Of a stretch of 64,000 nt of DNA, positions 1 to 64,000 are shown piece by piece; the first letter of the stretch is position 1, and every line of letters begins with the position of its first letter. Where the stretch lies: assembly GCA_900498135.1 (NCBI GenBank), contig LR026961.1:2476666-2540665 (forward strand), written 5' to 3'. Made by a program: the position numbers and the translations under genes. This DNA comes from an uncultured Desulfatiglans sp. GTDB lineage: Bacteria; Desulfobacterota; DSM-4660; Desulfatiglandales; Desulfatiglandaceae. A model generated the notes under the pieces. The model ran no database searches, was not told the DNA's origin, and saw only the letters and a program-made list of their open reading frames with translations.

Positions 1-1
1 C

Positions 2-115
2 GGCTGTGTGATTGAAACGGCGCTGGGAGAGATCGACGCAAGGATAGAGCGGCAGCTGGAGGCAGTGGAAGAGGCTTTCCGGGCTGAGATGATGACGCAT
101 TCTTCGGCCGGATAG
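2..115 (+). CDS. fliH: FliH, C-terminal end only (partial)
   Basis: The window opens inside a reading frame that ends at 115 with TAG. The 37 visible residues include GCVIETALGEIDARIERQLE, which fits the FliH/YscL C-terminal pattern (G-C-x-x-E-T-x-x-G-x-I-D-A) followed by an amphipathic helix. FliH holds the export ATPase FliI in an inactive heteromer and docks it to the C-ring and FlhA. It sits 46 bp upstream of fliI, the usual order. The rest of the gene lies before base 1, so length and N-terminal domains cannot be judged. Identification rests on this short motif plus position. Confidence 0.8.
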   Translation, partial: GCVIETALGEIDARIERQLEAVEEAFRAEMMTHSSAG

Positions 116-161
116 CGGCGAAGCAGATTCATGGGACAGGGAGCAAGACCGAGGAGGGTGA

Positions 162-1487
162 ATGGTCCCGATTATCGATTTCAGCAAGTACCATCGTACC
201 CTGCAGCACCATAGCCCGATCCGGGCCATCGGCCGCGTGACGAAGGTTGTCGGATTTTTGACGGAGGCAAACGGCCCCGTTTCAAGTGTCGGCAGCATCT
301 GCGAGATTTACAGCCGCGAGTGCGCTTGCCGGATCACTGCGGAAGTCCTTGGTTTCAGGGATGACAAGGTTCTGTTGATGCCACTTGGGGATCTCCACTC
401 CATTTCACCGGGCAGCCGCGTGGTTTCAAGGCAGGGGCGCGCAACGGTGCCGGTCGGCGAACGGCTGCTTGGAAGGGTGGTGGACGGGATGGGCTCGCCT
501 ATTGATGGTAAAGGCCCCATTGGGGCGGATGCGAAGTATCCCATTTATGCAGAACCGTTGAATCCCCTTCTGAGGAAAAGGATCGAACGTCCTCTAGATG
601 TAGGCGTCCGAGCAGTGAATGGACTCCTGACGATCGGCCGTGGTCAGCGGATGGGAATCTTTGCTGGATCCGGTGTGGGCAAAAGCGTGCTCCTTGGGAT
701 GATGGCCCGCAACACAACGGCGGATGTCAATGTGATCGCCCTGATCGGTGAGCGGGGGCGTGAGGTTAAGGACTTCATAGAAAAACACCTTGGGGAAGAA
801 GGGCTGCGGCGCTCTGTAGTCGTGGTGGCAACCAGCGATTGCATGCCAGTTATCCGGATGCGCGGGGCCTTCATTGCGATGGCGATCGCCGAATATTTCC
901 GTGATCGCGGCCAGCAGGTCCTGTTGCTGATGGATTCCATTACGCGCTTTGCCATGGCCCAACGAGAGGTCACCTTGGCTGCGGGAGAGCCGCCCACGAC
1001 AAAGGGATATACCCCTTCCGTCTTCGCTCAATTGCCCCGACTGCTCGAGCGGGCGGGGACCTCTGCGGGCGCAGGGAGCATTACCGGGCTCTACACGGTG
1101 CTGGTCGAAGGTGATGACATGAACGATCCGATTGCAGATTCAGTCCGTTCCATATTGGATGGACACATCGTCCTATCAAGGGATCTGGCGCATCAACGGC
1201 ACTATCCCGCCATTGATATCCTCGGGAGCATCAGTCGTATAATGGACGATATTGTCAATGCTGGAGTCCAGAAAAATGCTGATGAAATCAAAAGAATCCT
1301 GGCAGCTTATCGGAAGGCTGAGGATATTATAAATATTGGAGCATACGCTCGCGGAAGCAACAAAGATATCGATTATGCAATCAAAATGATTGATAAAATC
1401 AAATTTTTTTTGCAGCAGGATAAAAATGAAAGGGTATCATATGAACAGAGTATAGAAGAAATGGATCGGATACTTAAGTATGATTAA
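162..1487 (+). CDS. fliI: flagellum-specific export ATPase FliI
   Basis: FliI is the hexameric ATPase of the flagellar type III export apparatus, related to F1-beta. The 441-residue length is normal. Walker A is GSGVGKS at about residues 169-175, GERGREV follows at 196-202, and Walker B is LLLMDS at 254-259. The start ATG is preceded by GAGGAGG at a good distance. The C-terminal 60 codons (bases from about 1300) are clearly more AT-rich than the rest, a bias that continues into fliJ. It acts with FliH and FliJ at the cytoplasmic base of the basal body to unload chaperoned substrates. No catalytic residue appears to be missing. Confidence 0.97.
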   Translation: MVPIIDFSKYHRTLQHHSPIRAIGRVTKVVGFLTEANGPVSSVGSICEIYSRECACRITAEVLGFRDDKVLLMPLGDLHSISPGSRVVSRQGRATVPVGERLLGRVVDGMGSPIDGKGPIGADAKYPIYAEPLNPLLRKRIERPLDVGVRAVNGLLTIGRGQRMGIFAGSGVGKSVLLGMMARNTTADVNVIALIGERGREVKDFIEKHLGEEGLRRSVVVVATSDCMPVIRMRGAFIAMAIAEYFRDRGQQVLLLMDSITRFAMAQREVTLAAGEPPTTKGYTPSVFAQLPRLLERAGTSAGAGSITGLYTVLVEGDDMNDPIADSVRSILDGHIVLSRDLAHQRHYPAIDILGSISRIMDDIVNAGVQKNADEIKRILAAYRKAEDIINIGAYARGSNKDIDYAIKMIDKIKFFLQQDKNERVSYEQSIEEMDRILKYD

Positions 1488-1567
1488 ATGTATCTAATTG
1501 GTAAATGATTTATTTTGTTAATTGCGATATCAATTTGCAAGTTTGCTTTTGCAGAGCTTACTAGATT

Positions 1568-1607
1568 GTGTCCATACGGAAATGATTTCGCGGTAGGACT
1601 AAGTTCC
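1568..1607 (-). repeat. dispersed palindromic repeat, end fragment (copy I)
   Basis: This 40-bp stretch in the 194-bp fliI-fliJ gap matches the outer end of the dispersed repeat family described under copy H: a CCATnCGGAAATG box, then ATTTCGCGGTAGGACT and the start of the next GTTTCC box. The rest of the element is absent, so it is a solo end or a deletion remnant. It lies in the orientation of copies C-G. The sequence around it is AT-rich and shows no gene. Confidence 0.7.
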
Positions 1608-1681
1608 CGAGTAAGAACATAAGTTGTTTTATATTTGCAAAACTTTCTCATTTCTGGATAGTAATCAATTAAGGATATCGA

Positions 1682-2137
1682 ATGTACAAATTTCCTCTAT
1701 ATGCTGTTTTGAAAAATGAAAAAATTAGAGAGGAATTAATTGAGAAAGAATTGAATGATTGTTATTTGCTGTTGTTCAACACTAAAAACAAATTAGATAA
1801 AATCAGTTTTAAACGATCAAGCTACATTAGATTGCTTGAATTAAAGCAGGAGTCAGGTAGCGATGCCTCGTTGTTGATCTTGTATAGTGATTATATCGAT
1901 CAGCTATCCTTGGAACTTGAGAGAATTGAGAAAAGAGTGCGGCAGCTCGAAGCTGAAAAAGAGGATAAACGACAAGAGCTTCTCCATGTCGTAAAAAAGC
2001 GCAATATTCTTGAAAAATTGGAAGAAAAAGGAAAAAAAGCCCATGAAAGTTGCCTTTTGAGAAATGAGCAAAAATTGCAGGATGAGGCAGCCATGCGCGG
2101 GAGCACCGGTATGAGGCAATCTGCCCCGAAGTTATGA
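1682..2137 (+). CDS. fliJ: flagellar export protein FliJ
   Basis: FliJ is a small coiled-coil protein that inserts into the FliI hexamer like the gamma subunit of F1 and couples it to FlhA. The 151-residue product is nearly all charged helix, with Glu/Lys-rich heptads from about residue 75 to 130 (EKRVRQLEAEKEDK and similar), as expected. Overall sequence is poorly conserved in this family, so the call leans on position directly after fliI, size, and N-terminal YPLYAVLKNEKIREE-like start (KFPLYAVLKNEKIREE). The first half is very AT-rich (15 G+C in the 60 bases 1741-1800). The ribosome site is weak (AAGGATA). Confidence 0.85.
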   Translation: MYKFPLYAVLKNEKIREELIEKELNDCYLLLFNTKNKLDKISFKRSSYIRLLELKQESGSDASLLILYSDYIDQLSLELERIEKRVRQLEAEKEDKRQELLHVVKKRNILEKLEEKGKKAHESCLLRNEQKLQDEAAMRGSTGMRQSAPKL

Positions 2138-2162
2138 GCAGGAGAGGTGATTCGAGCAAGAG

Positions 2163-4793
2163 ATGATCCCTTTATTGTGGTTGGATGCGCCGGCAAGCAT
2201 ACTGGCGGAAGGCGTTGACGGGAACGGTGAATGGATTTTTGGTACGCGGGAGCGCGGGATCGAGGATTGTACGTTCCCCGCTTTTCTCGCTTCCGCCATG
2301 CCCTCGGAGAACTCTGCCTGTAAAAATAGGCTTGCCGTCCAAGAACTGACCTGCGGATGGCCATCTGGGGCTGAGAGGCCGTATGTAAAAATCTTTGGCA
2401 AAGGTAATGTTTTGCCGCCGGCTGCAGGCGAGGTTGAACGGCCGGGAACGGAATTCAAGGAAAAGCGGATCATTTCAGGAGATTCTCCCATGCCCGAGGT
2501 GGGCAGCTCAGGTTTGTCGAATGGTTCGGGTGAAGCCTTCTTCTATGATAAAGCCGGGAGTGCGGCGATGGTTCAGGTGATCCCGCAGGAGGGGGAACTT
2601 GTCCGGAGGGGATTGTCCTATTTGGGTTGGCATGCTGCGGAATTCGAGGGTGAGGTGGCCCTGATCGATAGGCCGGTGGCGATGAGTCGATCTGATTCAT
2701 GCGCAGGTGTCGTTCTGCCGCCGGGGAGTGAAGAGACCGACAAAGGGGGTTTTGAAAGGTTTGTACCTCCATCGGATCCTTTTGAGGACACGTGTCAGGA
2801 GGGCGACGAGGACCTGAAGAACGTTTTCCATCCCTCGGAAGAAGAGCAGGCGGCGAGCGACGGTGGCGGGGCCGTTCTTGGTATCGGGAAGGAGTCTTCT
2901 TCGGAGAAGGTTGGTGTTTCGGCGGTTGATCGAATCGTTCCGGCTGCAACCCGGCCATTGGTGGATACCGGGAAGAGGAAACCGGATGACGGGACGGAGA
3001 ATGCTCGGGGCTATACCCCCGCGCAGAGCGGATTTTCTGAAATGCCTGGGGTATGGAGGGATTCCCGTCTACCGGGAGCGGCTGCCATTCAGGGCGTATC
3101 CACGCGGCTTGATGCTTCGGTTTTCCATACTGGCGTGGCTGATAGGGCTGACGGCCTCCTGACGTTTTTCGGGTCAAACCACAAAGGCTTTCAGGAATTG
3201 AGCGAAAGAAAATCTGTTCCGAATATACCCCGGTCATATTTATCTTCGAGGGATGTCGCAAAGGAGAAGAGATTGTTTGTAACTGCAGGCGGGCTTCCCA
3301 AGCCGGGTGTGATCCGATGGTTTGATTCCGGAGCCGCGGAGTATGAGTGTGAAGAGAAGACGGTACATGGTTTCATCAGGCGGGAGGAGATGTCCGGGTC
3401 GATTCTGAGCAGCGAGCAGGCCGATTCGCTGGAAGGCGCCTTGAAGAAGACGGAGCGGTCGATGCAATGTATGGCCGGTCGAGACGGGGCCTCGACAGTT
3501 CTGCCTGCAGCCCGCGTTTGGCGTGGAAACGAGGTGTCCGGAAGAGAGCAGGCGGGAGGATCTTTTCGAAGGATGGATGTCTCCATCCAAAGTGTGATGA
3601 TGTCGGAGAAAATGGACGAATCGGAAAGCGTTGATGATCCGATGCGCCTTCACCGGGTGTCGCGAATCGTTGTGGAGACGAGTCCCGGAAAGGATATCTG
3701 TGGCAACACTTCGGTTAACGCCGAGGAGTCGATGTCGGAAGGCCATTCAGATCCCCTGAAGGGTTTCGAGCGGTATGCGGGTGACCAGGCGCAGAGCGGG
3801 GCAGAGCATCGATCACCCAGGCCGGTGAATAGGCCGCTCCTTTCCCTTTCGGATGAGCAGGGCCGGGACTTGTCCGAACTGGAAAGATCAGGAGAAATAT
3901 CTAAGGGATCGGGGACAGGGAAAGAGGTGCCCGATATTGGGCGGATGGATGGACCGGCTTTTACCAGTCGGGAATTTGCCATCAGAAGAGGGGTTGTTCA
4001 GGGAGACCTGTCTCTGAAAGTAAGCCGCTCTGGGGATAAGACCCTGGTCTCCAGCGACTGGGATGAAGGAGCCGAATATCCGCTTGATCGTGGTGTCTCG
4101 TCGAACGTGGTTGTAAGAGGCGTGGAGGAAGAACCTTTCGCCGCTGATCTGAACCAAAGGGTTGCGTCGCCGGGTGAAGGCAGGCCGGACTTTGGAGCCT
4201 CTTCGCCGGGAAGAAGAGGCGGTGCTGTCATTAGGGAAGAGGCTCAGTTACTAAACGCCGGCTGGGGGTCGGCGGGCGGAGAGGCCTCGACTGTCAGGAA
4301 TCGATCCTGTCCCGAGATTCCGTCCGCGCCAGACCCGGAAACCAAGTCTTTGGTGCACTCGGTGAAGATTGCTGAAGTGGGGCGGTTTCTCTTGAATTCG
4401 GTGTTTTCGTCTGCAAAGGGCGGAGGTGAAATCCTTCTGCAGCTTAGCCCGGATCATCTAGGCCGATTGCGAATCAGAATCGCGACCGAAGGGCGGAAGG
4501 TTTCTGTCCGAATGGCGGCGGAGAATGCTACCGCCAAAGATCTTCTCGAGAGCCAAATCGGGCATTTGCGTGTGGAACTCCAAGGGCGGGGCCTCGAAAT
4601 GGCGCGGTTTGAAGTAGTGGTGGAGCATGTCTCTGACAGACCGGAGGGTGGTTGGCCGGAAGACGGGTTCACCCGAGGTCGGGAGGAACAGCGGCGTCAG
4701 AAAGAGAAAAAGATCCTCGATCCGCCTCGAAGGGCTTCTTCCCTTGCGCCGGTGTCACCTGCGGTCGATGGTGACGTGAATTTCTATGCCTAG
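2163..4793 (+). CDS. fliK: flagellar hook-length control protein FliK
   Basis: FliK is exported during hook growth, measures hook length and switches FlhB specificity. At 876 residues it is long for the family. Residues 1 to about 730 are low in recognisable structure, polar and Gly/Ser/Glu-rich, fitting the extended ruler. The conserved C-terminal domain (about 740-830) contains ILLQLSPDHLGRLRIRI and HLRVELQGRGLEMARFEV, the Flg_hook signature with its L-x-P-x-x-L-G pattern. The start ATG follows AGGAGAGGTGA with an 11-base gap. It is placed between fliJ and flgD as in most clusters. The unusual length may go with the enlarged hook subunit FlgE encoded downstream, which is inference. Confidence 0.92.
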   Translation: MIPLLWLDAPASILAEGVDGNGEWIFGTRERGIEDCTFPAFLASAMPSENSACKNRLAVQELTCGWPSGAERPYVKIFGKGNVLPPAAGEVERPGTEFKEKRIISGDSPMPEVGSSGLSNGSGEAFFYDKAGSAAMVQVIPQEGELVRRGLSYLGWHAAEFEGEVALIDRPVAMSRSDSCAGVVLPPGSEETDKGGFERFVPPSDPFEDTCQEGDEDLKNVFHPSEEEQAASDGGGAVLGIGKESSSEKVGVSAVDRIVPAATRPLVDTGKRKPDDGTENARGYTPAQSGFSEMPGVWRDSRLPGAAAIQGVSTRLDASVFHTGVADRADGLLTFFGSNHKGFQELSERKSVPNIPRSYLSSRDVAKEKRLFVTAGGLPKPGVIRWFDSGAAEYECEEKTVHGFIRREEMSGSILSSEQADSLEGALKKTERSMQCMAGRDGASTVLPAARVWRGNEVSGREQAGGSFRRMDVSIQSVMMSEKMDESESVDDPMRLHRVSRIVVETSPGKDICGNTSVNAEESMSEGHSDPLKGFERYAGDQAQSGAEHRSPRPVNRPLLSLSDEQGRDLSELERSGEISKGSGTGKEVPDIGRMDGPAFTSREFAIRRGVVQGDLSLKVSRSGDKTLVSSDWDEGAEYPLDRGVSSNVVVRGVEEEPFAADLNQRVASPGEGRPDFGASSPGRRGGAVIREEAQLLNAGWGSAGGEASTVRNRSCPEIPSAPDPETKSLVHSVKIAEVGRFLLNSVFSSAKGGGEILLQLSPDHLGRLRIRIATEGRKVSVRMAAENATAKDLLESQIGHLRVELQGRGLEMARFEVVVEHVSDRPEGGWPEDGFTRGREEQRRQKEKKILDPPRRASSLAPVSPAVDGDVNFYA

Positions 4794-4913
4794 GTTTCTC
4801 ATCTGGAAACAGGGATTCCACTAGCGAACGTGTTGGAGTCGGCAACCGGGAAGGGGTATCGTGCTGCCTGAGGCGGCAGCGGAGGGCCGGGGCGGGCGGA
4901 AGGAGGTAAGACG

Positions 4914-5591
4914 ATGAGTATAGCGGCAGTCAATTCTTCTATCATGGGAACGGCTTCAACCGAAAAACTAGCGAACGAAGGCTTGGAAAAAGATGATTTC
5001 CTGCGTCTTCTGGTGACGCAGCTGCAATATCAGGATCCGTTGAATCCTATGGACAGCACGGAGTTTACCGCCCAATTGGCCCAGTTCAGTTCGCTTGAAC
5101 AGATGAATAATCTCAATAAGCAGATGGAGTATCTGCTGATGTACCAATCATCTATCAACAATTCACAGTCGGTGGATTTCATCGGTAAAGAGATTCAGGC
5201 AGCGATCAATGCATTCGAAGTGAATAATAGTGAAATATCAAAACTATCTTATGCCATTGACAGCGATGTTTCAATAGTGACGGTCAATATTTATGCAGAA
5301 GACGGCAATCTGCTGCGGAGTTTGAACCAAGGAGCTGCCAATGCCGGCAAACATGAAATCGATTGGGACGGCAAAGATGCGAACGGAAACACTGTACCTG
5401 ATGGGATCTATACATTCGAAGTGAAAGCCGTAGATAACAAAGGTAATGATGTACAGACTAAGAACTTTGTAAGTGGTCAGGTGACTGGGATAACCTTTGA
5501 GGAAGGTACGACATATTTGTTGCTGGGTGGATTGAAAGTGCCGGTAGGGGCGGTTGTCGAAATTCTAAGTGCTCAGGAATTGGAAGGTTGA
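4914..5591 (+). CDS. flgD: hook-capping scaffold protein FlgD
   Basis: FlgD caps the growing hook and helps FlgE subunits assemble. The 225-residue protein has the N-terminal export and assembly segment (DDFLRLLVTQLQYQDPLNPM at about 23-42, then EFTAQLAQFSSLEQM), followed by the FlgD Ig-like/Tudor hybrid region (GIYTFEVKAVDNKG) at about 150-190. A strong AAGGAGGTAAG site precedes the ATG. Bases 5140-5560 are AT-richer than the flanks. It lies between fliK and flgE, the usual order. The 120-bp gap before it holds a small CTGCC/GGCAG hairpin but no clear promoter. Confidence 0.96.
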   Translation: MSIAAVNSSIMGTASTEKLANEGLEKDDFLRLLVTQLQYQDPLNPMDSTEFTAQLAQFSSLEQMNNLNKQMEYLLMYQSSINNSQSVDFIGKEIQAAINAFEVNNSEISKLSYAIDSDVSIVTVNIYAEDGNLLRSLNQGAANAGKHEIDWDGKDANGNTVPDGIYTFEVKAVDNKGNDVQTKNFVSGQVTGITFEEGTTYLLLGGLKVPVGAVVEILSAQELEG

Positions 5592-5630
5592 ATAAGCCGA
5601 TACAAATTATATAGGGGAGGAGACCGGAAT

Positions 5631-7493
5631 ATGTTAAGTTCTCTGTTTACGGGAGTTTCAGGACTTAAGGCCAATGGCATGGCAATGGCGGTTATCGGTG
5701 ATAATATCGCCAATGTCAATACCATCGCATTCAAAGCCAACAGCGCGACATTCGCAAATGTCCTGCGAAGATCTTTGGCCGGAGCCACCGGGAACGAGAT
5801 TGGCAATGGCGTGCATCTATGGGGGTTAAGCCCGCTGTGGGCTCAGGGGTCGCTTGAAACGACCAGCAATTCCACGGATATGGCTATCGATGGTCGTGGT
5901 TTTTTCATGGTGAGGCATGAAAACGGAGATGTGTTTTATACCCGAGCCGGCGTATTCTCGTTCGATGCCGATGGTGATCTGGTCAACCCGAATGGTCTGG
6001 TGGTGCAGGGTTACAAATACGTGGATGGGAAGCTGCAGGCGGATGTCGTAGATATTTCGATACCATCTGGAAATATTCCGCCCAAGGCGACGACTATGAT
6101 GAGCATGAATATCAATCTCGATTCCCGAGCCCTGCCCGCGCAATCGGGTTTGACGCCTGCAGTGTGCACAGTGCAGTGCACGGCCGACAATTCGGGCATT
6201 CTCTATACGGCGGTTGAAGCGGGTGAATCCGGTAACGGGATCAGTATCGAGTACGTGGATTCAGGCTCGGGCGGGCCGAGTGTGATGGTGAGCGGCGATG
6301 CTATCACGGTGGACCTGGGCGGCGTGGCGCCGACGGCCAGCGAGATTATCGCACTAATCAACGGCGATGCGGATGCTTCGGCGCTTGTGACGGCGGCTGC
6401 CGCCCCCGACCAGGATGGGACGGGTCAAGTTGAAGTGACAGCAGCCCTCAGTCTCGAGGGAGGAAGCGGGCAGGATGCCGAAGAGGCGGTATTGACGGTC
6501 GAAGCGGGCGATTCGGGCATTCTCTATACGGCGGTTGAAGCGGGTGAATCCGGTAACGGGATCAGTATCGAGTACGTGGATTCAGGCTCGGGCGGGCTGA
6601 GTGTGACGGTGAGCGGCGATGCCATCACGGTGGACCTGGGCGGTGCGACGGCGACGGCCAACGAAATCATTGCATTGATCGACGGCGATACGGATGCTTC
6701 GGCGCTGGTGACGGCGGCTGTTGCGGAAGGTTATGTGGGGGACGAGCAGGCGGGCCTGTTCGCCGCATCAAGCCTTAGCGGGGGTATCGACGGCGCCGAG
6801 GGAATTCCTGCCGACAGCTATTCTACGACGCTGACGGTCTACGATTCCTTAGGTTCACCTTTGAATTTGACAATCGATTTTACGTGTCTGGGTGACAATC
6901 AGTGGCAGTGGCGTGCGGTGTCTTCTGATGGAACGTGCACCTCCGGGGGCACGATCGCCTTTGATGCTTCCGGAAAGCTGGTGTCTCCGGCGGAAGATCC
7001 GACCATCACCATCTCGGGTCTCACCAACGGGGCTTCAGACATCAATATCAACTGGGACCTGACCGAAAACGAAAACTTCACGGGTTATTCTTTGCGCAGC
7101 ATGACGACCTTCCAGAACCAGGATGGTTACAGCAGCGGTACGGTCCAGAGCGTGTCTGTGGATCGAAACGGTGTTGTCTCGGGCATTTATTCGAACGGTC
7201 AGATGTGGCCCATTTATCAGATTGCATTGGCTGACTTTCCCAGTTACGCGGGTTTGGACGCGGTGGGGGAAAACCTTTACGGTGAATCGTTTACTTCTGG
7301 CCAGCCGACCATCGGTATCGCGGGCAGTGGGACCATTGGCAATATCAGCCCCAACTCCCTCGAGATGTCCAATGTGGACCTGGCCAACGAGTTCGTCAAG
7401 ATGATTACGACCCAGAGGGCCTATCAGGCCAATGCCAGAGTGATCACAACAAGTGACGAAATTCTGTCCGAGTTGATGAATGTGAAGCGTTAA
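5631..7493 (+). CDS. flgE: flagellar hook protein FlgE with duplicated surface domain
   Basis: FlgE polymerises into the hook, the universal joint between rod and filament. The conserved N-terminus (SLFTGVSGLKANGMAMAVIG, then DNIANVNTIAFKA) and C-terminus (LEMSNVDLANEFVKMITTQR, then AYQANARV) form the helical D0 core. The 620 residues exceed the roughly 400 of enteric FlgE. The excess includes two 107-residue repeats (about 187-400) that form an extra surface insert. Repeat sequence of the type GILYTAVEAGESGNGISIEY resembles modules I associate with phage tail proteins, so a borrowed domain is possible (inference). A GGGGAGGAG site precedes the ATG. GCCGATAC occurs just upstream but has no matching -35. 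Confidence 0.96.
   Translation: MLSSLFTGVSGLKANGMAMAVIGDNIANVNTIAFKANSATFANVLRRSLAGATGNEIGNGVHLWGLSPLWAQGSLETTSNSTDMAIDGRGFFMVRHENGDVFYTRAGVFSFDADGDLVNPNGLVVQGYKYVDGKLQADVVDISIPSGNIPPKATTMMSMNINLDSRALPAQSGLTPAVCTVQCTADNSGILYTAVEAGESGNGISIEYVDSGSGGPSVMVSGDAITVDLGGVAPTASEIIALINGDADASALVTAAAAPDQDGTGQVEVTAALSLEGGSGQDAEEAVLTVEAGDSGILYTAVEAGESGNGISIEYVDSGSGGLSVTVSGDAITVDLGGATATANEIIALIDGDTDASALVTAAVAEGYVGDEQAGLFAASSLSGGIDGAEGIPADSYSTTLTVYDSLGSPLNLTIDFTCLGDNQWQWRAVSSDGTCTSGGTIAFDASGKLVSPAEDPTITISGLTNGASDININWDLTENENFTGYSLRSMTTFQNQDGYSSGTVQSVSVDRNGVVSGIYSNGQMWPIYQIALADFPSYAGLDAVGENLYGESFTSGQPTIGIAGSGTIGNISPNSLEMSNVDLANEFVKMITTQRAYQANARVITTSDEILSELMNVKR
6187..6777 (+). repeat. in-frame tandem duplication inside flgE (321-bp period)
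   Basis: Unit 1 begins near 6187 and unit 2 near 6508. The bases 6190-6275 and 6511-6596 are identical over 86 positions, then diverge gradually, with silent and replacement changes, to about 6720. The period of 321 bp is 107 codons, so the reading frame is kept. The DNA-level identity implies a recent duplication or gene conversion between units. Both units encode a beta-rich module ending near an ALVTAA motif. Confidence 0.9.
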
Positions 7494-7529
7494 GATCAGG
7501 ACGATGCTGTGCAGTTACCTGTGTCGATT

Positions 7530-7569
7530 CCGGCTTTTGGGATGCATGAGCAAATAACCCAGAAGCCGG
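7530..7569 (+). terminator. hairpin after flgE, no U-tract
   Basis: CCGGCTTTTGGG (7530-7541) pairs with CCCAGAAGCCGG (7558-7569) with a single G-U type mismatch and a 16-base loop, 37 bp after the flgE stop. There is no T-run behind it, so it is more likely an RNA-processing or stability hairpin than a full intrinsic terminator. Confidence 0.4.
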
Positions 7570-7681
7570 CTTCGAAACGGGTTTCGCAGTGAAAAGGCCT
7601 TGAATGAAGCGGTGACAAGCTTTTTTTACGGATCAGATCCTGAGTTTGTGGCCGCAGTCGACGCGCGCCTTGGCGCGGCAA

Positions 7682-7709
7682 CCGGCTTCAATAGCCGGGA
7701 GATTTTTTT
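7682..7709 (+). terminator. intrinsic terminator or attenuator just before flbD
   Basis: CCGGCT (7682-7687), a 5-base loop and AGCCGG (7693-7698) are followed by GAGA and seven T residues (7703-7709). Another hairpin, CGCGC/GCGCG, lies around 7663-7676. The T-run ends one base before the flbD ribosome site (GGGGAGG), so if it terminates it would separate flgE from flbD-mot, or act as an attenuator whose last stem competes with translation start. Confidence 0.5.
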
Positions 7710-7723
7710 GGGGAGGATCCAAG

Positions 7724-7960
7724 ATGATCGAAGTTACACGTCTCGATAACACAAAAATGTGGGTAAATGCGGCATTGATCCACTCTCTTCAGGCTACACC
7801 GGATACGGTCATTACTTTTACCACCCGTGAAAAGATGATGGTCCGCGAGCCGGTGGACGAGGTGTCGCGCCGCATCCTGTCTTACCATCGTATGGTCCAC
7901 GCTGACGATGCATTTTCTCCCGTTCTCTGTCATGAGGTTCGGTCGAGCACAGTCAATTAA
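7724..7960 (+). CDS. flbD: flagellar FlbD-family small protein
   Basis: This 78-residue protein belongs to the short FlbD (FlbEa/YlzI-like) family found in flagellar clusters; it is not the NtrC-type regulator of the same name in Caulobacter. MIEVTRLDNTKMWVNAALIH and the TPDTVITFTT segment match the family's start (I-x-L-T-R-L-x-x-x-x-x-x-x-N-x-x-x-I) and TPDTVIT motif, and VDEVSRRI fits its end. Function is not known. The start at 7724 is chosen because GGGGAGG sits just upstream; an in-frame ATG at 7646 would place the N-terminus across two hairpins and has no ribosome site. It lies between flgE and motA as in many clusters. Confidence 0.9.
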   Translation: MIEVTRLDNTKMWVNAALIHSLQATPDTVITFTTREKMMVREPVDEVSRRILSYHRMVHADDAFSPVLCHEVRSSTVN

Positions 7961-8610
7961 GAATCCTTCGGGATTGTTCGGCGTGCGAGAGTATTTCATT
8001 TGTGCGCAGGGATTTCAGCCGCTTTTGACTCCGATCCCATCTTTTCCGCGGTGTGGAGATTTTCTGATCTCGTGCCAATGAAGGCCGAAGAAGCTGAACC
8101 GATTGACCGAGAAAACGGCTGCGGAACGGTTCAACCGATGGGGAGGAGCTGTTCGGATCTCGGAATAGCTTCGAGGTTCGTGCGACGCCCCTTCTCGGAT
8201 CTTTCCCGTCTTGAAGACCGTCGATGTTCAAGGCAGTGTCAATGCTTTGACGACTGTCAGGAAAGAATTGACGGTGTGCCACCTATCTAGTTTCCATCCG
8301 GAAATGGTCTTTTTGGCCAATCTCGGCGTCAATCTGCATGTTTGCTTACGCGGAGGCGACCTGTAGGTCGCCTCCGCGCAAGCGCTTGATTTCCTAGATA
8401 TTGGCCAAAAATCCTCATTTCCGGATTGGAAACTCAGTCCTACCGCGAAATCATTTCAGGATGGATACTAATTCGGACAATTCGTGCGGACGCTCGGCAT
8501 GGTCTTTGCGTTATCAAGCACCGAGATTTTCTCGCAGATGATAAGCTTTCGACAAAAGTCTGAATGTTGGGATCTTCGGCCGTTTTGATCGTGCAGCGAG
8601 GAGGATTTCT
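7961..8610. other. 650-bp flbD-motA intergenic region
   Basis: Directly after flbD is a small hairpin AATCC-TTCG-GGATT (7962-7975). Bases 8290-8468 hold repeat copy A. The remaining sequence shows no convincing gene: the only long open frame (8000-8290) is Arg/Asp-rich with no family features. I looked for a sigma-28 promoter before motA and found no TAAA/GCCGATAA pair at proper spacing. Confidence 0.6.
8290..8468 (+). repeat. dispersed palindromic repeat, copy A (no internal module)
   Basis: Full-length 179-bp copy, ends GTTTCCATCC and GGATGGATAC. From outside in, CATCCGGAAATG pairs with CATTTCCGGAT, TTTTTGGCCAA pairs with TTGGCCAAAAA, and the centre is GCGGAGGCGACCT/AGGTCGCCTCCGC (8350-8378). 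A tail of about 37 bp carries a second CATTTC-AGGATGG end. Like copy H it lacks the double-hairpin module. Its orientation is that of copies B, H, J and K. Confidence 0.9.
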
Positions 8611-9405
8611 TTGGATATCGCAACACTTGTGGGGCTGTTGGTGGCTGGGGGATTGGTTGTCAGCTCCATTATCATGGGCGGGTCTTTTACTTGGTTTCTG
8701 AATTATCCCTCCCTCATGATCGTGATCGGTGGAACCATGGGGGCCACCTTGATCAGCTACCCTTTGGGCGAAGTCATGGGAGTCTTCAACGTGGCCAAAA
8801 AGGCCCTCTTGCATCAATCGCAGTCTCCTACAAAGTTGATTCCCCTGATCGTCGAGTTTGCGCGCAAGGCTCGAAGGGAAGGGATTCTTTCTTTTGAATC
8901 CCAACTGGATGAACTGGAGGATCCTTTTCTGGTCAAGGGGCTGCGGCTCGCGATCGACGGTATGGACTCCAGCGCGATCGAAGAAATTATGCGCACGGAG
9001 ATTCAGTTTGTGGAGGAGCGTCATAATCTTGGTTCCGAGATTTTCAGCACCATGGGAACCTATGCGCCGGCCATTGGAATGCTCGGTACGATCATCGGTC
9101 TGGTCCAGATGCTGATGCAAATGGAGGATCCAAGCCAGATCGGGGCTCCCATGGCGGTAGCCCTGTTGACCACCTTTTATGGCACGATACTGGCCAACCT
9201 GCTGTTCCTGCCGATCGCGGGAAAACTCAAAACGCGCAGCAAGAGTGAGGTGCTGGTCAAGCAGATGATCCTGGAAGGAATCATCTCGATCCAATCAGGT
9301 GACAATTATCGTGTTGTGGAACAAAAACTCAAGGCCTTCATCGCCCCAAAACTCCGCCAAGGCGTTTCAGAGAAGACTGTGCCCCAAGTGGAGCAGCCGA
9401 CATGA
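8611..9405 (+). CDS. motA: flagellar stator protein MotA
   Basis: MotA forms the ring of the stator that pushes on FliG using ion flow. The 264-residue product has four membrane segments (about 1-22, 33-53, 146-166 and 175-201) and a large cytoplasmic loop between the second and third, as in the family. TM3 contains MGTYAPAIGMLGTIIGLVQM with the conserved proline. The start codon is TTG at 8611, chosen because GAGGAGG ends 7 bases upstream and MDIATLVGLLVAGG-like starts are typical. It overlaps motB by ATGA. Confidence 0.95.
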   Translation: MDIATLVGLLVAGGLVVSSIIMGGSFTWFLNYPSLMIVIGGTMGATLISYPLGEVMGVFNVAKKALLHQSQSPTKLIPLIVEFARKARREGILSFESQLDELEDPFLVKGLRLAIDGMDSSAIEEIMRTEIQFVEERHNLGSEIFSTMGTYAPAIGMLGTIIGLVQMLMQMEDPSQIGAPMAVALLTTFYGTILANLLFLPIAGKLKTRSKSEVLVKQMILEGIISIQSGDNYRVVEQKLKAFIAPKLRQGVSEKTVPQVEQPT

Positions 9406-10223
9406 ATAACAAAAGGCATGATATCCGAGGGAATCAATCGGAGGGTTCATTTAAGCGTGGAGGTTGGCAGGTCGTTTACTCGGGCTTTATCCTTATCATG
9501 CTGTGCTTTTTTATCATGCTTTGCTCGTTTTCAACCATCGAAGAGGCTAAGGTGTTGCGCTTCGTCAAATCCTTTTCAAACGCGGTCAATATTTTGTCGG
9601 GCGGGCTCAAATTCACGGAGGGTTCGGAGGTTTTGCTGCCTGGCTTGGACATGGTGGATAAGCGAAATCCTTTGGCTGACCTTCTGCAACGTCTGGAGGA
9701 GATCATTCGCAAAGTGGGGTTTTCTCAGTCCGAGGTGACGTTTTCCATGTCCGAATCGGGCCTTTCAATGCGTTTGGCGAGTCAGGTTCTTTTTAGGGTA
9801 GGTGAAGCCGAACTGAGCGGGCAGGCCTTGCCGCTGCTGGAAAAAATCGGCCTGTTGATCGAGAAGACGGACTATAGTGTTCGCATCGAGGGCCATACCG
9901 ACAATACCCCTATTCATACCGAGCATTTTCCTTCCAATTGGGAGCTTTCCACCGCCAGGGCGGTGACTGTGCTGCGCTACTTCCTTGAGACCCGCGACAT
10001 CCCAGCCGGACGCCTTTCAGCCGTTGGGTTCGGAGAATATCAGCCGTTGTACCCCAACGACAACGAAGAGAACCGCTCAGGCAATCGAAGGGTTGAGATT
10101 GTTTTTGTAGATGGACCCAAAATGCGGGGGGGGATGGATGAGGTCACGGACGGTGCTCAGGGGGAGGACAGCGAAAAGAGGCGGGAAAGCGGAAGAAGGC
10201 GCGAGTTGGCTGACGACCTTTAA
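9402..10223 (+). CDS. MotB-like protein lacking the ion-binding aspartate (MotB1)
   Basis: This is an OmpA/MotB protein of 273 residues: one N-terminal membrane helix (about 24-44), a plug/linker region and a C-terminal peptidoglycan-binding OmpA domain (RIEGHTDNTPIHTEHFPSNW, ELSTARAVTVL). In MotB the membrane helix carries an essential Asp six residues after a conserved Trp. Here Trp22 is followed at +6 by Gly28 (WQVVYSGF), and no Asp or Glu lies in the helix. It therefore should not conduct ions alone. ATGA overlap with motA and an 86-bp overlap with the next motB suggest co-translation and perhaps a mixed MotB dimer. The last 40 residues are charged and poorly conserved. Confidence 0.85.
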   Translation: MNNKRHDIRGNQSEGSFKRGGWQVVYSGFILIMLCFFIMLCSFSTIEEAKVLRFVKSFSNAVNILSGGLKFTEGSEVLLPGLDMVDKRNPLADLLQRLEEIIRKVGFSQSEVTFSMSESGLSMRLASQVLFRVGEAELSGQALPLLEKIGLLIEKTDYSVRIEGHTDNTPIHTEHFPSNWELSTARAVTVLRYFLETRDIPAGRLSAVGFGEYQPLYPNDNEENRSGNRRVEIVFVDGPKMRGGMDEVTDGAQGEDSEKRRESGRRRELADDL

Positions 10224-10914
10224 CGATTTGATCACTCTTTTGATGGTTTTTTTCGTGTTGCTTTTCACCATGAGTCAACTGGATGTGAAAAAGGCAAAGA
10301 CCTTCCAGGACGCTCTTCAGAGCGGCCTCGGCGTGTTAATGCCTGGCGAATCCGCCCAGGTGGCCGTGATGGATGAATCGGGCTCGTTCGGCCTTTCACC
10401 GGAGTTGAACGAAGGCAAAAGAGCCCACCTCGGCGAAAGACCCGAGGACCACTCCGATGCGGGGAACCGTCTTTTGGGAACGGTTCAGGAGATTGTCAAT
10501 ACCAGTCTTTCGGATCTCGGGGAGGACCCGGGCGTGTTGGCTACTCTGACCGATGAAGGGGTCGTCATTTTGTTGGAAGATGCCGTTCTATTTGATTCCG
10601 GAAAAGCGGAGATTAACTCGCAAGCCTTCAATCAGTTGGATGCTATACAAAACATCATCATAAGCGTTCACAATCGAGTGCGCATCGAAGGGCATACGGA
10701 CGATGTTCCCATTTGCACGCCAAGATTCCCATCGAACTGGGAATTGTCCACTGCACGGGCTGTCAATGTCCTCAAATACTTTACGGCCAGCGGTTTAGTA
10801 GATCCGGGTCGCTTTTCGGCTGTGGGTTATGCGGACTCCAAACCACTGGTTCCAAACGAAAGCCCTGAGGCCCGGAGAAAAAACCGCCGTGTAGAGATCG
10901 TGCTGGTCAAGTAA
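10138..10914 (+). CDS. motB: flagellar motor protein MotB (MotB2, aspartate present)
   Basis: Second stator B subunit, 258 residues from the ATG at 10138. The membrane helix reads WLTTFNDLITLLMVFFVLLF, with Trp24 and the ion-binding Asp30 exactly six residues on, so this copy is predicted active. The C-terminal half is a peptidoglycan-binding OmpA domain (RIEGHTDDVPI, NWELSTARAVNVLKYF, NRRVEIVL). Starts at 10111 or 10138 both lie inside motB1; 10138 follows a G-rich stretch and gives a shorter overlap, but the exact start is uncertain. It anchors the stator to the cell wall. Confidence 0.93.
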   Translation: MRSRTVLRGRTAKRGGKAEEGASWLTTFNDLITLLMVFFVLLFTMSQLDVKKAKTFQDALQSGLGVLMPGESAQVAVMDESGSFGLSPELNEGKRAHLGERPEDHSDAGNRLLGTVQEIVNTSLSDLGEDPGVLATLTDEGVVILLEDAVLFDSGKAEINSQAFNQLDAIQNIIISVHNRVRIEGHTDDVPICTPRFPSNWELSTARAVNVLKYFTASGLVDPGRFSAVGYADSKPLVPNESPEARRKNRRVEIVLVK

Positions 10915-10930
10915 AGAGCGAGGAGGTGGC

Positions 10931-11407
10931 ATGTCGAGAAAAACGCTGTTCATGATCCTGGGGGGCATGGTTCTGTTCGTGGTCTTGATCGCTGCTGGCT
11001 TCTTCGTTATGTGGCAGCGCATGACCGCTCTTCAGTTACAGCCTGAGACGTCGGCGCCTGCAGCTGCGCCCACTGAAACGGAGATCGATGATCCCGCTAG
11101 GATGCTGGGGCCGACCTTTGCTTTGGATACGTTCATCGTTAATCTTTCCGACGACCATCTAAATCGTTACCTACGGGTGACGATGGAGCTGGAGTTGGGA
11201 AATCCGACCCTCGCCGACGAACTGAAGAAACGTCTGCCGCAGGTTCGTGACTGTATGCTCAAGATCCTGCCCGTTAAACACAGTGTAGAGATTCAGGGAG
11301 TTGCCGGTAAGGAGGCGCTGCGGATGGAGATTATGTCGACCTTGAATTCTTTTCTCAAGACAGGCGAAGTCGTGAACATCTATTTTACCGAATTCGTTAT
11401 CCAGTAG
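10931..11407 (+). CDS. fliL: flagellar basal body-associated protein FliL
   Basis: FliL is a single-pass inner-membrane protein that surrounds and supports the stators. The 158-residue product has a cytoplasmic Met-Ser-Arg-Lys start, one membrane helix (about 6-28), a Pro/Ala-rich linker (39-52) and a periplasmic domain (TFALDTFIVNLSDDHLNRYL, then RVTMELEL, and FTEFVIQ at the end), all characteristic. A GAGGAGGTGGC site lies before the ATG. It is placed between motB and fliM. Confidence 0.95.
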   Translation: MSRKTLFMILGGMVLFVVLIAAGFFVMWQRMTALQLQPETSAPAAAPTETEIDDPARMLGPTFALDTFIVNLSDDHLNRYLRVTMELELGNPTLADELKKRLPQVRDCMLKILPVKHSVEIQGVAGKEALRMEIMSTLNSFLKTGEVVNIYFTEFVIQ

Positions 11408-11417
11408 GTTCAGGGCG

Positions 11418-12395
11418 ATGTCCGACCAGATTCTTTCCCAAGAGGAGATTGATGCCCTCTTGTCCGCCATGGACAGCGGCGAGATCGATTTGGAAGGGAG
11501 CAGCCAGGAGGATAAAACGGCCAAGCCTTACAATCTCGCCTCGCAAAGCATCACGCTGCGCGATCAGTTCAGCGTCCTCGAAGAAGTTTATGCAAAGTTT
11601 CTGGATCTTCTGCAGGTTTCTCTTCGATCGCTCTTACAGAGAGATATGGAGGTGGCCTTCGTTTCTCGAGAGATCAAGAAATTTGCAGATATGATCAAAA
11701 CGTTCGGCACTCCGACATTCTTCAACGTCTTTCAGATGGAGCCGCTTTTTGGCTCTGCCTTGCTGGCGATAAAGCCGGGTCTTGTTTTCTCTTTGATCGA
11801 CTGTCTCTTCGGGGGCACTGGCAAGGCGATCGAAACATCTAGGAATTTTACAAAAATCGAACAGCGGATGATGGAGAAAGTCTCGAGTCATATCCTTGGG
11901 GACTTGGAGAAGGCCTGGGAAATTGTCTGTCCAGTGAATATAGGTTCCAAGAAAATCGAGACCAGACCGGCATTCATGCACGCTATAGATCCTAACGATT
12001 ATGTTGTCAACATCGTCTTTGCGCTGAAAGGAGGCGCCCTGTCGGGGGACATCCAAATCTGTATTCCTTACCTGATGCTGGAGCCGATCAAAGATCGCCT
12101 TTCTTTCAAGTATTTGAGGGAACGTGAACGGGAACACGCATGGAACGTCCCGTTCCAGCAGCTTCTGCAGGATGCGGAAGTGGAAATGGTGGTTGAATTG
12201 GCGAGGACACAGCAGACCGTGCGCCACCTTTTGAGCTGGAAAACAGACGATGTTGTACGTCTGGACCGCGGACCGGAGGATCCGGTGATCGCCTACATCG
12301 AAGGAGTGCCCAAACTCTACGGGTTTCCAGGGATCCTGAAAGGAAGCCGGGCTGTCCAGGTCAGCGGGCCCTTGAAACAGAATGGAGGAAACTGA
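11418..12395 (+). CDS. fliM: flagellar motor switch protein FliM
   Basis: FliM forms the middle of the C-ring and receives CheY-P. The N-terminal CheY-binding peptide is visible as LSQEEIDALLSAMDSGE (residues 5-21). The middle CheC-like domain follows (about 50-230) and the C-terminal SpoA domain contains the DDVVRLDRGPEDPVIAYIEG segment and GVPKLYGFPG near 295-305. The length of 325 residues is normal. Ten bases separate it from fliL and three from fliN, so translation is coupled. Confidence 0.97.
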   Translation: MSDQILSQEEIDALLSAMDSGEIDLEGSSQEDKTAKPYNLASQSITLRDQFSVLEEVYAKFLDLLQVSLRSLLQRDMEVAFVSREIKKFADMIKTFGTPTFFNVFQMEPLFGSALLAIKPGLVFSLIDCLFGGTGKAIETSRNFTKIEQRMMEKVSSHILGDLEKAWEIVCPVNIGSKKIETRPAFMHAIDPNDYVVNIVFALKGGALSGDIQICIPYLMLEPIKDRLSFKYLREREREHAWNVPFQQLLQDAEVEMVVELARTQQTVRHLLSWKTDDVVRLDRGPEDPVIAYIEGVPKLYGFPGILKGSRAVQVSGPLKQNGGN

Positions 12396-12398
12396 ACG

Positions 12399-12779
12399 AT
12401 GTCCAAAGACCAAAACGGTGAAATGGCAAAAGAGCCGCGGAGTGCGCGGAGAGAAGCGTCGGCCGGCGAACAGCCTTATGAGTTTTCAGGGCTGAGCGGG
12501 GAGGCAGCAGGTGGGGAAAAGGCCAAGATCGACTTTATTCTCGATATTCCACTGCAGATCACAGTCGAACTTGGGCGTACGCGCATGTTGATCAACGAAC
12601 TGCTTAAACTCGGACAGGGTTCCGTGGTGGAACTCAGCAAGTTGGCGGGTGAAACCTTGGATGTCCTGGCAAACAATCGGTTGATTGCCAGAGGAGAAGT
12701 TGTCGTGGTGGACGAAAAATACGGCATTCGTTTGACGGAAATCATTACCCCCATCGAGCGTCTGGAGAGCTTGAAATGA
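12399..12779 (+). CDS. fliN: flagellar motor switch protein FliN
   Basis: FliN makes the lower ring of the switch and binds FliH. The 126-residue product has a variable charged N-terminus (1-45) and a C-terminal SpoA domain: DIPLQITVELGRTRMLINEL, LKLGQGSVVELSKLAGE, and NNRLIARGEVVVVDEKYGIR. These motifs are diagnostic. It starts 3 bp after fliM and overlaps fliO by ATGA. Confidence 0.97.
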   Translation: MSKDQNGEMAKEPRSARREASAGEQPYEFSGLSGEAAGGEKAKIDFILDIPLQITVELGRTRMLINELLKLGQGSVVELSKLAGETLDVLANNRLIARGEVVVVDEKYGIRLTEIITPIERLESLK

Positions 12780-13153
12780 GTCCCGGGCCTGATTTCTTTG
12801 CCGGGATGGGCAAGATGTTGATGGCCTTGCTGGTGGTGCTGGCTGGGTTATGGGCGGCTTTCTGGGCTGTTCGCCGGATAGGGGGAAAAAGGTTGACGCG
12901 CAGTCCGATGTCTTTGATTCAGGTCCTGGGCAGCCGTTACTTGGGATACCGGAACCAGATTTCGTTGGTGGCGGTGCCGGGGGCGCTCTTGGTCCTTGGC
13001 GTCAGTCGCGAACGGATCAACCTGCTGGCCAGACTGGATCCGGATGCTGCTGAAGATTTGGCCGTAGAATGCGCAGAGGACTCCTTCATGGATCAACTGC
13101 GGTCCGTGGGCCGAGGACTCAGCGGGAAGGACAAGAGGGGAGATGCAATCTGA
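12776..13153 (+). CDS. fliO: flagellar biosynthetic protein FliO
   Basis: FliO assists assembly of the FliP ring of the export gate. The 125-residue protein has one N-terminal membrane helix (about 11-30) and a small cytoplasmic domain with the family pattern SPMSLIQVLGSRYLGYRNQI, SLVAVPGALLVLGVS. It begins in an ATGA overlap with fliN. The family is weakly conserved, but order and the RYLGYRNQISLVAV stretch support the call. Confidence 0.9.
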   Translation: MSPGPDFFAGMGKMLMALLVVLAGLWAAFWAVRRIGGKRLTRSPMSLIQVLGSRYLGYRNQISLVAVPGALLVLGVSRERINLLARLDPDAAEDLAVECAEDSFMDQLRSVGRGLSGKDKRGDAI

Positions 13154-13259
13154 GAGGTCCGGCCGGGGGCGGAAGCGGATCCTGCTTTTGTCGAGTGGAT
13201 GGAGGAAAATTCCTCAGAGATAAACTCGGTGGTCTGTGACCCGGGGAGAATTTTCGGAT

Positions 13260-14021
13260 ATGCAGAGACGTTCACTTGTTGAGATCACGATCCTGTTCCT
13301 GTTGATGCTGCCGGGCTCGGCCATCGGGCAGACGCCGGTCCTTGATACGCCTATGGTGACCATCGGTATCGGTACCCCTGCCGATCCTGGACACATGGGG
13401 GTGGTACTGCAGATCTTTCTCCTCATGACGGTGCTTTCCCTTGCACCTGCCATTCTCATCATGCTGACTTCGTTTACCCGTATAGCGATTGTCCTTTCGA
13501 TTCTGCGCCAGGCCATCGGGACCCAGCAGATGCCGCCTAATCAGGTGGTGATCGGATTGGCGCTGTTCTTGACCCTGTTCATCATGACCCCGGTTTGGCA
13601 GACGGTCAACCATAACGCCCTCCAGCCTTACCTGAAACAGGAGATCACCCAGTCGGAGGCCTTGGATAAAGCAACAGGCCCGATACGGGATTTTATGATC
13701 AAGCAGACACGTGAAAAAGATCTGGCTCTGATGGTGGAAATCGCAAGAATGGAGCGGCCTAATAATATCCAGGACATTCCGACTACCGTTTTAATCCCAT
13801 CGTTTGTAATCAGTGAATTAAAGACTGCTTTCCAGATGGGATTTATGCTGTACATACCGTTTCTTATCATTGATATGGTCGTTGCCAGCGTGCTGCTTTC
13901 TATGGGGATGATGATGCTGCCTCCCATTATGATATCGTTGCCTTTTAAGTTAATGCTTTTTGTGTTGGCAGATGGTTGGTATCTGATCGTTGGTGCGGTG
14001 GTTAAAAGTTTTTCAAATTGA
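13260..14021 (+). CDS. fliP: flagellar export gate protein FliP
   Basis: FliP forms the pentameric core of the export gate. The product from ATG 13260 has 253 residues with a signal-like N-terminus, then membrane segments and the FliP signature regions (LTSFTRIAIVLSILRQAIGT, GTQQMPPNQVVIGLALFLT; PSFVISELKTAFQMGFMLYI). The start at 13260 lies 10 bases after GGGGAG; a GTG at 13236 would add eight residues. From about 13740 the coding DNA turns AT-rich and stays so through fliQ into fliR. The 106-bp gap after fliO has no visible signal. Confidence 0.96.
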   Translation: MQRRSLVEITILFLLMLPGSAIGQTPVLDTPMVTIGIGTPADPGHMGVVLQIFLLMTVLSLAPAILIMLTSFTRIAIVLSILRQAIGTQQMPPNQVVIGLALFLTLFIMTPVWQTVNHNALQPYLKQEITQSEALDKATGPIRDFMIKQTREKDLALMVEIARMERPNNIQDIPTTVLIPSFVISELKTAFQMGFMLYIPFLIIDMVVASVLLSMGMMMLPPIMISLPFKLMLFVLADGWYLIVGAVVKSFSN

Positions 14022-14055
14022 TTTAATTTATTTCATTATATGATAGGTATATGAT

Positions 14056-14325
14056 ATGACACCAGAATTTGTAACAGGGCTTGTAATTGAAGGTTTAAAA
14101 ACCGCCGTTATGATAGCATCGCCGATTCTGGTGTTTGGATTGCTGGCTGGTCTCATTGTAAGTATATTTCAATCAGCTACACAGATTAATGAAATGACAT
14201 TGGTTTTTATTCCAAAAATGATTGCAGTGGGATTGGCAGTGATGATATTTTTTCCATGGATGCTGAATAAAATGACGGATTTTACATCTAACTTGATTAC
14301 AAATCTGCCGATGTATATCAAGTAA
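14056..14325 (+). CDS. fliQ: flagellar export gate protein FliQ
   Basis: FliQ is the 89-residue two-helix subunit that wraps the FliP/FliR core. It has membrane helices at about 15-38 and 55-75 with the family motif ASPILVFGLLAGLIVSIFQS, ATQINEMTLVFIPK. The whole gene is AT-rich (16 G+C in the 60 bases 14161-14220), unlike fliM-fliO or flhA. The start ATG follows ATAGGTATATG with a weak ribosome site. It lies between fliP and fliR. Confidence 0.96.
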   Translation: MTPEFVTGLVIEGLKTAVMIASPILVFGLLAGLIVSIFQSATQINEMTLVFIPKMIAVGLAVMIFFPWMLNKMTDFTSNLITNLPMYIK

Positions 14326-14350
14326 TAAACACATAAAGTAATAAGGCAGA

Positions 14351-15130
14351 ATGCAAAATATCATTGTTAATGTTTTGGATGTCCAGAATTTCTTTTTGAT
14401 TTTTGTCAGAGTGACATCCATGCTTTTTTTTCTCCCCATATTCGACAGTCGAGTTATCCCTGTAATCTTTAAGGCAGGTCTGTCACTGGCGATGAGCCTG
14501 CTCCTTTTTCATTACCTTTCTCCAACTATCCATTTGGCTGATCCTCTGGGACCCGTGCCCCTTGTGCTGGGGGTTGCCGGAGAGGTCTTCATGGGGGCGG
14601 GTATCGCTTTGTCCGTCAAGCTGATTCTTGCCGGTGTTCAGCTGGCGGGTCAGCTGGCTGGATTTCAGATGGGCCTGGCAATCGCGAATGTGGTGGATCC
14701 GCTGACAAGCGAACAATCTTCGGAGACGGCCATGGTTCTGAACCTTTTCGCTATGCTCGTTTTTCTCGCCGTCGATGCTCACCATTGGTTCTTGAGGGCC
14801 CTGGCCGCGAGTTTCGAGCAGGTCGGCCCCCTCTCTCTGCACTTAAGTCCTTCGTTTGTGGAGAGTCTGCTGACGCTGTCAGGAGCCATGTTCGTCATTG
14901 CCATCAAGGTGGCGGCACCGATTATCGCCGCCCTTTTACTCACAAGTGCGGCGCTCGGCTTGGTGGCGCGTACAGTTCCTCAAATGAATATCTTCATCGT
15001 CGCTTTCCCCCTCAAGATCATGGTCGGATTTCTGCTGATGGCACTGAGCTTGCCGTATATATCGAGCTATTTGTCGGAGCTTTTCCATACCTTTGGCCGG
15101 GAATTGGTTCTGATGTTCAGCGGGCTTTGA
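14351..15130 (+). CDS. fliR: flagellar export gate protein FliR
   Basis: FliR is the single-copy subunit that completes the FliP5-FliQ4-FliR1 gate. The 259-residue protein has about six hydrophobic segments and the typical stretch AGQLAGFQMGLAIANVVDPL near 100-120, followed by QSSETAMVLNLFAMLVFL. The first 80 bases are AT-rich like fliQ and the rest returns to cluster average. The ribosome site (AAGGCAG) is moderate. A 140-bp gap without clear features follows before flhB. Confidence 0.95.
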   Translation: MQNIIVNVLDVQNFFLIFVRVTSMLFFLPIFDSRVIPVIFKAGLSLAMSLLLFHYLSPTIHLADPLGPVPLVLGVAGEVFMGAGIALSVKLILAGVQLAGQLAGFQMGLAIANVVDPLTSEQSSETAMVLNLFAMLVFLAVDAHHWFLRALAASFEQVGPLSLHLSPSFVESLLTLSGAMFVIAIKVAAPIIAALLLTSAALGLVARTVPQMNIFIVAFPLKIMVGFLLMALSLPYISSYLSELFHTFGRELVLMFSGL

Positions 15131-15270
15131 TGGCTGCCGCGATTCAGTCTGGTCGGGGAGCGACAAGATCGCAAGTCAAGCAAAGTCCGCGAGAACGGCA
15201 GTGTTACCAAGGAGGAAATCGAGATCCTCTCAACAGAAAAGGCCTTTTCAGGACGAAGACAGGGTGAACC

Positions 15271-16341
15271 ATGCCACAGGGCAGCGATCAGGAAAGAACC
15301 GAACAGGCAACCCCCAAGCGTCGTGAGGATGCGCGCAAAAAGGGCCGGGTGGCGCAGAGCCGGGAGATCCCGTCGGTCATGATACTTTTTGCCGGATTAG
15401 GGATTTTCTTTTTTGCGGGAGGCTGGGTTTTCAGCCGTCTGTCTGTGGTCATGCAATGGGTGTTCGGTCAATTGATCGACAGGGCCGAGTTGGCCGCAGG
15501 CGATGCCGAGCTTCTCCTGATGAGCTTTTTCAGAGAAACACTCCTGGTCATGGCCCCTTTGGCCTTGGCGGTCATATCTGCCGCAGTGGGCGCCAACGTG
15601 CTGCAGAAGGGATTCCTTTTCAATATGGAGTTGTTGAACCCTGATATCTCGCGGTTGAACCCCTTGAAGGGAATCAGACGCATGGCCTCCATGAAATCTC
15701 TGGTAGAACTGATGAAGTCTGTGCTCAAGGTGGCTTTTATCGGCGGGATCGGCTATCTGCTGGTGCGCTCTGCAATGGATGAGGTCCTGGGATTGGTGTG
15801 GATGGAGGTGCCGGAGATACTTGCCTTCATAGGCGACACCACTTTCAGATGCGTATTGTTGATAACGGTGCCCCTGGTCGTTTTGGCTGTCGCAGACCTT
15901 CTCTTTCAACATTGGGAGCATGAAAGAGAACTGCGTATGACCAAGCAGGAGATCAAAGACGAAAACAAGCAGCGCGAGGGTGACCCGTTCGTCAAGGCCA
16001 GGATCAGACGGGTGCAAATGGAAGTAGCCCGCAGGCGGATGATGCAGGCTGTAAAGGAGGCCGATGTCGTTGTGACCAATCCCACGCACTTGGCGGTCGC
16101 GTTGAAATATTCTCCAGAGACCATGGCTGCTCCACAGGTGGTTGGGAAAGGTGCTGGATTTTTGGCGGAGCGTATCAAAAGGCTGGCGCAAGAAAACGGA
16201 ATCCCTGTGGTCGAAAACAGAATTCTGGCCCAGGCATTGTATAAAGGAGTCGAGGTTGGAGGGATGGTGCCGGTTGCGTTGTACAGGGCTGTTGCGGAGG
16301 TGATGGCCTATGTTTACAGGCTGAAGGGGCGTCGTCTCTAA
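15271..16341 (+). CDS. flhB: flagellar export switch protein FlhB
   Basis: FlhB controls the change from rod/hook to filament export. It has 356 residues: a charged start with KTEQATPKRREDARKKG-like sequence (ERTEQATPKRREDARKKGRV), four membrane helices (about 30-210) and a cytoplasmic domain. The self-cleavage site NPTH is present in VVTNPTHLAVALKYSPE at about 268-285. All expected parts are visible. It reads in the same direction as fliR and flhA. Confidence 0.97.
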   Translation: MPQGSDQERTEQATPKRREDARKKGRVAQSREIPSVMILFAGLGIFFFAGGWVFSRLSVVMQWVFGQLIDRAELAAGDAELLLMSFFRETLLVMAPLALAVISAAVGANVLQKGFLFNMELLNPDISRLNPLKGIRRMASMKSLVELMKSVLKVAFIGGIGYLLVRSAMDEVLGLVWMEVPEILAFIGDTTFRCVLLITVPLVVLAVADLLFQHWEHERELRMTKQEIKDENKQREGDPFVKARIRRVQMEVARRRMMQAVKEADVVVTNPTHLAVALKYSPETMAAPQVVGKGAGFLAERIKRLAQENGIPVVENRILAQALYKGVEVGGMVPVALYRAVAEVMAYVYRLKGRRL

Positions 16342-16554
16342 TATCTCCTCGATGTGGAGTCCTAAGAATTTGGCATACATGATGCAATTCGCAGAAAACG
16401 GGGCTTTGAGGAATGGAAAGGGAGCGACGGGATGTCCGTCGATCTGATGGTCGAGGATAAGCAAGGGACAAATAGAACAGGCTTGCATCGGCGCGGGGAT
16501 TTGGTGTGGGTTTAGAAGCCGTAGCGCGAGGTAAGCGCAGGAAAAGGGGTCGAT

Positions 16555-18654
16555 ATGGCGGCAACGGCCTTGAATTATAAGCGACTGATGGCTTTCGGGA
16601 AAAACGGGGATGTTTTTATGGCTTTCGCAGTGGTGGGAATACTGCTGCTCATGATTTTCCCGTTACAGCCTTTTTTGTTGGACCTGGCCCTTTCACTGAG
16701 CATCAGCTGCTCCTTGGTGATTCTGATGGTGGCGGCGTACATCTCACGGCCGCTCGACCTGTCGGCTTTCCCTTCCATTTTGCTGCTCGTGACCCTCTTG
16801 CGGTTATCGCTCAACGTCGCATCGACGCGGGTTATTCTGATCAACGGGGGCGAAGGGGCCGCCGCAGCCGGAAAGGTGATTCATGCCTTCGGCAATTTTG
16901 TTGTGGGTGGCAACTATGTGGTCGGTTTGATCGTTTTTGTCATCCTGGTGGTCATCAACTTCGTCGTGATTACCAAAGGTGCCGGACGTATAGCGGAAGT
17001 GGCCGCCCGGTTCACGCTGGATGCCATGCCTGGTAAACAAATGAGCATCGATGCGGACCTGAACGCGGGTCTGATCGATGATGAGGAGGCGCGCCAGCGG
17101 CGCCAACACATCGCCCAGGAGGCCGAATACTATGGTGCGATGGATGGGGCCAGTAAATTTGTGAGGGGCGATGCCATCGCGGGGATTATCATCACCCTGA
17201 TCAATATCGTGGGCGGCTTCGCTGTCGGCGTTTTTCAGCTGGGGATGGGTTTCGGGGAGGCGGCTGAGACCTTTACTCTTTTGACGGTTGGGGATGGGCT
17301 GGTCAGCCAGATACCCGCTCTGATTGTATCAACTGCTGCGGGTATTATCGTCAGCCGGGCAGGGGCCTCCGAGAGCAACCTCGGCAAGGAGATCGCAGCC
17401 CAGATATTTTTGCAGCCACGGGCGATTGCAGCTTCGGCGGGCGTTCTTTTGACTTTGGGTCTCATCCCTGGGTTGCCATGCATACCGTTTCTGTTTTTTG
17501 CAGCGGTGGCCGGGGCGGTTGCCTACGCCCTACATCAAGCCAGGCAGACCGGGGAGCAGCAGGCGCAGGAGGCAGCTGCGCGGCGCGAAAAAACCGAGGC
17601 GCCTCAACGCGTCGATTCCCCACCCCCTTTGGATCTGTTGGCGCTTGAGATCGGCTACGCTTTGGTGCCGCTGGTCGATGTGAATCAGAACGCCGAACTC
17701 CTGGATCGCATTCGCTCCATTCGGCGGCAGATTGCCCAGGAAATTGGGATCGTCGTTCCACCAGTACACATCCAGGATAATATGACGCTGAAACCTGGAG
17801 AATACACCATTCTGCTCAAAGGAAACGAAATCGCACGTGGCGAGCTTATCATGAACCATTTTCTTGCAATGAACCCCGGGATGGCAAAGGAAAAGATCGA
17901 AGGAATCACGACAAAGGAGCCGACCTACGGCCTCCCGGCCTTGTGGATCAAGCCCGAAAATCGTGAGCGGGCCATGGGGAAAGGGTACACGGTTGTAGAT
18001 CCGGCCACCGTCATGGTCACTCATCTTTCACACGTGATTCGGACCCATGCCCATGAGATTTTAGGCCGTCAGGAAGTTCAGACGCTACTGGACCGGTTCA
18101 AGGAATCCTATCCCAAGGTGGTGGAGGAATTGATCCCCAATCAGCTTTCGCTTGGGGCGGTGGGAAAGGTTCTGCAAAATCTTCTGCGGGAGCAGATCCC
18201 GATTCGCGATTTGCTCACAATCCTCGAGACCTTGGCCGATTGGTCACCCGGGATCAAGGATGTCGAAATTTTGACGGAATATGTTCGCCAGGCGATGTCT
18301 CGCACGATTACACGAATGTACGAGGCGTCCGATGGCAGCCTTCCGGTTCTGACCCTCGACCAGGCTGTGGAAAAGACCTTGGTTGGCGCGGTTCAGCGCA
18401 ATGAGCAGGGAACCTATATGAACATCGATCCGGTCACGGCGGAGAGGATCGTTCAATCGATCAGCGGAAATTTCGAGCGGTTCGGGCTCATGAACCACCA
18501 GCCGGTTGTGCTGTGCTCAGCACACATAAGGGCTCACTTCAAACGTTTGCTCGACCGTTTTACTCCCAACATAACCGTTCTTTCTTACAATGAAATCTTG
18601 AATAACGTCAAAGTCAAATCTTTGGGCACGGTGGGGCTTGGAAATGCGAATTAA
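16555..18654 (+). CDS. flhA: flagellar export protein FlhA
   Basis: FlhA forms the nonameric export ring that docks chaperone-substrate complexes and uses the proton gradient. It has 699 residues: eight membrane helices in the first half (about 20-330), the FHIPEP signature AARFTLDAMPGKQMSIDADL at about 156-175, and the cytoplasmic domain from about 360 (LEIGYALVPLVD, REQIPIRDLLTILETLADW). AAGGGG precedes the ATG. The 213-bp gap upstream shows no gene and no convincing promoter. It overlaps flhF. Confidence 0.98.
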   Translation: MAATALNYKRLMAFGKNGDVFMAFAVVGILLLMIFPLQPFLLDLALSLSISCSLVILMVAAYISRPLDLSAFPSILLLVTLLRLSLNVASTRVILINGGEGAAAAGKVIHAFGNFVVGGNYVVGLIVFVILVVINFVVITKGAGRIAEVAARFTLDAMPGKQMSIDADLNAGLIDDEEARQRRQHIAQEAEYYGAMDGASKFVRGDAIAGIIITLINIVGGFAVGVFQLGMGFGEAAETFTLLTVGDGLVSQIPALIVSTAAGIIVSRAGASESNLGKEIAAQIFLQPRAIAASAGVLLTLGLIPGLPCIPFLFFAAVAGAVAYALHQARQTGEQQAQEAAARREKTEAPQRVDSPPPLDLLALEIGYALVPLVDVNQNAELLDRIRSIRRQIAQEIGIVVPPVHIQDNMTLKPGEYTILLKGNEIARGELIMNHFLAMNPGMAKEKIEGITTKEPTYGLPALWIKPENRERAMGKGYTVVDPATVMVTHLSHVIRTHAHEILGRQEVQTLLDRFKESYPKVVEELIPNQLSLGAVGKVLQNLLREQIPIRDLLTILETLADWSPGIKDVEILTEYVRQAMSRTITRMYEASDGSLPVLTLDQAVEKTLVGAVQRNEQGTYMNIDPVTAERIVQSISGNFERFGLMNHQPVVLCSAHIRAHFKRLLDRFTPNITVLSYNEILNNVKVKSLGTVGLGNAN

Positions 18655-19948
18655 GCGCTACGAAGCGGCCGACATGACCGAAGCCTTGCGCCAGGTCAAG
18701 GAGGAATTGGGGCCTGATGCGGTGATCCTCTCGGCTAGAACCTTTAACGGGTCGAGGGGGTTTTCCGGAATACTCAAAAAGAGCCGGGTGGAACTGACGG
18801 TTGCAGTGGATGTGCCGGGAGGCGATGCTATGGAGAAGGGACCGGGCAAGCGGGCAGGAGGGGACCCGGGGCGACGGGTTGGCGCAGAGATTTCACCAGC
18901 GCCCATATCAGAACAATATAGGGCGCCGGATCGGACTCCTCTTCGGTCGTCCCCTTTGGCGGCCCACTGCCGAGAGCAGGCACGGAGGCTTTTCCCCGTC
19001 TTTCAGCAGTTGCTTTTGCACGGGGTGCAGGAGGAGACGGTCTTGAATCTCATGGCTGCGGTGGCACGGTCGACCGGACCGAGGGATCTGATGGAAAATA
19101 TCGGCGTTTTCGAACGGCTGATGGAGGCGTTGTCAGTAATGGGATTACGTGGACGCAAGATCAAGGTGGGGGCAGGGAACCAGAAATTTGTCGCTTTTCT
19201 TGGTCCGACCGGTGTTGGCAAGACCACTACAGTGGCCAAATTTGCTGCAGCCGCTCGTTTATCCAGGAAAAAGGATCGTGTGGGCCTGATTACCATGGAC
19301 AATGATCGTATCGGCGCCATTGCCCAATTGAAGATATACGCCAAGATCATCGGAGTGCCGCTGGAGGTTGTTTCGAGCCGTCGGACTCTTGAAAAGAGTT
19401 TGAAGCGTTTGCGGTCGAGGACGGTCATATTTGTTGATACCCCGGGATTCAGTAGGGGTGGGTCTTCGCGGATGGAAGAGTTGCAGAACCTGCTGAGCCT
19501 GCTTGATCCAATGGAAATGCATTTAATCTTGAGTGCAGCGACCCACGAAAGAGAGTATAAGCATCTCCGCACAGTTATTGGCAACCTTCATATCAGCAGT
19601 GTTATTTTTAGTAAAATCGACGAATGCAGCACATATGGGGGTATCCTGAATTATCTTATCGGGTCGGATACCCCATTTTCCTACTTCACGAACAGTCAGC
19701 ATGTGCCGGGTGGCATTGTCATTGCGAGTTTGGAGCGAATCGTCAAGATGTTGGTAAATGCGGAGAGTGAAAAATGCATCGGGGCCTTGCCACCGGAAGT
19801 TCTTGCCGAGAACAGAAGGAAACTGGAGAACAGGTTGCGCGCACTTGCAGCAGGTCCGGAGGTAAGTGATCTGTATCATTTTGATAGGGCCCTTTCTTTC
19901 GAAGATTTGCTTGAGACAGCGGGAGATAGGAAAGCTTACGGGACCTGA
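18644..19948 (+). CDS. flhF: flagellar placement GTPase FlhF
   Basis: FlhF is an SRP-family GTPase that places flagella at the pole. From ATG 18644 (overlapping flhA by 11 bp) it has 434 residues: the B domain (MRIKRYEAADMTEALRQVKE, LGPDAVILSARTF), a variable linker (about 55-105), an N domain, and a G domain with GPTGVGKTTTVAKFAA at 187-202. The G3 motif reads DTPGFS, where SRP GTPases more often have D-T-A-G-R, so the switch II residue differs. A TTG six bases upstream is an alternative start. Function with FlhG is expected. Confidence 0.95.
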   Translation: MRIKRYEAADMTEALRQVKEELGPDAVILSARTFNGSRGFSGILKKSRVELTVAVDVPGGDAMEKGPGKRAGGDPGRRVGAEISPAPISEQYRAPDRTPLRSSPLAAHCREQARRLFPVFQQLLLHGVQEETVLNLMAAVARSTGPRDLMENIGVFERLMEALSVMGLRGRKIKVGAGNQKFVAFLGPTGVGKTTTVAKFAAAARLSRKKDRVGLITMDNDRIGAIAQLKIYAKIIGVPLEVVSSRRTLEKSLKRLRSRTVIFVDTPGFSRGGSSRMEELQNLLSLLDPMEMHLILSAATHEREYKHLRTVIGNLHISSVIFSKIDECSTYGGILNYLIGSDTPFSYFTNSQHVPGGIVIASLERIVKMLVNAESEKCIGALPPEVLAENRRKLENRLRALAAGPEVSDLYHFDRALSFEDLLETAGDRKAYGT

Positions 19949-20130
19949 AAGATCTTTCTCGGGGGGAGGTTTTTCCTCTTTCCCGAATTTTGTGCCTTTC
20001 GCCGCTTTCGCGCAGATTTCTTGTTCGAAACGTGTCCGTTGCGACGGCAGGCGACCATCGAGCGGAAAAAATAGGGCGCAGAGGGAAAAGAGGGCCTAAT
20101 CCCTAGGCGCAGGAATGGATGGTGCACGGA

Positions 20131-21036
20131 ATGGAAAAACATGAATCGACAGGCAAAGTCATCGATTTGACACGTAAACGCGAATACTACACAAATGGGT
20201 CCCATCCGAGAACCGGCCAATCGCCGACACATACGCGCGTTATCGCGATCAGCAGCGGAAAAGGGGGTGTAGGTAAGACGAATATTGTCGCAAACCTGGG
20301 TTACAGTCTCAGTCGTTTAGGCAGAAAGGTTATGATCCTTGACGCTGATTTGGGATTAGGAAATCTGGATGTTCTCTTGGGAATGGCGCCCCAGTACAAC
20401 CTCGCTCACGTCGTTAAAGGACTGAAAAGGATAGGCGAAATAACGGTTGAAGGCCCTGGTGGGATGACAATTCTGCCAGCGTCATCAGGTATTCAGGAGA
20501 TGACAAAGCTCACTCAGTCACAGAAAATCAAAATGCTTGAAGAATTAGATAAATTGATCGCAACAAAAGACATTCTGTTGATTGATACAGCAGCTGGAAT
20601 ATCAAGCAACGTTATGTATTTCAATGCTGCAGCTCAGGAGATAATCATAGTTGTTTCTCCTGAACCGACTTCTTTGACAGATGCTTATGCACTTATAAAA
20701 GTTTTATCGATTAGATACGGTAAAAAGCATTTTTTTATTTTATCAAATATGGTTGTGAACGAACATGAGGGACTTGAGATATATAGGCAGTTGAAAATGG
20801 TTGCTGATCGGTTCTTGAAAGTAGAGATAGTTTATCTTGGTCATATTTTCACCGATACAAACATTATTAAATGCGTTAAAAAGCAGAAAATAATATCTGA
20901 ATATTTTCCTGAATCTTCAGCTAGTCGATGTTTTAATAAAATTACAGAGACAATTGCATTGATGAATACGGAAAATAATAGATATGGTGATTCAAATTTT
21001 ATGTGGAATAACATTTTCAATGATGCATATATCTGA
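20131..21036 (+). CDS. flhG: flagellar number regulator FlhG (FleN, MinD-like)
   Basis: FlhG is a MinD-like ATPase that activates FlhF's GTPase and limits flagellar number. The deviant Walker A is SSGKGGVGKTN (about residues 42-52), with DADLGLGNLDVLLG and the DTAAGISSNVM switch region following. The N-terminal 30 residues are charged and could hold the FlhF-activating segment. Starts at 20119 and 20131 are both possible; neither has a strong ribosome site. The second half is strongly AT-rich (16 G+C in bases 20881-20940). About 170 bp without a gene precede it. The C-terminal tail is Asn-rich. Confidence 0.95.
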   Translation: MEKHESTGKVIDLTRKREYYTNGSHPRTGQSPTHTRVIAISSGKGGVGKTNIVANLGYSLSRLGRKVMILDADLGLGNLDVLLGMAPQYNLAHVVKGLKRIGEITVEGPGGMTILPASSGIQEMTKLTQSQKIKMLEELDKLIATKDILLIDTAAGISSNVMYFNAAAQEIIIVVSPEPTSLTDAYALIKVLSIRYGKKHFFILSNMVVNEHEGLEIYRQLKMVADRFLKVEIVYLGHIFTDTNIIKCVKKQKIISEYFPESSASRCFNKITETIALMNTENNRYGDSNFMWNNIFNDAYI

Positions 21037-21065
21037 TCTTAAAAGCAAAGGTCGGAAAGAAAGCC

Positions 21066-21836
21066 ATGTATTATTCTGAAGCAGCTTTGCATCCCAGTTG
21101 TGATGATTCTGATTCAGCTCACTCGATGGATGCTGACTTAGTTGAGCGATATCTGCCCTACGTGCGGATGATTGTTCACCGCATCGCGGCTACCTTGCCT
21201 GCCCACGTGGAGACGGAAGATCTGACGAATGCAGGGTTTATCGGTCTGCTGGCGGCTGTCAAACGATACGATCCCGACCGAGCGGGAACGTTTATCGCCT
21301 ATGTGTGTATGAAAATTCGAGGAGCTGTTCTCACTGAACTCCGTTCCCGGGATTTCATGCCAAGAGGATTGAGACGTCGATTCCGGGAACTCGAGAAAGC
21401 TGAACAGGCAATTGAACAGCGGGGTGGAATTTTTGCTGATGATGAAGCTGTTGCCCTTGAGATGGGTTTGACGATCAAGGAGGTTCAGGATATTCGTCGG
21501 GCTGCATGTCTGAGCTTTATAAGCTTGGAGGATTTGGGATTCGATGGCGCAGAAGACCGCGAAGATCTGCGACGATATATGTTTGGGGAGATGGAGGATG
21601 ATCCCTTATCTTTGGTCGGACTGAACGAGTTGCAGGAGGCCTTGGCTGCGTCCATCGAGGAGCTGTCAGAGAAGGAAAAACTCGCGCTTTCTCTCTATTA
21701 CTGGGAGGAGTTGACCATGAAGGAAATCGGCCTCGTTCTGGGGATTACCGAATCACGCGTCTCTCAAATTCATAGTCAGGCATTGATGAAGTTAAGGGGC
21801 AAACTGCGGCGCAAAGGGTTCATAGAAGCTGAGTGA
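21066..21836 (+). CDS. fliA: flagellar sigma factor FliA (sigma-28)
   Basis: FliA directs RNA polymerase to late flagellar genes and is held by FlgM until the hook is done. The 256-residue protein has region 2 (LVERYLPYVRMIVHRIA, DLTNAGFIGLLAAVKRYDPD, FIAYVCMKIRGAVLTELRSR), region 3 (FRELEKAEQAIEQR..DDEAVALEMGL) and region 4 (LSEKEKLALSLYYWEELTMK, EIGLVLGITESRVSQIHSQA). It follows flhG in the classical flhF-flhG-fliA order. Candidate target promoters in this window are at 28421 and, weaker, 44264. Confidence 0.97.
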   Translation: MYYSEAALHPSCDDSDSAHSMDADLVERYLPYVRMIVHRIAATLPAHVETEDLTNAGFIGLLAAVKRYDPDRAGTFIAYVCMKIRGAVLTELRSRDFMPRGLRRRFRELEKAEQAIEQRGGIFADDEAVALEMGLTIKEVQDIRRAACLSFISLEDLGFDGAEDREDLRRYMFGEMEDDPLSLVGLNELQEALAASIEELSEKEKLALSLYYWEELTMKEIGLVLGITESRVSQIHSQALMKLRGKLRRKGFIEAE

Positions 21837-21853
21837 GGCAGGGGCTGAAAGGA

Positions 21854-21900
21854 TCTTCATCCCGAAATGGTCTTTTTGGCCAATCGCGGTGTCAATCTGA
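21854..21900 (+). repeat. dispersed palindromic repeat, left-end fragment (copy J)
   Basis: These 47 bp after fliA match the first quarter of copies A/B/H (CATCC-GAAATGGTC, TTTTTGGCCAAT, CGCGGTGTCAATCTG) and then stop abruptly. The fragment has the same orientation as copy B, 336 bp further on; the two flank the small gene at 21946. Confidence 0.8.
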
Positions 21901-21945
21901 TGACGAGCAGGACGGAGATGTTTCTGAGAGAAAGGCGGCGCTGTA

Positions 21946-22236
21946 ATGGTTGGTCCGGTGAGATGGGGGGAGTATTTTGCCCCGATTAGTGCCTCAGGAT
22001 GGGTGAAAAAACCCGACGAAAGGGACGGTGGCCGGGAGAGGCAGCAGTTCGAAGCGTTGATGTATCGTCAAGAGAAGACGGATGATCAACCCGCCGGGAA
22101 CCGCGATCAGGATGATTCGGAGCGAAAGAGGCTTCAGAGGACCTTAGACGCTGACACGGACAGCGGGACCACGCTGCAGGATACGAGCGAAGAAGATGCA
22201 GAGCTTTTGGGCAGACTGGTTGACATTGTTATTTAG
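21946..22236 (+). CDS. small hydrophilic protein of the flagellar cluster, unknown function
   Basis: Possible 96-residue protein with no membrane helix or signal. It starts with a Pro/Trp-containing segment, then is dominated by Arg, Asp, Glu and Gln (residues 20-80), and ends LLGRLVDIVI. Small charged proteins of this kind, ending in a hydrophobic D-I-x-V/I motif, are common between fliA and flgF in related clusters, but I cannot name a family. The final base of its TAG stop is the first base of repeat copy B, so the original end may have been cut off by the repeat. The ribosome site is poor. Coding status is probable, not certain. Confidence 0.5.
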   Translation: MVGPVRWGEYFAPISASGWVKKPDERDGGRERQQFEALMYRQEKTDDQPAGNRDQDDSERKRLQRTLDADTDSGTTLQDTSEEDAELLGRLVDIVI

Positions 22237-22463
22237 TTTCCATCCGGACATGGTCTTTTTGGCCAATCTCGGCGTCAATCTGCGCGTTTGCTTGTGCGGT
22301 GACCTGCAGGTCGCCTCTGCGCAAAAGCTTGATTTTCTTGATATTTGCCAAACTGGGTCTCACAGCTTTGCGGCGGGACTGAGCACCCGAAGGGTGTGAA
22401 CAAAAATCCTCATTTCTGGATTGGAAATTGGGTTCTTCCGGGAAATCATTTCCGGACGGAAAC
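22236..22463 (+). repeat. dispersed palindromic repeat, copy B (one module)
   Basis: 228-bp copy, ends GTTTCCATCC and GGACGGAAAC. The left arm and the central GACCTGCAGGTC palindrome (22310-22321) match copy A. One degraded copy of the double-hairpin module lies at about 22350-22400 in complementary sense. TGTTAT directly follows the right end (22464-22469) and also occurs 3 bp before the left end (22227-22232), a possible decayed target duplication. The 220 bp after it up to 22682 contain no gene I can support. Confidence 0.88.
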
Positions 22464-22682
22464 TGTTATGAAACGGGCTCTTGTCAAATGAAAAGTTCTG
22501 AAAAAAGCTCCTGTTAAATCGGCGCCGGTGTCTGGGACCCTTTGCCGGATAAGGGTTTTCCCGATGGTACCGAAGCCGGCGGTCTAGTCAACAGAAACGG
22601 ATTACGACGGACCAAGCAGCGGATGCGGCTGCGGTAATGTTGCTTGAAGGTCTGGGTGCCGATGGCGGAAAGGAGATGGGCG

Positions 22683-23180
22683 ATGACAGAATTTCTTGGT
22701 GGTGATCTGGGAATCAGATTCCAGATCTTCGGATTGGCCGTGATTTCGGGTCTAGTGTTTTATTATTTGATTCTGCAAAGGCTTCGGATTCGGCAGAACG
22801 CTGTTCAAGCTGAGCTTAAACAAGGCATGGATAAACTCGATAAGCTGATCGAGCAATTGAAAATGGACATAGAAACCTTACCTGGGCGCAGTCAGCGAAG
22901 CCTTCCGGGCTCGGGGGCGAGAATTCAGCCCCTTTCTGCCAACGGTCACAGAGGGACGGCGCCGAAGTCTTCTGCATACCGGGCCGGGCTGACGGAGGAC
23001 AGTGCCGCAGTTTGGGATTCCTATGGATCGATCACCGAGCTTTTTCGAAAAGGGGTGTCGATTTCGGAGATTTCTGAGAGGACCGGCATTCCGCGTGGTG
23101 AGGTGCAACTCGTTTTGGACCTCGGGCTTGATTCGGGTGTGTCGTTGCGAAGGCGTTCGGCTGAGATCAGGCTTTCCTGA
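22683..23180 (+). CDS. DUF2802-type membrane protein of the flagellar cluster
   Basis: The 165-residue product from ATG 22683 has one N-terminal membrane helix (about 10-30), a coiled coil (about 38-65), a low-complexity linker, and a C-terminal helix-turn-helix-like motif: ITELFRKGVSISEISERTGI, PRGEVQLVLDLGLD. That motif is the DUF2802 pattern (K-G-x-S-x-x-E-I-x-x-x-T-G-x-P-x-G-E-V-x-L-I-L). Its function is unknown; it is common in flagellar operons. The start is set by GGAAAGGAGATGG just upstream; an in-frame ATG at 22644 is less likely. It lies 238 bp before flgF, a gap with no clear signal. Confidence 0.75.
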   Translation: MTEFLGGDLGIRFQIFGLAVISGLVFYYLILQRLRIRQNAVQAELKQGMDKLDKLIEQLKMDIETLPGRSQRSLPGSGARIQPLSANGHRGTAPKSSAYRAGLTEDSAAVWDSYGSITELFRKGVSISEISERTGIPRGEVQLVLDLGLDSGVSLRRRSAEIRLS

Positions 23181-23418
23181 TCGGCAGAGGTGAATATTTG
23201 CCCGACTCGGCAAGATTTGCCGATGACAGGCCGAATAGCCGCGCCGCGGTGGTCAGGACGTTCAGGCCAGGGGGCGATCCGCAGTCAAAAGAGGGGAAGG
23301 CTCTCCGGTATGAGATTTGCAAATCTTGAGATTGGCCGAAAGGCTGTTTTTCATTCGCCGCAGGCGGCCAACGGAAACGGCGGTTAAGCGCTGCGAGGCG
23401 CCATATAGGGGAGTGGTA

Positions 23419-24156
23419 ATGACGGACGCATTATGTCGGTTGGGGACCAAGGCGCTGCTGCAGGAGATGCGCATGGATGTTCTGGCCAATAATCTGGCGA
23501 ACATCAACACAGCGGGTTTCAAAGGAGACAAATTTGGCCTGGCGCTTCCTCCTTCTGAAGATAGTGGATACGGGGCGGATAGGCCGATGGGTGGTAGACT
23601 GCCCTTTGAAATATCCACCGTGGTTGATTTTTCACCGGGCACGCTCAAGGCGACGGAGAATCCTTTGGATGTGGCCTTAAGCGGCGAGGGGCTCTTCTGT
23701 GTCGAGAACCCCCTCGGGGAGACTCTGTATACCCGCAAGGGCAGATTTGCGTTGAATGGCGAAGGAGAAATCGTGACCCAAGACGGATGGCCGGTCATGG
23801 GTCAAGGGGGCCGAATGCGGGTGGAGGGGACAGAAATTATGATCGAGGAAGATGGCAGTCTTTTCGTGGACGGGGCTCGAGTGGATCGGTTCAGGATCGT
23901 CCGTTTCGAGTCTCCGGAACTGCTTGAAAAGGCCGGAGATACCGTCTTCAGGGCCTCGGAGGGCATGGATCCGAAGGTTGAAGCGGACGAGGCCGATATA
24001 AGACAGGGATTCATCGAATTGTCCAATGTGGACGCTATCCGGATGATGACGGAGATGATCGAAACCGTTAGAGGATACGAGTCCTATCAAAAGATGATGC
24101 AGGTTCTCGATCAGATCACGACGCGCTCGACCGAGGAGGTGGGGCGGATATCTTGA
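23419..24156 (+). CDS. flgF: flagellar basal-body rod protein FlgF
   Basis: FlgF is the proximal-rod component next to FlgG. From ATG 23419 it has 245 residues. The N-terminus MTDALCRLGTKALLQEMRMD, VLANNLANINTAGFKGD carries the rod/hook signature, and the C-terminus has GFIELSNVDAIRMMTEMIET, VRGYESYQKMMQ. AGGGGAG lies before the ATG. flgG follows after 102 bp. The paired flgF-flgG arrangement and length distinguish it from FlgG. Confidence 0.94.
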   Translation: MTDALCRLGTKALLQEMRMDVLANNLANINTAGFKGDKFGLALPPSEDSGYGADRPMGGRLPFEISTVVDFSPGTLKATENPLDVALSGEGLFCVENPLGETLYTRKGRFALNGEGEIVTQDGWPVMGQGGRMRVEGTEIMIEEDGSLFVDGARVDRFRIVRFESPELLEKAGDTVFRASEGMDPKVEADEADIRQGFIELSNVDAIRMMTEMIETVRGYESYQKMMQVLDQITTRSTEEVGRIS

Positions 24157-24258
24157 CAGGGATCGGATCCCGCCATTTTACTGTTACCTGCGTAGAGAAA
24201 GTCGCGGGTCGGCTTCATGAGAAATGATGGACCGACGCCCGGACCTGGAGGATAAGAC

Positions 24259-25047
24259 ATGTTGCGAACACTATGGATTGCAGCTTCAGGAATGCAGGCT
24301 CAGACCCTGAATATCGACGTCATTTCCAATAACTTGGCCAATGTCAATTCCTGTGGATTTAAACGCAGCCGCGCTGATTTTCAGGATTTGCTTTACGAGA
24401 ATCTGCGTCCCGTCGGGGCGACTTCTTCCCTGGGCAACGAGGTTCCGACAGGCATTCAGCTGGGGCATGGGACAAGGCCTGTGGCAGTGCAAAAGATATT
24501 TCTGCAGGGTGATTATCAGCAGACGCAAAACGAACTGGATATGGCCATCGAAGGCAATGGCTTTTTTCAGATTCTGATGCCGAATGGCGAAACGGCCTAT
24601 AGCCGGGCAGGTTCTTTCAAACTGGACAGTGAGGGGAGGATCGTGACTTCGGATGGCTATCTGCTAGAACCTGAAATCAGGGTTCCCGATGATTCTGAGA
24701 TGTTATCCATTGGTACGGACGGGACGTTGTCGATCATGAGGGCAGGCGAAGTGGAGCCGGAGGAGATCGGCAGTATCGAGCTGGCGCGGTTTGCCAATCC
24801 AGCCGGGTTGAGCAGTATCGGGCGGAACCTTTTTCTCGAAACAGGCGCATCTGGGCAGGCTATTCTCGGTATCCCCGGTGAGGATGGACTGGGAACAATC
24901 GCCCAGGGCTATCTCGAGATGAGCAATGTCAGTGTTGTGGAAGAAATGGTGAATATGATCACCGCCCAGAGGGCGTACGAGATCAATAGCAAAGCGATTC
25001 AAGCCGCTGACGAAATGCTTCAGATGGCCAACAATCTCAAGAGGTAA
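24259..25047 (+). CDS. flgG: flagellar distal-rod protein FlgG
   Basis: FlgG makes the distal rod, the drive shaft. The 262-residue product has [40 protein letters not shown] at the start and [38 protein letters not shown] at the end, both diagnostic. The length is the family norm. A CTGGAGGATAAG site precedes the ATG. flgA starts 6 bp after its stop. Confidence 0.97.
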
Positions 25048-25053
25048 GGAATC

Positions 25054-26073
25054 ATGACGGTCTTCGGGCTCACATTCAAAAGAGCTGCGCATTTCATTGA
25101 TGGGTTTTCCAGAAGGTCTTTGTTGTTTTTTTGGCTCGCGGGGCTGTCCTGTGTTCATCATGCGTGGGGAGCGCCGGTCAATGTTCCCGTGCTTCAGAAG
25201 ATCATTGTAGACGGGGACCAGATTCTGTTCGAGGACCTGATAGACCATGAGAAAATCGAGGCTTCGCAGGTCGCCGCAGAATTGGCGCGCCTCGTCATCG
25301 CACGGGCACCGTTGCCTGGTGAGGAGCGGAGCATCTCCGCGGAGTATCTTGATGTTCGTCTCAGACAGCATGGTTTCGACACGGACAAGATCCGACTGGA
25401 GGCACCCGGCCAGATCTTTGTAGCGCGTAGCGCCGAGGAAGTCCCGCCGGAGAAAATCGCTGAAATAGCAGCTGATTATGTTTACGCCAATGCTCCCTGG
25501 GAACGGGATCGGATCAGGGTAAAAGAGGTTCGTCAGACTCAGACGGTTATGGTTCCTGCTGGTAAGGTGTCCTACGAAATCCAGTCTTCTCGCACGGAGA
25601 AATTTTTGGGTTCTATCCCTCTCGCGGTGCGGTTTAAAGTGGGAGACGGTTTTGAAAAGCGGATCTGGGTAACCGTGGAAATCGAAGTGATGGAAGATGT
25701 GGTCGTGACGAGCAGGCCTCTGAACCGCTTGCATGTTCTTGCTGAGAGTGATCTTGCTATGCGGCGGGTGGACTTGACGAGTCTTTCCGGCAATACGGTT
25801 ACGCAGATGGATATGGCCGTGGGCAAACGCCTCAAGAGGGCGCTTGGTGCCCATGCAACTTTGCGGATGGATCATTTGGAAAGGCCTTATTTGGTGAAGG
25901 CTGGAGACCTGGTGACGATAGTGGCCGAGTCGAAGGGGGTGAGGATCACCGGGTTGGGTCGGGTCGAGGAAAGAGGCCGGCAGGGTGATACTGTGCGGGT
26001 TTCCAACACCGATTCCAAAAAGGATATTTACGGCGAAGTGCTGGATTCTTCGACGATCCGGATACCATTTTGA
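25054..26073 (+). CDS. flgA: P-ring assembly chaperone FlgA
   Basis: FlgA is a periplasmic chaperone for FlgI assembly. The 339-residue protein has a signal sequence (hydrophobic core about 24-38, cleavage likely near HAWGAPV), a central region, and a C-terminal SAF domain with VLAESDLAMRRVDLTSLSGN, VGKRLKRALGAHATLRMDHL, and VKAGDLVTIVAESKGVRITG. The N-terminal part before the SAF domain is long compared with enteric FlgA. Operon position between flgG and flgH supports it. Confidence 0.93.
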   Translation: MTVFGLTFKRAAHFIDGFSRRSLLFFWLAGLSCVHHAWGAPVNVPVLQKIIVDGDQILFEDLIDHEKIEASQVAAELARLVIARAPLPGEERSISAEYLDVRLRQHGFDTDKIRLEAPGQIFVARSAEEVPPEKIAEIAADYVYANAPWERDRIRVKEVRQTQTVMVPAGKVSYEIQSSRTEKFLGSIPLAVRFKVGDGFEKRIWVTVEIEVMEDVVVTSRPLNRLHVLAESDLAMRRVDLTSLSGNTVTQMDMAVGKRLKRALGAHATLRMDHLERPYLVKAGDLVTIVAESKGVRITGLGRVEERGRQGDTVRVSNTDSKKDIYGEVLDSSTIRIPF

Positions 26074-26093
26074 ATCACCTGGAGGTGCCGAAC

Positions 26094-26813
26094 ATGTTAA
26101 GGGTAATCAGGGAGACCATCCGGATTTGGGTGATTCTTACGGGTCTATGGGTTGTTTTGCTTTTAGCCGGCTGTGCTGGCAGCCCTCAGTCGGCCTCGAT
26201 TCCACCCCACGTGACGCAATTACCCGAACCGCCGGTGGTGGAGGCAACTTCCCCGCAAGGTTCGCTATGGCGGGAGAACGGACCGTTGACGAATCTTTTT
26301 GTGGATCCCAAGGCTGCGAACGTCGGAGACATCGTCACGGTGAGCATCGTCGAGACTTCGACGGCATCGAACGACGCCCAGACACAGACTGGTCGGAAAT
26401 CATCCCTCACCGCCAGCGTGGACGGCTTCCTGGGGCTTGAGAATCGGTATGCAAGCAACGCTAAGTTTAACCCATTCTCGGCTATTAAGGGCGGAATGGA
26501 GAATGCTTTTGACGGTTCGGGTTCGACAGCGAGAAGCGGTAAATTGGCAGCTTCCATGACCGCAAGGGTCAACGAGGTGCTACCCAACGGAAATCTTCGC
26601 ATTATCGGTTCGAGGGAGGTGACCGTCAACAATGAAACCCAGATCATCACCCTTTCTGGTACCATCCGACCGCGGGATATTTCGCCCGATAACGTGATTC
26701 TCTCAACCTATATCAGCGAAGCGAGGATTACCTATACCGGTGACGGCATCGTTCATGAGGGGCAGCGACCCGGGTGGTTCACCCGTATCATGAATGTCGT
26801 ATGGCCCTTTTGA
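26094..26813 (+). CDS. flgH: L-ring lipoprotein FlgH
   Basis: FlgH forms the outer-membrane L-ring. From ATG 26094, eight bases after GGAGGTG, it has 239 residues. The signal ends in a lipobox LLLAGC, giving a lipidated Cys near residue 28. SLWRENGPLTNLFVDPKAAN, VGDIVTVSIVET and the end VHEGQRPGWFTRIMNVVWPF are family hallmarks. Its presence indicates an outer membrane. Confidence 0.96.
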   Translation: MLRVIRETIRIWVILTGLWVVLLLAGCAGSPQSASIPPHVTQLPEPPVVEATSPQGSLWRENGPLTNLFVDPKAANVGDIVTVSIVETSTASNDAQTQTGRKSSLTASVDGFLGLENRYASNAKFNPFSAIKGGMENAFDGSGSTARSGKLAASMTARVNEVLPNGNLRIIGSREVTVNNETQIITLSGTIRPRDISPDNVILSTYISEARITYTGDGIVHEGQRPGWFTRIMNVVWPF

Positions 26814-26925
26814 TCGCCGGCTGGAGAAAGGATTACCGTAAATTACTCTGCGATAAATCCACATCGGAGGGGCTCATCTATATGGTGACAGGGCCGATGC
26901 AGTACTTTACACGGTGGAGATGAAC

Positions 26926-28047
26926 ATGCCGACGAGATCCAATGCCAGAGTACCTTTTTCCTTTCTCTTTTCCGTGATTCTGCTTCTTCTGCAGGTCGCA
27001 GAAATGTCCTATGCGGCCAGGATCAAAGATTTGGCCTGCCTTGAGGGTGTGCGGCGCAACCAACTCGTGGGCTATGGTCTGGTTGTGGGATTGCAGGGGA
27101 CCGGCGACGGCAAGAAAGCGCGCTTCACCGTTCAATCCATGGCCAGTATGCTTGAACGAATGGGAATGACGGTCGGCTTGAAGGATATCAATGTCGATAA
27201 TGTAGCCGCCGTGATGGTTACAGCCGACCTGCCGCCTTTCGCACGTTCCGGGAGTCGTATCGATGTCTTGGTCAGTTCCATAGGCGATGCGGATTCGCTT
27301 TACGGTGGGACGCTCCTGATGACCCCTCTCAGAGGGGCTGATGGCGGGGTCTATGCGGTGGCTCAAGGCGCGCTCAGTATTGGAGGGATCTTGTCAGGTG
27401 GAAAGGCCGCCAGCGTGCAGAAAAATTTCCCCACGGTGGGACGCGTCGTGCAGGGAGCGCTGGTCGAACGCGAAGTCAGCGCGAATTTTGCGGAAGACAA
27501 CACCCTGAACCTAATTCTCAATATGCCCGATTTCACGACGGCGGCGCGGATGTCTGAAGCGATCAATGATGCCTTGCTGTCCAATTCGGCGCAGGCAGTT
27601 GATCCTGGGAGGGTGAGCGTCACTGTGCCGGAGCGCTATGAGGGTGACCTGGTCGGGTTGGTTACCTTGATCGAAGGGTTGGATGTCAGCAGGGATATGG
27701 CCGCCCGGGTGGTCATCAACGAACGGACCGGGACCGTGGTGATCGGAGACAATGTCCGTTTGTCGACGGTTGCCATTTCTCATGGCAATTTGAGTATCGA
27801 GATAAAGGAGAGCCCGACGGTGTCGCAACCGATGCCGTTTTCAAGCGGAGAGACAGTGGTTACACCTAATACCAGTATCAGTGTGACCGAGGAAAGAAGC
27901 AAGTTGTTCCTGGTCAAGTCGGGTTCGACGATCGGTGAACTGGTAAAGGCCATGAATGCATTGGGGGTTTCACCTCGAGATCTGATCACCGTCTTTCAAG
28001 CTATCAAAGCCGCAGGTGCCTTGGATGCCGAACTGGAGATCATGTAA
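26926..28047 (+). CDS. flgI: P-ring protein FlgI
   Basis: FlgI builds the periplasmic P-ring. From ATG 26926 it has 373 residues with a signal sequence (core about 10-26, cleavage near SYAARI). RIKDLACLEGVRRNQLVGYG, LVVGLQGTGDG is the family's opening, and ARVVINERTGTVVIGDNVRL is its later motif. The start is chosen because GGTGGAG lies 6 bases upstream; ATG 26920 and GTG 26914 are in frame. The stop overlaps the flgJ start (TAATG). Confidence 0.96.
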   Translation: MPTRSNARVPFSFLFSVILLLLQVAEMSYAARIKDLACLEGVRRNQLVGYGLVVGLQGTGDGKKARFTVQSMASMLERMGMTVGLKDINVDNVAAVMVTADLPPFARSGSRIDVLVSSIGDADSLYGGTLLMTPLRGADGGVYAVAQGALSIGGILSGGKAASVQKNFPTVGRVVQGALVEREVSANFAEDNTLNLILNMPDFTTAARMSEAINDALLSNSAQAVDPGRVSVTVPERYEGDLVGLVTLIEGLDVSRDMAARVVINERTGTVVIGDNVRLSTVAISHGNLSIEIKESPTVSQPMPFSSGETVVTPNTSISVTEERSKLFLVKSGSTIGELVKAMNALGVSPRDLITVFQAIKAAGALDAELEIM

Positions 28048-28466
28048 TGTCGCAATCGATTTTCACTTTGGACGCGGATTGGCAGACTTCTTATTTGGAA
28101 GGCCGGACTGTGAAGGCCGAGCGGACTCTGATTCCCGGCGTTAATGCGGCAGAGGAGGAGCAGCCCTTGCTTGCCGAGACGTGCGCCGAACTCGAATTCC
28201 TTTTTGTGTATGAACTTCTTAAGGTCATGCGCTCCACCGTACCGAAGACGGATTTGCTTGGCGGAGGTGGCATGGAGGAGCAATACACGGCCATGATGGA
28301 TATGGAACTGGCTCGTCACCTGGCCTTGCGGGGCGATCTGGGCATTGGGGAACTATTGCTGGGACAGATGGATGATCAGCGGCTTTCAGCCGGAAATAAA
28401 GAGAATTTGGAGAATAATGGTAAAGTTTTCAGCCTGTCGGCCGATAAACCCTTAAGAACTTTTTAA
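28047..28466 (+). CDS. flgJ: FlgJ-type rod-binding protein (no muramidase domain)
   Basis: The 139-residue product matches only the N-terminal rod-scaffold half of enteric FlgJ: CAELEFLFVYELLKVMRSTV, then GGGMEEQYTAMMDMELARHL with the conserved G-x-x-x-x-x-x-x-M/L-D-x-x-x-A. The peptidoglycan hydrolase half is absent, as in many non-enteric bacteria; a separate lytic transglycosylase is encoded at 45196. It begins in a TAATG overlap with flgI. A sigma-28 promoter sits in its last codons. Confidence 0.9.
   Translation: MSQSIFTLDADWQTSYLEGRTVKAERTLIPGVNAAEEEQPLLAETCAELEFLFVYELLKVMRSTVPKTDLLGGGGMEEQYTAMMDMELARHLALRGDLGIGELLLGQMDDQRLSAGNKENLENNGKVFSLSADKPLRTF
28421..28447 (+). promoter_or_regulatory. 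sigma-28 (FliA) promoter for flgM-flgN
   Basis: TAAA (28421-28424), exactly 15 bases, then GCCGATAA (28440-28447): a perfect match to the enterobacterial FliA consensus, on the coding strand inside the 3' end of flgJ. Transcription would start near 28454, about 140 bp before flgM. This makes the FliA inhibitor gene a FliA target, a known feedback design. Confidence 0.85.
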
Positions 28467-28592
28467 GGGAGTTTTCTCTCTGGTCGAAAAGAGGTCCCGG
28501 TGTTGCCGCCGTTTTCGAAACCCCTGACCAAAGGAGATAAAGCATGTGGAACAGGATTCGATAATGGCGGCCGTATAAGGGAGGTGAATGGA

Positions 28593-28907
28593 ATGAAAAT
28601 TACGGGTGATCATCTGTTAGGTCAGATCGACGGGTATGTGAAGAATCGGACTGAGGGTTCGGCGCAGTCCAGATCCTGTCCGTCAGCGGGCGAGGGTGGG
28701 CATGGAACGGACCGAGTTGTGCTGTCGGCAGAGGTCCTGGAGGTATATGAATTGAAGAGCCGCCTCGAAGCCATACCGGATGTGCGGGAGGAGCGAGTGG
28801 CGGCATTGCGGAAACAGATAGAGAACGGCACCTATAAGGCTGACGGAAAAAAAATTGCAGCTAGGATGATCAAGGAATCTTTAGAGAATGAAATCCTTCC
28901 CGAGTAG
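28593..28907 (+). CDS. flgM: anti-sigma-28 factor FlgM
   Basis: FlgM holds FliA until the hook is complete and FlgM is exported. The 104-residue protein has a disordered, polar N-terminal half and a C-terminal helical half: DRVVLSAEVLEVYELKSRLE, AIPDVREERVAALRKQIENG, TYKADGKKIAARMIKESLEN. V-R-x-x-R-V-x-x-L-R-x-x-I-x-x-G-x-Y is the family signature. The start is ATG 28593, eight bases after GGGAGGTG; in-frame upstream codons from GTG 28500 lack such a site. It is under the promoter at 28421. Confidence 0.93.
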   Translation: MKITGDHLLGQIDGYVKNRTEGSAQSRSCPSAGEGGHGTDRVVLSAEVLEVYELKSRLEAIPDVREERVAALRKQIENGTYKADGKKIAARMIKESLENEILPE

Positions 28908-28973
28908 CCGGTACGTTGTTTGGGCTATATTGCACTAATGAGGTTGAATTGTAGGTCTGTCAGTGGGCAAAAA

Positions 28974-29528
28974 ATGGAACAGAATAAAGATATCAATTTG
29001 AAAAATCTATCTGGTGATATCAAGAAATCGCACGTTTTGTCAAAGCAGCTTCTAGATGTGCTTCGTAAAGAATATATTGCCATTATGAATATAGTTGAAT
29101 GCTTAAATAAAGAAAGAGAATATATTATTAATTGCCGATGCGAAGATTTAATTGATATTGTTATTGAAAAAGGGCGTTATGTCGATATTTTAAACAATGA
29201 AGAAGAAAAAAGATCGTTTATACATAAACAATTATCAGATATATATGGGATAAGCGCTGAAAAGTTGACCCTTAGTGTTCTCGTTGATTTGTTTGAAAAC
29301 GGCGTTGCAGATGATATTTTGCTTCTGGGGAACAATATCAAATCAACATATACTGAATTATCCGATTTGCAAAATAAGATACGAATATTGATTGAAGATG
29401 GATGCAGGTTGATTCAAGGAACGCTTCAGAATCTTGGCAGCGCACATAAGGATAACTCTTTATATCTTCCAAGTGGGAGCCTGTTAAATTGCGAGCACTG
29501 TGGAAGATTGCTTTCGAGCCAATTCTAA
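28974..29528 (+). CDS. flgN: FlgN-like export chaperone
   Basis: The protein (184 residues from ATG 28974) is helical and charged throughout, fitting FlgN, the chaperone that delivers FlgK and FlgL to the export gate. VLRKEYIAIMNIVECLNKER and LVDLFENG resemble the family, but similarity is loose, so position directly after flgM carries much weight. The gene is very AT-rich (15 G+C in bases 29101-29160). The C-terminus ends with CEHCGRLLSSQF, a C-x-x-C pair unusual for FlgN. ATG 28938 or TTG 28920 are alternative starts; none has a good ribosome site. Confidence 0.75.
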   Translation: MEQNKDINLKNLSGDIKKSHVLSKQLLDVLRKEYIAIMNIVECLNKEREYIINCRCEDLIDIVIEKGRYVDILNNEEEKRSFIHKQLSDIYGISAEKLTLSVLVDLFENGVADDILLLGNNIKSTYTELSDLQNKIRILIEDGCRLIQGTLQNLGSAHKDNSLYLPSGSLLNCEHCGRLLSSQF

Positions 29529-30034
29529 CCTGTTCATCTATGAAAAAGGCCTTTTGGATTGATCAGGGCCTCTTCTGAATCTTCTCCTGCATTATGGTCT
29601 ACAGATCGTTTTCAATCAGTGACTTGGATGACCAAATATATGAGGAAGACCCTCTTTCCAAGACGAAAACCCTGACGCCATAATCTCTGCTTCAGCCTGT
29701 AAGTCGATAGGGTCAGAGTGTGCGTGATTGAAAGCTCAACTCAGTAGTGGGCCAAGAAGCATTGATTGTGCGCGGCTGATCCTTTCCGAGATCAGCCCCG
29801 ACTGAAGGAGGAATCGGCCCTTCGTTCTTTGCAAAGTGGAGATTCGGCAAGTGGTTCTTTAAACGGGCCGGTGGGATTCTCCCTGTAACCCATGGGTGGC
29901 AAAGGCTGCCCCGAGACTATCGCAGGGTGGCTTCAAGGCCGGGCTCGAGTCGGTGCGGGTCCGACCCGAGCGCTGAAAGTGCTCGAGAAATATGGATTTC
30001 CATAGAACTGAGGAGGCGCACGTAAGAAAGGCAT
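29529..30034 (+). other. 506-bp leader region before cheA, several stable stems
   Basis: No gene is visible. Stems on the cheA strand are: GGCTGATC/GATCAGCC (29774-29797, 8 bp, 8-base loop), CCCTG (29881-29885) with CAGGG (29923-29927) enclosing a GGTGGC-AAAGGCTGCC segment, and CTCGAGTCGG/CCGACCCGAG (29944-29970, one mismatch). This could be a structured 5' leader or a small RNA. I compared it by eye with cobalamin and cyclic-di-GMP riboswitch consensus patterns and found only partial, out-of-order resemblance. No sigma-28 promoter pair was found. Confidence 0.4.
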
Positions 30035-32617
30035 ATGAGGCATAAGAATGATCATATTATACCGTTGCTCGAAAGAGTCGTGGAAGACATCGATAACCTG
30101 AGCTTGGGTGATGAAGACGCTTGGAATTCACTTTCCATAAGACTGGCGCGTCTCGCGGATGATTTCCAGACGGTTCCTGAAGAGGTATCCCGGGCGTTTG
30201 GGCTAGGCATAAAGGGGCTTGAGACGGGATCGGGGGATCTGACGGGTTCACAGCGTTTGACTATTCTTCGTCATCTCTCCGATCTGTTGACTGCTGCCTT
30301 AGGATGTCTTCGGGGCGACCCGGAATGTTATGCCGATGACTTGGCCCGTGCGATGCAGGTCATCGATGCGATGCTTGATGCGATCGGCAACAATCGGCCG
30401 GGGTGCGATGTTGCGGCCGCTAGTGAAAGTCCGGGGCAATTGGAAAGGGCACTGCACGATGCGGCTGCTCTGCTATTGCAGTCCGAGCCGCACGATTCGT
30501 CTTCCCTGTTTAACCTTAGAGCGTGCCTGGAATCACTTGCCGTCCGGGATGGGATGTGCGAAGAGGCTATCGAGAAGTTATCGGAAGCCCGGTTCAACCT
30601 TGATCGATATGTCGAGGATGGAGAGGGGGAAGGAGGACGGCTCCTTCAAGATATCGGCGTCTGCTTCGAGGAGGTTCTGGAAATCGTCACGAGTGGGGGG
30701 GGCTTGCCATCCATTGCTTCGGAGGGTTCTGAGCCGGAAGCGGAGGGGCCAAGACTCGCTGAGGATGACGGTGGTGAAAATACAAATTATATGCCGGACG
30801 AAGCCGATCAGGAACTCTTGGGGGAATTTGTAGCGGAAGGTCTTGAATTGATCATGAATGCCGAAGAGGCGCTGTTGGCTCTCGAAACAGATCCTGAGGA
30901 TATGGAGGCTGTAGCGACAGTCTTTCGTGCCTTTCACACGATCAAAGGAACGTCCGCTTTCCTGGAACTGGGGTTGATTTCGGAGATGGGCCATCACGCC
31001 GAAAACCTCTTGAGCCGGGTGCGCCAAGGGGAGATTCGTTATTCAGGGGGGTATGCGGATATGGCCCTGCGAGCTCTGGATATGCTGAAAGAGTTGATCC
31101 AGGCGGTTCAAGAGAGCATCGCTTCAGGTTGGTTATCCAAACCGGACGGTTATGACGGGCTGCTGGAGATTCTTTCGGCTCCGGAGGTTGTGACCGGGGA
31201 AGAGAATGATCTGAGTGCCGAAGAATCCGGGAGGTTCAATGAAGCGGATCGTCTTGGGGATATTCTGGTGGAAGAGGGTACCGTGAGCCCTAAAATCATC
31301 GAGAAGGCCCTGGCGAATGATTTGGGCCGCCCCCTCGGCGCAATCCCTGTAGAAGAGAAGGGGGTCAAGACCGACGAAGTGGCGCGAGCCCTGAGAACCC
31401 AGCGCAAGGCCCGGGCATCCGATGCCGGGGTGGAATCTACGGTGAGGGTTAGTACCAGCCGGTTGGATCGGCTTGTAGATCTAGTGGGGGAGTTGGTCAT
31501 CGCGCATTCTATGGTGGCCCAGGACGAACTTATGGTATTCGCCGGTCATCATGAGATCGCTAAGAAGGTATCTCACACCTCCAAGATTATTCGGGAACTG
31601 CAAGATCTGAGTATGTCCATGCGCATGATCCCGCTGAAGGGTACTTTCAATAAGATGGCGCGACTGGTCAGGGATTTGACGCGTAAGGTAGGAAAGAACG
31701 TCAATCTGCTGACGGAAGGCGAAGAAACGGAGATTGACCGGAATATGGTGGATGTTGTCAATGATCCCTTGGTTCACATGATCCGCAACGCAGTCGATCA
31801 TGGCATTGAAACGCCTGAGGAGCGGCGGCGGGTGGGTAAGCCGGAGCAAGGTACCATACAGCTTTCAGCCTACCATGCGGCGGGTAATGTGGTGGTGGAG
31901 ATCAGAGACGACGGCCGGGGATTGGATCGCACCGCGATTGTTGAAAAGGCGCGCCAGGAAGGACTTTTGCAGGATGATGCTGCGTTGAGTGAGCGCGAAA
32001 TCTACAACCTCATTTTCGAACCTGGTTTCTCCACGGCGAAGACGGTTACGGACGTCTCAGGCCGCGGCGTCGGAATGGATGTTGTGAAGAAGAATATAGA
32101 AAAATTGCGTGGTCAGGTGGACATCCAGTCGCGACCGGGACAAGGGAGCGTGTTCAGGATGAGCCTGCCGCTGACCTTGGCGATTATTGACGGTATGGTA
32201 GTCAGGGTGGGCGAAGAGCGTTATGTGGTTCCCACCGTATCCATTGTGAGGGCGGTCAAACCGCAACCCAACGAGATATCTACGGTGATGGGAAAAGGCG
32301 AAATGCTGTCATTGCAAGGGGAACTGCTGCCGCTCTTTCGTCTTGGATCAGTCTTCCATGTCCAGCGGGTGAAGCAGGAGGCGGGAGAGCCCTTGGCGGT
32401 TGTGATTGAGGATGACGGGGTGAAAGTGGGACTGGTGGTCGATGAGTTGATCGGACGTCAGCAGACTGTGATCAAGAGCCTTGGTGACACCATGCGCGAA
32501 GTCCCGGGCATTGCCGGGGGCGCGATCATGCCCAACGGCCGGGTAGGTCTGATCGTCGACATAGCCGGTCTGGTGCGATTGGCTCACGGGGCCGATGGGG
32601 GCCATGGGGTCAATTGA
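30035..32617 (+). CDS. cheA: chemotaxis histidine kinase CheA, extended
   Basis: CheA autophosphorylates and passes phosphate to CheY and CheB. The 860 residues contain: an unrecognised mostly helical N-terminus (1-250); the HPt domain with AFHTIKGTSAF and phospho-His301; a short insert at about 406-460 (LGDILVEEGTVSPKIIEKAL, then GRPLGAI) resembling MshEN/GspE N-terminal modules; the dimerisation helices (from about 467); the kinase core with the N-box (NDPLVHMIRNAVDHGIE), DDGRGLD and GRGVGMDVV; and a C-terminal CheW-like domain. Enteric CheA is about 650 residues and lacks the N-terminus and insert. A CheY-binding P2 domain is not obvious. A GAAAGG site precedes the ATG. Confidence 0.96.
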   Translation: MRHKNDHIIPLLERVVEDIDNLSLGDEDAWNSLSIRLARLADDFQTVPEEVSRAFGLGIKGLETGSGDLTGSQRLTILRHLSDLLTAALGCLRGDPECYADDLARAMQVIDAMLDAIGNNRPGCDVAAASESPGQLERALHDAAALLLQSEPHDSSSLFNLRACLESLAVRDGMCEEAIEKLSEARFNLDRYVEDGEGEGGRLLQDIGVCFEEVLEIVTSGGGLPSIASEGSEPEAEGPRLAEDDGGENTNYMPDEADQELLGEFVAEGLELIMNAEEALLALETDPEDMEAVATVFRAFHTIKGTSAFLELGLISEMGHHAENLLSRVRQGEIRYSGGYADMALRALDMLKELIQAVQESIASGWLSKPDGYDGLLEILSAPEVVTGEENDLSAEESGRFNEADRLGDILVEEGTVSPKIIEKALANDLGRPLGAIPVEEKGVKTDEVARALRTQRKARASDAGVESTVRVSTSRLDRLVDLVGELVIAHSMVAQDELMVFAGHHEIAKKVSHTSKIIRELQDLSMSMRMIPLKGTFNKMARLVRDLTRKVGKNVNLLTEGEETEIDRNMVDVVNDPLVHMIRNAVDHGIETPEERRRVGKPEQGTIQLSAYHAAGNVVVEIRDDGRGLDRTAIVEKARQEGLLQDDAALSEREIYNLIFEPGFSTAKTVTDVSGRGVGMDVVKKNIEKLRGQVDIQSRPGQGSVFRMSLPLTLAIIDGMVVRVGEERYVVPTVSIVRAVKPQPNEISTVMGKGEMLSLQGELLPLFRLGSVFHVQRVKQEAGEPLAVVIEDDGVKVGLVVDELIGRQQTVIKSLGDTMREVPGIAGGAIMPNGRVGLIVDIAGLVRLAHGADGGHGVN

Positions 32618-33467
32618 GGTTCGCGATGGAGGGGTTGGTCTGGAACAGATAATGGAACTCGGGTCGCCGCACCTGACTGACGGACAGTTCAAGGCCATCA
32701 GCCGTTTAGTCTATGATATCTGCGGAATCAGTCTTAATAACGGGAAAAAGTCCCTGGTCCGCGCCCGGCTCATGAAACGCCTGCGGGCGTTGAGAATGCA
32801 AAGTTTCAGAGAGTATCTCAGATATCTGGAGAGCGAGGCTGGAAGGGGTGAAATCGATTTCATGATCGATGTCATTACCACTAACAAGACCAATTTTTTC
32901 CGCGAGATTGACCATTTCGATTTTCTGAGGACGTGTGTGTTGCCGACCCTGAGGGGGACACGGCTGCGTTTTTGGTGTGCGGCTTGTTCTTCTGGAGAAG
33001 AGCCCTATTCCCTGGCGATGGTGTTGAGGGAGAGTCTGATCGGAATGGATTGGAAGGACGTCCGAGTGCTCGCTACCGATATATCCACCCGAATGCTGAA
33101 AAGGGCGCGTGCGGCCAGTTACACGGAGGAGGCGGTTCAGGAGATTCCATCCCCAATGCGGCGGAAGTATTTCGACATCATTCAGCGCGATGGTCAATGC
33201 TATTATATGTTGAAGATGAATGTACGCTCATTGGTGTCTTTGGGATGTTTGAACCTGATGGGGCCCTGGCCCATGAAAGGCCCTTTCGATGTAATCTTCT
33301 GCCGAAATGTGATGATCTATTTCGATCGACCCACTCAGCAAAGGCTGGTCCAACGTTTCTGGGAGCTTTTGCGGCCGGAGGGCTATCTGTTTGTGGGGCA
33401 CTCCGAAGGTTTGTCAGGAGTTGTTCACCGATTCCAATACGTGCAGCCGGCCGTCTACCGAAAGTGA
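32595..33467 (+). CDS. cheR: chemoreceptor methyltransferase CheR
   Basis: CheR methylates receptor glutamates with S-adenosylmethionine. The 290-residue product has the all-helical N-terminal domain (LVYDICGISLNNGKKSLVRA, RLMKRLRAL), TTNKTNFFREIDHFDFL, and the SAM motifs FWCAACSSGEEPYSLAMVL and DVIFCRNVMIYFD. These are diagnostic. It overlaps the end of cheA by 23 bp from ATG 32595; ATG 32604 is equally possible. It forms an operon with cheA and cheD. Confidence 0.96.
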   Translation: MGAMGSIEVRDGGVGLEQIMELGSPHLTDGQFKAISRLVYDICGISLNNGKKSLVRARLMKRLRALRMQSFREYLRYLESEAGRGEIDFMIDVITTNKTNFFREIDHFDFLRTCVLPTLRGTRLRFWCAACSSGEEPYSLAMVLRESLIGMDWKDVRVLATDISTRMLKRARAASYTEEAVQEIPSPMRRKYFDIIQRDGQCYYMLKMNVRSLVSLGCLNLMGPWPMKGPFDVIFCRNVMIYFDRPTQQRLVQRFWELLRPEGYLFVGHSEGLSGVVHRFQYVQPAVYRK

Positions 33468-33495
33468 TGGATCGAGCAGAACAGGGTATGGATGC

Positions 33496-33969
33496 ATGAG
33501 ATACGTGGTTGACGTGGGGGACATGAAGTTGGGAAAGGCAGGGGATCTTCTCGTGACCCACGCACTGGGTAGTTGTCTCGGGTTGATGGTATACGACCCG
33601 GCCGCGAAGGTGGGCGGAATGCTGCACGCGATGCTGCCCCTTTCGAGGATCAATCAGGAAAAGGCCATAGCGAATCCCTATATGTTCGTAGACACCGGTG
33701 TGCCTCAGCTTTTCAAGGCGCTGGATACACTTGGCGGGAAACGGGAGCGGATGGTGGTAAAGGCTGCCGGCTGTGGAAAGCCGCTCGGCGGGGATCAGAT
33801 CTTCAAGATCGGCGAGCGCAATTATATCGTTTTGAAAAAACTCCTGTGGAAGAACAACATCCTCCTGAGGGGTGAGGATATCGGTGGGACGGTCAGTCGA
33901 ACGGTGCATTTCGATCTTTTCAGCGGAGAGACCATCATCAGCTCTAACGGCATGAAGAGGGTGCTGTGA
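33496..33969 (+). CDS. cheD: receptor deamidase CheD, first copy
   Basis: CheD deamidates glutamines in chemoreceptors and can bind CheC-type phosphatases. From ATG 33496 the protein has 157 residues. THALGSCLGLMVYDPAAKVG contains the catalytic Cys in G-S-C and GGMLHAMLP the His, both required. DQIFKIGERNYIVLKKLLWK, EDIGGTVSRTVHFDLFSGE complete the fold. It is shorter and quite different from the second CheD at 40653. It overlaps the next gene by GTGA. Confidence 0.93.
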   Translation: MRYVVDVGDMKLGKAGDLLVTHALGSCLGLMVYDPAAKVGGMLHAMLPLSRINQEKAIANPYMFVDTGVPQLFKALDTLGGKRERMVVKAAGCGKPLGGDQIFKIGERNYIVLKKLLWKNNILLRGEDIGGTVSRTVHFDLFSGETIISSNGMKRVL

Positions 33970-34808
33970 ACCAGGACATCTCACAGGAGATCGCGAGGCG
34001 TATCAGGTCATTTCCGAGCATGCCCAAGGCAGCGCTTCGAATACTGCGGTTGCTCGAAGACCCGAATGCAAGCCCCAGGGAAGTGGAGGCCCTGCTGCGG
34101 CAGGAGCCATCCCTGACCGCCAACATCCTCCGCATGACCAACTCGGCCTTTTTCGGTTTGTCCTGCACGGTTGGATCGGTGCGGCAAGCGTTGGCGCTCC
34201 TTGGTTGGAAGCGGTTGAGCCAGCTTGTTTTGGCCTCGTGCGTAAGGGCAACCATGGACAAAGCTGTTCCTGGCTATGATCTGCCGGCCGGAGACCTGTG
34301 GCGGCATGCCGTGATGGTATCCGTGGCGGCGGAGGGTTTGGTGAAGGAACTGAATCTCACAGGGGGCGACGATGTTTTCACCGCCGCTTTGCTGCACGAT
34401 ATGGGCAAACTGGTTCTGGGTGCCTACGTGAGAGATGCGCTTCCCAAGATCGAGGCCCTTGCTGCGGATGCAGTTCCTTTCGAGGAGGCAGAGACGCGTG
34501 TCTTGGGCACGAATCATGCCGAAGTGGGGGCGGAGGTCTTGAAGCGTTGGTCTCTTCCGCCTCAGATCGTCGAGGCGGTGCGCTGGCATCATGCCCCTGA
34601 AGGAGGCGGACGGACCACGGTTCTGATCGATGCGGTGCATATAGCCGATATGCTGTGTGTACTGGTGGGTATCGGAGGAGGGCGGGAGGGGCTGCGGCAT
34701 TTGCCTTCCTCGGGGGCTCGTAAACGCTTGGGTTTGAGTGCCGGCGCACTGGAGCGCGTGGCCAGTCATGCATTGGCTTTGGCTCGAGAATTGACAGCGA
34801 CGATTTGA
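33966..34808 (+). CDS. HDOD domain protein, likely signalling
   Basis: The 280-residue product, starting with GTG in a GTGA overlap with cheD, is an HDOD-domain protein: FPSMPKAALRILRLLEDPNA, LLRQEPSLTANILRMTNSAF, FGLSCTVGSVRQALALLGWK, and an HD-like LHDMGKLVLG plus LKRWSLPPQIVEAVRWHHAP. LLHDMGK retains the H-D pair, but HDOD proteins generally lack activity and act as scaffolds. Such genes often sit in chemotaxis operons. The exact role here is unknown. Confidence 0.9.
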   Translation: MNQDISQEIARRIRSFPSMPKAALRILRLLEDPNASPREVEALLRQEPSLTANILRMTNSAFFGLSCTVGSVRQALALLGWKRLSQLVLASCVRATMDKAVPGYDLPAGDLWRHAVMVSVAAEGLVKELNLTGGDDVFTAALLHDMGKLVLGAYVRDALPKIEALAADAVPFEEAETRVLGTNHAEVGAEVLKRWSLPPQIVEAVRWHHAPEGGGRTTVLIDAVHIADMLCVLVGIGGGREGLRHLPSSGARKRLGLSAGALERVASHALALARELTATI

Positions 34809-35394
34809 TTTTTATCGGATTTGTGGCGATTTTCGGATCCCGAAATGTGTGTGATCAGGAAAAGTTGTTTTTTTGGATAGGGTTTTCAAAAATGCGCTCA
34901 AAATGAAGGATATCCGGCTCTAATGCGGCAGAAGTTTTCTAGATTCCATCCGGAAATGATTTCCCGGTAGAACCCGGTTTCCAATCCGGAAATGAAGATT
35001 TTTTTTACGCGCTGCGCGTGCGCAGTCCCACCGCTTCACGGCGGGTCCCGGTTTGGACAATATCAAGGAAATCATGCCTTTGCGCGGAGGCGACCTGCAG
35101 GTCGGTGCACAACCAATGCACAGACTGACGCCGAGATTGGTCAAAAAGACCATTTCCGGATGGAAACTTTCTATGTGTTTTAGTAATAGGCGTTCCGATA
35201 GTTCAAATATCAAAAAACGGAACGGCATAGAAGGATCGCAGATTTCTCCATTCCATAAGATTTCGATTTGTGCAACGAGATGTACATGAATTTATAATTG
35301 GAGGTGTCAATCTGCCGTTCGACATAACATTCTCTATAGTTCGGATGAGATCTGTGAAGTATTGGGTAGGCAAGCGATTGAAAGGGTATTCAGG
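34809..35394 (+). other. 586-bp HDOD-cheY intergenic region
   Basis: Most of this gap is repeat copy C (34942-35167). The 130 bp before it and the 227 bp after it are rather AT-rich and show no gene. TATAAT occurs around 35292 without a clear -35. No sigma-28 pair was found, so how the cheY-cheX-cheB group is transcribed is not visible. Confidence 0.6.
34942..35167 (-). repeat. dispersed palindromic repeat, copy C (one module, TTTCTA flanks)
   Basis: 226-bp copy, ends GATTCCATCC and GGATGGAAAC. It carries one double-hairpin module with stems CGCGC-TGC-GCGTG and CCCACCGC/CGGCGGG, and the central GACCTGCAGGTC palindrome (35091-35102). The same 6 bases TTTCTA lie immediately outside both ends (34936-34941 and 35168-35173), as a target-site duplication would. 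Orientation is opposite to copies A, B and H. Confidence 0.9.
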
Positions 35395-35787
35395 ATGTCT
35401 ATCAATGTTTTGATTGTGGATGACAGCAATGTGATGCGGGCGATGATTCTGAAAACCCTGCGTATGGGAGAAATTGAACTTGGTGAAGTTCTCCAGGCGG
35501 GTAATGGCAGAGAGGCTTTGGAAAGAATGGAGAACCATTGGGTCGATCTGGTGATTGCGGATATTAATATGCCGGAGATGGATGGAGAACAGATGATCGA
35601 CCGGATGATCGTAAACCCTTCTTTTAAAGATATCCCTGTCCTGGTGGTTTCCACTGAGGGGAGTCTTGCCCGTGTCTGCCGGTTACGGCAGAAGGGCGCC
35701 CGCTTTCTTCACAAGCCTTTTTCACCCGAAGAGCTTCACGATACCGTCATAGGGATGTTGGGGGTGCCTGACCATGCGCCGGAATGA
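35395..35787 (+). CDS. cheY: CheY-like single-domain response regulator
   Basis: Stand-alone receiver domain of 130 residues. It has the acidic pocket (VLIVDDSNVMRAMI, near residues 4-17), the phospho-acceptor Asp in VIADINMPEMDG, the VVSTEGS switch and the invariant Lys in FLHKPFSPEEL. The MPEMDG and neighbourhood fit CheY. The start at ATG 35395 follows AAAGGG; upstream in-frame codons from 35362 are less likely. It lies directly before a CheX-type phosphatase, its probable antagonist. Confidence 0.92.
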   Translation: MSINVLIVDDSNVMRAMILKTLRMGEIELGEVLQAGNGREALERMENHWVDLVIADINMPEMDGEQMIDRMIVNPSFKDIPVLVVSTEGSLARVCRLRQKGARFLHKPFSPEELHDTVIGMLGVPDHAPE

Positions 35788-36250
35788 AATCAGAGCGATC
35801 ATGTCCGAAACGGCCGTAAGCATCCTTGAAAGATTGGCCTTTGTTTTTTCTTTCCCTGCGGAAGAAGAAATTCTTGAGGTAAGCGGGCAGGACAGGGTGC
35901 AGGCGGGCGTGTGTTTCGATGGTCCGATGCGGGGTATTTTATGGATCGAACTGCCGCAGGAGCGTCTGAAAGAGTTGACATCCAATATGTTGGGGTTGGC
36001 CGAAGGGCAAATCTCCCCGGAATTGGAACGGGACGGTCTGGGCGAGATCATCAACGTCATCTGCGGGAATTTGCTGCCCAGATTGGCTGGTGAAACATCC
36101 ATTTTCACCATCGGCGCTCCGGTGTTCGCAGCGCCTGGGGATGGCCTGCCTTTGATCCGGCCGGAGGGTGAGTCGGTGGAGGCCGTTTTAGATCTTGATG
36201 GGGGTGTCTGCAGATTGAACCTGCATGTCGAGGAACGGATCCTGGATTGA
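35774..36250 (+). CDS. CheX-like CheY-P phosphatase
   Basis: The 158-residue protein overlaps cheY by 14 bp. It has the CheC/CheX/FliY-type motif DGLGEIINVICGNLLPRLAG (E and N are the residues that act on CheY-P in this family) at about 90-109, in a beta-rich frame. No second phosphatase motif is present, which fits CheX rather than CheC. Placement right after cheY suggests it removes phosphate from that regulator. Start choice (ATG 35774 or 35801) is not certain. Confidence 0.82.
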   Translation: MRRNEIRAIMSETAVSILERLAFVFSFPAEEEILEVSGQDRVQAGVCFDGPMRGILWIELPQERLKELTSNMLGLAEGQISPELERDGLGEIINVICGNLLPRLAGETSIFTIGAPVFAAPGDGLPLIRPEGESVEAVLDLDGGVCRLNLHVEERILD

Positions 36251-36275
36251 CAGAAACCTGTTTCCAGGACCTTGA

Positions 36276-37310
<1,035 letters not shown>

Positions 37311-37406
37311 AAACTGTCGGCAAAAGGCTTTTTCATCGCGGGCTTTCCTCCCGTGAAAATCTCCGGGCGAAGGACGGGATCTATGGCTTGATGAAAGGGG
37401 CTGCAT

Positions 37407-38810
37407 ATGTCTTCAGATATTTACTCTATTCTGCACGCGGCCAAAGGGGCCCTTACGGCCCAGCAACTCGGCATCAGCGTGACGGGGCATAACATCGCTA
37501 ATGCCAACACGCCCGGCTATTCGCGGCAGCGGCTCGTCTTGGAAACCGAGGTGCCCCAAAGCAATAACCCCGGACAGATCGGCCGAGGTGTCAAGGCTGC
37601 AGAGGTAAAGCGCTTTCATGACCGATTTATTGGACTGCAATTGAATGATGCGAACCAGGCCTTGGGGCGCTGGGAGGCGCAGGCGGAGGTGATGAATAAG
37701 GTTGAGACCTTTTTCAACGGTGACCAGATCAGTGAGGCTATGAACCAATTCTGGAATGCATGGGATGATTTGGCCAATAATCCGGGCGGGCAGGCAGAGC
37801 GTTTGGTTCTGCTGGCGAAGGGGCAGCAGTTGGCGGACAATATCAGTCGCCTGCACGGGAACCTGAGTGATATCCGGATGAATGATGTCGCGGTGGTTGT
37901 CGATGCCGCTGTTGAAACAGTGAATCGTATCGCGGGCGAGATAGCCGATCTGAACCAGAAGATCCTTACCGCGGAGGCCGGAGGACAAAATGCGAATGAC
38001 CATCGGGATCAGCGGGATGCTCTTGTAGCCGAGATTTCCGCCATCCTGGATGTGAGCAGTTTCGAGGACAACGGAGGGTCTGTTGCCCTGCTCCTGGCTG
38101 ATGGGCGGCCCCTGGTGGAAAAATCTTTAACCTGGGATCTGGGTATTCGCAAGGACGAGAGCGGTTTGCAGCGAATCATATGGGAGGATCCTTCCGGAAA
38201 CGAACTCGATGCCACAGATGAGATCAGCGGCGGGCGTCTCAAGGGCCTCCTCGAAGGGCGGGATCAGGTGTCACAATATTTGGCGAATCTGGATACATTC
38301 GCAAAGGGGCTGATCGAGGAGATCAACGGATTGCATCGGACGGGTTATGGGTTGACAATTGACCACGGCTCCGGCATTCCCTGCACAGGTATCGATTTTT
38401 TCAGTGGAGATTCGGCTTCTGCTATGGTGGTCAACGAAGCCCTTCTGGAGGATGCGGGTTTGATTGCTGCAGCCGCTGATGCGGAGGGTGTCCCAGGGGA
38501 TAACCGGATCGCCGTGGCATTGGCGAATTTACGTTATAAGGCCGTCTTGAATGAGTCGACGTGCACTTTTGGCGATTATCTCAACGCGGTTGTGAGCGAT
38601 TTAGGCAGTGCGGTCGCTCAGACCGGTGCCAACGAAGAACATCAGTCGAGTCTGGTGAGTTATCTGAAGACATACCGGGAGTCGGTTTCCGGCGTATCGA
38701 TCGACGAAGAAATGATCGCTCTGGTTCAATATCAGCATGCCTATGCAGCATCGGCTAGATTGATCTCGACGGTGGATGAAATGCTGCAGACTCTCCTCAC
38801 GATCCTTTGA
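37407..38810 (+). CDS. flgK: hook-filament junction protein FlgK (HAP1)
   Basis: FlgK is the first junction protein between hook and filament. The 467-residue product has LTAQQLGISVTGHNIANANT, PGYSRQRLVLETE at the start and GVSIDEEMIALVQYQHAYAA, SARLISTVDEMLQTLL at the end. The length is at the short end for FlgK. GAAAGGGG precedes the ATG. It lies apart from the main flg operon, after cheB, and is followed by flgL; both would need export with FlgN. Confidence 0.95.
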   Translation: MSSDIYSILHAAKGALTAQQLGISVTGHNIANANTPGYSRQRLVLETEVPQSNNPGQIGRGVKAAEVKRFHDRFIGLQLNDANQALGRWEAQAEVMNKVETFFNGDQISEAMNQFWNAWDDLANNPGGQAERLVLLAKGQQLADNISRLHGNLSDIRMNDVAVVVDAAVETVNRIAGEIADLNQKILTAEAGGQNANDHRDQRDALVAEISAILDVSSFEDNGGSVALLLADGRPLVEKSLTWDLGIRKDESGLQRIIWEDPSGNELDATDEISGGRLKGLLEGRDQVSQYLANLDTFAKGLIEEINGLHRTGYGLTIDHGSGIPCTGIDFFSGDSASAMVVNEALLEDAGLIAAAADAEGVPGDNRIAVALANLRYKAVLNESTCTFGDYLNAVVSDLGSAVAQTGANEEHQSSLVSYLKTYRESVSGVSIDEEMIALVQYQHAYAASARLISTVDEMLQTLLTIL

Positions 38811-38958
38811 GAGGTGGATCGATCCCTGGAAGGTTTATGCAGTCCGGCGGTTGCATTCTGAATCTGAGATTTTTCCGGTTTGGTGCAGCGTGGACCTCCC
38901 TCGCCGGTCTGCCTCGGCGGGATATCCAGCGGTTTCCTGAAAAGGAGGGCTTTTTGAA

Positions 38959-40167
38959 ATGCGGGTGACCAACAAGCTTTTGGCGGATACGGTCAACCAG
39001 AACCTTTTGCGTAGTGTTCGGGATCTGCTCAAGACAGAGGAGGTTGTCTCGTCGGGAAAGCGGATCAACAAACCTTCGGACGATCCTGTCGGAAGCGCAC
39101 GCACTTTGCACTATCGCCGGCTTTTGGGAGCTGTCGGACAATATGAACGGAACATGAACCACGCAGATGCCTGGCTCAAAAGCACCGAGTCTGCCCTGGG
39201 TACCGCGAATGACCTGTTGGTTCGAGCCAAAGAACTGGCTGTGTACCAGGCCTCTGAGACGGCCTCGGCCGAAACGCGGGCTGCAGCGGCTGCTGAGGTA
39301 AAGGTTATTTGGCAAGAGATGCTCCGTCTGGCTAACACACGTTTTGGTGAAACGTATATCTTTGCCGGCCATCAAACCGATTCGGCGCCTTTTGCAAAGG
39401 AATCGCTGCCCATTCTCACGTCCCCGTATGTCGACGACGCTGTTTTCAGCATCAATACAGACGAGATTTGGACATTTGTGGTCGGAGCGGAGCGTTTCGA
39501 TGTATCGGTTTCCGCAGGCCATTCGTTGATGGAGGTGGCGGAAGCCGTCACCGCTGCAGGGGAAGGGTTGGTGCAGGCTGAAGTTATTGGTGACGGCCCT
39601 CCCGGCGCCGCCGACCGGCTGGTCATAAGCTTGGCTCCTGACCGGAGCGCAGCTGTGATCGGAATTGAAGGCAATACAAGCAATCTTGAACTTCATATCG
39701 GCGCGGCCGATGCGGAACATATCGCCTACAGAGGGGATCAGGGCCTCATTGCTGTCAATATGGGAGAAAATATAGGACTAAACATCAATTTCACGGGTCA
39801 GCACGTGTTCACAGAAGATGACAGTGCAAGCGGTGTGAATATCTTCTATGTCCTTGACAGCCTTTGCTCGGCACTTGAGGAAAACGACACGACGGCGATT
39901 CAGGACCGGATCGTATTGCTCGACAGCGCACAAAGCCAGGTTCTGGGAGCACAGAGCGAATTGGGTGCGCGACTTAATCGTGTGGAGATGGCCAGGAATT
40001 ACTGGTCGGATTTCGAGTTGGCTACCACTCAGCTTCTCTCTGAGACGGAAGATGCAGACATGGTGGAGGCCATGACACGGCTGAGTCTTCAGGAAACCAT
40101 TTATAACGCTTCATTGGGCATTGCGGGTCGTATGCTGCAACAGACGCTGCTCGATTTCATAAAATGA
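38959..40167 (+). CDS. flgL: hook-filament junction protein FlgL (HAP3)
   Basis: FlgL is the second junction protein, related to flagellin. It has 402 residues with the flagellin-like N-terminus (VTNKLLADTVNQNLLRSVRD, VSSGKRINKPSDDPVGSART) and C-terminus (MVEAMTRLSLQETIYNASLG, IAGRMLQQTLLDFIK). AAGGAGG precedes the ATG. The long middle (about 135-300) is the variable region. A 148-bp gap to flgK shows no clear signal. Confidence 0.95.
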   Translation: MRVTNKLLADTVNQNLLRSVRDLLKTEEVVSSGKRINKPSDDPVGSARTLHYRRLLGAVGQYERNMNHADAWLKSTESALGTANDLLVRAKELAVYQASETASAETRAAAAAEVKVIWQEMLRLANTRFGETYIFAGHQTDSAPFAKESLPILTSPYVDDAVFSINTDEIWTFVVGAERFDVSVSAGHSLMEVAEAVTAAGEGLVQAEVIGDGPPGAADRLVISLAPDRSAAVIGIEGNTSNLELHIGAADAEHIAYRGDQGLIAVNMGENIGLNINFTGQHVFTEDDSASGVNIFYVLDSLCSALEENDTTAIQDRIVLLDSAQSQVLGAQSELGARLNRVEMARNYWSDFELATTQLLSETEDADMVEAMTRLSLQETIYNASLGIAGRMLQQTLLDFIK

Positions 40168-40176
40168 GGAGCCGGC

Positions 40177-40656
40177 ATGAAAATGTTGAGTCAGTGGTGG
40201 CTGCCGTTTTTTCTGATGGTGTGGTTTGTCCCTGGGAAAATATGGTGTCTCGGTAGTGATGAGCTCATTGCTCTTAGACGGGCAGGGCTGAGCGATGCCG
40301 CTATCCAAACGATTATCCAGGAAAAGGTGGTGGAAACCGCTGCCTTTTCTGTCGAAGAAATTGTGGACATGAAGCGTGCGGGTTTCAGTGACGCTTTGGT
40401 TCAGACGATCGTCAGAGAAGGGTCCTTTATGAAGGATGCAGAACCTGTTGTATATGGGCGGAATCTCAGCCCGGTCACGATGACCACGGTCCAGGACCTT
40501 ATCGAATTGAAGAAATCGGGTTTTAGCGATGAAGTGATTCAGGCTGTGATTCAGGCCGGATCGGACCGAACCGAGGCTTCTGAAAGGGAAAAGGCCTGGG
40601 AAATGCTGCGGGAGATGGGTGTCGTGATAGACGAGCGCCGAAGGAGATTCCCGTGA
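40177..40656 (+). CDS. exported protein with three helical repeats
   Basis: This 159-residue protein starts with a signal sequence (core about 6-20, likely cut after GKIWCLG). The mature part has three copies of an about 20-residue motif: ELIALRRAGLSDAAIQTIIQ, EIVDMKRAGFSDALVQTIVR, DLIELKKSGFSDEVIQAVIQ. Pattern: acidic, I, x, x, L/M, +, +, A/S, G, F/L, S, D. I do not recognise a named family. The N-terminal part of the lytic transglycosylase at 45196 has similar units. It starts 9 bp after flgL and overlaps cheD2 by GTGA, so it belongs to a flagellar/chemotaxis operon. Confidence 0.75.
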   Translation: MKMLSQWWLPFFLMVWFVPGKIWCLGSDELIALRRAGLSDAAIQTIIQEKVVETAAFSVEEIVDMKRAGFSDALVQTIVREGSFMKDAEPVVYGRNLSPVTMTTVQDLIELKKSGFSDEVIQAVIQAGSDRTEASEREKAWEMLREMGVVIDERRRRFP

Positions 40657-41162
40657 GGAAAGGTTTCAGCGCGGTAGGTCAAAACTATTTTCTGCAGCCC
40701 GGATTCATATATGTAACCCGTCGACCGGCGGTTATCTCTGCTGTGTTGGGTTCATGCGTCGCAGTTTGCGCTTACGACAGGAAACGGCGGATGGGCGGCA
40801 TGAACCATTTCCAGTATCCTTTTATCCGCGATCCGAGGGTGGCAACGGCGCGATACGGCAATGTAGCTACCTTGGGCTTGATCCGTTTGATGGTCGAGGA
40901 GGGATCGCAGTTGAAGCATCTCGAAGTTCAGATCTTTGGGGGAGCTCACAACCCCTCCCTCTTATCCAGGAATGTTGGACGAGAAAATATCATGGCCGCT
41001 CGCAAAGTCCTGGCTGCGCAAAGGATCAAGGTTGTGTCGGAGGATGTCGGCGGAGAAAAGGGCCGCAAGCTGGTTTTTGATACGGCCGCCAACGAGGTGG
41101 CCGTCATGAAAGTTGATCGTCTGCGCACCAGTGACTGGTATCCTTATGGGGATCAACGCTGA
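40653..41162 (+). CDS. cheD: receptor deamidase CheD, second copy
   Basis: Second CheD-family protein, 169 residues, GTG start. ISAVLGSCVAVCAYDRKRRM has the catalytic Cys, and GGMNHFQYPF the His that follows GG-M/x; QIFGGAHN and NIMAARKVLAAQRIKVVSED, VGGEKGRKLVFDTA complete the pattern. It resembles classical CheD more than the copy at 33496 does. It is translationally coupled to the exported repeat protein before it. Confidence 0.93.
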   Translation: MRKGFSAVGQNYFLQPGFIYVTRRPAVISAVLGSCVAVCAYDRKRRMGGMNHFQYPFIRDPRVATARYGNVATLGLIRLMVEEGSQLKHLEVQIFGGAHNPSLLSRNVGRENIMAARKVLAAQRIKVVSEDVGGEKGRKLVFDTAANEVAVMKVDRLRTSDWYPYGDQR

Positions 41163-41462
41163 ATCGCCTGTTTCCGCTAATAATCCTGTCCTATCTTGGC
41201 CCCTCCCCTCGCTGAAAGTCATTCCCGCCCTTCCCCAATGGATTTGCGAGAGATTATGAAAATATGCCAAGCGGCCGAATGTGCCAGAGTCGCTGACTGG
41301 CCGTGCCCGTTGCTTCGGTCTGTAAACCGCATTAGCCGTGCTTCGGTTATTCAAGCGGAATGAAGCTTGCTTCAGCATGCTTGCGCACCGAGCGACCCAT
41401 CTTGGTCCGGGATGCCATAGCCTCCGAATGCCTGGATCGAATATTGCTGACAATAAGCCCGG
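41163..41462. other. 300-bp gap between convergent cheD2 and cheW
   Basis: Both neighbours end here. I see no intrinsic terminator with a T-run. TGAAGC-TT-GCTTCA (41361-41374) is a perfect short palindrome, and TGCTTCGG occurs twice (41311, 41339). No gene is apparent. Confidence 0.5.
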
Positions 41463-41978
41463 TCAACCCGTTGCTTGCTCCAGGACTTGGATGTCGCTTG
41501 CGGTTAACGCTCGGTCGATATCGAGCAGGATCTTAACGCTGCCTTCCATTTTAGCCATGCCCAGAATGAACCGCGTGTCGCAACGCATACCAAAGCTTGG
41601 CGTGTCTTCGATCTCTTCGGCGCGGATGTTGAGAACCTCGGAGACTGAATCTACTACGATGCCGATCGTGATTCTGCCGGCAGAGGCTTCAATCTCAACG
41701 ACGATGATGCAAGTGCGCTCGTCGTGGTCGATCTCAGACATGCCGAAGCGTAGACGCAGATCGATGACAGGGATCACCTTCCCCCGCAGATTGATAACGC
41801 CTTTAACGAAAGCGGGTGTCTGCGGGACGGGAGTGATGGGCATCATACCGATGATTTCCTTGATCTTCAAAATACCGATGCCGTAAGCCTCGCCGGCGAG
41901 GGAAAATGTCAGATATTTGCCTTCCCTCCCTCCGACGATACCTTCTTCCGAAATCATTTGAACGTTGGTTGCCTTCAT
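41463..41978 (-). CDS. cheW: chemotaxis coupling protein CheW
   Basis: CheW links CheA to receptors. The 171-residue product has the domain's two beta barrels: YLTFSLAGEAYGIGILKIKE, IIGMMPITPVPQTPAFVKGV, INLRGKVIPVIDLRLRFGM, and the late VKILLDIDRAL. NLRGKVIPVIDLR is the hallmark. AAGGAG lies 7 bases before the ATG. It follows the chemoreceptor gene by 78 bp on the same strand, so the two form an operon separate from cheA. Confidence 0.96.
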   Translation of the reverse strand: MKATNVQMISEEGIVGGREGKYLTFSLAGEAYGIGILKIKEIIGMMPITPVPQTPAFVKGVINLRGKVIPVIDLRLRFGMSEIDHDERTCIIVVEIEASAGRITIGIVVDSVSEVLNIRAEEIEDTPSFGMRCDTRFILGMAKMEGSVKILLDIDRALTASDIQVLEQATG

Positions 41979-42056
41979 GGTGGTCTCCTTTCACAAATGG
42001 AACGTTTCCCAGCGCGAATGGGCGTCCCCCCTGTTGCACAGGGAGTTCGGCCGGGT

Positions 42057-44066
42057 TTAAAACGCCGCTTTGAGATCCTTCTCATCCAATCCCACAATCT
42101 GTTCGGGGCCGATTTCTCTGATAGGCTCGAAAGGTGATCCGGTGTTTTTTTCAGGGGGAATGTGGTGCGTTTTACAGGAGCGGGAAATCTGAAGACCTCT
42201 TTCGGTGTTCAAGCTCTTCTGATCGGATTTCCACTTTTGCTGTGTCATTTGGCTCATTTCTCCAGCCATAGTCTCCAATTCTCTCACGACGCCACGCATT
42301 TGCTCCGCCTGAGCATTCATTTCTTCTGCCGCACCAGCGGCTTCCTCTGCGTTCGCGGCATTCTGCTGGGTGACCTTATCCATTTCGGTGACTGCGAGGT
42401 TGATTTGTTCGATGCCTTGGGCTTGTTCACGGGAGGCGGTCGCGATTTCGCTGATGAGTTTGCCCACTTTTTGCGCGATCTGGTTGTTCTTTTCCAGGGC
42501 TTCCACCACCTGGCTGTTCAGCCGGGCGGCATCCTGGATCTGATCATTGGCGCCTGCAATCAATCCTGCGGTGTTTTTGGCGGCCTCTGCGGCCCGTAAT
42601 GCCAGATTGCGAACCTCATCGGCCACCACGGCAAACCCGGCTCCGGCCTCCCCCGCGCGTGCGGCTTCAACTGCCGCATTCAGCGCGAGCAAATTGGTTT
42701 GAAAGGCGATTTCATCAATGGTTTTGATGATTTTACCGGTTTCTTCGCTGGATTTTACTGTGGCGTCAAGGGCAGTATTCATAAGGGCGACCCGCTCCTC
42801 AACAGTCTTGAAATTGGGCGCTGCCTCTTCGCGCATCAGCCGATCCACATCGGTGGCGTTCTGTGCGTTTTGTTTGGTCATGGCGGATATCTCTTCAAGG
42901 GATGAAGATGTCTCCTCGATTCCGGCGGCCTGCTGGCTGGCGCCTTCAGCCAGGGATTGGCTCGCAGCTGAAATTTGCGATGCCGCTGCCGCCACTTCCT
43001 CTGCTCCTCCCCTGAGATCCCGGCTGATGCGCTTGACGTCCCGCGAAATGGAGAGCCCGAGATAGAGTCCGAGTCCCAGCGCTAAGGCGAAGCCAAGCAG
43101 CATCCCCGAGACGGAGGCGCCTTTGAGCCAAACTGCCTCGGATTGAGCTTTCTGCCACGTCTCTTCAGCTATCCTTCGATTGAGATCCACGATTCTCTCC
43201 AGAACCTGGATCGAATCCCATTGGGCCTTTCGCAGTTCGCCCGTTCCGACAGTCGTCATAGCATTGTAAAGTTCCTGGGCCTTTTGAGCTTCGGCCTGCA
43301 TAATTCCGAGCAGCCGGGTGATCTCGGCCGAGGCTTTGAGGGCGTCGTTCATGAGAAAGGAGGCATTAGCGTTTTCTCCTCCTGCCACTAATGAGGTGAC
43401 ATGTTTAAGGTTTTGATGAAATGCATTGTGGAAAGGCCTGAGCTCTGCAATCGCCGACTTGAGGACTTGATTGTCGGTTTGAAAGGTTTGGAGCCAGCGG
43501 CCTAAAGGGCAGTTTTCCGGATCGTCGCTTCCTTTAAGGGGTTCGTTGAAGTCGATCAGACGCAACGTTTCGTTGACCAGCCTATAGTGGCCCAAGGCGA
43601 GGTGCTCCAGCGTCCGATTCAGCTGCAATGGATTGAGGATGCCACCGGCGGCGAGATCCTGTGCCATCTCGAAAAATTCGTCATTGGCCTTTTTCCCCCG
43701 GTCGAGCTCTTTCCTGAAATCGTCCCATAACGCAGCTTCTTCGGGTGTCTGAGGCAAAGTTTCATAGGCTTTCCACGCCTTTCCATAAGCCTCGCGTGCC
43801 CGGGCGATGTTTTCGAACTGGCGCTGGCGCAGATCATCGCTCAATAATGGGTTGAGAAGGGTGCGTTGCGCTACACGGATGGTTTCCATGGCCTGACGGA
43901 TGGTCAGGAGATTCTGGATACTGGGTAAGCGAATTTGACCGACTTCTCCAAGGTGTATGTTCATCCGAGATACGCTTTGCCAGCCGACTACGCCTACTGC
44001 AAGTGTAATAACTGCAATCGCTAAAAAGGCCAGATTGAGTTTTTTCCCTATACGCATGCTCTTCAT
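42057..44066 (-). CDS. methyl-accepting chemotaxis protein with zinc-type sensor motif
   Basis: The 669-residue transmembrane receptor has TM1 at about 10-31 and TM2 at about 315-340. The sensor region between them carries, at about 155-220, a pattern HY..C-P-L-G-R-W-L..F-H..F-H like the CZB zinc-binding module, although CZB modules are usually cytoplasmic. The signalling hairpin [19 protein letters not shown] lies at about 450-470 in a long coiled coil. No C-terminal CheR-binding pentapeptide is visible. AAGGAGG precedes the ATG. A sigma-28-like site lies upstream at 44264. The ligand is unknown. Confidence 0.94.
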
Positions 44067-44437
44067 TCGGTTCCTCCTTGGAATTAAATTACCTTTATGA
44101 GACCAAGGCTACCGCCGGAATGGCGAAATACTCTGTCGGTTTGTGTTCTGCAGCCTTTTCGCGGGAAAGAAGCCAGCGGATTTCTCTGGGGCCCAGGCTC
44201 CCGACTGAAGAGGGCAAACTACGTCTCTATGAAGGGCCGGATGCGGCGAACCGGTCACCTCTTTAATCGGCATGCTATGCTGATTCTTGAGAGGAAAATG
44301 ACGAGGCGAAGCTTTTATGGATGGTTGGAACCGAACCCTGCTTCTTTAATCCCGGCGCTGGTTTTAATCGGGTTGTAAGCCATGTCCAACGTATAGAGAA
44401 AGGTTGATTCCATCAGAATATTTTGTCCGGTGGCGCT
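44067..44437. other. 371-bp gap upstream of the receptor gene
   Basis: The only signals are the ribosome site of the receptor gene and the sigma-28-like site at 44264-44290, both minus strand. Short open frames on + have no family features and no ribosome site. Confidence 0.5.
44264..44290 (-). promoter_or_regulatory. sigma-28-like promoter for receptor-cheW
   Basis: On the minus strand TCAA (44290-44287), 15 bases, then GCCGATTA (44271-44264). It matches the FliA consensus except TCAA for TAAA and one base in the -10. Transcription would begin near 44256, about 190 bp before the receptor ATG. Late-class chemoreceptor genes are common FliA targets. Confidence 0.5.
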
Positions 44438-44626
44438 TCAGGACTCTTTGTTTAAAAGATGCCTTTTCAAGGGCTTAGGTTCGAAATTCAAACATTTCTT
44501 CCCCGATACCCTTCTTACGACGAGAGAAGGACTTTGGAAAGACTTGAATCCCAGCGCCCGGCAGCCGTGGGGGGCGGCAGGATCCCAGGTGACATAGTAA
44601 TGACTGCAGTGAAAACACTCTGACAT
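44438..44626 (-). CDS. small conserved Cys-rich protein (CxxC, YYVTWD)
   Basis: This 62-residue protein begins MSECFHCSHYYVTWDPAAPH and continues GCRALGFKSFQSPSLVVRR, with a later SGKKCLNF. Four Cys residues (C-x-x-C near the start, G-C-R, K-K-C) could bind a metal. Very similar short proteins occur in many Desulfobacterota and are often given doubtful names such as uracil-DNA glycosylase; I know of no proven role. GAGGA lies 12 bases before the ATG. An in-frame extension to 44755 is not needed. It stands alone between the receptor promoter and repeat copy D. Confidence 0.75.
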   Translation of the reverse strand: MSECFHCSHYYVTWDPAAPHGCRALGFKSFQSPSLVVRRVSGKKCLNFEPKPLKRHLLNKES

Positions 44627-44727
44627 AGGCTTGCTGTGTCCTCTATACCGCTTCAGCAAAAAAGTGCTCGTGTTATGTCGAAGAGGCTGCCGGTCCGAGT
44701 GTCGCAAGTAGATCACTGCTGGCATTA

Positions 44728-44947
44728 TGTCCCTCAGGAAATGACTTCCCCGCATAACCCGTGTTTCAGTCCGGAAAGGAGTGCTTTTTATTTTTTCCTT
44801 TCAAGTGCTTAGCCCCATCCTTTCGGGGTGGGTCCCGCTTTTTTCATGTTCGTGAGATCACGTGGTTGCTGAGACGGCTTGTAGTCCGCCGCACAACCCA
44901 AGGTGCCGATTGACGCCAAGATTGGAAAGACCATTTCCAGATAGAAA
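44728..44947 (-). repeat. dispersed palindromic repeat, copy D (degenerate, one module)
   Basis: About 220 bp that align end to end with copies C and E but with many changes: outer CTCAGGAAATGA and CCATTTCCAGATAGAAA, inner GTTTCAGTCCGGAAAGGAG, one module with CCCATCC-TTTC-GGGGTGGG. That second stem gains an A-T pair where other copies have a mismatch. The central palindrome is largely lost. It lies before the transglycosylase gene; the 248 bp from its end to 45195 show no other feature. Confidence 0.75.
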
Positions 44948-45195
44948 GAAGCATTTATCATGCCAGAGTTCAAGGAGCGTAAAGACCTTCAAAAGCCGTT
45001 TCATCCGGAGCGTTGAAGCGATCTGTTGGCTGGAGCGGCTCTGTGAGGGCGATCGGCTGGAAAGAGCTAGAGTGGCGCTATGCATGGTATACTTTATGCT
45101 TAAAATTCAATAATCGAATGTCTATGCGGATTAGATTGTGGGAGCCGTCTGTTTCGAGATGGAAATTCCCTCGAGGAGTGTTAGGACTTTTCGGA

Positions 45196-45972
45196 ATGGT
45201 TTCGGAAAAAATGAGATGGTATCGGTCGTTGATCGCAGGGATGGGGAGGCTGATCTTCTGTGCAGTGATTTTGCTTTTGATTCCAGATGTTTTGCGGGCA
45301 GGTTCTTTGTCCCTCAAAGAAAAATTAGGGATGCTGGGCTATGATGATCATACTGCAGAAATCATTGTTTCCGGGAAACAGGCCCGTGAGGATCTGGACC
45401 GTGCTTTGATGCTCGAGATGCTCGGCTTCGATGATCAGGAATCAGCTTACTTTATGCAGCGCGGTTTCAGGGATGTTGAGGAACTGTTTGCCCATTACCG
45501 CCGAATGGAGCAAAAAAGAATCTGCAACCTGAAGCTGGGAACTGCAGAATTCAAGGCGTTATTGAGGGAAGCGGGGCGTTTTTTCCCTATTGTGAATGCA
45601 GCGGCGAAGAAAACCCGCGTCAAAGAAAGTTTGATTCTAGCCATGATAAAGGTGGAATCGGATTTCAATCCGCTTGCGGTATCCGACAAAGGGGCGATGG
45701 GATTGATGCAATTGATGCCCGATACGGCCCGGGATTTGGGCGTCCGTAAACCTTTCGATCCGTCCCAGAATATATGGGGCGGTGCGAGTTATATGGCAAA
45801 ATGTATCAATAATTTTAGGGATATCCGTCGAGCTTTGGCGGCTTACAATGCAGGCCCGGGGCTTGTGGAGCGGACGAAAGGAATCCCCCGTATCAAGGAA
45901 ACCCAGGATTATGTACGGAGGGTCTTGGCCTATGAGGGGGTTTTCTCCTCCTTGCTCCACAGACTTCGATGA
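45196..45972 (+). CDS. exported lytic transglycosylase (SLT type)
   Basis: Cuts peptidoglycan glycan strands. From ATG 45196 the product has 258 residues with a signal sequence (core about 17-31, cleavage near VLRAGS). Residues about 36-100 hold helical units like those of the exported protein at 40177 (LKEKLGMLGYDDHTAEIIVS; LMLEMLGFDDQESAYFMQRG). The C-terminal SLT domain has the catalytic Glu in MIKVESDFNP, then GAMGLMQLMPDTARDLGV and AAYNAGPG. Since FlgJ here lacks a hydrolase domain, this enzyme may open the wall for the rod, which is inference. Longer starts to 45013 lack a ribosome site. Confidence 0.9.
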   Translation: MVSEKMRWYRSLIAGMGRLIFCAVILLLIPDVLRAGSLSLKEKLGMLGYDDHTAEIIVSGKQAREDLDRALMLEMLGFDDQESAYFMQRGFRDVEELFAHYRRMEQKRICNLKLGTAEFKALLREAGRFFPIVNAAAKKTRVKESLILAMIKVESDFNPLAVSDKGAMGLMQLMPDTARDLGVRKPFDPSQNIWGGASYMAKCINNFRDIRRALAAYNAGPGLVERTKGIPRIKETQDYVRRVLAYEGVFSSLLHRLR

Positions 45973-45982
45973 ACCTGCAATA

Positions 45983-46510
45983 TTATCGCTTCGCTCTTTT
46001 TAGGAAGCTGATCTTGCATCTCAAGTGCCGGCTAACAATTCTTGCCACTACATACATAAGGATGAACACGAGAGAGGCGCTGAAATCGGCCCCGACCCAA
46101 GGAATCGAAACAGGAACCCCAAAACGGAGTCCGGCAAAGCGCAATTGAAGCCAGGCGATTGCCAGCGGAACGGGCCAGAGGACGGCCGCGGCTACGGTGA
46201 TTTGAAGGAAAAAGGCCTTCCCGTACGCCTCGTTCGCCAGGCTGTTGATGTCTTTGTACAAATCGCGGTCACCAGCCTGGAGTGCGGACAGGGATTGGTC
46301 ATGGCGATCGGATGCCTCAGAAAAGGCGTCCCGGATGGTGCGTCGGTTGGCCTGCACTGCGATCGTCCCGGTCAGTTCACCGAGGACCGCAGACCAGAGG
46401 GCAAGCAGACCCGTCCCAAGCCACCAGCCGAAATAAGGATTGGCCGGCCATCGGTAGGGGGCGATGAGAAAGGCGTCGATAGCTGCAAGAAGGGCATTGG
46501 GAGATTCCAT
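45983..46510 (-). CDS. three-helix membrane protein next to TauE/SafE permease
   Basis: The 175-residue product has TM1 at about 29-50, a charged helical segment (51-98), then TM2 (99-122) and TM3 (145-161), with a basic end (KRAKR). This order, with a coiled coil between TM1 and TM2, recalls Oxa1/DUF106-like proteins, but I see no decisive motif, so no function is assigned. It lies 214 bp downstream of the permease on the same strand, with two strong hairpins between. The start at 46510 is the first Met of the well-conserved-looking part; its ribosome site is weak. Confidence 0.75.
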   Translation of the reverse strand: MESPNALLAAIDAFLIAPYRWPANPYFGWWLGTGLLALWSAVLGELTGTIAVQANRRTIRDAFSEASDRHDQSLSALQAGDRDLYKDINSLANEAYGKAFFLQITVAAAVLWPVPLAIAWLQLRFAGLRFGVPVSIPWVGADFSASLVFILMYVVARIVSRHLRCKISFLKRAKR

Positions 46511-46613
46511 TTCACTGCTTGGCGTCCGGTCCGTACCCGCCGCGGGGTGTGAAGGTTGCGTGCACGGGTGCACCGGTGCAAATGAGCGGGGCAGGGCCCC
46601 CTTCTGTCAAGAG

Positions 46614-46680
46614 GGATGATCCGCTTCCGGGGTGGCTGCGGATCATCCGGTTCATCCGCGGCCTTCTCGGCCAAGGCCGC
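46614..46680 (-). other. two strong stem-loops between permease and three-helix gene
   Basis: GGATGATCCGC (46614-46624) pairs perfectly with GCGGATCATCC (46638-46648), and GCGGCCTT (46658-46665) with AAGGCCGC (46673-46680). Neither has a T-run on the minus strand, so they look like mRNA-stability or processing hairpins that could set the ratio of the two products. TGCACCGGTGCA (46569-46580), a perfect palindrome, follows downstream. Confidence 0.6.
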
Positions 46681-46724
46681 TCCTGCTCGAACACTGGGTC
46701 CGATTGCCGGCCGCGGGTCTTCGC

Positions 46725-47984
46725 TCAGAAGGGAGGCAGAATGCTGTAGTCGAGAAAACCCTTGGTGACGTAACGGATGCCGACATAAAAGGCCAGTAGG
46801 ACGAAGATCCGTTTCAGCCAGATGTCCGGGATGTACTTGGACGTGCGCGGACCGATCATCGAGCCGATAAAGATCCCGACCAGTTCCATTCCAATGAGTC
46901 CCCAGTCGGTCGGGACGCCCTGCCCGACCATGTAGCCGAAGATCGAACTGATCATGCCGACGAGGACCGCGAGGGCACTCGTGCCCGCGACCAGGAACAT
47001 CGGCAGACCTGCGATGGAGGTCAGAAAGGGTACGAAGAGAAAACCGCCTCCCACGCCGATGAAGGAGGCCATGGCACCGATGATCAAGCCGCCCAGCATG
47101 GGGATCCAGGACTTGAACTCGAATTCGACACCGAAAAAGGTGAAGCGGATCGTGCCGACAAAAAAGGTGATGATCAGAGATATCAAGGCCAGCAGGTAGG
47201 CAATCCATTTGGCTCCGCCGCCGAGGCTGAGCCAGAGGGCGCTGGCGATGACGAAGCCCAGGGCGAGAAACATGAGGGGCCAGCTGCCAGAAAGCACTTT
47301 TACTCCCTGATCCGTGCGCTGTCCCTCGCGGGTCTGTTTTTCGAAGGCCGCTGCGGCTTCTTTGGCCTTCTTTTTCTTGGCTTGACCGGAGGACGTCGTT
47401 TCACGGAGCAGGATGATGCCGAGCAGGAGGACAACGAGCCCGAAATAACCCAGGTAGGCCTTGAGACTGATCTTGCCGGCAGTGATGTCCGGGATGACGG
47501 AGGATCCGAGCACCCCTCCGATCGCCAGACACATGGCGAGCGGGGCTACCAGCCGTCCCATACGGTAGTAGTTCGTGCTCGAAATGAGCGCGCTCAGTCC
47601 GACGAGCCACTGATTGGACACCCGGATGGAATCGGTTACGAGATTGTTCATCGGATGGCCTTTTCCGAAATCCTTGGCGTAGTCACCGAGTCCGAAGATC
47701 GTGATATGCCCGACGCCCGCCATGATGCCCCCGAAGGCGCCGACGGTGGAAAAGATCCACCCCACCCAGATCGCCCAGAGAAACCCCAGCAGATAACTGA
47801 CATCCGGCGCTCCGGGGATTCCAAGGAAGCCTTTCGGTGCATTTGCATCGATCTTGCCTTGACCGATAGTGGACTGGATGGCGTCGGCGAGTTGATCCGC
47901 ATAGACGGGTCCGGCACCGGTGGCTGTCATGACGGCGCATCCCACAAGCAGCGTCAGGCAGATCATCCATCTCGTCCCTTTCAT
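46725..47984 (-). CDS. TauE/SafE-family permease (TSUP)
   Basis: TSUP proteins move small sulfur- or carbon-containing anions; the substrate here is unknown. From ATG 47984, right after GAGGAGGTG, it has 419 residues. A signal-like first helix (about 7-25) is followed by WVGWIFSTVGAFGGIMAGVG and a second repeat GAMASFIGVGGGFLFVPFLT, the paired TSUP motif. A charged loop (KKKKAKEAAAAFEKQTREGQ) splits the halves. About nine membrane helices are visible. In sulfate reducers a sulfite or related anion would be plausible, which is inference. Confidence 0.88.
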   Translation of the reverse strand: MKGTRWMICLTLLVGCAVMTATGAGPVYADQLADAIQSTIGQGKIDANAPKGFLGIPGAPDVSYLLGFLWAIWVGWIFSTVGAFGGIMAGVGHITIFGLGDYAKDFGKGHPMNNLVTDSIRVSNQWLVGLSALISSTNYYRMGRLVAPLAMCLAIGGVLGSSVIPDITAGKISLKAYLGYFGLVVLLLGIILLRETTSSGQAKKKKAKEAAAAFEKQTREGQRTDQGVKVLSGSWPLMFLALGFVIASALWLSLGGGAKWIAYLLALISLIITFFVGTIRFTFFGVEFEFKSWIPMLGGLIIGAMASFIGVGGGFLFVPFLTSIAGLPMFLVAGTSALAVLVGMISSIFGYMVGQGVPTDWGLIGMELVGIFIGSMIGPRTSKYIPDIWLKRIFVLLAFYVGIRYVTKGFLDYSILPPF

Positions 47985-48298
47985 GTGCAGCACCTCCTCG
48001 TGAGTCAGTTTTGGGTATTCATCCCAAACGGTCGGTGGATGGGCCCGAAAGGTTCCTCGGACGTCCTCCGTCTTTGGCGGGGCTGGAGCGATCCGGGCGA
48101 TGCGCATGGGTGTATGTTCCGCTGCCGGCTGCAGCGGGGCTTCGCATCAGGTGGAGGTCGGATGTGGCGATCATGCGCGCACCCCGAAAGATTTCACGCA
48201 ACGGCACCACCGGAAAAACGGCGCTTGCAGCGCTTCGTGCCGGGATCTCTGAGGGATACTCAGGGAAGAGCAGGAAGTCCAGGAAAATCCTAAAGCAT

Positions 48299-48524
48299 CT
48301 CCATCCGGAAATGATTTTCCGGTATGACCCCGTTTCCAATTCGGAAAGGAATATTTTTCTTTACACGCTGCACGTGCTCAGTCCCACCGCTTTGCGGCGG
48401 GTCCAGGTTTGGCCAGTATCCGGAAAATCGAGCATTTGCTTGGAAGGGACCTAGCGGTCGCCGCACTAGCAAATGCGCAGATCGATGCCGAGATGGGCAA
48501 AAAAGACCATCTCGGGATGGAAAC
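48299..48524 (-). repeat. dispersed palindromic repeat, copy E (one module)
   Basis: 226-bp copy in the orientation of C. Ends CCATCCGGAAATGATT and GGGATGGAAAC. One module: CACGCTGCACGTG (first stem partly open) and CCCACCGC-TTT-GCGGCGGG. Its centre is altered (GACCTAGCGGTC), leaving a 4-bp stem. It sits 107 bp from copy F in the same direction. Confidence 0.88.
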
Positions 48525-48631
48525 TAAGCCGATTGTGTAGCGCATTATGTTATTGACGGCAAGAAAAAATATGCGGGCTGCGGGATTGTGCCGCTAAACC
48601 TCCCGCTCTATGCGCTGTCCTGGTCACGGCA

Positions 48632-48912
48632 TATCCGTCCGGAAATGATTTCGCGGCAAGATTCAGTTTCCAATCCGGAAATGAGGATTTTTCTTTATAC
48701 CCTTCGGGTGCTCAGTCCAACCCCTGCGGGGCGGGTCCCGGTTTCTTCATACCCTTCGGGTGCTCAGCCCCACCGCTTCGCGGCGGGTCCCGGTTTGGCC
48801 AATATCAAGGAAGTCAAGCGTTTGCTTGTAAGGCGACCTGCAGGTCGCCTTACAAGCAAACGTGCAGATTGATGCCGAGATTGGCCAAAAAGACCATTTC
48901 CGGGTTGGAAAC
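48632..48912 (-). repeat. dispersed palindromic repeat, copy F (two modules, 44-bp palindrome)
   Basis: 281-bp copy with two tandem double-hairpin modules (about 48689-48742 and 48743-48797), which differ in their second stem: CCCC-TGC-GGGG in one, CCGC-TTC-GCGG in the other. The centre 48819-48862 is a perfect 44-bp palindrome; in copies A and H the outer part of this stem is different. The next gene, trkH, ends 75 bp away. Confidence 0.9.
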
Positions 48913-48987
48913 CAGGGTGTTTCGAACCTCCGGCTGCGGGCTCGGCGCCGAGAGGCACAGCGCAGCGCCGCCGCTGCAAGATAGCGC

Positions 48988-50436
48988 CTATTTTCGCCAA
49001 TACTCGGGAACGAGCAGCACAATGACGGTATAGATCTCGAGCCTCCCGAGCAGCATGCATGCGATCAGGACCCATTTGCCCGCCAGGGGAACGTCGGCGA
49101 AGTTTTGGACCGGACCAACCAGGGCCAGCCCCGGGCCTATGTTGCCCAGAGTGGCGGCGACCGAGGAGAATGCGGAAATCAGATCGAGGCCGAGGGATGC
49201 CATCAGGAGAGATCCGGCCAGGAATAAACCGATATACAGGGCGAAAAATCCCCAGATGCTCGTCAGGACTTCCTGCGGCACCGCCTTTCCTCCGAGTTTG
49301 ACGGTGGTGATGGCATGCGGATGGATGATGCGGAAGATTTCCTGGTAGGAATGGCGCGCCAGCAGCATGATCCGCATGATCTTGATGCCGCCGCCGGTAG
49401 AGCCGGCCATGCCGCCCAAAAACATGCATGTAAGCAGGATGATCTGGGATAGGGGCGGCCACCGGTCGTAGTCGGCGGTTGCAAATCCGGTGGTGGTGAT
49501 GATCGAACTGACCTGGAAGGCCGCATAGCGGAAGGCCGTATCGAGGCTGTCGTAGACGGCCCCGTGGACATCGATGGTAACGAGCAAGGTGAGGATCACT
49601 ACGATGCCCAGGAAGACACGGCATTCGGGATCACGTCCGAAGATGCGCCAATCTCCCTTGAGCAGCCTGTAGTGGAGCGAGAAGTTGATGCCCGCCAAGA
49701 GCATGAAAACGATGATCACCCCGTCGAAGTAGGCGCTGCTGTAGGCGGCGACGCTCGCGTTGCGGGTGGAAAAACCGCCGGTGGGCAAGGTGCAGAAGGC
49801 GTGGCAGACCGCGTCGAAGAGGGTCATGCCTCCGGCGGCGAGCAGGAAGATCTCGACCACCGTGATGAGGATGTAGACCTTCCAGAGGGTCTTGGCGGTC
49901 TCGCTGATGCGCGGCTTCAGCTTGTCGACGACGGGGCTGGGAATCTCGGCCTTGTAGAGCTGCATCCCGCCGATTCCCAGGAAGGGCAGGATTGCGATGG
50001 ACAGCACGATGATGCCCATTCCGCCAAGCCACTGAGTTAAGCTGCGCCATAGGAGAATACTTTCGGGAAGTCCTTCGATCTGTGTCAAAATAGAAGCACC
50101 GGTCGTGGTGAATCCCGAAAAGGATTCGAAACAGGCATCGGTGAAATCCGGGATGGTGCCTGAGAAAAGGTAAGGCAGGGTGCCGAAAAGGCCGGCCAGA
50201 GCCCATCCGAAGCTTACGACGGCGACGCCGTCGCGGTGGCCGAGCTGCGGAGTCTCCGTTTTACGGCTGATAAGGTAGCCGGCCAGTCCGCTTCCTGCTG
50301 TGACCAGCATCGCGAAGAAAACGCCCGAGGACGCGCCGTCCTGGTAATAAAGGGAAGCAAGGATCGGCCCCAGCATGGATAAGCCAAGGAAGAATGCCAA
50401 GACAGCCGAAAGCTTGACAATGATGCGCCAGTGCAT
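48988..50436 (-). CDS. trkH: potassium uptake channel subunit TrkH
   Basis: TrkH is the membrane pore of the Trk K+ uptake system. The 482-residue protein shows the four pore loops: GFTTTGAS, LPTGGFST, ITTTGFAT and the shorter TLGNIGPG, with about ten membrane helices between. These selectivity segments are diagnostic. The start overlaps the trkA stop by one base (TGATG), so translation is coupled and the two subunits are made together. Confidence 0.97.
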   Translation of the reverse strand: MHWRIIVKLSAVLAFFLGLSMLGPILASLYYQDGASSGVFFAMLVTAGSGLAGYLISRKTETPQLGHRDGVAVVSFGWALAGLFGTLPYLFSGTIPDFTDACFESFSGFTTTGASILTQIEGLPESILLWRSLTQWLGGMGIIVLSIAILPFLGIGGMQLYKAEIPSPVVDKLKPRISETAKTLWKVYILITVVEIFLLAAGGMTLFDAVCHAFCTLPTGGFSTRNASVAAYSSAYFDGVIIVFMLLAGINFSLHYRLLKGDWRIFGRDPECRVFLGIVVILTLLVTIDVHGAVYDSLDTAFRYAAFQVSSIITTTGFATADYDRWPPLSQIILLTCMFLGGMAGSTGGGIKIMRIMLLARHSYQEIFRIIHPHAITTVKLGGKAVPQEVLTSIWGFFALYIGLFLAGSLLMASLGLDLISAFSSVAATLGNIGPGLALVGPVQNFADVPLAGKWVLIACMLLGRLEIYTVIVLLVPEYWRK

Positions 50437-51794
50437 CAGAAGTATTCCAGTCTGACGGTGAGCAGTTTTTCCAGTTTAGGGACGACTTCTCTTTGAGCGA
50501 AGATGATCAGGTGGTCTTTCGGCTGAATGACGGTGTCTCCACGGGGGATGATGATGTCCTCCCCGCGCACGACAGCCCCGACGATGGCTCCCTTGGGGAA
50601 TTTGACGTGGGAGAGAGGTTGATTGACGACCTCGCTGGTATCCAGGGCCTCCGCTTCGATCGCTTCAGCATGTTCCCCCTTCAGGGGGGCGACGGAGATG
50701 ATCTTGCCGCGGCGGATGAACTGGAGGATCGCCCGCACGGCGGACAGTCTGGGGCTGACGACGGTGTCCAGGCCGATGGCCGAGATGAGGGGAATATAGC
50801 TGAACTTGCTGATCCGCGTGATGGTTCTTCTCGCGCCGAGTCCCTTGGCGAGGAGCGAGATCAGGACGTTGTTTTCTTCGTCCCCCGTCAACGCGATCAG
50901 AAAATCCACGTCCTGGACGTTTTCTTCGATCAGGAGGTTTTTGTCGGTTCCATCCCCTTTGATGACAAGGACCCGCTCCAGGTTCTCGGAGAGTCTGGCA
51001 CAGATGGCTTCATCCTTTTCGATGATCGTGGTCTTGATCCGGGATTTGTCCAGGTGTGCAGCCAGCGAGGCGCCGGTCAGCCCCCCCCCCACGATGATGA
51101 CGCGTTTGAGCGGCCTGGGGTGGATGTCGAAGGCGGGCAAAAGACTCAAGGCCTGGTCGCCCTGCGTGACCACGTAAACCAGGTCGTTCGGCAGGACCTG
51201 ATCCTTGCCGCGCGGGATGAGAACCTGGTCACCGCGGACAATGGCTCCGATCAGGAGCTTTTCCGCCTGGCCGGTAAGGGCCATCAGGGGTTTGCCGGTC
51301 AGCGGAGATCCCTCTTTCACGGTCACCCCGATCAGCTTGACCCGCCCCGCCGCAAAGTCTATGACCTCGGAGGCCCAGGGATAGTCCATGAGGCTCAGGA
51401 TCGACTCGACCATGACCGACTCCGGGTTGATGACGTGGTCGATTCCGAGGAATTCCTGCCCGATGAGATGCTCTTCGTCGATGTATTCCTGGTTGCGGAC
51501 CCGCGCGATCTTGACCATGTACGGGTTGATGTTGCGGCCCAGCAGGCAGGCGAAGAGATTGACCTCATCGCTGTCCGTGGCGGCTACAAGCAGGTCGGTC
51601 TCTCCCGCTCCAGCCTCCTTGAGCACGCGGGGGCTGGTCCCTGATCCCAGGACGCTGCGGACATCGAGATGTTCATCGATGCGTTTGATCTGAGCGGGTG
51701 TCTTATCGATGAGCGTGACGTCCTGTCCCTCTTCGGAGAGTTTGCGCGCGATGTGAAAACCCACCTCGCCGGCTCCGATGATGATGATCTTCAA
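50436..51794 (-). CDS. trkA: potassium uptake regulatory subunit TrkA
   Basis: TrkA is the cytoplasmic nucleotide-binding gate of the Trk system. Its 452 residues hold two RCK repeats, each a Rossmann fold plus TrkA_C: GAGEVGFHIARKLSEEGQDV at the start and VGGGLTGASLAAHLDKSRIK near 235. The start is TTG at 51794, with AAGGAGG 7 bases upstream. It precedes trkH. The 266-bp region upstream to repeat copy G shows no clear promoter. Confidence 0.96.
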   Translation of the reverse strand: MKIIIIGAGEVGFHIARKLSEEGQDVTLIDKTPAQIKRIDEHLDVRSVLGSGTSPRVLKEAGAGETDLLVAATDSDEVNLFACLLGRNINPYMVKIARVRNQEYIDEEHLIGQEFLGIDHVINPESVMVESILSLMDYPWASEVIDFAAGRVKLIGVTVKEGSPLTGKPLMALTGQAEKLLIGAIVRGDQVLIPRGKDQVLPNDLVYVVTQGDQALSLLPAFDIHPRPLKRVIIVGGGLTGASLAAHLDKSRIKTTIIEKDEAICARLSENLERVLVIKGDGTDKNLLIEENVQDVDFLIALTGDEENNVLISLLAKGLGARRTITRISKFSYIPLISAIGLDTVVSPRLSAVRAILQFIRRGKIISVAPLKGEHAEAIEAEALDTSEVVNQPLSHVKFPKGAIVGAVVRGEDIIIPRGDTVIQPKDHLIIFAQREVVPKLEKLLTVRLEYF

Positions 51795-52060
51795 GACTGG
51801 CCTCCTTGCGAGAGAAGCATTCGCCTGCAGGATTGGTCATGGCTGTAGCGGATCGCTTATTACTAAGAGAGCGCGGGCAGAAAGTCAACTTCCAACCCGC
51901 CCTGGGCCCGCGAAGTGTTTTGCTGATCTCGCGTCGCAGCGGACGCATCCGTTTTCGACCAGCCTTGCATCATGCCAGTCCCCGAAGGTTGAAAATGCTG
52001 GACAACATAGGGAATTCGATGATATTAATAACAGTTTTCGTATGTGCAAACACTTGGATC

Positions 52061-52341
52061 GTGTCCATTCGGGAAACGATTTCCCGGTAGGACCCAGTTT
52101 CCAATCCGGAAATGAGGATTTTTCTTTACACCCTTCGGGTGTTCAGTCCCACCCCTGCGGGGCGGGTCCCGGTTTCTTCACGGCCTTCGGGTGCTCAGTC
52201 CCACCGCTTCGCGACGGGTCCCGGTTTGGCCAATATCAGGAAAATCAAGCCTTTGCGCGGAGGCGACCTGCGGGTCGCCGCACAAGCAAACGTGCAGATG
52301 GACACCGAGATTGGCCAAAAAGACCATTTCCGGATGGAAGC
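52061..52341 (-). repeat. dispersed palindromic repeat, copy G (two modules)
   Basis: 281-bp copy with two tandem modules, like copy F. First stems are CACCC-TTC-GGGTG; second stems CCCC-TGC-GGGG and CCGC-TTC-GCGA. The centre is GCGGAGGCGACCTGCGGGTC, a slightly weakened palindrome. It fills most of the space between divergent trkA and the heptose kinase gene. Confidence 0.9.
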
Positions 52342-52350
52342 TGTTAAAGT

Positions 52351-52459
52351 AAGGAAAATCAACCGTCGTTTGTGCTGGGATGACCTGTCGGTCGCTGGGC
52401 AGGCAAAGGTGCAGATGGACGCCGAGATCGGCCAGAAAGCCCCTTCCCGGATCGGAAAC
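52351..52459 (-). repeat. half copy of the dispersed repeat next to copy G (G2)
   Basis: These 109 bp repeat the right half of copy G (52240-52341) in the same direction with many substitutions: AAGGAAAATCAA, ATGACCTGTCGGTCGC, GGTGCAGATGGACGCCGAGA, then CGGATCGGAAAC. It ends 24 bp before the kinase start codon. It looks like an older tandem copy or a remnant of a previous element. Confidence 0.75.
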
Positions 52460-52483
52460 GAATAGATTCAGGAGCAGGAAGCC

Positions 52484-53533
52484 GTGTTGAAAAACATCCT
52501 CAAGACCCTGAGCGGGCGCCACCTCGAAAAGATGCTCCAGGATGCCGTGGATCGATTCAAGGAGGCCAGGGTCCTCGTCGTGGGCGACATCATCATGGAT
52601 CAATACATCTGGGGCCAGGTGACCCGGATATCTCCCGAGGCCCCCGTGCCGGTTGTCGAGGTGCGCGAGGAGACGCGGCTGTTGGGCGGCGCTGCCAATG
52701 TCGTGCACAATATGGCTACGCTCGGGGCCAGGCCGGTCCTGTGCGGGGTGGTGGGCGAGGACCATGCCGGCCGGGAGGTTCTGGAGAAGCTCCGTGCCCT
52801 GAAGGTTCCATCCGATGGGGTGATCGTCGAGGCCGGACGCCCGACGAGTCTCAAGACGCGCATCGTCGCCCACAGCCAGCAGGTCGTCCGCTTCGATCGG
52901 GAGAGCAAGGGCGCCATCACCGATGAGAGCGCGAAGACCATCCTGGACTATATCGAAAGCTCACTCGACTCGCTCGATGCGATTGTCGTTTCGGATTACG
53001 GAAAGGGGGTCGTATCGGCCGGACTGATGACAGGACTGAGGGAACTGGTTGATTCGGGCAGGACCAACGGCTTGAGGATCGCCGTGGACCCGAAGACCGG
53101 GAACTTCGAGTATTATCAGGGGGTGGACGTCATCACGCCCAATCACCACGAGGCCGGCGCCTACTGCGGCTTCACCGTTGCGGACGATGAGACGCTCCTT
53201 GCAGCCGGGCGGCGGATGCTGCAGGAGCTGCAGTGCCGCTCTGTGTTGATCACCCAGGGGAAGGACGGCATGACCCTCTTCGAGCAGGATGGCCGTGTCA
53301 GCCATATCGGAACCGTGGCGAAACAGGTCTTCGACGTCACGGGCGCCGGGGATACGGTCATCAGCACGCTGGCCCTCGCTATGGCTGCCGGTCTGGATCT
53401 CCGCGAAGGGGCGATGCTTGCCAATTACGCCGCGGGGATCGTGGTCGGCGAAGTGGGGACTTCCACGGTGCGCGCGGAGGACCTAAAAAGGGCCGTCGCT
53501 GACATGAAATCGCTGCGCTCCGAGGCGGGATGA
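52484..53533 (+). CDS. rfaE1: D-glycero-beta-D-manno-heptose-7-phosphate kinase
   Basis: Phosphorylates heptose-7-phosphate at C1 for LPS core heptose. The 349-residue PfkB-family protein has GDIIMDQYIWGQVTRISPEA, LGGAANVVHNMATLGA (sugar site) and DVTGAGDTV (catalytic Asp, near 282). Only the kinase part of HldE is present; the adenylyltransferase must be a separate gene. It starts with GTG at 52484 after CAGGAGCAGG. Four genes follow closely on the same strand. Confidence 0.94.
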   Translation: MLKNILKTLSGRHLEKMLQDAVDRFKEARVLVVGDIIMDQYIWGQVTRISPEAPVPVVEVREETRLLGGAANVVHNMATLGARPVLCGVVGEDHAGREVLEKLRALKVPSDGVIVEAGRPTSLKTRIVAHSQQVVRFDRESKGAITDESAKTILDYIESSLDSLDAIVVSDYGKGVVSAGLMTGLRELVDSGRTNGLRIAVDPKTGNFEYYQGVDVITPNHHEAGAYCGFTVADDETLLAAGRRMLQELQCRSVLITQGKDGMTLFEQDGRVSHIGTVAKQVFDVTGAGDTVISTLALAMAAGLDLREGAMLANYAAGIVVGEVGTSTVRAEDLKRAVADMKSLRSEAG

Positions 53534-53536
53534 TCT

Positions 53537-54079
53537 GTGAGCCGCCCCAGCCCCCCGCCGCCTGTCAAACTGATCGTGAGCCTGTTTTCGGCCCGTGAGC
53601 CTTTCCTGGGCGAGGTGCTTGAGCGTCTATCGCGGCTTTTCGGGCCGATCGATGACCTGGGGCCCCGGGGATTCTTCGATCGTTCTACCTATTACTCGGC
53701 GGAGATGGGATGGCCGCTGCACCGCCGGCATGCCTCTTTCGAACGTCTGATCCAGACAACGGAGCTGGTGGCCGCCAAGATGGCGACCAATGCCCTGGAA
53801 GTGGAATCGGCTGAAGCTGATGGCCGGCGCCTGGTCAACATCGACCCCGGCATCTTATCCATGGAGCGTCTGGTCCTGGCTACCGGAAAAAATTTCACCC
53901 ATCGCGTCTACCTTTCGCAGGGGATTTATGCCGACCTGACACTGATCTTCCAGAAAGGAAGCTTTCGTCCGTTGGAGTGGAGCTACCCGGATTACGCCGA
54001 CCCGGTGATGATTGAATGGTTGAATGCGGTGCGCTGCAAATACAGGGAGCAGCTGAGGGGGGAGAAAGACAGTGATTAG
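53537..54079 (+). CDS. DUF4416 protein
   Basis: The 180-residue protein matches DUF4416 in its LIVSLFSAREPFLGEVLERL start, YYSAEMGWPLHRR, NIDPGILSMERLVLATGKNF, THRVYLSQGIYADLTLIF and WSYPDYADP. No function is known to me. It begins with GTG 3 bp after the kinase and overlaps yicC by 8 bp, so it is part of this operon. DUF4416 next to yicC-gmk is typical for the phylum. Confidence 0.9.
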   Translation: MSRPSPPPPVKLIVSLFSAREPFLGEVLERLSRLFGPIDDLGPRGFFDRSTYYSAEMGWPLHRRHASFERLIQTTELVAAKMATNALEVESAEADGRRLVNIDPGILSMERLVLATGKNFTHRVYLSQGIYADLTLIFQKGSFRPLEWSYPDYADPVMIEWLNAVRCKYREQLRGEKDSD

Positions 54080-54953
54080 GAGCATGACGGCCTTCGGCCG
54101 CGGGGAATCCACCGGGGGTGATATGCAGCTCGTGGTGGAGCTGCGGTCTGTGAACAACCGCTATCGCGATATGGTTGTAAAGTTACCGAAATCGCTTCAA
54201 TTCCTTGAGGAGAACCTCCGCAAAAAGCTCGGTGGGTTTATCCAGCGCGGCAGGGTGGAAGTGGCGGTTCAGTCGATCGCCAACGGGGAGGAGCGGCCGG
54301 GCCGCCTGGAGCTGAACGAGCCCGTGGTCAAAGCTTATTTGGCCGTCTTCGACCGCCTCTCCGAAGAGTTCGGTATGCCGCGCGACATACGGATGGATCG
54401 GTTTTGTCTGTTGAGCGATGTGATCGTGCGCAAACCGGAAGAACTGGATGAAAAGGCAATCGAGGACTGCGCCGGCGAGGCCCTCGAGCAGGCGGTCGCC
54501 GCTTTCGAGACCATGCGCGTGCGGGAGGGGGCGGCCATGGAGGCGGATTTCAACGCTCGCCTGGATCTGCTTTCAAAATACGCCGTTCAGGTAGCGGAGA
54601 GTGCACCGCAGGTGGCGGAATCCTACCGTCGGCGATTGAAGGACCACATCGCCAAGGTCCTGGGTGAGATGGAACTCGACGAGGGGCGGCTGGCCCAGGA
54701 GGTGGCCCTTTTCGCAGAAAGGGCGGATATCACGGAAGAGCTGGTGCGCCTGCGAAGCCACCTCGATCAGTTCAGGACCTATCTCGGGGCTGATGAGGCC
54801 GTCGGGCGGCGGCTGGATTTCCTGCTGCAGGAGATGCATCGGGAGGTCAACACGCTGAGCGCCAAGGCCTCTGATTCCGGGATTTCCCGGATAGTGGTGG
54901 AAATGAAATCAGAGCTCGAAAAGATCCGCGAACAGGTTCAAAACGTGGAATGA
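54072..54953 (+). CDS. yicC: YicC-family endoribonuclease-like protein
   Basis: YicC proteins have been linked to RNA cleavage and stationary-phase survival. The 293-residue product has the N-terminal [29 protein letters not shown] and the C-terminal DUF1732 motif [20 protein letters not shown] with the conserved E-x-x-R-E-x-N-T. GTG start inside the preceding gene. It lies immediately before remA and gmk, the usual order. Confidence 0.94.
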
Positions 54954-54969
54954 CAAGGAGCAGGCAAGG

Positions 54970-55242
54970 ATGAGCACAAAGCTGGTCAATATCGGTTTCG
55001 GGAATTCGGTGGTCTCGCGGCGCGTGATCGCGATCATCTCGCCGAATGCGGCTCCCATCAAGCGCCTGCGTGACGAGGCGCGCGAGGAAAAGCGCCTCAT
55101 CGACGCCACGCAGGGGCGGCGCACCCGCTCCGTAATCATCACCGACAGCAACCACGTGATCCTTTCGGCGATCCAGTCCGAGACGATCGCGCAGCGCTTC
55201 AACCCGAACGGCACTTTGGCCAAGGAAGATCTGGAAGAGTGA
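54970..55242 (+). CDS. remA: RemA/DUF370-family DNA-binding regulator
   Basis: The 90-residue protein matches the DUF370/RemA family: [56 protein letters not shown]. In Bacillus RemA binds DNA as an oligomer; the role in this phylum is not established. Position between yicC and gmk is conserved. AAGGAGCAGG precedes the ATG, and the stop overlaps the gmk ATG by one base. Confidence 0.92.
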
Positions 55243-55901
55243 TGCCGCCGGGACAGATTTTCATTTTTTCGGCTCCCTCGGGCGGGGGCAAGTCGACCAT
55301 CATCGGAGAACTGCGCAAACGGATCGCAGGGCTCGGGTACGCGGTTTCCCACACGAGCAGGCCGCCGCGAGAAGAGGAACGGGACGGCGTCCACTATTAT
55401 TTTGTAGATCGGGGGACCTTCGAGCGGATGATCGGGCAGGGGGCCTTCGTCGAGTGGGCCCCGGTCTATGACGCCTTGTACGGAACATCCTTCATGACCC
55501 TTGAGGAGCAGACCGCCAAGGGGCTCGATGTGGTCATGGATGTGGATGTCCAGGGCGCCCGCAGCATCCGCCGCCGCTTCCCGGAGAGCGTTTCGATCTA
55601 CATCGTGCCGCCTTCCATCGCCTCCCTGGCCGCGAGGCTTCGCAGCCGTGGCACGGATAGTGAATCGGCCGTCGAGCGGCGTCTCCGGGCTGCCGCCGGG
55701 GAAATCCATCACAGCCTCGAGTACGATTACATCATCGTCAACCACCTTCTGGAGGATGCGGTCAAAGAGGCCGAGGCGATCATCCTCGCTGGGCGATGCC
55801 GGACTGCACGCCGGGAGATGTCTGTGCGGCGTGCTTTTCCTGAGTCTTTCGCACCGGTCTCCGAGTTGATGAAGGATACGGGGCTTGGAACGGAGGGATG
55901 A
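55242..55901 (+). CDS. gmk: guanylate kinase
   Basis: Converts GMP to GDP. The 219-residue protein has the P-loop SAPSGGGKST near residues 9-18, the GMP-binding SHTSRPPREEERDGVHYYFV, and VVMDVDVQGARSIRRRFPES. ATG at 55242 (TGATG with remA); a GTG three bases earlier is in frame. The last 15 residues are less conserved. Confidence 0.96.
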   Translation: MPPGQIFIFSAPSGGGKSTIIGELRKRIAGLGYAVSHTSRPPREEERDGVHYYFVDRGTFERMIGQGAFVEWAPVYDALYGTSFMTLEEQTAKGLDVVMDVDVQGARSIRRRFPESVSIYIVPPSIASLAARLRSRGTDSESAVERRLRAAAGEIHHSLEYDYIIVNHLLEDAVKEAEAIILAGRCRTARREMSVRRAFPESFAPVSELMKDTGLGTEG

Positions 55902-55903
55902 GG

Positions 55904-56719
55904 ATGGGCACGCCCGGAAGGCCTGAAAACGTCGGGGAAGTGCTGATTCCGGGGTTCCATGCGGTCAGGGAGGCCCTGCTGCGCGGGAGCGTCGCGCTGA
56001 AAGAGATCTGGGTGGCAGGGGGGAGGTTGTCTCCACGTCTGCGTGAACTGGTGGAACTGGCTTCCGGTATGGGGGTCGCGGTCCTGGAAAAACCGCCGGC
56101 GGTCTTTGCCGGACGTTTCCCCGACGTGGCGCACCAGGGTGTGGCGGCGGTTGCAGCGGCCTTTGCCTACGCGGATTTGGAGGAAACGGCCCACAGAGCC
56201 CTCGATCGGGGGGAGGAGGCCGTTTTCGTGGCGCTGGACCACGTCACCGATGAGGGGAACCTGGGGGCCTTGATCCGCACCTCGGCCTTTTTTGGAGCCC
56301 AGGGGATGATTCTCCCGAGGGACCGCTCTGCCGGGATTTCACCGCGCGTGCTCAAACGGGCTTCGGGCGCCTGCGCGGTGCTTCCCGTCGTCCAGGTCGT
56401 CAACCTCGTCCGCAGCCTGCGGCAGTTGAAGGCGATGGGGTATTGGGCGGTGGGAACTGCAGGGGAGAGCAGTGTGTCCATTTATGACTTCGACTGGCGG
56501 CGGCCGATCGTGCTGATTCTGGGGAACGAAGAGAAAGGGCTCGGCCCGGGGATCCGGAAATCCTGCGACCAGCTGGTTGCGATCCCAGGTTCGGGCCTGA
56601 TGGAATCCCTGAACGTGTCGGTGGCGGGAGGGGTCATCCTGGCTGAGATCCGACGCCGACACCGCACCGGCAAACCCTTCATTCCGGCAGAGGGAACGTC
56701 TCCAGCGCGCCGGTCCTGA
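55904..56719 (+). CDS. rlmB: 23S rRNA 2'-O-methyltransferase RlmB-type (SpoU)
   Basis: SpoU-family enzyme with N-terminal substrate-binding domain (IPGFHAVREALLRGSVALKE) and C-terminal knot domain: VTDEGNLGALIRTSAFFGAQ (motif 1), ILGNEEKGLGPGIRKSCD (motif 2) and IPGSGLMESLNVSVAGGVIL (motif 3). The E/N/S pattern fits 2'-O-methyltransferases such as RlmB. Starts at 55898 and 55904 are possible; the second has better spacing to GGAGG. Its 3' end overlaps the convergent maf gene by 41 bp. Confidence 0.93.
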   Translation: MGTPGRPENVGEVLIPGFHAVREALLRGSVALKEIWVAGGRLSPRLRELVELASGMGVAVLEKPPAVFAGRFPDVAHQGVAAVAAAFAYADLEETAHRALDRGEEAVFVALDHVTDEGNLGALIRTSAFFGAQGMILPRDRSAGISPRVLKRASGACAVLPVVQVVNLVRSLRQLKAMGYWAVGTAGESSVSIYDFDWRRPIVLILGNEEKGLGPGIRKSCDQLVAIPGSGLMESLNVSVAGGVILAEIRRRHRTGKPFIPAEGTSPARRS

Positions 56720-57293
56720 GCAAGGCGTTGACCAAGGCGCAGACCGGCAGGCCGACCACGTTGGTGTAGGAACCGGCGATCCCCATGACCAGAAATGCGC
56801 CCACCCCCTGGATGGCGTAGGCTCCGGCCTTTCCCAGAGGCTCGCCGGTAGCCGTGTATCCTTTGATTTCTTCCTCTGTCAGGGCTTTGAAACGGACGAG
56901 CGTCGTCACCGCCTCGCTGTGGATCGCTTCGCCTTCGGGGTTCAGGACACAGAACCCGGTGATGACACGGTGCTCCTTCCCGCTGAGCCGGCGGAGCATG
57001 TTTACGGCATCGTCCTCATCGGCCGGCTTCCCGAGGATCTCCCGGTCGATGACGACGATGGTGTCGGCCCCTAGGGTCCAGCGGTTTGTCACGCGGCTGA
57101 AGACCTCCCCGGCCTTTTCGGCGGCGAGCCGCTGGACCAACGATTCCGGGTCTGCGTGCAGACGGCTTTCTTCCGCAAGGCTGGGGACGACCTCGAAGGG
57201 CAGCTTGATCTGCTGAAGCAGCCGCCTGCGGCGAGGTGAGGCGGAGGCAAGGGTTAGGGGGTTCCGGATGCTGATCCGGCGGGCTCGGGTCAT
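56679..57293 (-). CDS. maf: Maf-type nucleotide pyrophosphatase
   Basis: Maf proteins hydrolyse dTTP/UTP or modified nucleotides. The 204-residue product has [20 protein letters not shown], the catalytic LGADTIVVIDREILGKP and AYAIQGVGAFLVMGIAGSYT, NVVGLPV. It starts in an ATGA overlap with tatD (stop at 57290), so it follows tatD in one transcript. The 41-bp tail overlap with rlmB is noted there. Confidence 0.94.
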   Translation of the reverse strand: MTRARRISIRNPLTLASASPRRRRLLQQIKLPFEVVPSLAEESRLHADPESLVQRLAAEKAGEVFSRVTNRWTLGADTIVVIDREILGKPADEDDAVNMLRRLSGKEHRVITGFCVLNPEGEAIHSEAVTTLVRFKALTEEEIKGYTATGEPLGKAGAYAIQGVGAFLVMGIAGSYTNVVGLPVCALVNALLRTGALETFPLPE

Positions 57294-58066
57294 GGCGTCT
57301 GATCGATCCCGAAAAGACGGCATGCATTTTCCGTTGTCACCGTGGCGATTTCCTCTTCGCGGAGGCCGCGCAGGGAGGCGATTTCGCCGGCCGTGTAGCG
57401 GACGAAGGCCGGTTCGTTGCGTTTGCCGCGTTTGGGCACGGGGGCGAGGTATGGGGCGTCGGTTTCGATCAGCAGGGCTTCGAGCGGGATGCCTCGGGCG
57501 ACCTCCCGGACCTGGGTCGCCTTTGGAAACGTCACGGTTCCGGGAATGGAGATGTAAAAGCCCAGATCGATGAAGGTGTGCGCCAGGTCGAGATCCCCCG
57601 AAAAACAGTGAATGACCCCGCGCCGCTTTCCAGCGCCCTTCCTTCGGACCGCTTCGAGAACGTCCATGTGGGCCTCCCGGTCGTGAATGATCACCGGGAG
57701 GGCGAGGTCGGCAGCCATCTCGAGTTGACGGGTGAACAAGGGCTTTTGGGTCTCCGCCGGGCAGTAACCGCGGTAGTAGTCGAGCCCGATTTCCCCCCAG
57801 GCGACGACCTCCGGCGAGGCGGTAAGGTCCGCCAGCCGCTCCAGGTCGTTCGGCGTGCACTCTGCAGCGTTGTGCGGGTGATAACCAACAGCCGCATAGG
57901 TTCGATCGTGCACCTGAGCGATCGCGATCGCGCGGGTCGAACTCCCGAGGTCGATCCCCACCGTCAGAACGGACTCCACCTGCGCCTCGCGGGCGCGTCG
58001 CATGACCTCTTCGAGATCGTCCGCAAATGCCTCCATATCCAAGTGTGCATGGGTGTCGAACAGCAT
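57290..58066 (-). CDS. tatD: TatD-family metal-dependent hydrolase
   Basis: TatD proteins are metal-dependent DNases/hydrolases. The 258-residue protein has the metal ligands in DTHAHLD, GEIGLDYYRG, VIIHDREAH, VIHCFSGD and IETDAPYLAPVPKRGKRNEP. GAAGGGATT precedes the ATG. Repeat copy H starts only 19 bp upstream, so the promoter must lie inside or beyond the repeat. Confidence 0.95.
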   Translation of the reverse strand: MLFDTHAHLDMEAFADDLEEVMRRAREAQVESVLTVGIDLGSSTRAIAIAQVHDRTYAAVGYHPHNAAECTPNDLERLADLTASPEVVAWGEIGLDYYRGYCPAETQKPLFTRQLEMAADLALPVIIHDREAHMDVLEAVRRKGAGKRRGVIHCFSGDLDLAHTFIDLGFYISIPGTVTFPKATQVREVARGIPLEALLIETDAPYLAPVPKRGKRNEPAFVRYTAGEIASLRGLREEEIATVTTENACRLFGIDQTP

Positions 58067-58084
58067 AATCCCTTCTTTCTATCA

Positions 58085-58260
58085 GTTTCCATCCGGAAAT
58101 GGTCTTTTTGGCCAATCTCGGCGTCAATCTGCACGTTTGCTTGTGCGGCGACCTGCAGGTCGCCTCCGCGCAAACGCTTGATTTCCTTGATATTGGCCAA
58201 AAATCCTCATTTCCGGATTGGAAACTGAGTTCTACCGCGAAATCATTTTCGGATGGAAAC
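58085..58260 (+). repeat. dispersed palindromic repeat, copy H (no module, best conserved)
   Basis: 176-bp copy and a good reference: GTTTCCATCCGGAAATGG, TCTTTTTGGCCAATCTCGGC, GTCAATCTGCACGTTTGC, central GCGGCGACCTGCAGGTCGC, CGCAAACGCTTGATTTCC, TTGATATTGGCCAAAAAT, CATTTCCGGATTGGAAAC, and the tail to GGATGGAAAC. TCTAT occurs right after the right end (58261-58265) and in the left flank (58078-58082), a possible decayed duplication. Confidence 0.92.
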
Positions 58261-58603
58261 TCTATTGGTGCATCGCCGGATGGCCTCCGTCGGGCGATGT
58301 GGATTCACGAGCACGCGGGGATCTGGAATCCGGCCGCCCTTCCACCGATGGCGGGTTGCAGTTGCTTTGCCGCCGGCGGCCGCGCAGCCCCGCGTCCCCA
58401 ACGCTGTTTTCGGATGAAGATGGTATAGAGGATTTGCCGCGCCGAGGCAAACAATTCCCTTGTCAGCGTGCATAAATTCCTTAAAATCATCCGCACAGAC
58501 AGCTTTTGACCCCCGTTCCCACGGACTCCCCCGTTATGCTGCCATGAATCTTCCGCGGCGCCCCCCGCTGATCAGAGCCTTCCGGAAGCAGCCGGAGACG
58601 AAA
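58261..58603. other. 343-bp region between repeat H and the PilB-like gene
   Basis: No supported gene or strong signal. In-frame ATGs at 58460 and 58544 could lengthen the PilB-like protein but have no ribosome site, and the encoded residues are not family-like. Confidence 0.5.
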
Positions 58604-60409
58604 ATGATGACATCTGAAGAGGAGAACCGATTGCGAAGCGGCTTCGCAGAACGGGAGGCCCGTTCTGATGACGGGTTCGACTCGCGATTCGCCGGCCTGC
58701 TCGGGACAGGGCTCCTGAGCCTCCTGGATCTGAAGGCTGCCGAAAGCCGTGCCAGATCAGCCGGCCGGTCTGTAGAGAGCATCCTGCTGGATGAATTTCA
58801 CCTGTCGAAGCAGGATCTTGGCCTTGCCCTGGCGAGGCGTTACCGGATGCCTCTTCTGGCCTTCAGCGAGGATCTGCATTTCCCCGCCGGCCGGCTTTCC
58901 GGCGTCAAGGCCGCTTTCCTGAGAAGGAACGGGATGATCCCGGTTTGGAAGAACGCCGAAAAAAGCGCCGTTCTGGTCGCCATGCGCGATCCTGCCGACC
59001 TCCAGGCCAGGGATGCCATCAGACGAATCTTTCCTGGCGAACCTCTGGCCTTCGCCGTTGCGTTGGACGAGGATATCCAGCGTCTGATCGATCAGCTGGA
59101 GCGCAGGCGGCGCGATGGAGCGGCCGTCGATGCCCCGGGGATCGAGGCGCTGCTCCAGGGTTTGGAGCCGGCGCCGGGGGAACCCGAGGAGGAAAGGGAG
59201 GAGCCGAGCGAGCAGGACAGCCTCATCGTCCAACTGGTCAACCGGATGATCCTGGATGCCTGCCGACAGCGCGCCTCCGACATCCACATCGAGCCGCGCC
59301 CGGGGAAGGCCGGCACCCTGGTCCGTTTCAGGGTGGACGGCGTTTGCCGGGTTTACCAGACCATCCCCGCCCGGTATCAGCGTGCGGTGGTTTCCAGGAT
59401 CAAGATCATGGCCGATATGGACATCTCGGAGCGCCGGCTCCCCCAGGATGGCAAGATCCTGTTCAAGCGCTTCGGCTCGTTGGATATCGAGCTGCGCGTG
59501 GTCACGGTCCCACTCGGTGGGCTGATCGAAGACGTGGTGCTCAGGATCCTTCCGCGGCATGCGGTGCAAAGCATCCAAAAGATCGAGATGAGTGCTCGCG
59601 ACGAGACACGCTTCAAAGAGCTGATCTCGAAGCCCTATGGCCTGGTCCTCGTCGTCGGTCCGACGGGCAGCGGAAAGACGACGACGCTCCATGCGGCGCT
59701 CGCTGAGATCAACCGGACGGAGCGAAAGATCTGGACGGCAGAGGATCCGATCGAGATCACCCAGGATGGGCTGCGCCAGGTCCAGATCAACCGCAGGATC
59801 GGCTATGACTTCGCAGCTGCCCTCCGGTCGTTTCTGAGAGCCGATCCGGATGTGATCATGGTGGGTGAGATGCGGGACCGGGAAACGGCCGCCATCGCCA
59901 TCGAGGCGTCTCTGACGGGGCATCTCGTTCTGAGCACGCTGCACACGAACAGCGCCGCCGAGACCGTCGTCCGGCTGCTCGAAATGGGCCTCGATCCCTG
60001 TAATTTCGCCGATGCGCTTCTCGGCGTTCTGGCGCAGCGCCTCGTGAGGAGCCTCTGCCGGCGATGCAGAAGACCGCAGGGGACGGACCCCGGCTACTAT
60101 GACGCCCTCGAGGCCTCCTACGGCGAGGGCTGGTGCGGTCTGGGAGAGACTTCGAATGGCATGGACCTCTTTGCCCGTGGAGGATGCCCCCACTGCAATC
60201 AGAGCGGGTACAGCGGGAGGACAGCGATCTGCGAACTGCTTCTTTGCACGGATCCGATCAAGGAACTCATCCGGCGGGGTGCACCTGTCGATGCGTTGAA
60301 TGCCCAGGCCGCCCGCGAAGGCATGACGACCCTGATGCAGGATGGAGTCCGCAAGGTCGTCAAGGGCATCACGGACCTCCAGGAGGTCCGACGGGTTTGC
60401 GTGCGTTAG
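58604..60409 (+). CDS. PilB/GspE-type assembly ATPase
   Basis: Secretion/pilus ATPase of 601 residues from ATG 58604. An MshEN-like N-terminal domain (about 25-170) leads to the ATPase core: RQRASDIHIEPRPGKAGTLV, Walker A VGPTGSGKTTTLHA near 351-364, the Asp box, Walker B LRADPDVIMVGEMRDRETA, and the His box LSTLHTNSAAETVVR. A four-Cys zinc motif (CRRCRRP and CPHCNQSG) is typical of GspE/PilB. No other pilus or type II secretion gene is in the window, so which system it drives is open. Confidence 0.92.
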   Translation: MMTSEEENRLRSGFAEREARSDDGFDSRFAGLLGTGLLSLLDLKAAESRARSAGRSVESILLDEFHLSKQDLGLALARRYRMPLLAFSEDLHFPAGRLSGVKAAFLRRNGMIPVWKNAEKSAVLVAMRDPADLQARDAIRRIFPGEPLAFAVALDEDIQRLIDQLERRRRDGAAVDAPGIEALLQGLEPAPGEPEEEREEPSEQDSLIVQLVNRMILDACRQRASDIHIEPRPGKAGTLVRFRVDGVCRVYQTIPARYQRAVVSRIKIMADMDISERRLPQDGKILFKRFGSLDIELRVVTVPLGGLIEDVVLRILPRHAVQSIQKIEMSARDETRFKELISKPYGLVLVVGPTGSGKTTTLHAALAEINRTERKIWTAEDPIEITQDGLRQVQINRRIGYDFAAALRSFLRADPDVIMVGEMRDRETAAIAIEASLTGHLVLSTLHTNSAAETVVRLLEMGLDPCNFADALLGVLAQRLVRSLCRRCRRPQGTDPGYYDALEASYGEGWCGLGETSNGMDLFARGGCPHCNQSGYSGRTAICELLLCTDPIKELIRRGAPVDALNAQAAREGMTTLMQDGVRKVVKGITDLQEVRRVCVR

Positions 60410-60820
60410 GAAAGGGAATCGTAAGGCGCAGAAGACCGGACTCTGAAAAACAGCCCGCGGACGAGTATATCATGATCGGTGAAAAAGATTTTTCTGCGAG
60501 GTCGGATTCCCTCGACCGGCGGTCGAGCAGGTGGAAATGCCGGTCTGTTCGAGCGGGTCGCCGGCAAGGAAAAAGCCTTGTTTTTAGCCGGGGTTCTTGG
60601 CATTTTATATCATTTGTGTCTGCAAAACGCTTTTTTCGCCCATCCCGGTGTCCATTCGCATTTCTGCTGGCGAAGCGATCCGCGGATCGCCCCGCGCAAA
60701 TGCCTCGTTTCCCCCGTGCAGGGGCCCGATTTTGCCGGATGGGAAATCTGGCCGGTGGGGGAGTCTTTCCCCCGGCTGTCTGACACCCGATATCGGAGAA
60801 ACAGGACAGAGAAGGTCCCC
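60410..60820. other. 411-bp gap with a very old repeat copy
   Basis: Bases 60631-60715 are diverged repeat copy K. The rest has no visible gene; an open frame from 60479 continuous with the EIIA gene crosses the repeat and lacks family sequence. Confidence 0.55.
60631..60715 (+). repeat. dispersed palindromic repeat, ancient copy K
   Basis: Hand alignment to copy H from TTTTTGGCC to GATTTCC gives 59 identities in 81 bases with one gap. The 16-bp centre is GCGATCCGCGGATCGC (60675-60690), still a perfect palindrome although two pairs differ from the usual GCGACCTGCAGGTCGC. The outer ends are not recognisable. Confidence 0.75.
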
Positions 60821-61492
60821 ATGAAGCTTGACTTGAAGGAGGCGGAGTCGCTTCTCGGCATTTCCGCCATGACGATTCAGCGCTGGGCGCGCCAAGGCCG
60901 GATACCCGCTAGAGAGGCAGGCGGCGCCCTCGTTTTCAGACAGAAGGAACTCGAACGGTGGGCCTGGAACCGGCAGTGGCCGTTGCGCCGGGATCCGGGC
61001 ATCTCCTGCCTGGAGGGCGGCCTGGAGACGGAATGTCTTTCGGACGCCTTGCGGCGGGGAGGTGTCTTTTTCAACGTTCGCGGGGACACGGTCAAGGAGG
61101 TTCTGAACGAGATGGCCGGGCTGGTTCCGCTCTCAGCCGATGTGGATCGTGAAGGGCTGGTCGAGCTATTGGAGGAGAGAGAGCGGTTGGCGAGCACGGG
61201 CATCGGGCGAGGGGTCGCCGTTCCGCACCCGCGTGAACCCCTGACCTCGATCGGTGACCGTGCCATTGTGACGGCGGCGTTTTTGGAGCGGCCGGTGGAT
61301 TTCGGGGCGATGGACCATGTCCCGGTCTTTCTGGTGTTGCTCATGTTGAGCCCAGCAACGCGTATCCACCTCCGTCTACTGTCCCGTTTGAGCTTCTGCC
61401 TTCGAGACGTATCGTTGACGGAGGGGCTGCCGAACTACCGCGAAGAAGAGGCCTTTTTGAAGGACATCGCTCGGGCCGAGCAGGGATTGTGA
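60821..61492 (+). CDS. helix-turn-helix / PTS EIIA (Ntr-type) fusion
   Basis: The 223-residue protein joins an N-terminal MerR/excisionase-like helix-turn-helix (LLGISAMTIQRWARQGRIPA, about 11-30) to a PTS EIIA domain of the fructose/Ntr class. The active-site His lies in GIGRGVAVPHPREP at about 125-138. The family is frequent in this phylum and is thought to sense PTS phosphorylation and act on transcription or neighbours; its target is unknown. It starts 4 bp before the ClC gene region ends upstream spacing: the ClC gene begins 5 bp after its stop, suggesting a shared role. Confidence 0.9.
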   Translation: MKLDLKEAESLLGISAMTIQRWARQGRIPAREAGGALVFRQKELERWAWNRQWPLRRDPGISCLEGGLETECLSDALRRGGVFFNVRGDTVKEVLNEMAGLVPLSADVDREGLVELLEERERLASTGIGRGVAVPHPREPLTSIGDRAIVTAAFLERPVDFGAMDHVPVFLVLLMLSPATRIHLRLLSRLSFCLRDVSLTEGLPNYREEEAFLKDIARAEQGL

Positions 61493-61496
61493 GGTC

Positions 61497-63194
61497 ATGC
61501 ACCGCCTTTTACTGCGATTGGATGAACGTCTGCAACTCATTGTGATCTCCTGCGTGGTGGGGGTCTGTGGCGGTCTTTTGTCGGTTCTGCTGAACCGTTC
61601 CCTCCATGCATTCGCCGGGTGGGTCAAGCCCTTGAGCGGAGAGATCTATGCGATGCTCTTCCCGGCCGGCGGGGCGATGCTTTCATGGATCTTCCTGAAC
61701 TATGTGATGCGGGAAAAAGGCGGGCACGGGGTCCCCGATGTCATCCAGAGCGTATCGCGGAGGGGCGGGTTGCTGCCTTTCAGAACCAGCTTCTCGCGTC
61801 TTGTTTCCGCTCTTCTGACGATCGGCAGCGGGGGTTCGGCCGGTCCGGAGGGGCCGGTGGTGATCAGCGGCGGCAGCATCGGCTCCAACATCGCGACCTT
61901 TTTCGGGCTCAAGGACCGGCAGCGGGTGGTCATTGTGGGCTGCGGGGCCTCGGCTGCGATCGGCGCCATCTTCAATGCCCCTGTCGCGGGTATCGCCTTT
62001 ACGCTGGAGGTGATCCTGGGGGAGTGGGCTCCGGTGAATCTCATCCCGATCGCCATGGCATCGGTGGTAGGCACCTCCGTGAGCCGGCTGCTCCAGGGCA
62101 ACCAGATCCCCTTCGAGCATCAGGCCTTTCCGGTGGCGGGTTTGGATCTGGTGGCCTGCATCGGCTTGGCCTTGTTCACGACCGTAAGCTCGGTCGGTCT
62201 TATGCGGATGGTCTCGGCGGTGCACACCTGGTCCACGAAGCGGGTTTCCGTCGGGTGGATGCGGGCCGGCCTTGGCGGCCTCATGGTGGGAGGCATCGGC
62301 CTGTTCCTTCCGGCTGTCCTTGGCGAGGGCTATGAGGTGATCCGGGAGATTCTCAGGCAGCAGATCTCAGCCGGCGTGGGCATGGTCGCACTCCTGGTCG
62401 CTGCCAAGATCTTGGTAACGGGCTTGACCCTCGGGAGCGGCGGTTCCGGGGGGCTCTTCGCCCCTTGCCTGGTCGTCGGCTGCTTCACCGGGTTGTTTTA
62501 CCAGCGTGCGTTGGTATGGCTGATGCCTTCGGTCGAGTGGGCCGGTGAGAGCTACTTCGCCCTGCTCGGTATGGCCGGCGTGATCAGCAGCGTCATGCAG
62601 GCGCCGATGACCGGCATCTTTTTGATCAGCGAGATCACGGGGGGCTACGAAGTTCTGCTTTCCGTCGTGCTGGTCTCCGTCCTGAGTGTATCTATCAGCA
62701 GCTATATCGAACCTGTCTCCGTCTATCACCGGGAGCTGGTGGCGACGGGCGAATTTCTCCGGCCGGGATCGGATCGGAAGATCCTTTCGGACCTGAATAT
62801 CGCCGAACTCCTTGAAACCGATTGCGTGCCTCTGCACCCGGAGATGCTCCTGAAGGACCTGGTGGCGCGGGTGGAACAGGGGCGCCGGAACTACTTTCCT
62901 GTAGAGGATCCGGAGAACGGGCGATTCCTCGGAATGGTTCATTTGGACGATGTCCGAGAGTTCCTTTTCCATCCGGATCTTTACCATTCGGTACTGGTGG
63001 AAGAGGTCATGCAGCGGGATATTCCCACCGTGGGCCTGGACGATGACCTCGGCCATGTATTCCAGCTCTTCGATGAGGAAAAGGTCTGGAGCCTGCCGGT
63101 CGTCCACGGGGATGGGCGCTTTGCCGGGCTGATCTCAAAGGCCACTATCCTGGACCACTACCGCAGGGAACTGATGGTCCAGCAGAATGTGTAA
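61497..63194 (+). CDS. ClC-family chloride channel/exchanger with CBS pair
   Basis: The 565-residue protein has the ClC membrane core with the selectivity motifs GSGGSAGPEGPVV (gating Glu in GPEGP, about 107-119) and LGSGGSGGLFAP (about 305-316), and two CBS domains in the C-terminal 135 residues (SDLNIAELLETDCVPLHPEM; VMQRDIPTVGLDDDLGHVFQ). The intact gating Glu is seen in exchangers and in gated channels, so transport type is undecided. It follows the EIIA fusion by 5 bp. Confidence 0.94.
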   Translation: MHRLLLRLDERLQLIVISCVVGVCGGLLSVLLNRSLHAFAGWVKPLSGEIYAMLFPAGGAMLSWIFLNYVMREKGGHGVPDVIQSVSRRGGLLPFRTSFSRLVSALLTIGSGGSAGPEGPVVISGGSIGSNIATFFGLKDRQRVVIVGCGASAAIGAIFNAPVAGIAFTLEVILGEWAPVNLIPIAMASVVGTSVSRLLQGNQIPFEHQAFPVAGLDLVACIGLALFTTVSSVGLMRMVSAVHTWSTKRVSVGWMRAGLGGLMVGGIGLFLPAVLGEGYEVIREILRQQISAGVGMVALLVAAKILVTGLTLGSGGSGGLFAPCLVVGCFTGLFYQRALVWLMPSVEWAGESYFALLGMAGVISSVMQAPMTGIFLISEITGGYEVLLSVVLVSVLSVSISSYIEPVSVYHRELVATGEFLRPGSDRKILSDLNIAELLETDCVPLHPEMLLKDLVARVEQGRRNYFPVEDPENGRFLGMVHLDDVREFLFHPDLYHSVLVEEVMQRDIPTVGLDDDLGHVFQLFDEEKVWSLPVVHGDGRFAGLISKATILDHYRRELMVQQNV

Positions 63195-63386
63195 AACAGA
63201 CCGCCTCGCTTCCGGATACATCCGTTGGAACATGTTCCTCCCCGTCCGTTCCCGGCCAACGACTGTTGCGGACGCAGTGACTGAATCGCCTGTAACGGGC
63301 GTTCATCACCCGGTGCGCCGCTTTATTTCCTATCCGGGCTTCTGCCTCCGCATAGGGCAGGGGAAGGATCGGTCGCCGGCGCTTCA

Positions 63387-64000
63387 TCACCAGTCGTAGA
63401 GGATCTCCCATTCGTCTCCGAATGCCGGACCCTGGGGGGTGTAGGTTTTCGTCAGGGTCTTGCCGGTCCCGGGTTTCCCGCCCGACTGCTCCTGCCAGAA
63501 ACGCAGCACGATGGCCGGCAGATCGGCAGCATTACCTGATCCGCCTGGCTCCTCATAGGCCGGTTTCCAGACCTCCCTTTCTTCGATGACCTTCCACACG
63601 GCGCTGGAGCGCTTGTTCCTGACCCTCTCTCCGACCCGAGCCAACCCCTGCTTCTCCCGCAGGTCTTTGAAACGGTAATTTGAACGCGCGCCGTGGTCTA
63701 AGACACGCTCACCCATGACCATGATCCCTATAGCCCCCAATGGGGCGGTCAGGATGATAGACAGGACCGCCACGGCAAGGATGACCTCGCCTCCCGCCAC
63801 GCCGGCCGCCAGGGGAATCGCGCCGATGGCCGCCTGGACCGTGGCCTTCGGCAGATAAGCGACGACGCAGAAAGCCCGCTCTTTCCAGTTCAGGGGCGTG
63901 CCGAAAAGGGAGACATAGGTGCCGATGCTTCGAAAGAACAGGCCCGCCAGAATCAACGCCATGCCGGCCAGGCCTGCCTTCCATGCCACCTGGATGTTGA
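63387..64000 (-). CDS. cation/proton antiporter, C-terminal part (partial)
   Basis: The frame stays open through base 64000, so the N-terminus lies outside. Visible are two to three membrane helices (AGLAGMALILAGLFFRSIGT; WKERAFCVVAYLPKATVQAA, IGAIPLAAG; EVILAVAVLSIILTAPLGAI) and a hydrophilic tail of about 95 residues. A-Y-L-P-K-A-T-V-Q-A-A-I-G is typical of CPA1-type Na+(K+)/H+ antiporters. It converges with the ClC gene; the 192 bp between show no clear terminator. Confidence 0.85.
   Translation of the reverse strand, partial: NIQVAWKAGLAGMALILAGLFFRSIGTYVSLFGTPLNWKERAFCVVAYLPKATVQAAIGAIPLAAGVAGGEVILAVAVLSIILTAPLGAIGIMVMGERVLDHGARSNYRFKDLREKQGLARVGERVRNKRSSAVWKVIEEREVWKPAYEEPGGSGNAADLPAIVLRFWQEQSGGKPGTGKTLTKTYTPQGPAFGDEWEILYDW

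Follow-up and report, generated by a model that had tools for sequence, protein, structure and literature searches.

Based on the comparisons reported here, we suggest that copy K, an old repeat copy in the 64,000-nucleotide stretch of Desulfatiglans DNA that was analysed (the window), is probably a decaying copy of a MITE of ~180 bp mobilised in trans, and that the hairpin of this element is kept in mobile lineages and lost in resident ones. This is the best explanation overall for the data. Copy K itself is an old, immobile, decaying MITE copy that is now losing its hairpin.

Copy K belongs to a family of mobile, non-autonomous elements

The family members in the window and their parts are, in window coordinates:

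60600 to 60745, plus strand: copy K, an old and decayed MITE located upstream of a helix-turn-helix/PTS-like gene
60675 to 60690, no strand assigned: central palindrome of copy K, at the tip of hairpin A, with the loop at positions 7-10
58084 to 58261, plus strand: full-length MITE copy close to the consensus; the sister species lacks it at the orthologous site
58084 to 58226, plus strand: hairpin A of the near-consensus copy, ~142 nt (MFE of the family consensus -72.6 kcal/mol)
58227 to 58261, plus strand: right-hand segment of the near-consensus copy, ending in the terminal inverted repeat
8287 to 8473, plus strand: full-length copy
22233 to 22467, plus strand: copy with an internal insertion
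34937 to 35170, minus strand: copy with an internal insertion
44725 to 44950, minus strand: decayed copy
48292 to 48914, minus strand: two adjacent copies
52056 to 52460, minus strand: a copy and a second, partial copy
1563 to 1610, minus strand: right-end fragment
21854 to 21899, plus strand: left-end fragment

The centre of copy K at 60675-60690 reads GCGATCCGCGGATCGC, as the sequence-only reading had given it, and its four substitutions relative to the usual centre GCGACCTGCAGGTCGC indeed form two complementary pairs. Within the window, the usual centre occurs exactly at 48833 and 58148 and with at most one mismatch at 8356, 22299, 35090 and 52263. Copy K aligns with the best repeat copies at ~73% identity over 82 columns (E ~1e-5) and is, therefore, a true family member. 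The earlier count of 59 matches in 81 bases to copy H is consistent with this value, but an ungapped comparison with 58084-58261 did not give 59/81.

The repeat is a mobile, non-autonomous element, i.e. a MITE. It is ~180 bp long; a single long hairpin with imperfect pairing (A) takes up the left 142 nt and is followed by a short right-hand segment that carries the right end and forms a clean hairpin in other genera. The near-consensus copy at 58084-58261 folds with an MFE of -81 kcal/mol (z -8.7). In other genomes, copies from 119 contigs define sharp ends, GTTTCCATCC on one side and GGATGGAAACT or GGATGGACACT on the other, and the elements have the terminal inverted repeats of a MITE (GTTTCCATCC..GGATGGAAAC) at a length of 140-220 bp. 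An exact 5-bp target duplication with the consensus ARYTA, in the target context YT-ARYTA-R, flanks 40 of the 71 copies having both ends; in the fetched sequence, the end pairs with matching duplications are all 140-220 bp apart, except for one spurious pair of 4.2 kb. In an alignment of 544 kb of the own genome with 390 kb of the sister species, 11 own copies have an unoccupied site in the sister species and five sites are empty in the reverse direction. For the copy at 58084, the junction of the empty orthologous site is seen in the sister species. The own genome, a single contig of 4.80 Mb, holds 101 repeat matches, and matches are present in 18 of the 41 genomes searched, the other repeat-bearing genomes belonging mostly to the Desulfobacterota. 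A search of plasmid and phage collections for the repeat gave no match.

Because of its size of ~180 bp and its 5-bp duplication, the repeat is not a REP/BIME element mobilised by a RAYT, which has a hairpin of 20-40 bp and no target duplication. RAYT-like Y1 transposases (PF01797) have six matches in the own genome and are found in 36 of the 41 genomes, with the repeat present or absent.

Three further observations concern the surroundings of the copies. Hairpin-rich spacers (CAGTCCCACCGCTTCGCGGCGGGTCCCGG) within four MITE copies (L241, L242, L245 and L246) represent a second, nested repeat family. At one locus, MITE copies are present in both species in apparently opposite orientation (own contig, G000:C1, near 2419689; sister species, G001:C2:51680-52351). 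Finally, at about 2549727-2553507 of the own contig (window +73062), there is a 3.8-kb insertion without a counterpart in the sister species; it has a GCTCAT direct repeat at its flanks and is unrelated to the MITE ends.

A likely autonomous partner

The own genome has 20 DDE_Tnp_1 matches, which we used to find a partner via its transposase family; one of them lies in an insertion sequence of 1.69 kb (L273) with the ends GTTTCCATCCGGAAA..TTTCCGGATGGAAACT and the duplication AAATA. This element and the MITE have the same 15-bp ends and follow the same 5-bp duplication rule, as expected of an autonomous element and its MITE, and L273 is thus the likely autonomous partner. Its product of 455 aa scores 438.9 bits against the ISNCY model (NCBIfam NF033593; cut-off 325) and, therefore, belongs to this family. 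In this respect the partner resembles curated ISNCY-family elements, while the MITE differs from them in having no transposase and in having an internal hairpin that is absent from the insertion sequence. The partner is present at three loci of the own genome; the two further copies are 96% identical, and no matching duplication was found at their flanks. In another genus, a transposase homologue with 66% identity is flanked by the related ends GTGTCCATCC..GGATGCACACT and an AATTA duplication. At the threshold used, no such transposase gene was detected in the sister genome, which has many MITEs, or in most MITE-carrying relatives. A literature search found no publication linking ISNCY or ISDol1 to the present repeat.

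Stem changes are compensated between lineages but not in resident copies

The sequence-only reading had attributed the paired changes in copy K to selection for the stem or to a repair process preserving it, and had proposed a covariation test. In an alignment of 78 sequences, and with a tree-aware null in which substitutions are re-placed at random on the same tree, three column pairs reach E<0.05, and all three lie within the hairpin. The structure used was derived from averaged pair probabilities, RNAalifold by itself having yielded nothing usable across genera. The 36 disjoint nearest copy pairs, which diverge by 5-25%, have 246 one-sided changes; their WC-to-WC doubles number 42, compared to a permutation mean of 7.4 and a maximum of 15 in 1000 permutations. 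Within the own genus, 57 WC cells are changed on both sides against 16.9 expected, in a count that ignores shared ancestry. Covariation is thus a property of the family, while copy K turns out to be poor evidence for it.

By contrast, 17 orthologous resident pairs from the two species (≤25% divergence) have 185 one-sided changes and only two WC-to-WC doubles against 2.9 expected, with the main caution that alignments of decayed copies are imperfect and that a small number of pairs may not be orthologous in the strict sense. The smaller set of 12 orthologue pairs has 126 one-sided changes and a single WC-to-WC double. The difference between the lineage set and the resident set is highly significant (Fisher p = 5e-8). 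The sister-species copy at G001 C2:48730 illustrates the decay: it retains the lineage-type centre GCGTAC..GTACGC, while its orthologue in the own genome has decayed to GCGTGC..CGTTGC with loss of stem pairs.

These data also bear on a purely mutational account, in which one arm of a quasi-palindrome is rewritten after the other, through template switching or cruciform repair, and paired changes thereby arise in resident copies, including copy K. In two copies (L097 and L141) the central stem is wholly swapped for a different, still perfectly paired stem, as arm-copying would produce, and in the freestanding Geobacter copies described below double-changed cells (53) far exceed one-sided wobble states (4), which also fits. 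However, such a process should leave its traces in resident orthologues, where compensated doubles are at chance level, and near-perfect resident palindromes have acquired single changes only. We regard arm-copying as improbable.

Copy K is losing its hairpin

In the sister species, the orthologue of copy K has the centre GCGGTAGTCTGCGGACCGC. It shares the 5/12 change (T-A), which, therefore, is older than the species split. Of the two changed pairs that the sequence-only reading described as matched, this one stands. The other, 7/10, falls within the predicted hairpin's tetraloop, TGCA, and for this reason does not count as a stem pair; a self-complementary tetraloop is present in one of 65 copies from other genera. 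Since the split, 19 of the 50 comparable stem pairs of copy K have been altered, and exactly one of these changes is a WC-to-WC double (pair 4/13, A-T vs G-C, in the centre). Copy K and its orthologue are 75.8% identical, as opposed to 87.9% and 97.3% in the intergenic sequence on its two sides, making copy K the fastest-diverging stretch of its intergenic gap. Its fold is no better than that of shuffled sequence (z -0.27), while the sister-species orthologue still folds better than shuffles (z -5.8). Together, the chance-level doubles among residents, the stem changes in copy K and its fast divergence leave repair of resident copies unsupported; a copy that is losing its hairpin provides no evidence for such a process.

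Local selection on copy K fares even less well. The copy lies just upstream of a gene and could have been recruited by the host locus, e.g. to serve the PTS-like gene downstream as a leader structure, and the strong fold of the sister-species orthologue would agree with this. However, copy K is the least conserved part of the gap and folds like a shuffled sequence, and it is the leader adjoining the downstream gene, unlike copy K, that is nearly invariant between the species. Recruitment by the host is, therefore, very unlikely.

How, then, did copy K come by a perfect palindrome? According to simulation, a perfect 16-bp centre with at least two paired changes has a probability of about 5-8e-4 per decayed copy; given exactly four substitutions, the probability of a perfect centre is 0.0029. 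In the own genus, 20 of the 101 centres have at least four substitutions; they keep on average 3.7 of six stem pairs, and copy K is the sole perfect palindrome among them. Mere coincidence in GC-rich sequence would be in line with the ~0.9 perfect 16-bp palindromes expected by chance per 64 kb, i.e. per window, and with one of the two pairs being loop sequence. Yet the palindrome sits exactly at the family centre and its 5/12 change is common to the orthologue, and we find coincidence as the whole account rather unlikely. Instead, the perfect palindrome reads as part inheritance, of the paired change that pre-dates the split, and part chance. Several observations run counter to our preferred explanation of copy K as a decaying copy of a MITE mobilised in trans. 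A perfect centre with two complementary doubles is improbable for any single decayed copy (~6e-4). The first 12 orthologue pairs have a single WC-to-WC double, and it is precisely pair 4/13 in the centre of copy K. The sister-species orthologue has retained a fold better than that of shuffles, two of the three insertion sequence copies have no matching duplication, and the transposase is absent from the sister genome and most MITE-carrying relatives. The comparison of G-T and A-C mismatches described below also gives opposite answers in two data sets.

A proposed model for maintenance of the hairpin

In the model that we propose, an ISNCY-family DDE transposase would recognise the shared 15-bp terminal repeats (GTTTCCATCCGGAAA) and make the 5-bp target duplication. 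The MITE, most of which is one long hairpin, is presumably mobilised in trans by this transposase, as suggested by its ends, duplication, empty sites and partner. In lineages that still yield new copies, substitutions in the stem are compensated, as seen in the lineage comparison, and centres have diverged between lineages without losing their pairing. Probably, amplification or tolerance is limited to copies that retain the ability to fold. When a copy becomes immobile, compensation ends and the stem decays by single changes, as in the 17 orthologous copies. Compensation between lineages and its lack in residents point to a filter on which copies propagate, and this filter may be the fold itself, e.g. 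by bringing the two ends close to each other or by making an insertion tolerable. In other words, maintenance of the structure acts on still-moving lineages, most likely via selection for spreading hairpins. Selection for the stem, as the sequence-only reading had it, is in this sense retained among mobile lineages but not as local selection on copy K.

Comparing compensation at the level of lineages with that in resident orthologues makes it possible to tell whether a structure is maintained by transposition or by the host. Moreover, the present MITE family, for which empty sites, many lineages and a probable autonomous partner are at hand, allows one to test what an internal hairpin contributes to the spread of a transposon.

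Relation to other mini-elements and to the Geobacter core hairpin

The bcr1 elements are mobile, as is the MITE described here. Both are also of similar size and have a conserved secondary structure, bcr1 of the Bacillus cereus group being about 150-170 bp long (PMC2267715, citing Okstad 2004). However, the sequences and host groups are unrelated. Among prokaryotic MITEs, Chunjie and QMITE2 resemble the present element in size, terminal repeats, target duplication, intergenic multicopy occurrence and a stable fold. The present MITE differs from both in spanning many genera, with stems that are lineage-specific yet always paired, and in its layout, in which the left end recurs internally in inverted form. 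Chunjie, a MITE of 178-235 bp in Geobacter uraniireducens (summarised in the review PMC10969869), may be the same family in another species.

A further likeness is to 24 intergenic 'predicted short RNA elements' of Geobacter metallireducens with the central palindrome GRCGTAGCGCTGCTACGCC, one of which is conserved between two species (Aklujkar et al. 2009, PMC2700814). This palindrome lies inside the same core hairpin. The exact GRCGTAGCGCTGCTACGCC motif occurs in this core context in three Geobacter-group genomes (G041, G042 and G043), which thus contain the family reported in 2009, while the lineage centre of the window copies differs from GRCGTAGCGCTGCTACGCC. The available text of PMC2700814 deals with predicted RNAs in one species and makes no mention of transposon ends, target duplication, a partner insertion sequence or compensation at the level of lineages. 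In the Geobacter group, the core has three settings: with MITE ends, with GTTGTTGAAAAAC ends, and freestanding. The core has an asymmetric internal loop that hardly varies, CTTGTGCGG/CCTCCGCG. The outer stems of the freestanding copies are locus-specific: an arm pairs better with its counterpart in the same copy than with arms from other copies (permutation P 5e-5). Their 53 double-changed cells compare to 16.8 after shuffling, with 0 of 500 shuffles as high, in an alignment that includes one MITE copy from the window.

These properties raise the possibility that the hairpin is a functional RNA, encoded by host or element, that the MITE carries as cargo, with covariation arising from RNA folding. 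This would replace the selection step of our model and leave the identity of copy K as it is. The correspondence to the Geobacter predicted short RNA, the freestanding copies with their complementary outer stems and strong covariation, and the nearly invariant internal loop would all suit such an RNA. On the other hand, the resident copies analysed lack compensation, no Rfam family matches (there is no gathering match in the window, and the Geobacter copies give sub-threshold matches only), and neither strand has a consistent G-U bias: a comparison of G-T and A-C mismatches, which bears on a single-stranded form, had opposite outcomes across genera (105 A-C vs 49 G-T) and in the own genus (92 A-C vs 130 G-T). 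We consider a functional RNA possible but less probable than selection for spreading hairpins.

With similar reserve, we speculate that the core (CTTGTGCGG..stem..CCTCCGCG, stem of 100-140 nt) could be an independent structured unit, as RNA or single-stranded DNA, that is freestanding in Geobacter with locus-specific outer stems and is cargo of MITEs whose ends are of two or more unrelated kinds, aiding the spread or tolerance of its carriers. Such an advantage, if real, would account for the covariation of stems in mobile lineages and for their decay in copies that no longer move. Should the core prove to be a structured RNA in its own right that unrelated elements carry, the family reported in 2009, which Rfam lacks, would merit its own description.

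The freestanding Geobacter-group cores (L247-L249, L251, L252, L254 and L301-L307), which have no transposon ends and have complementary, locus-specific outer stems, often lie directly 3' of stop codons; in Geobacter sulfurreducens, for instance, a freestanding copy is located between dapB and dapL. The same core is found in 11 elements with the end GTTGTTGAAAAAC (L250, L253, L255, L256, L291, L293, L295, L296 and L298-L300), and one of these, L253, has an apparent flanking direct repeat of ~8 bp.
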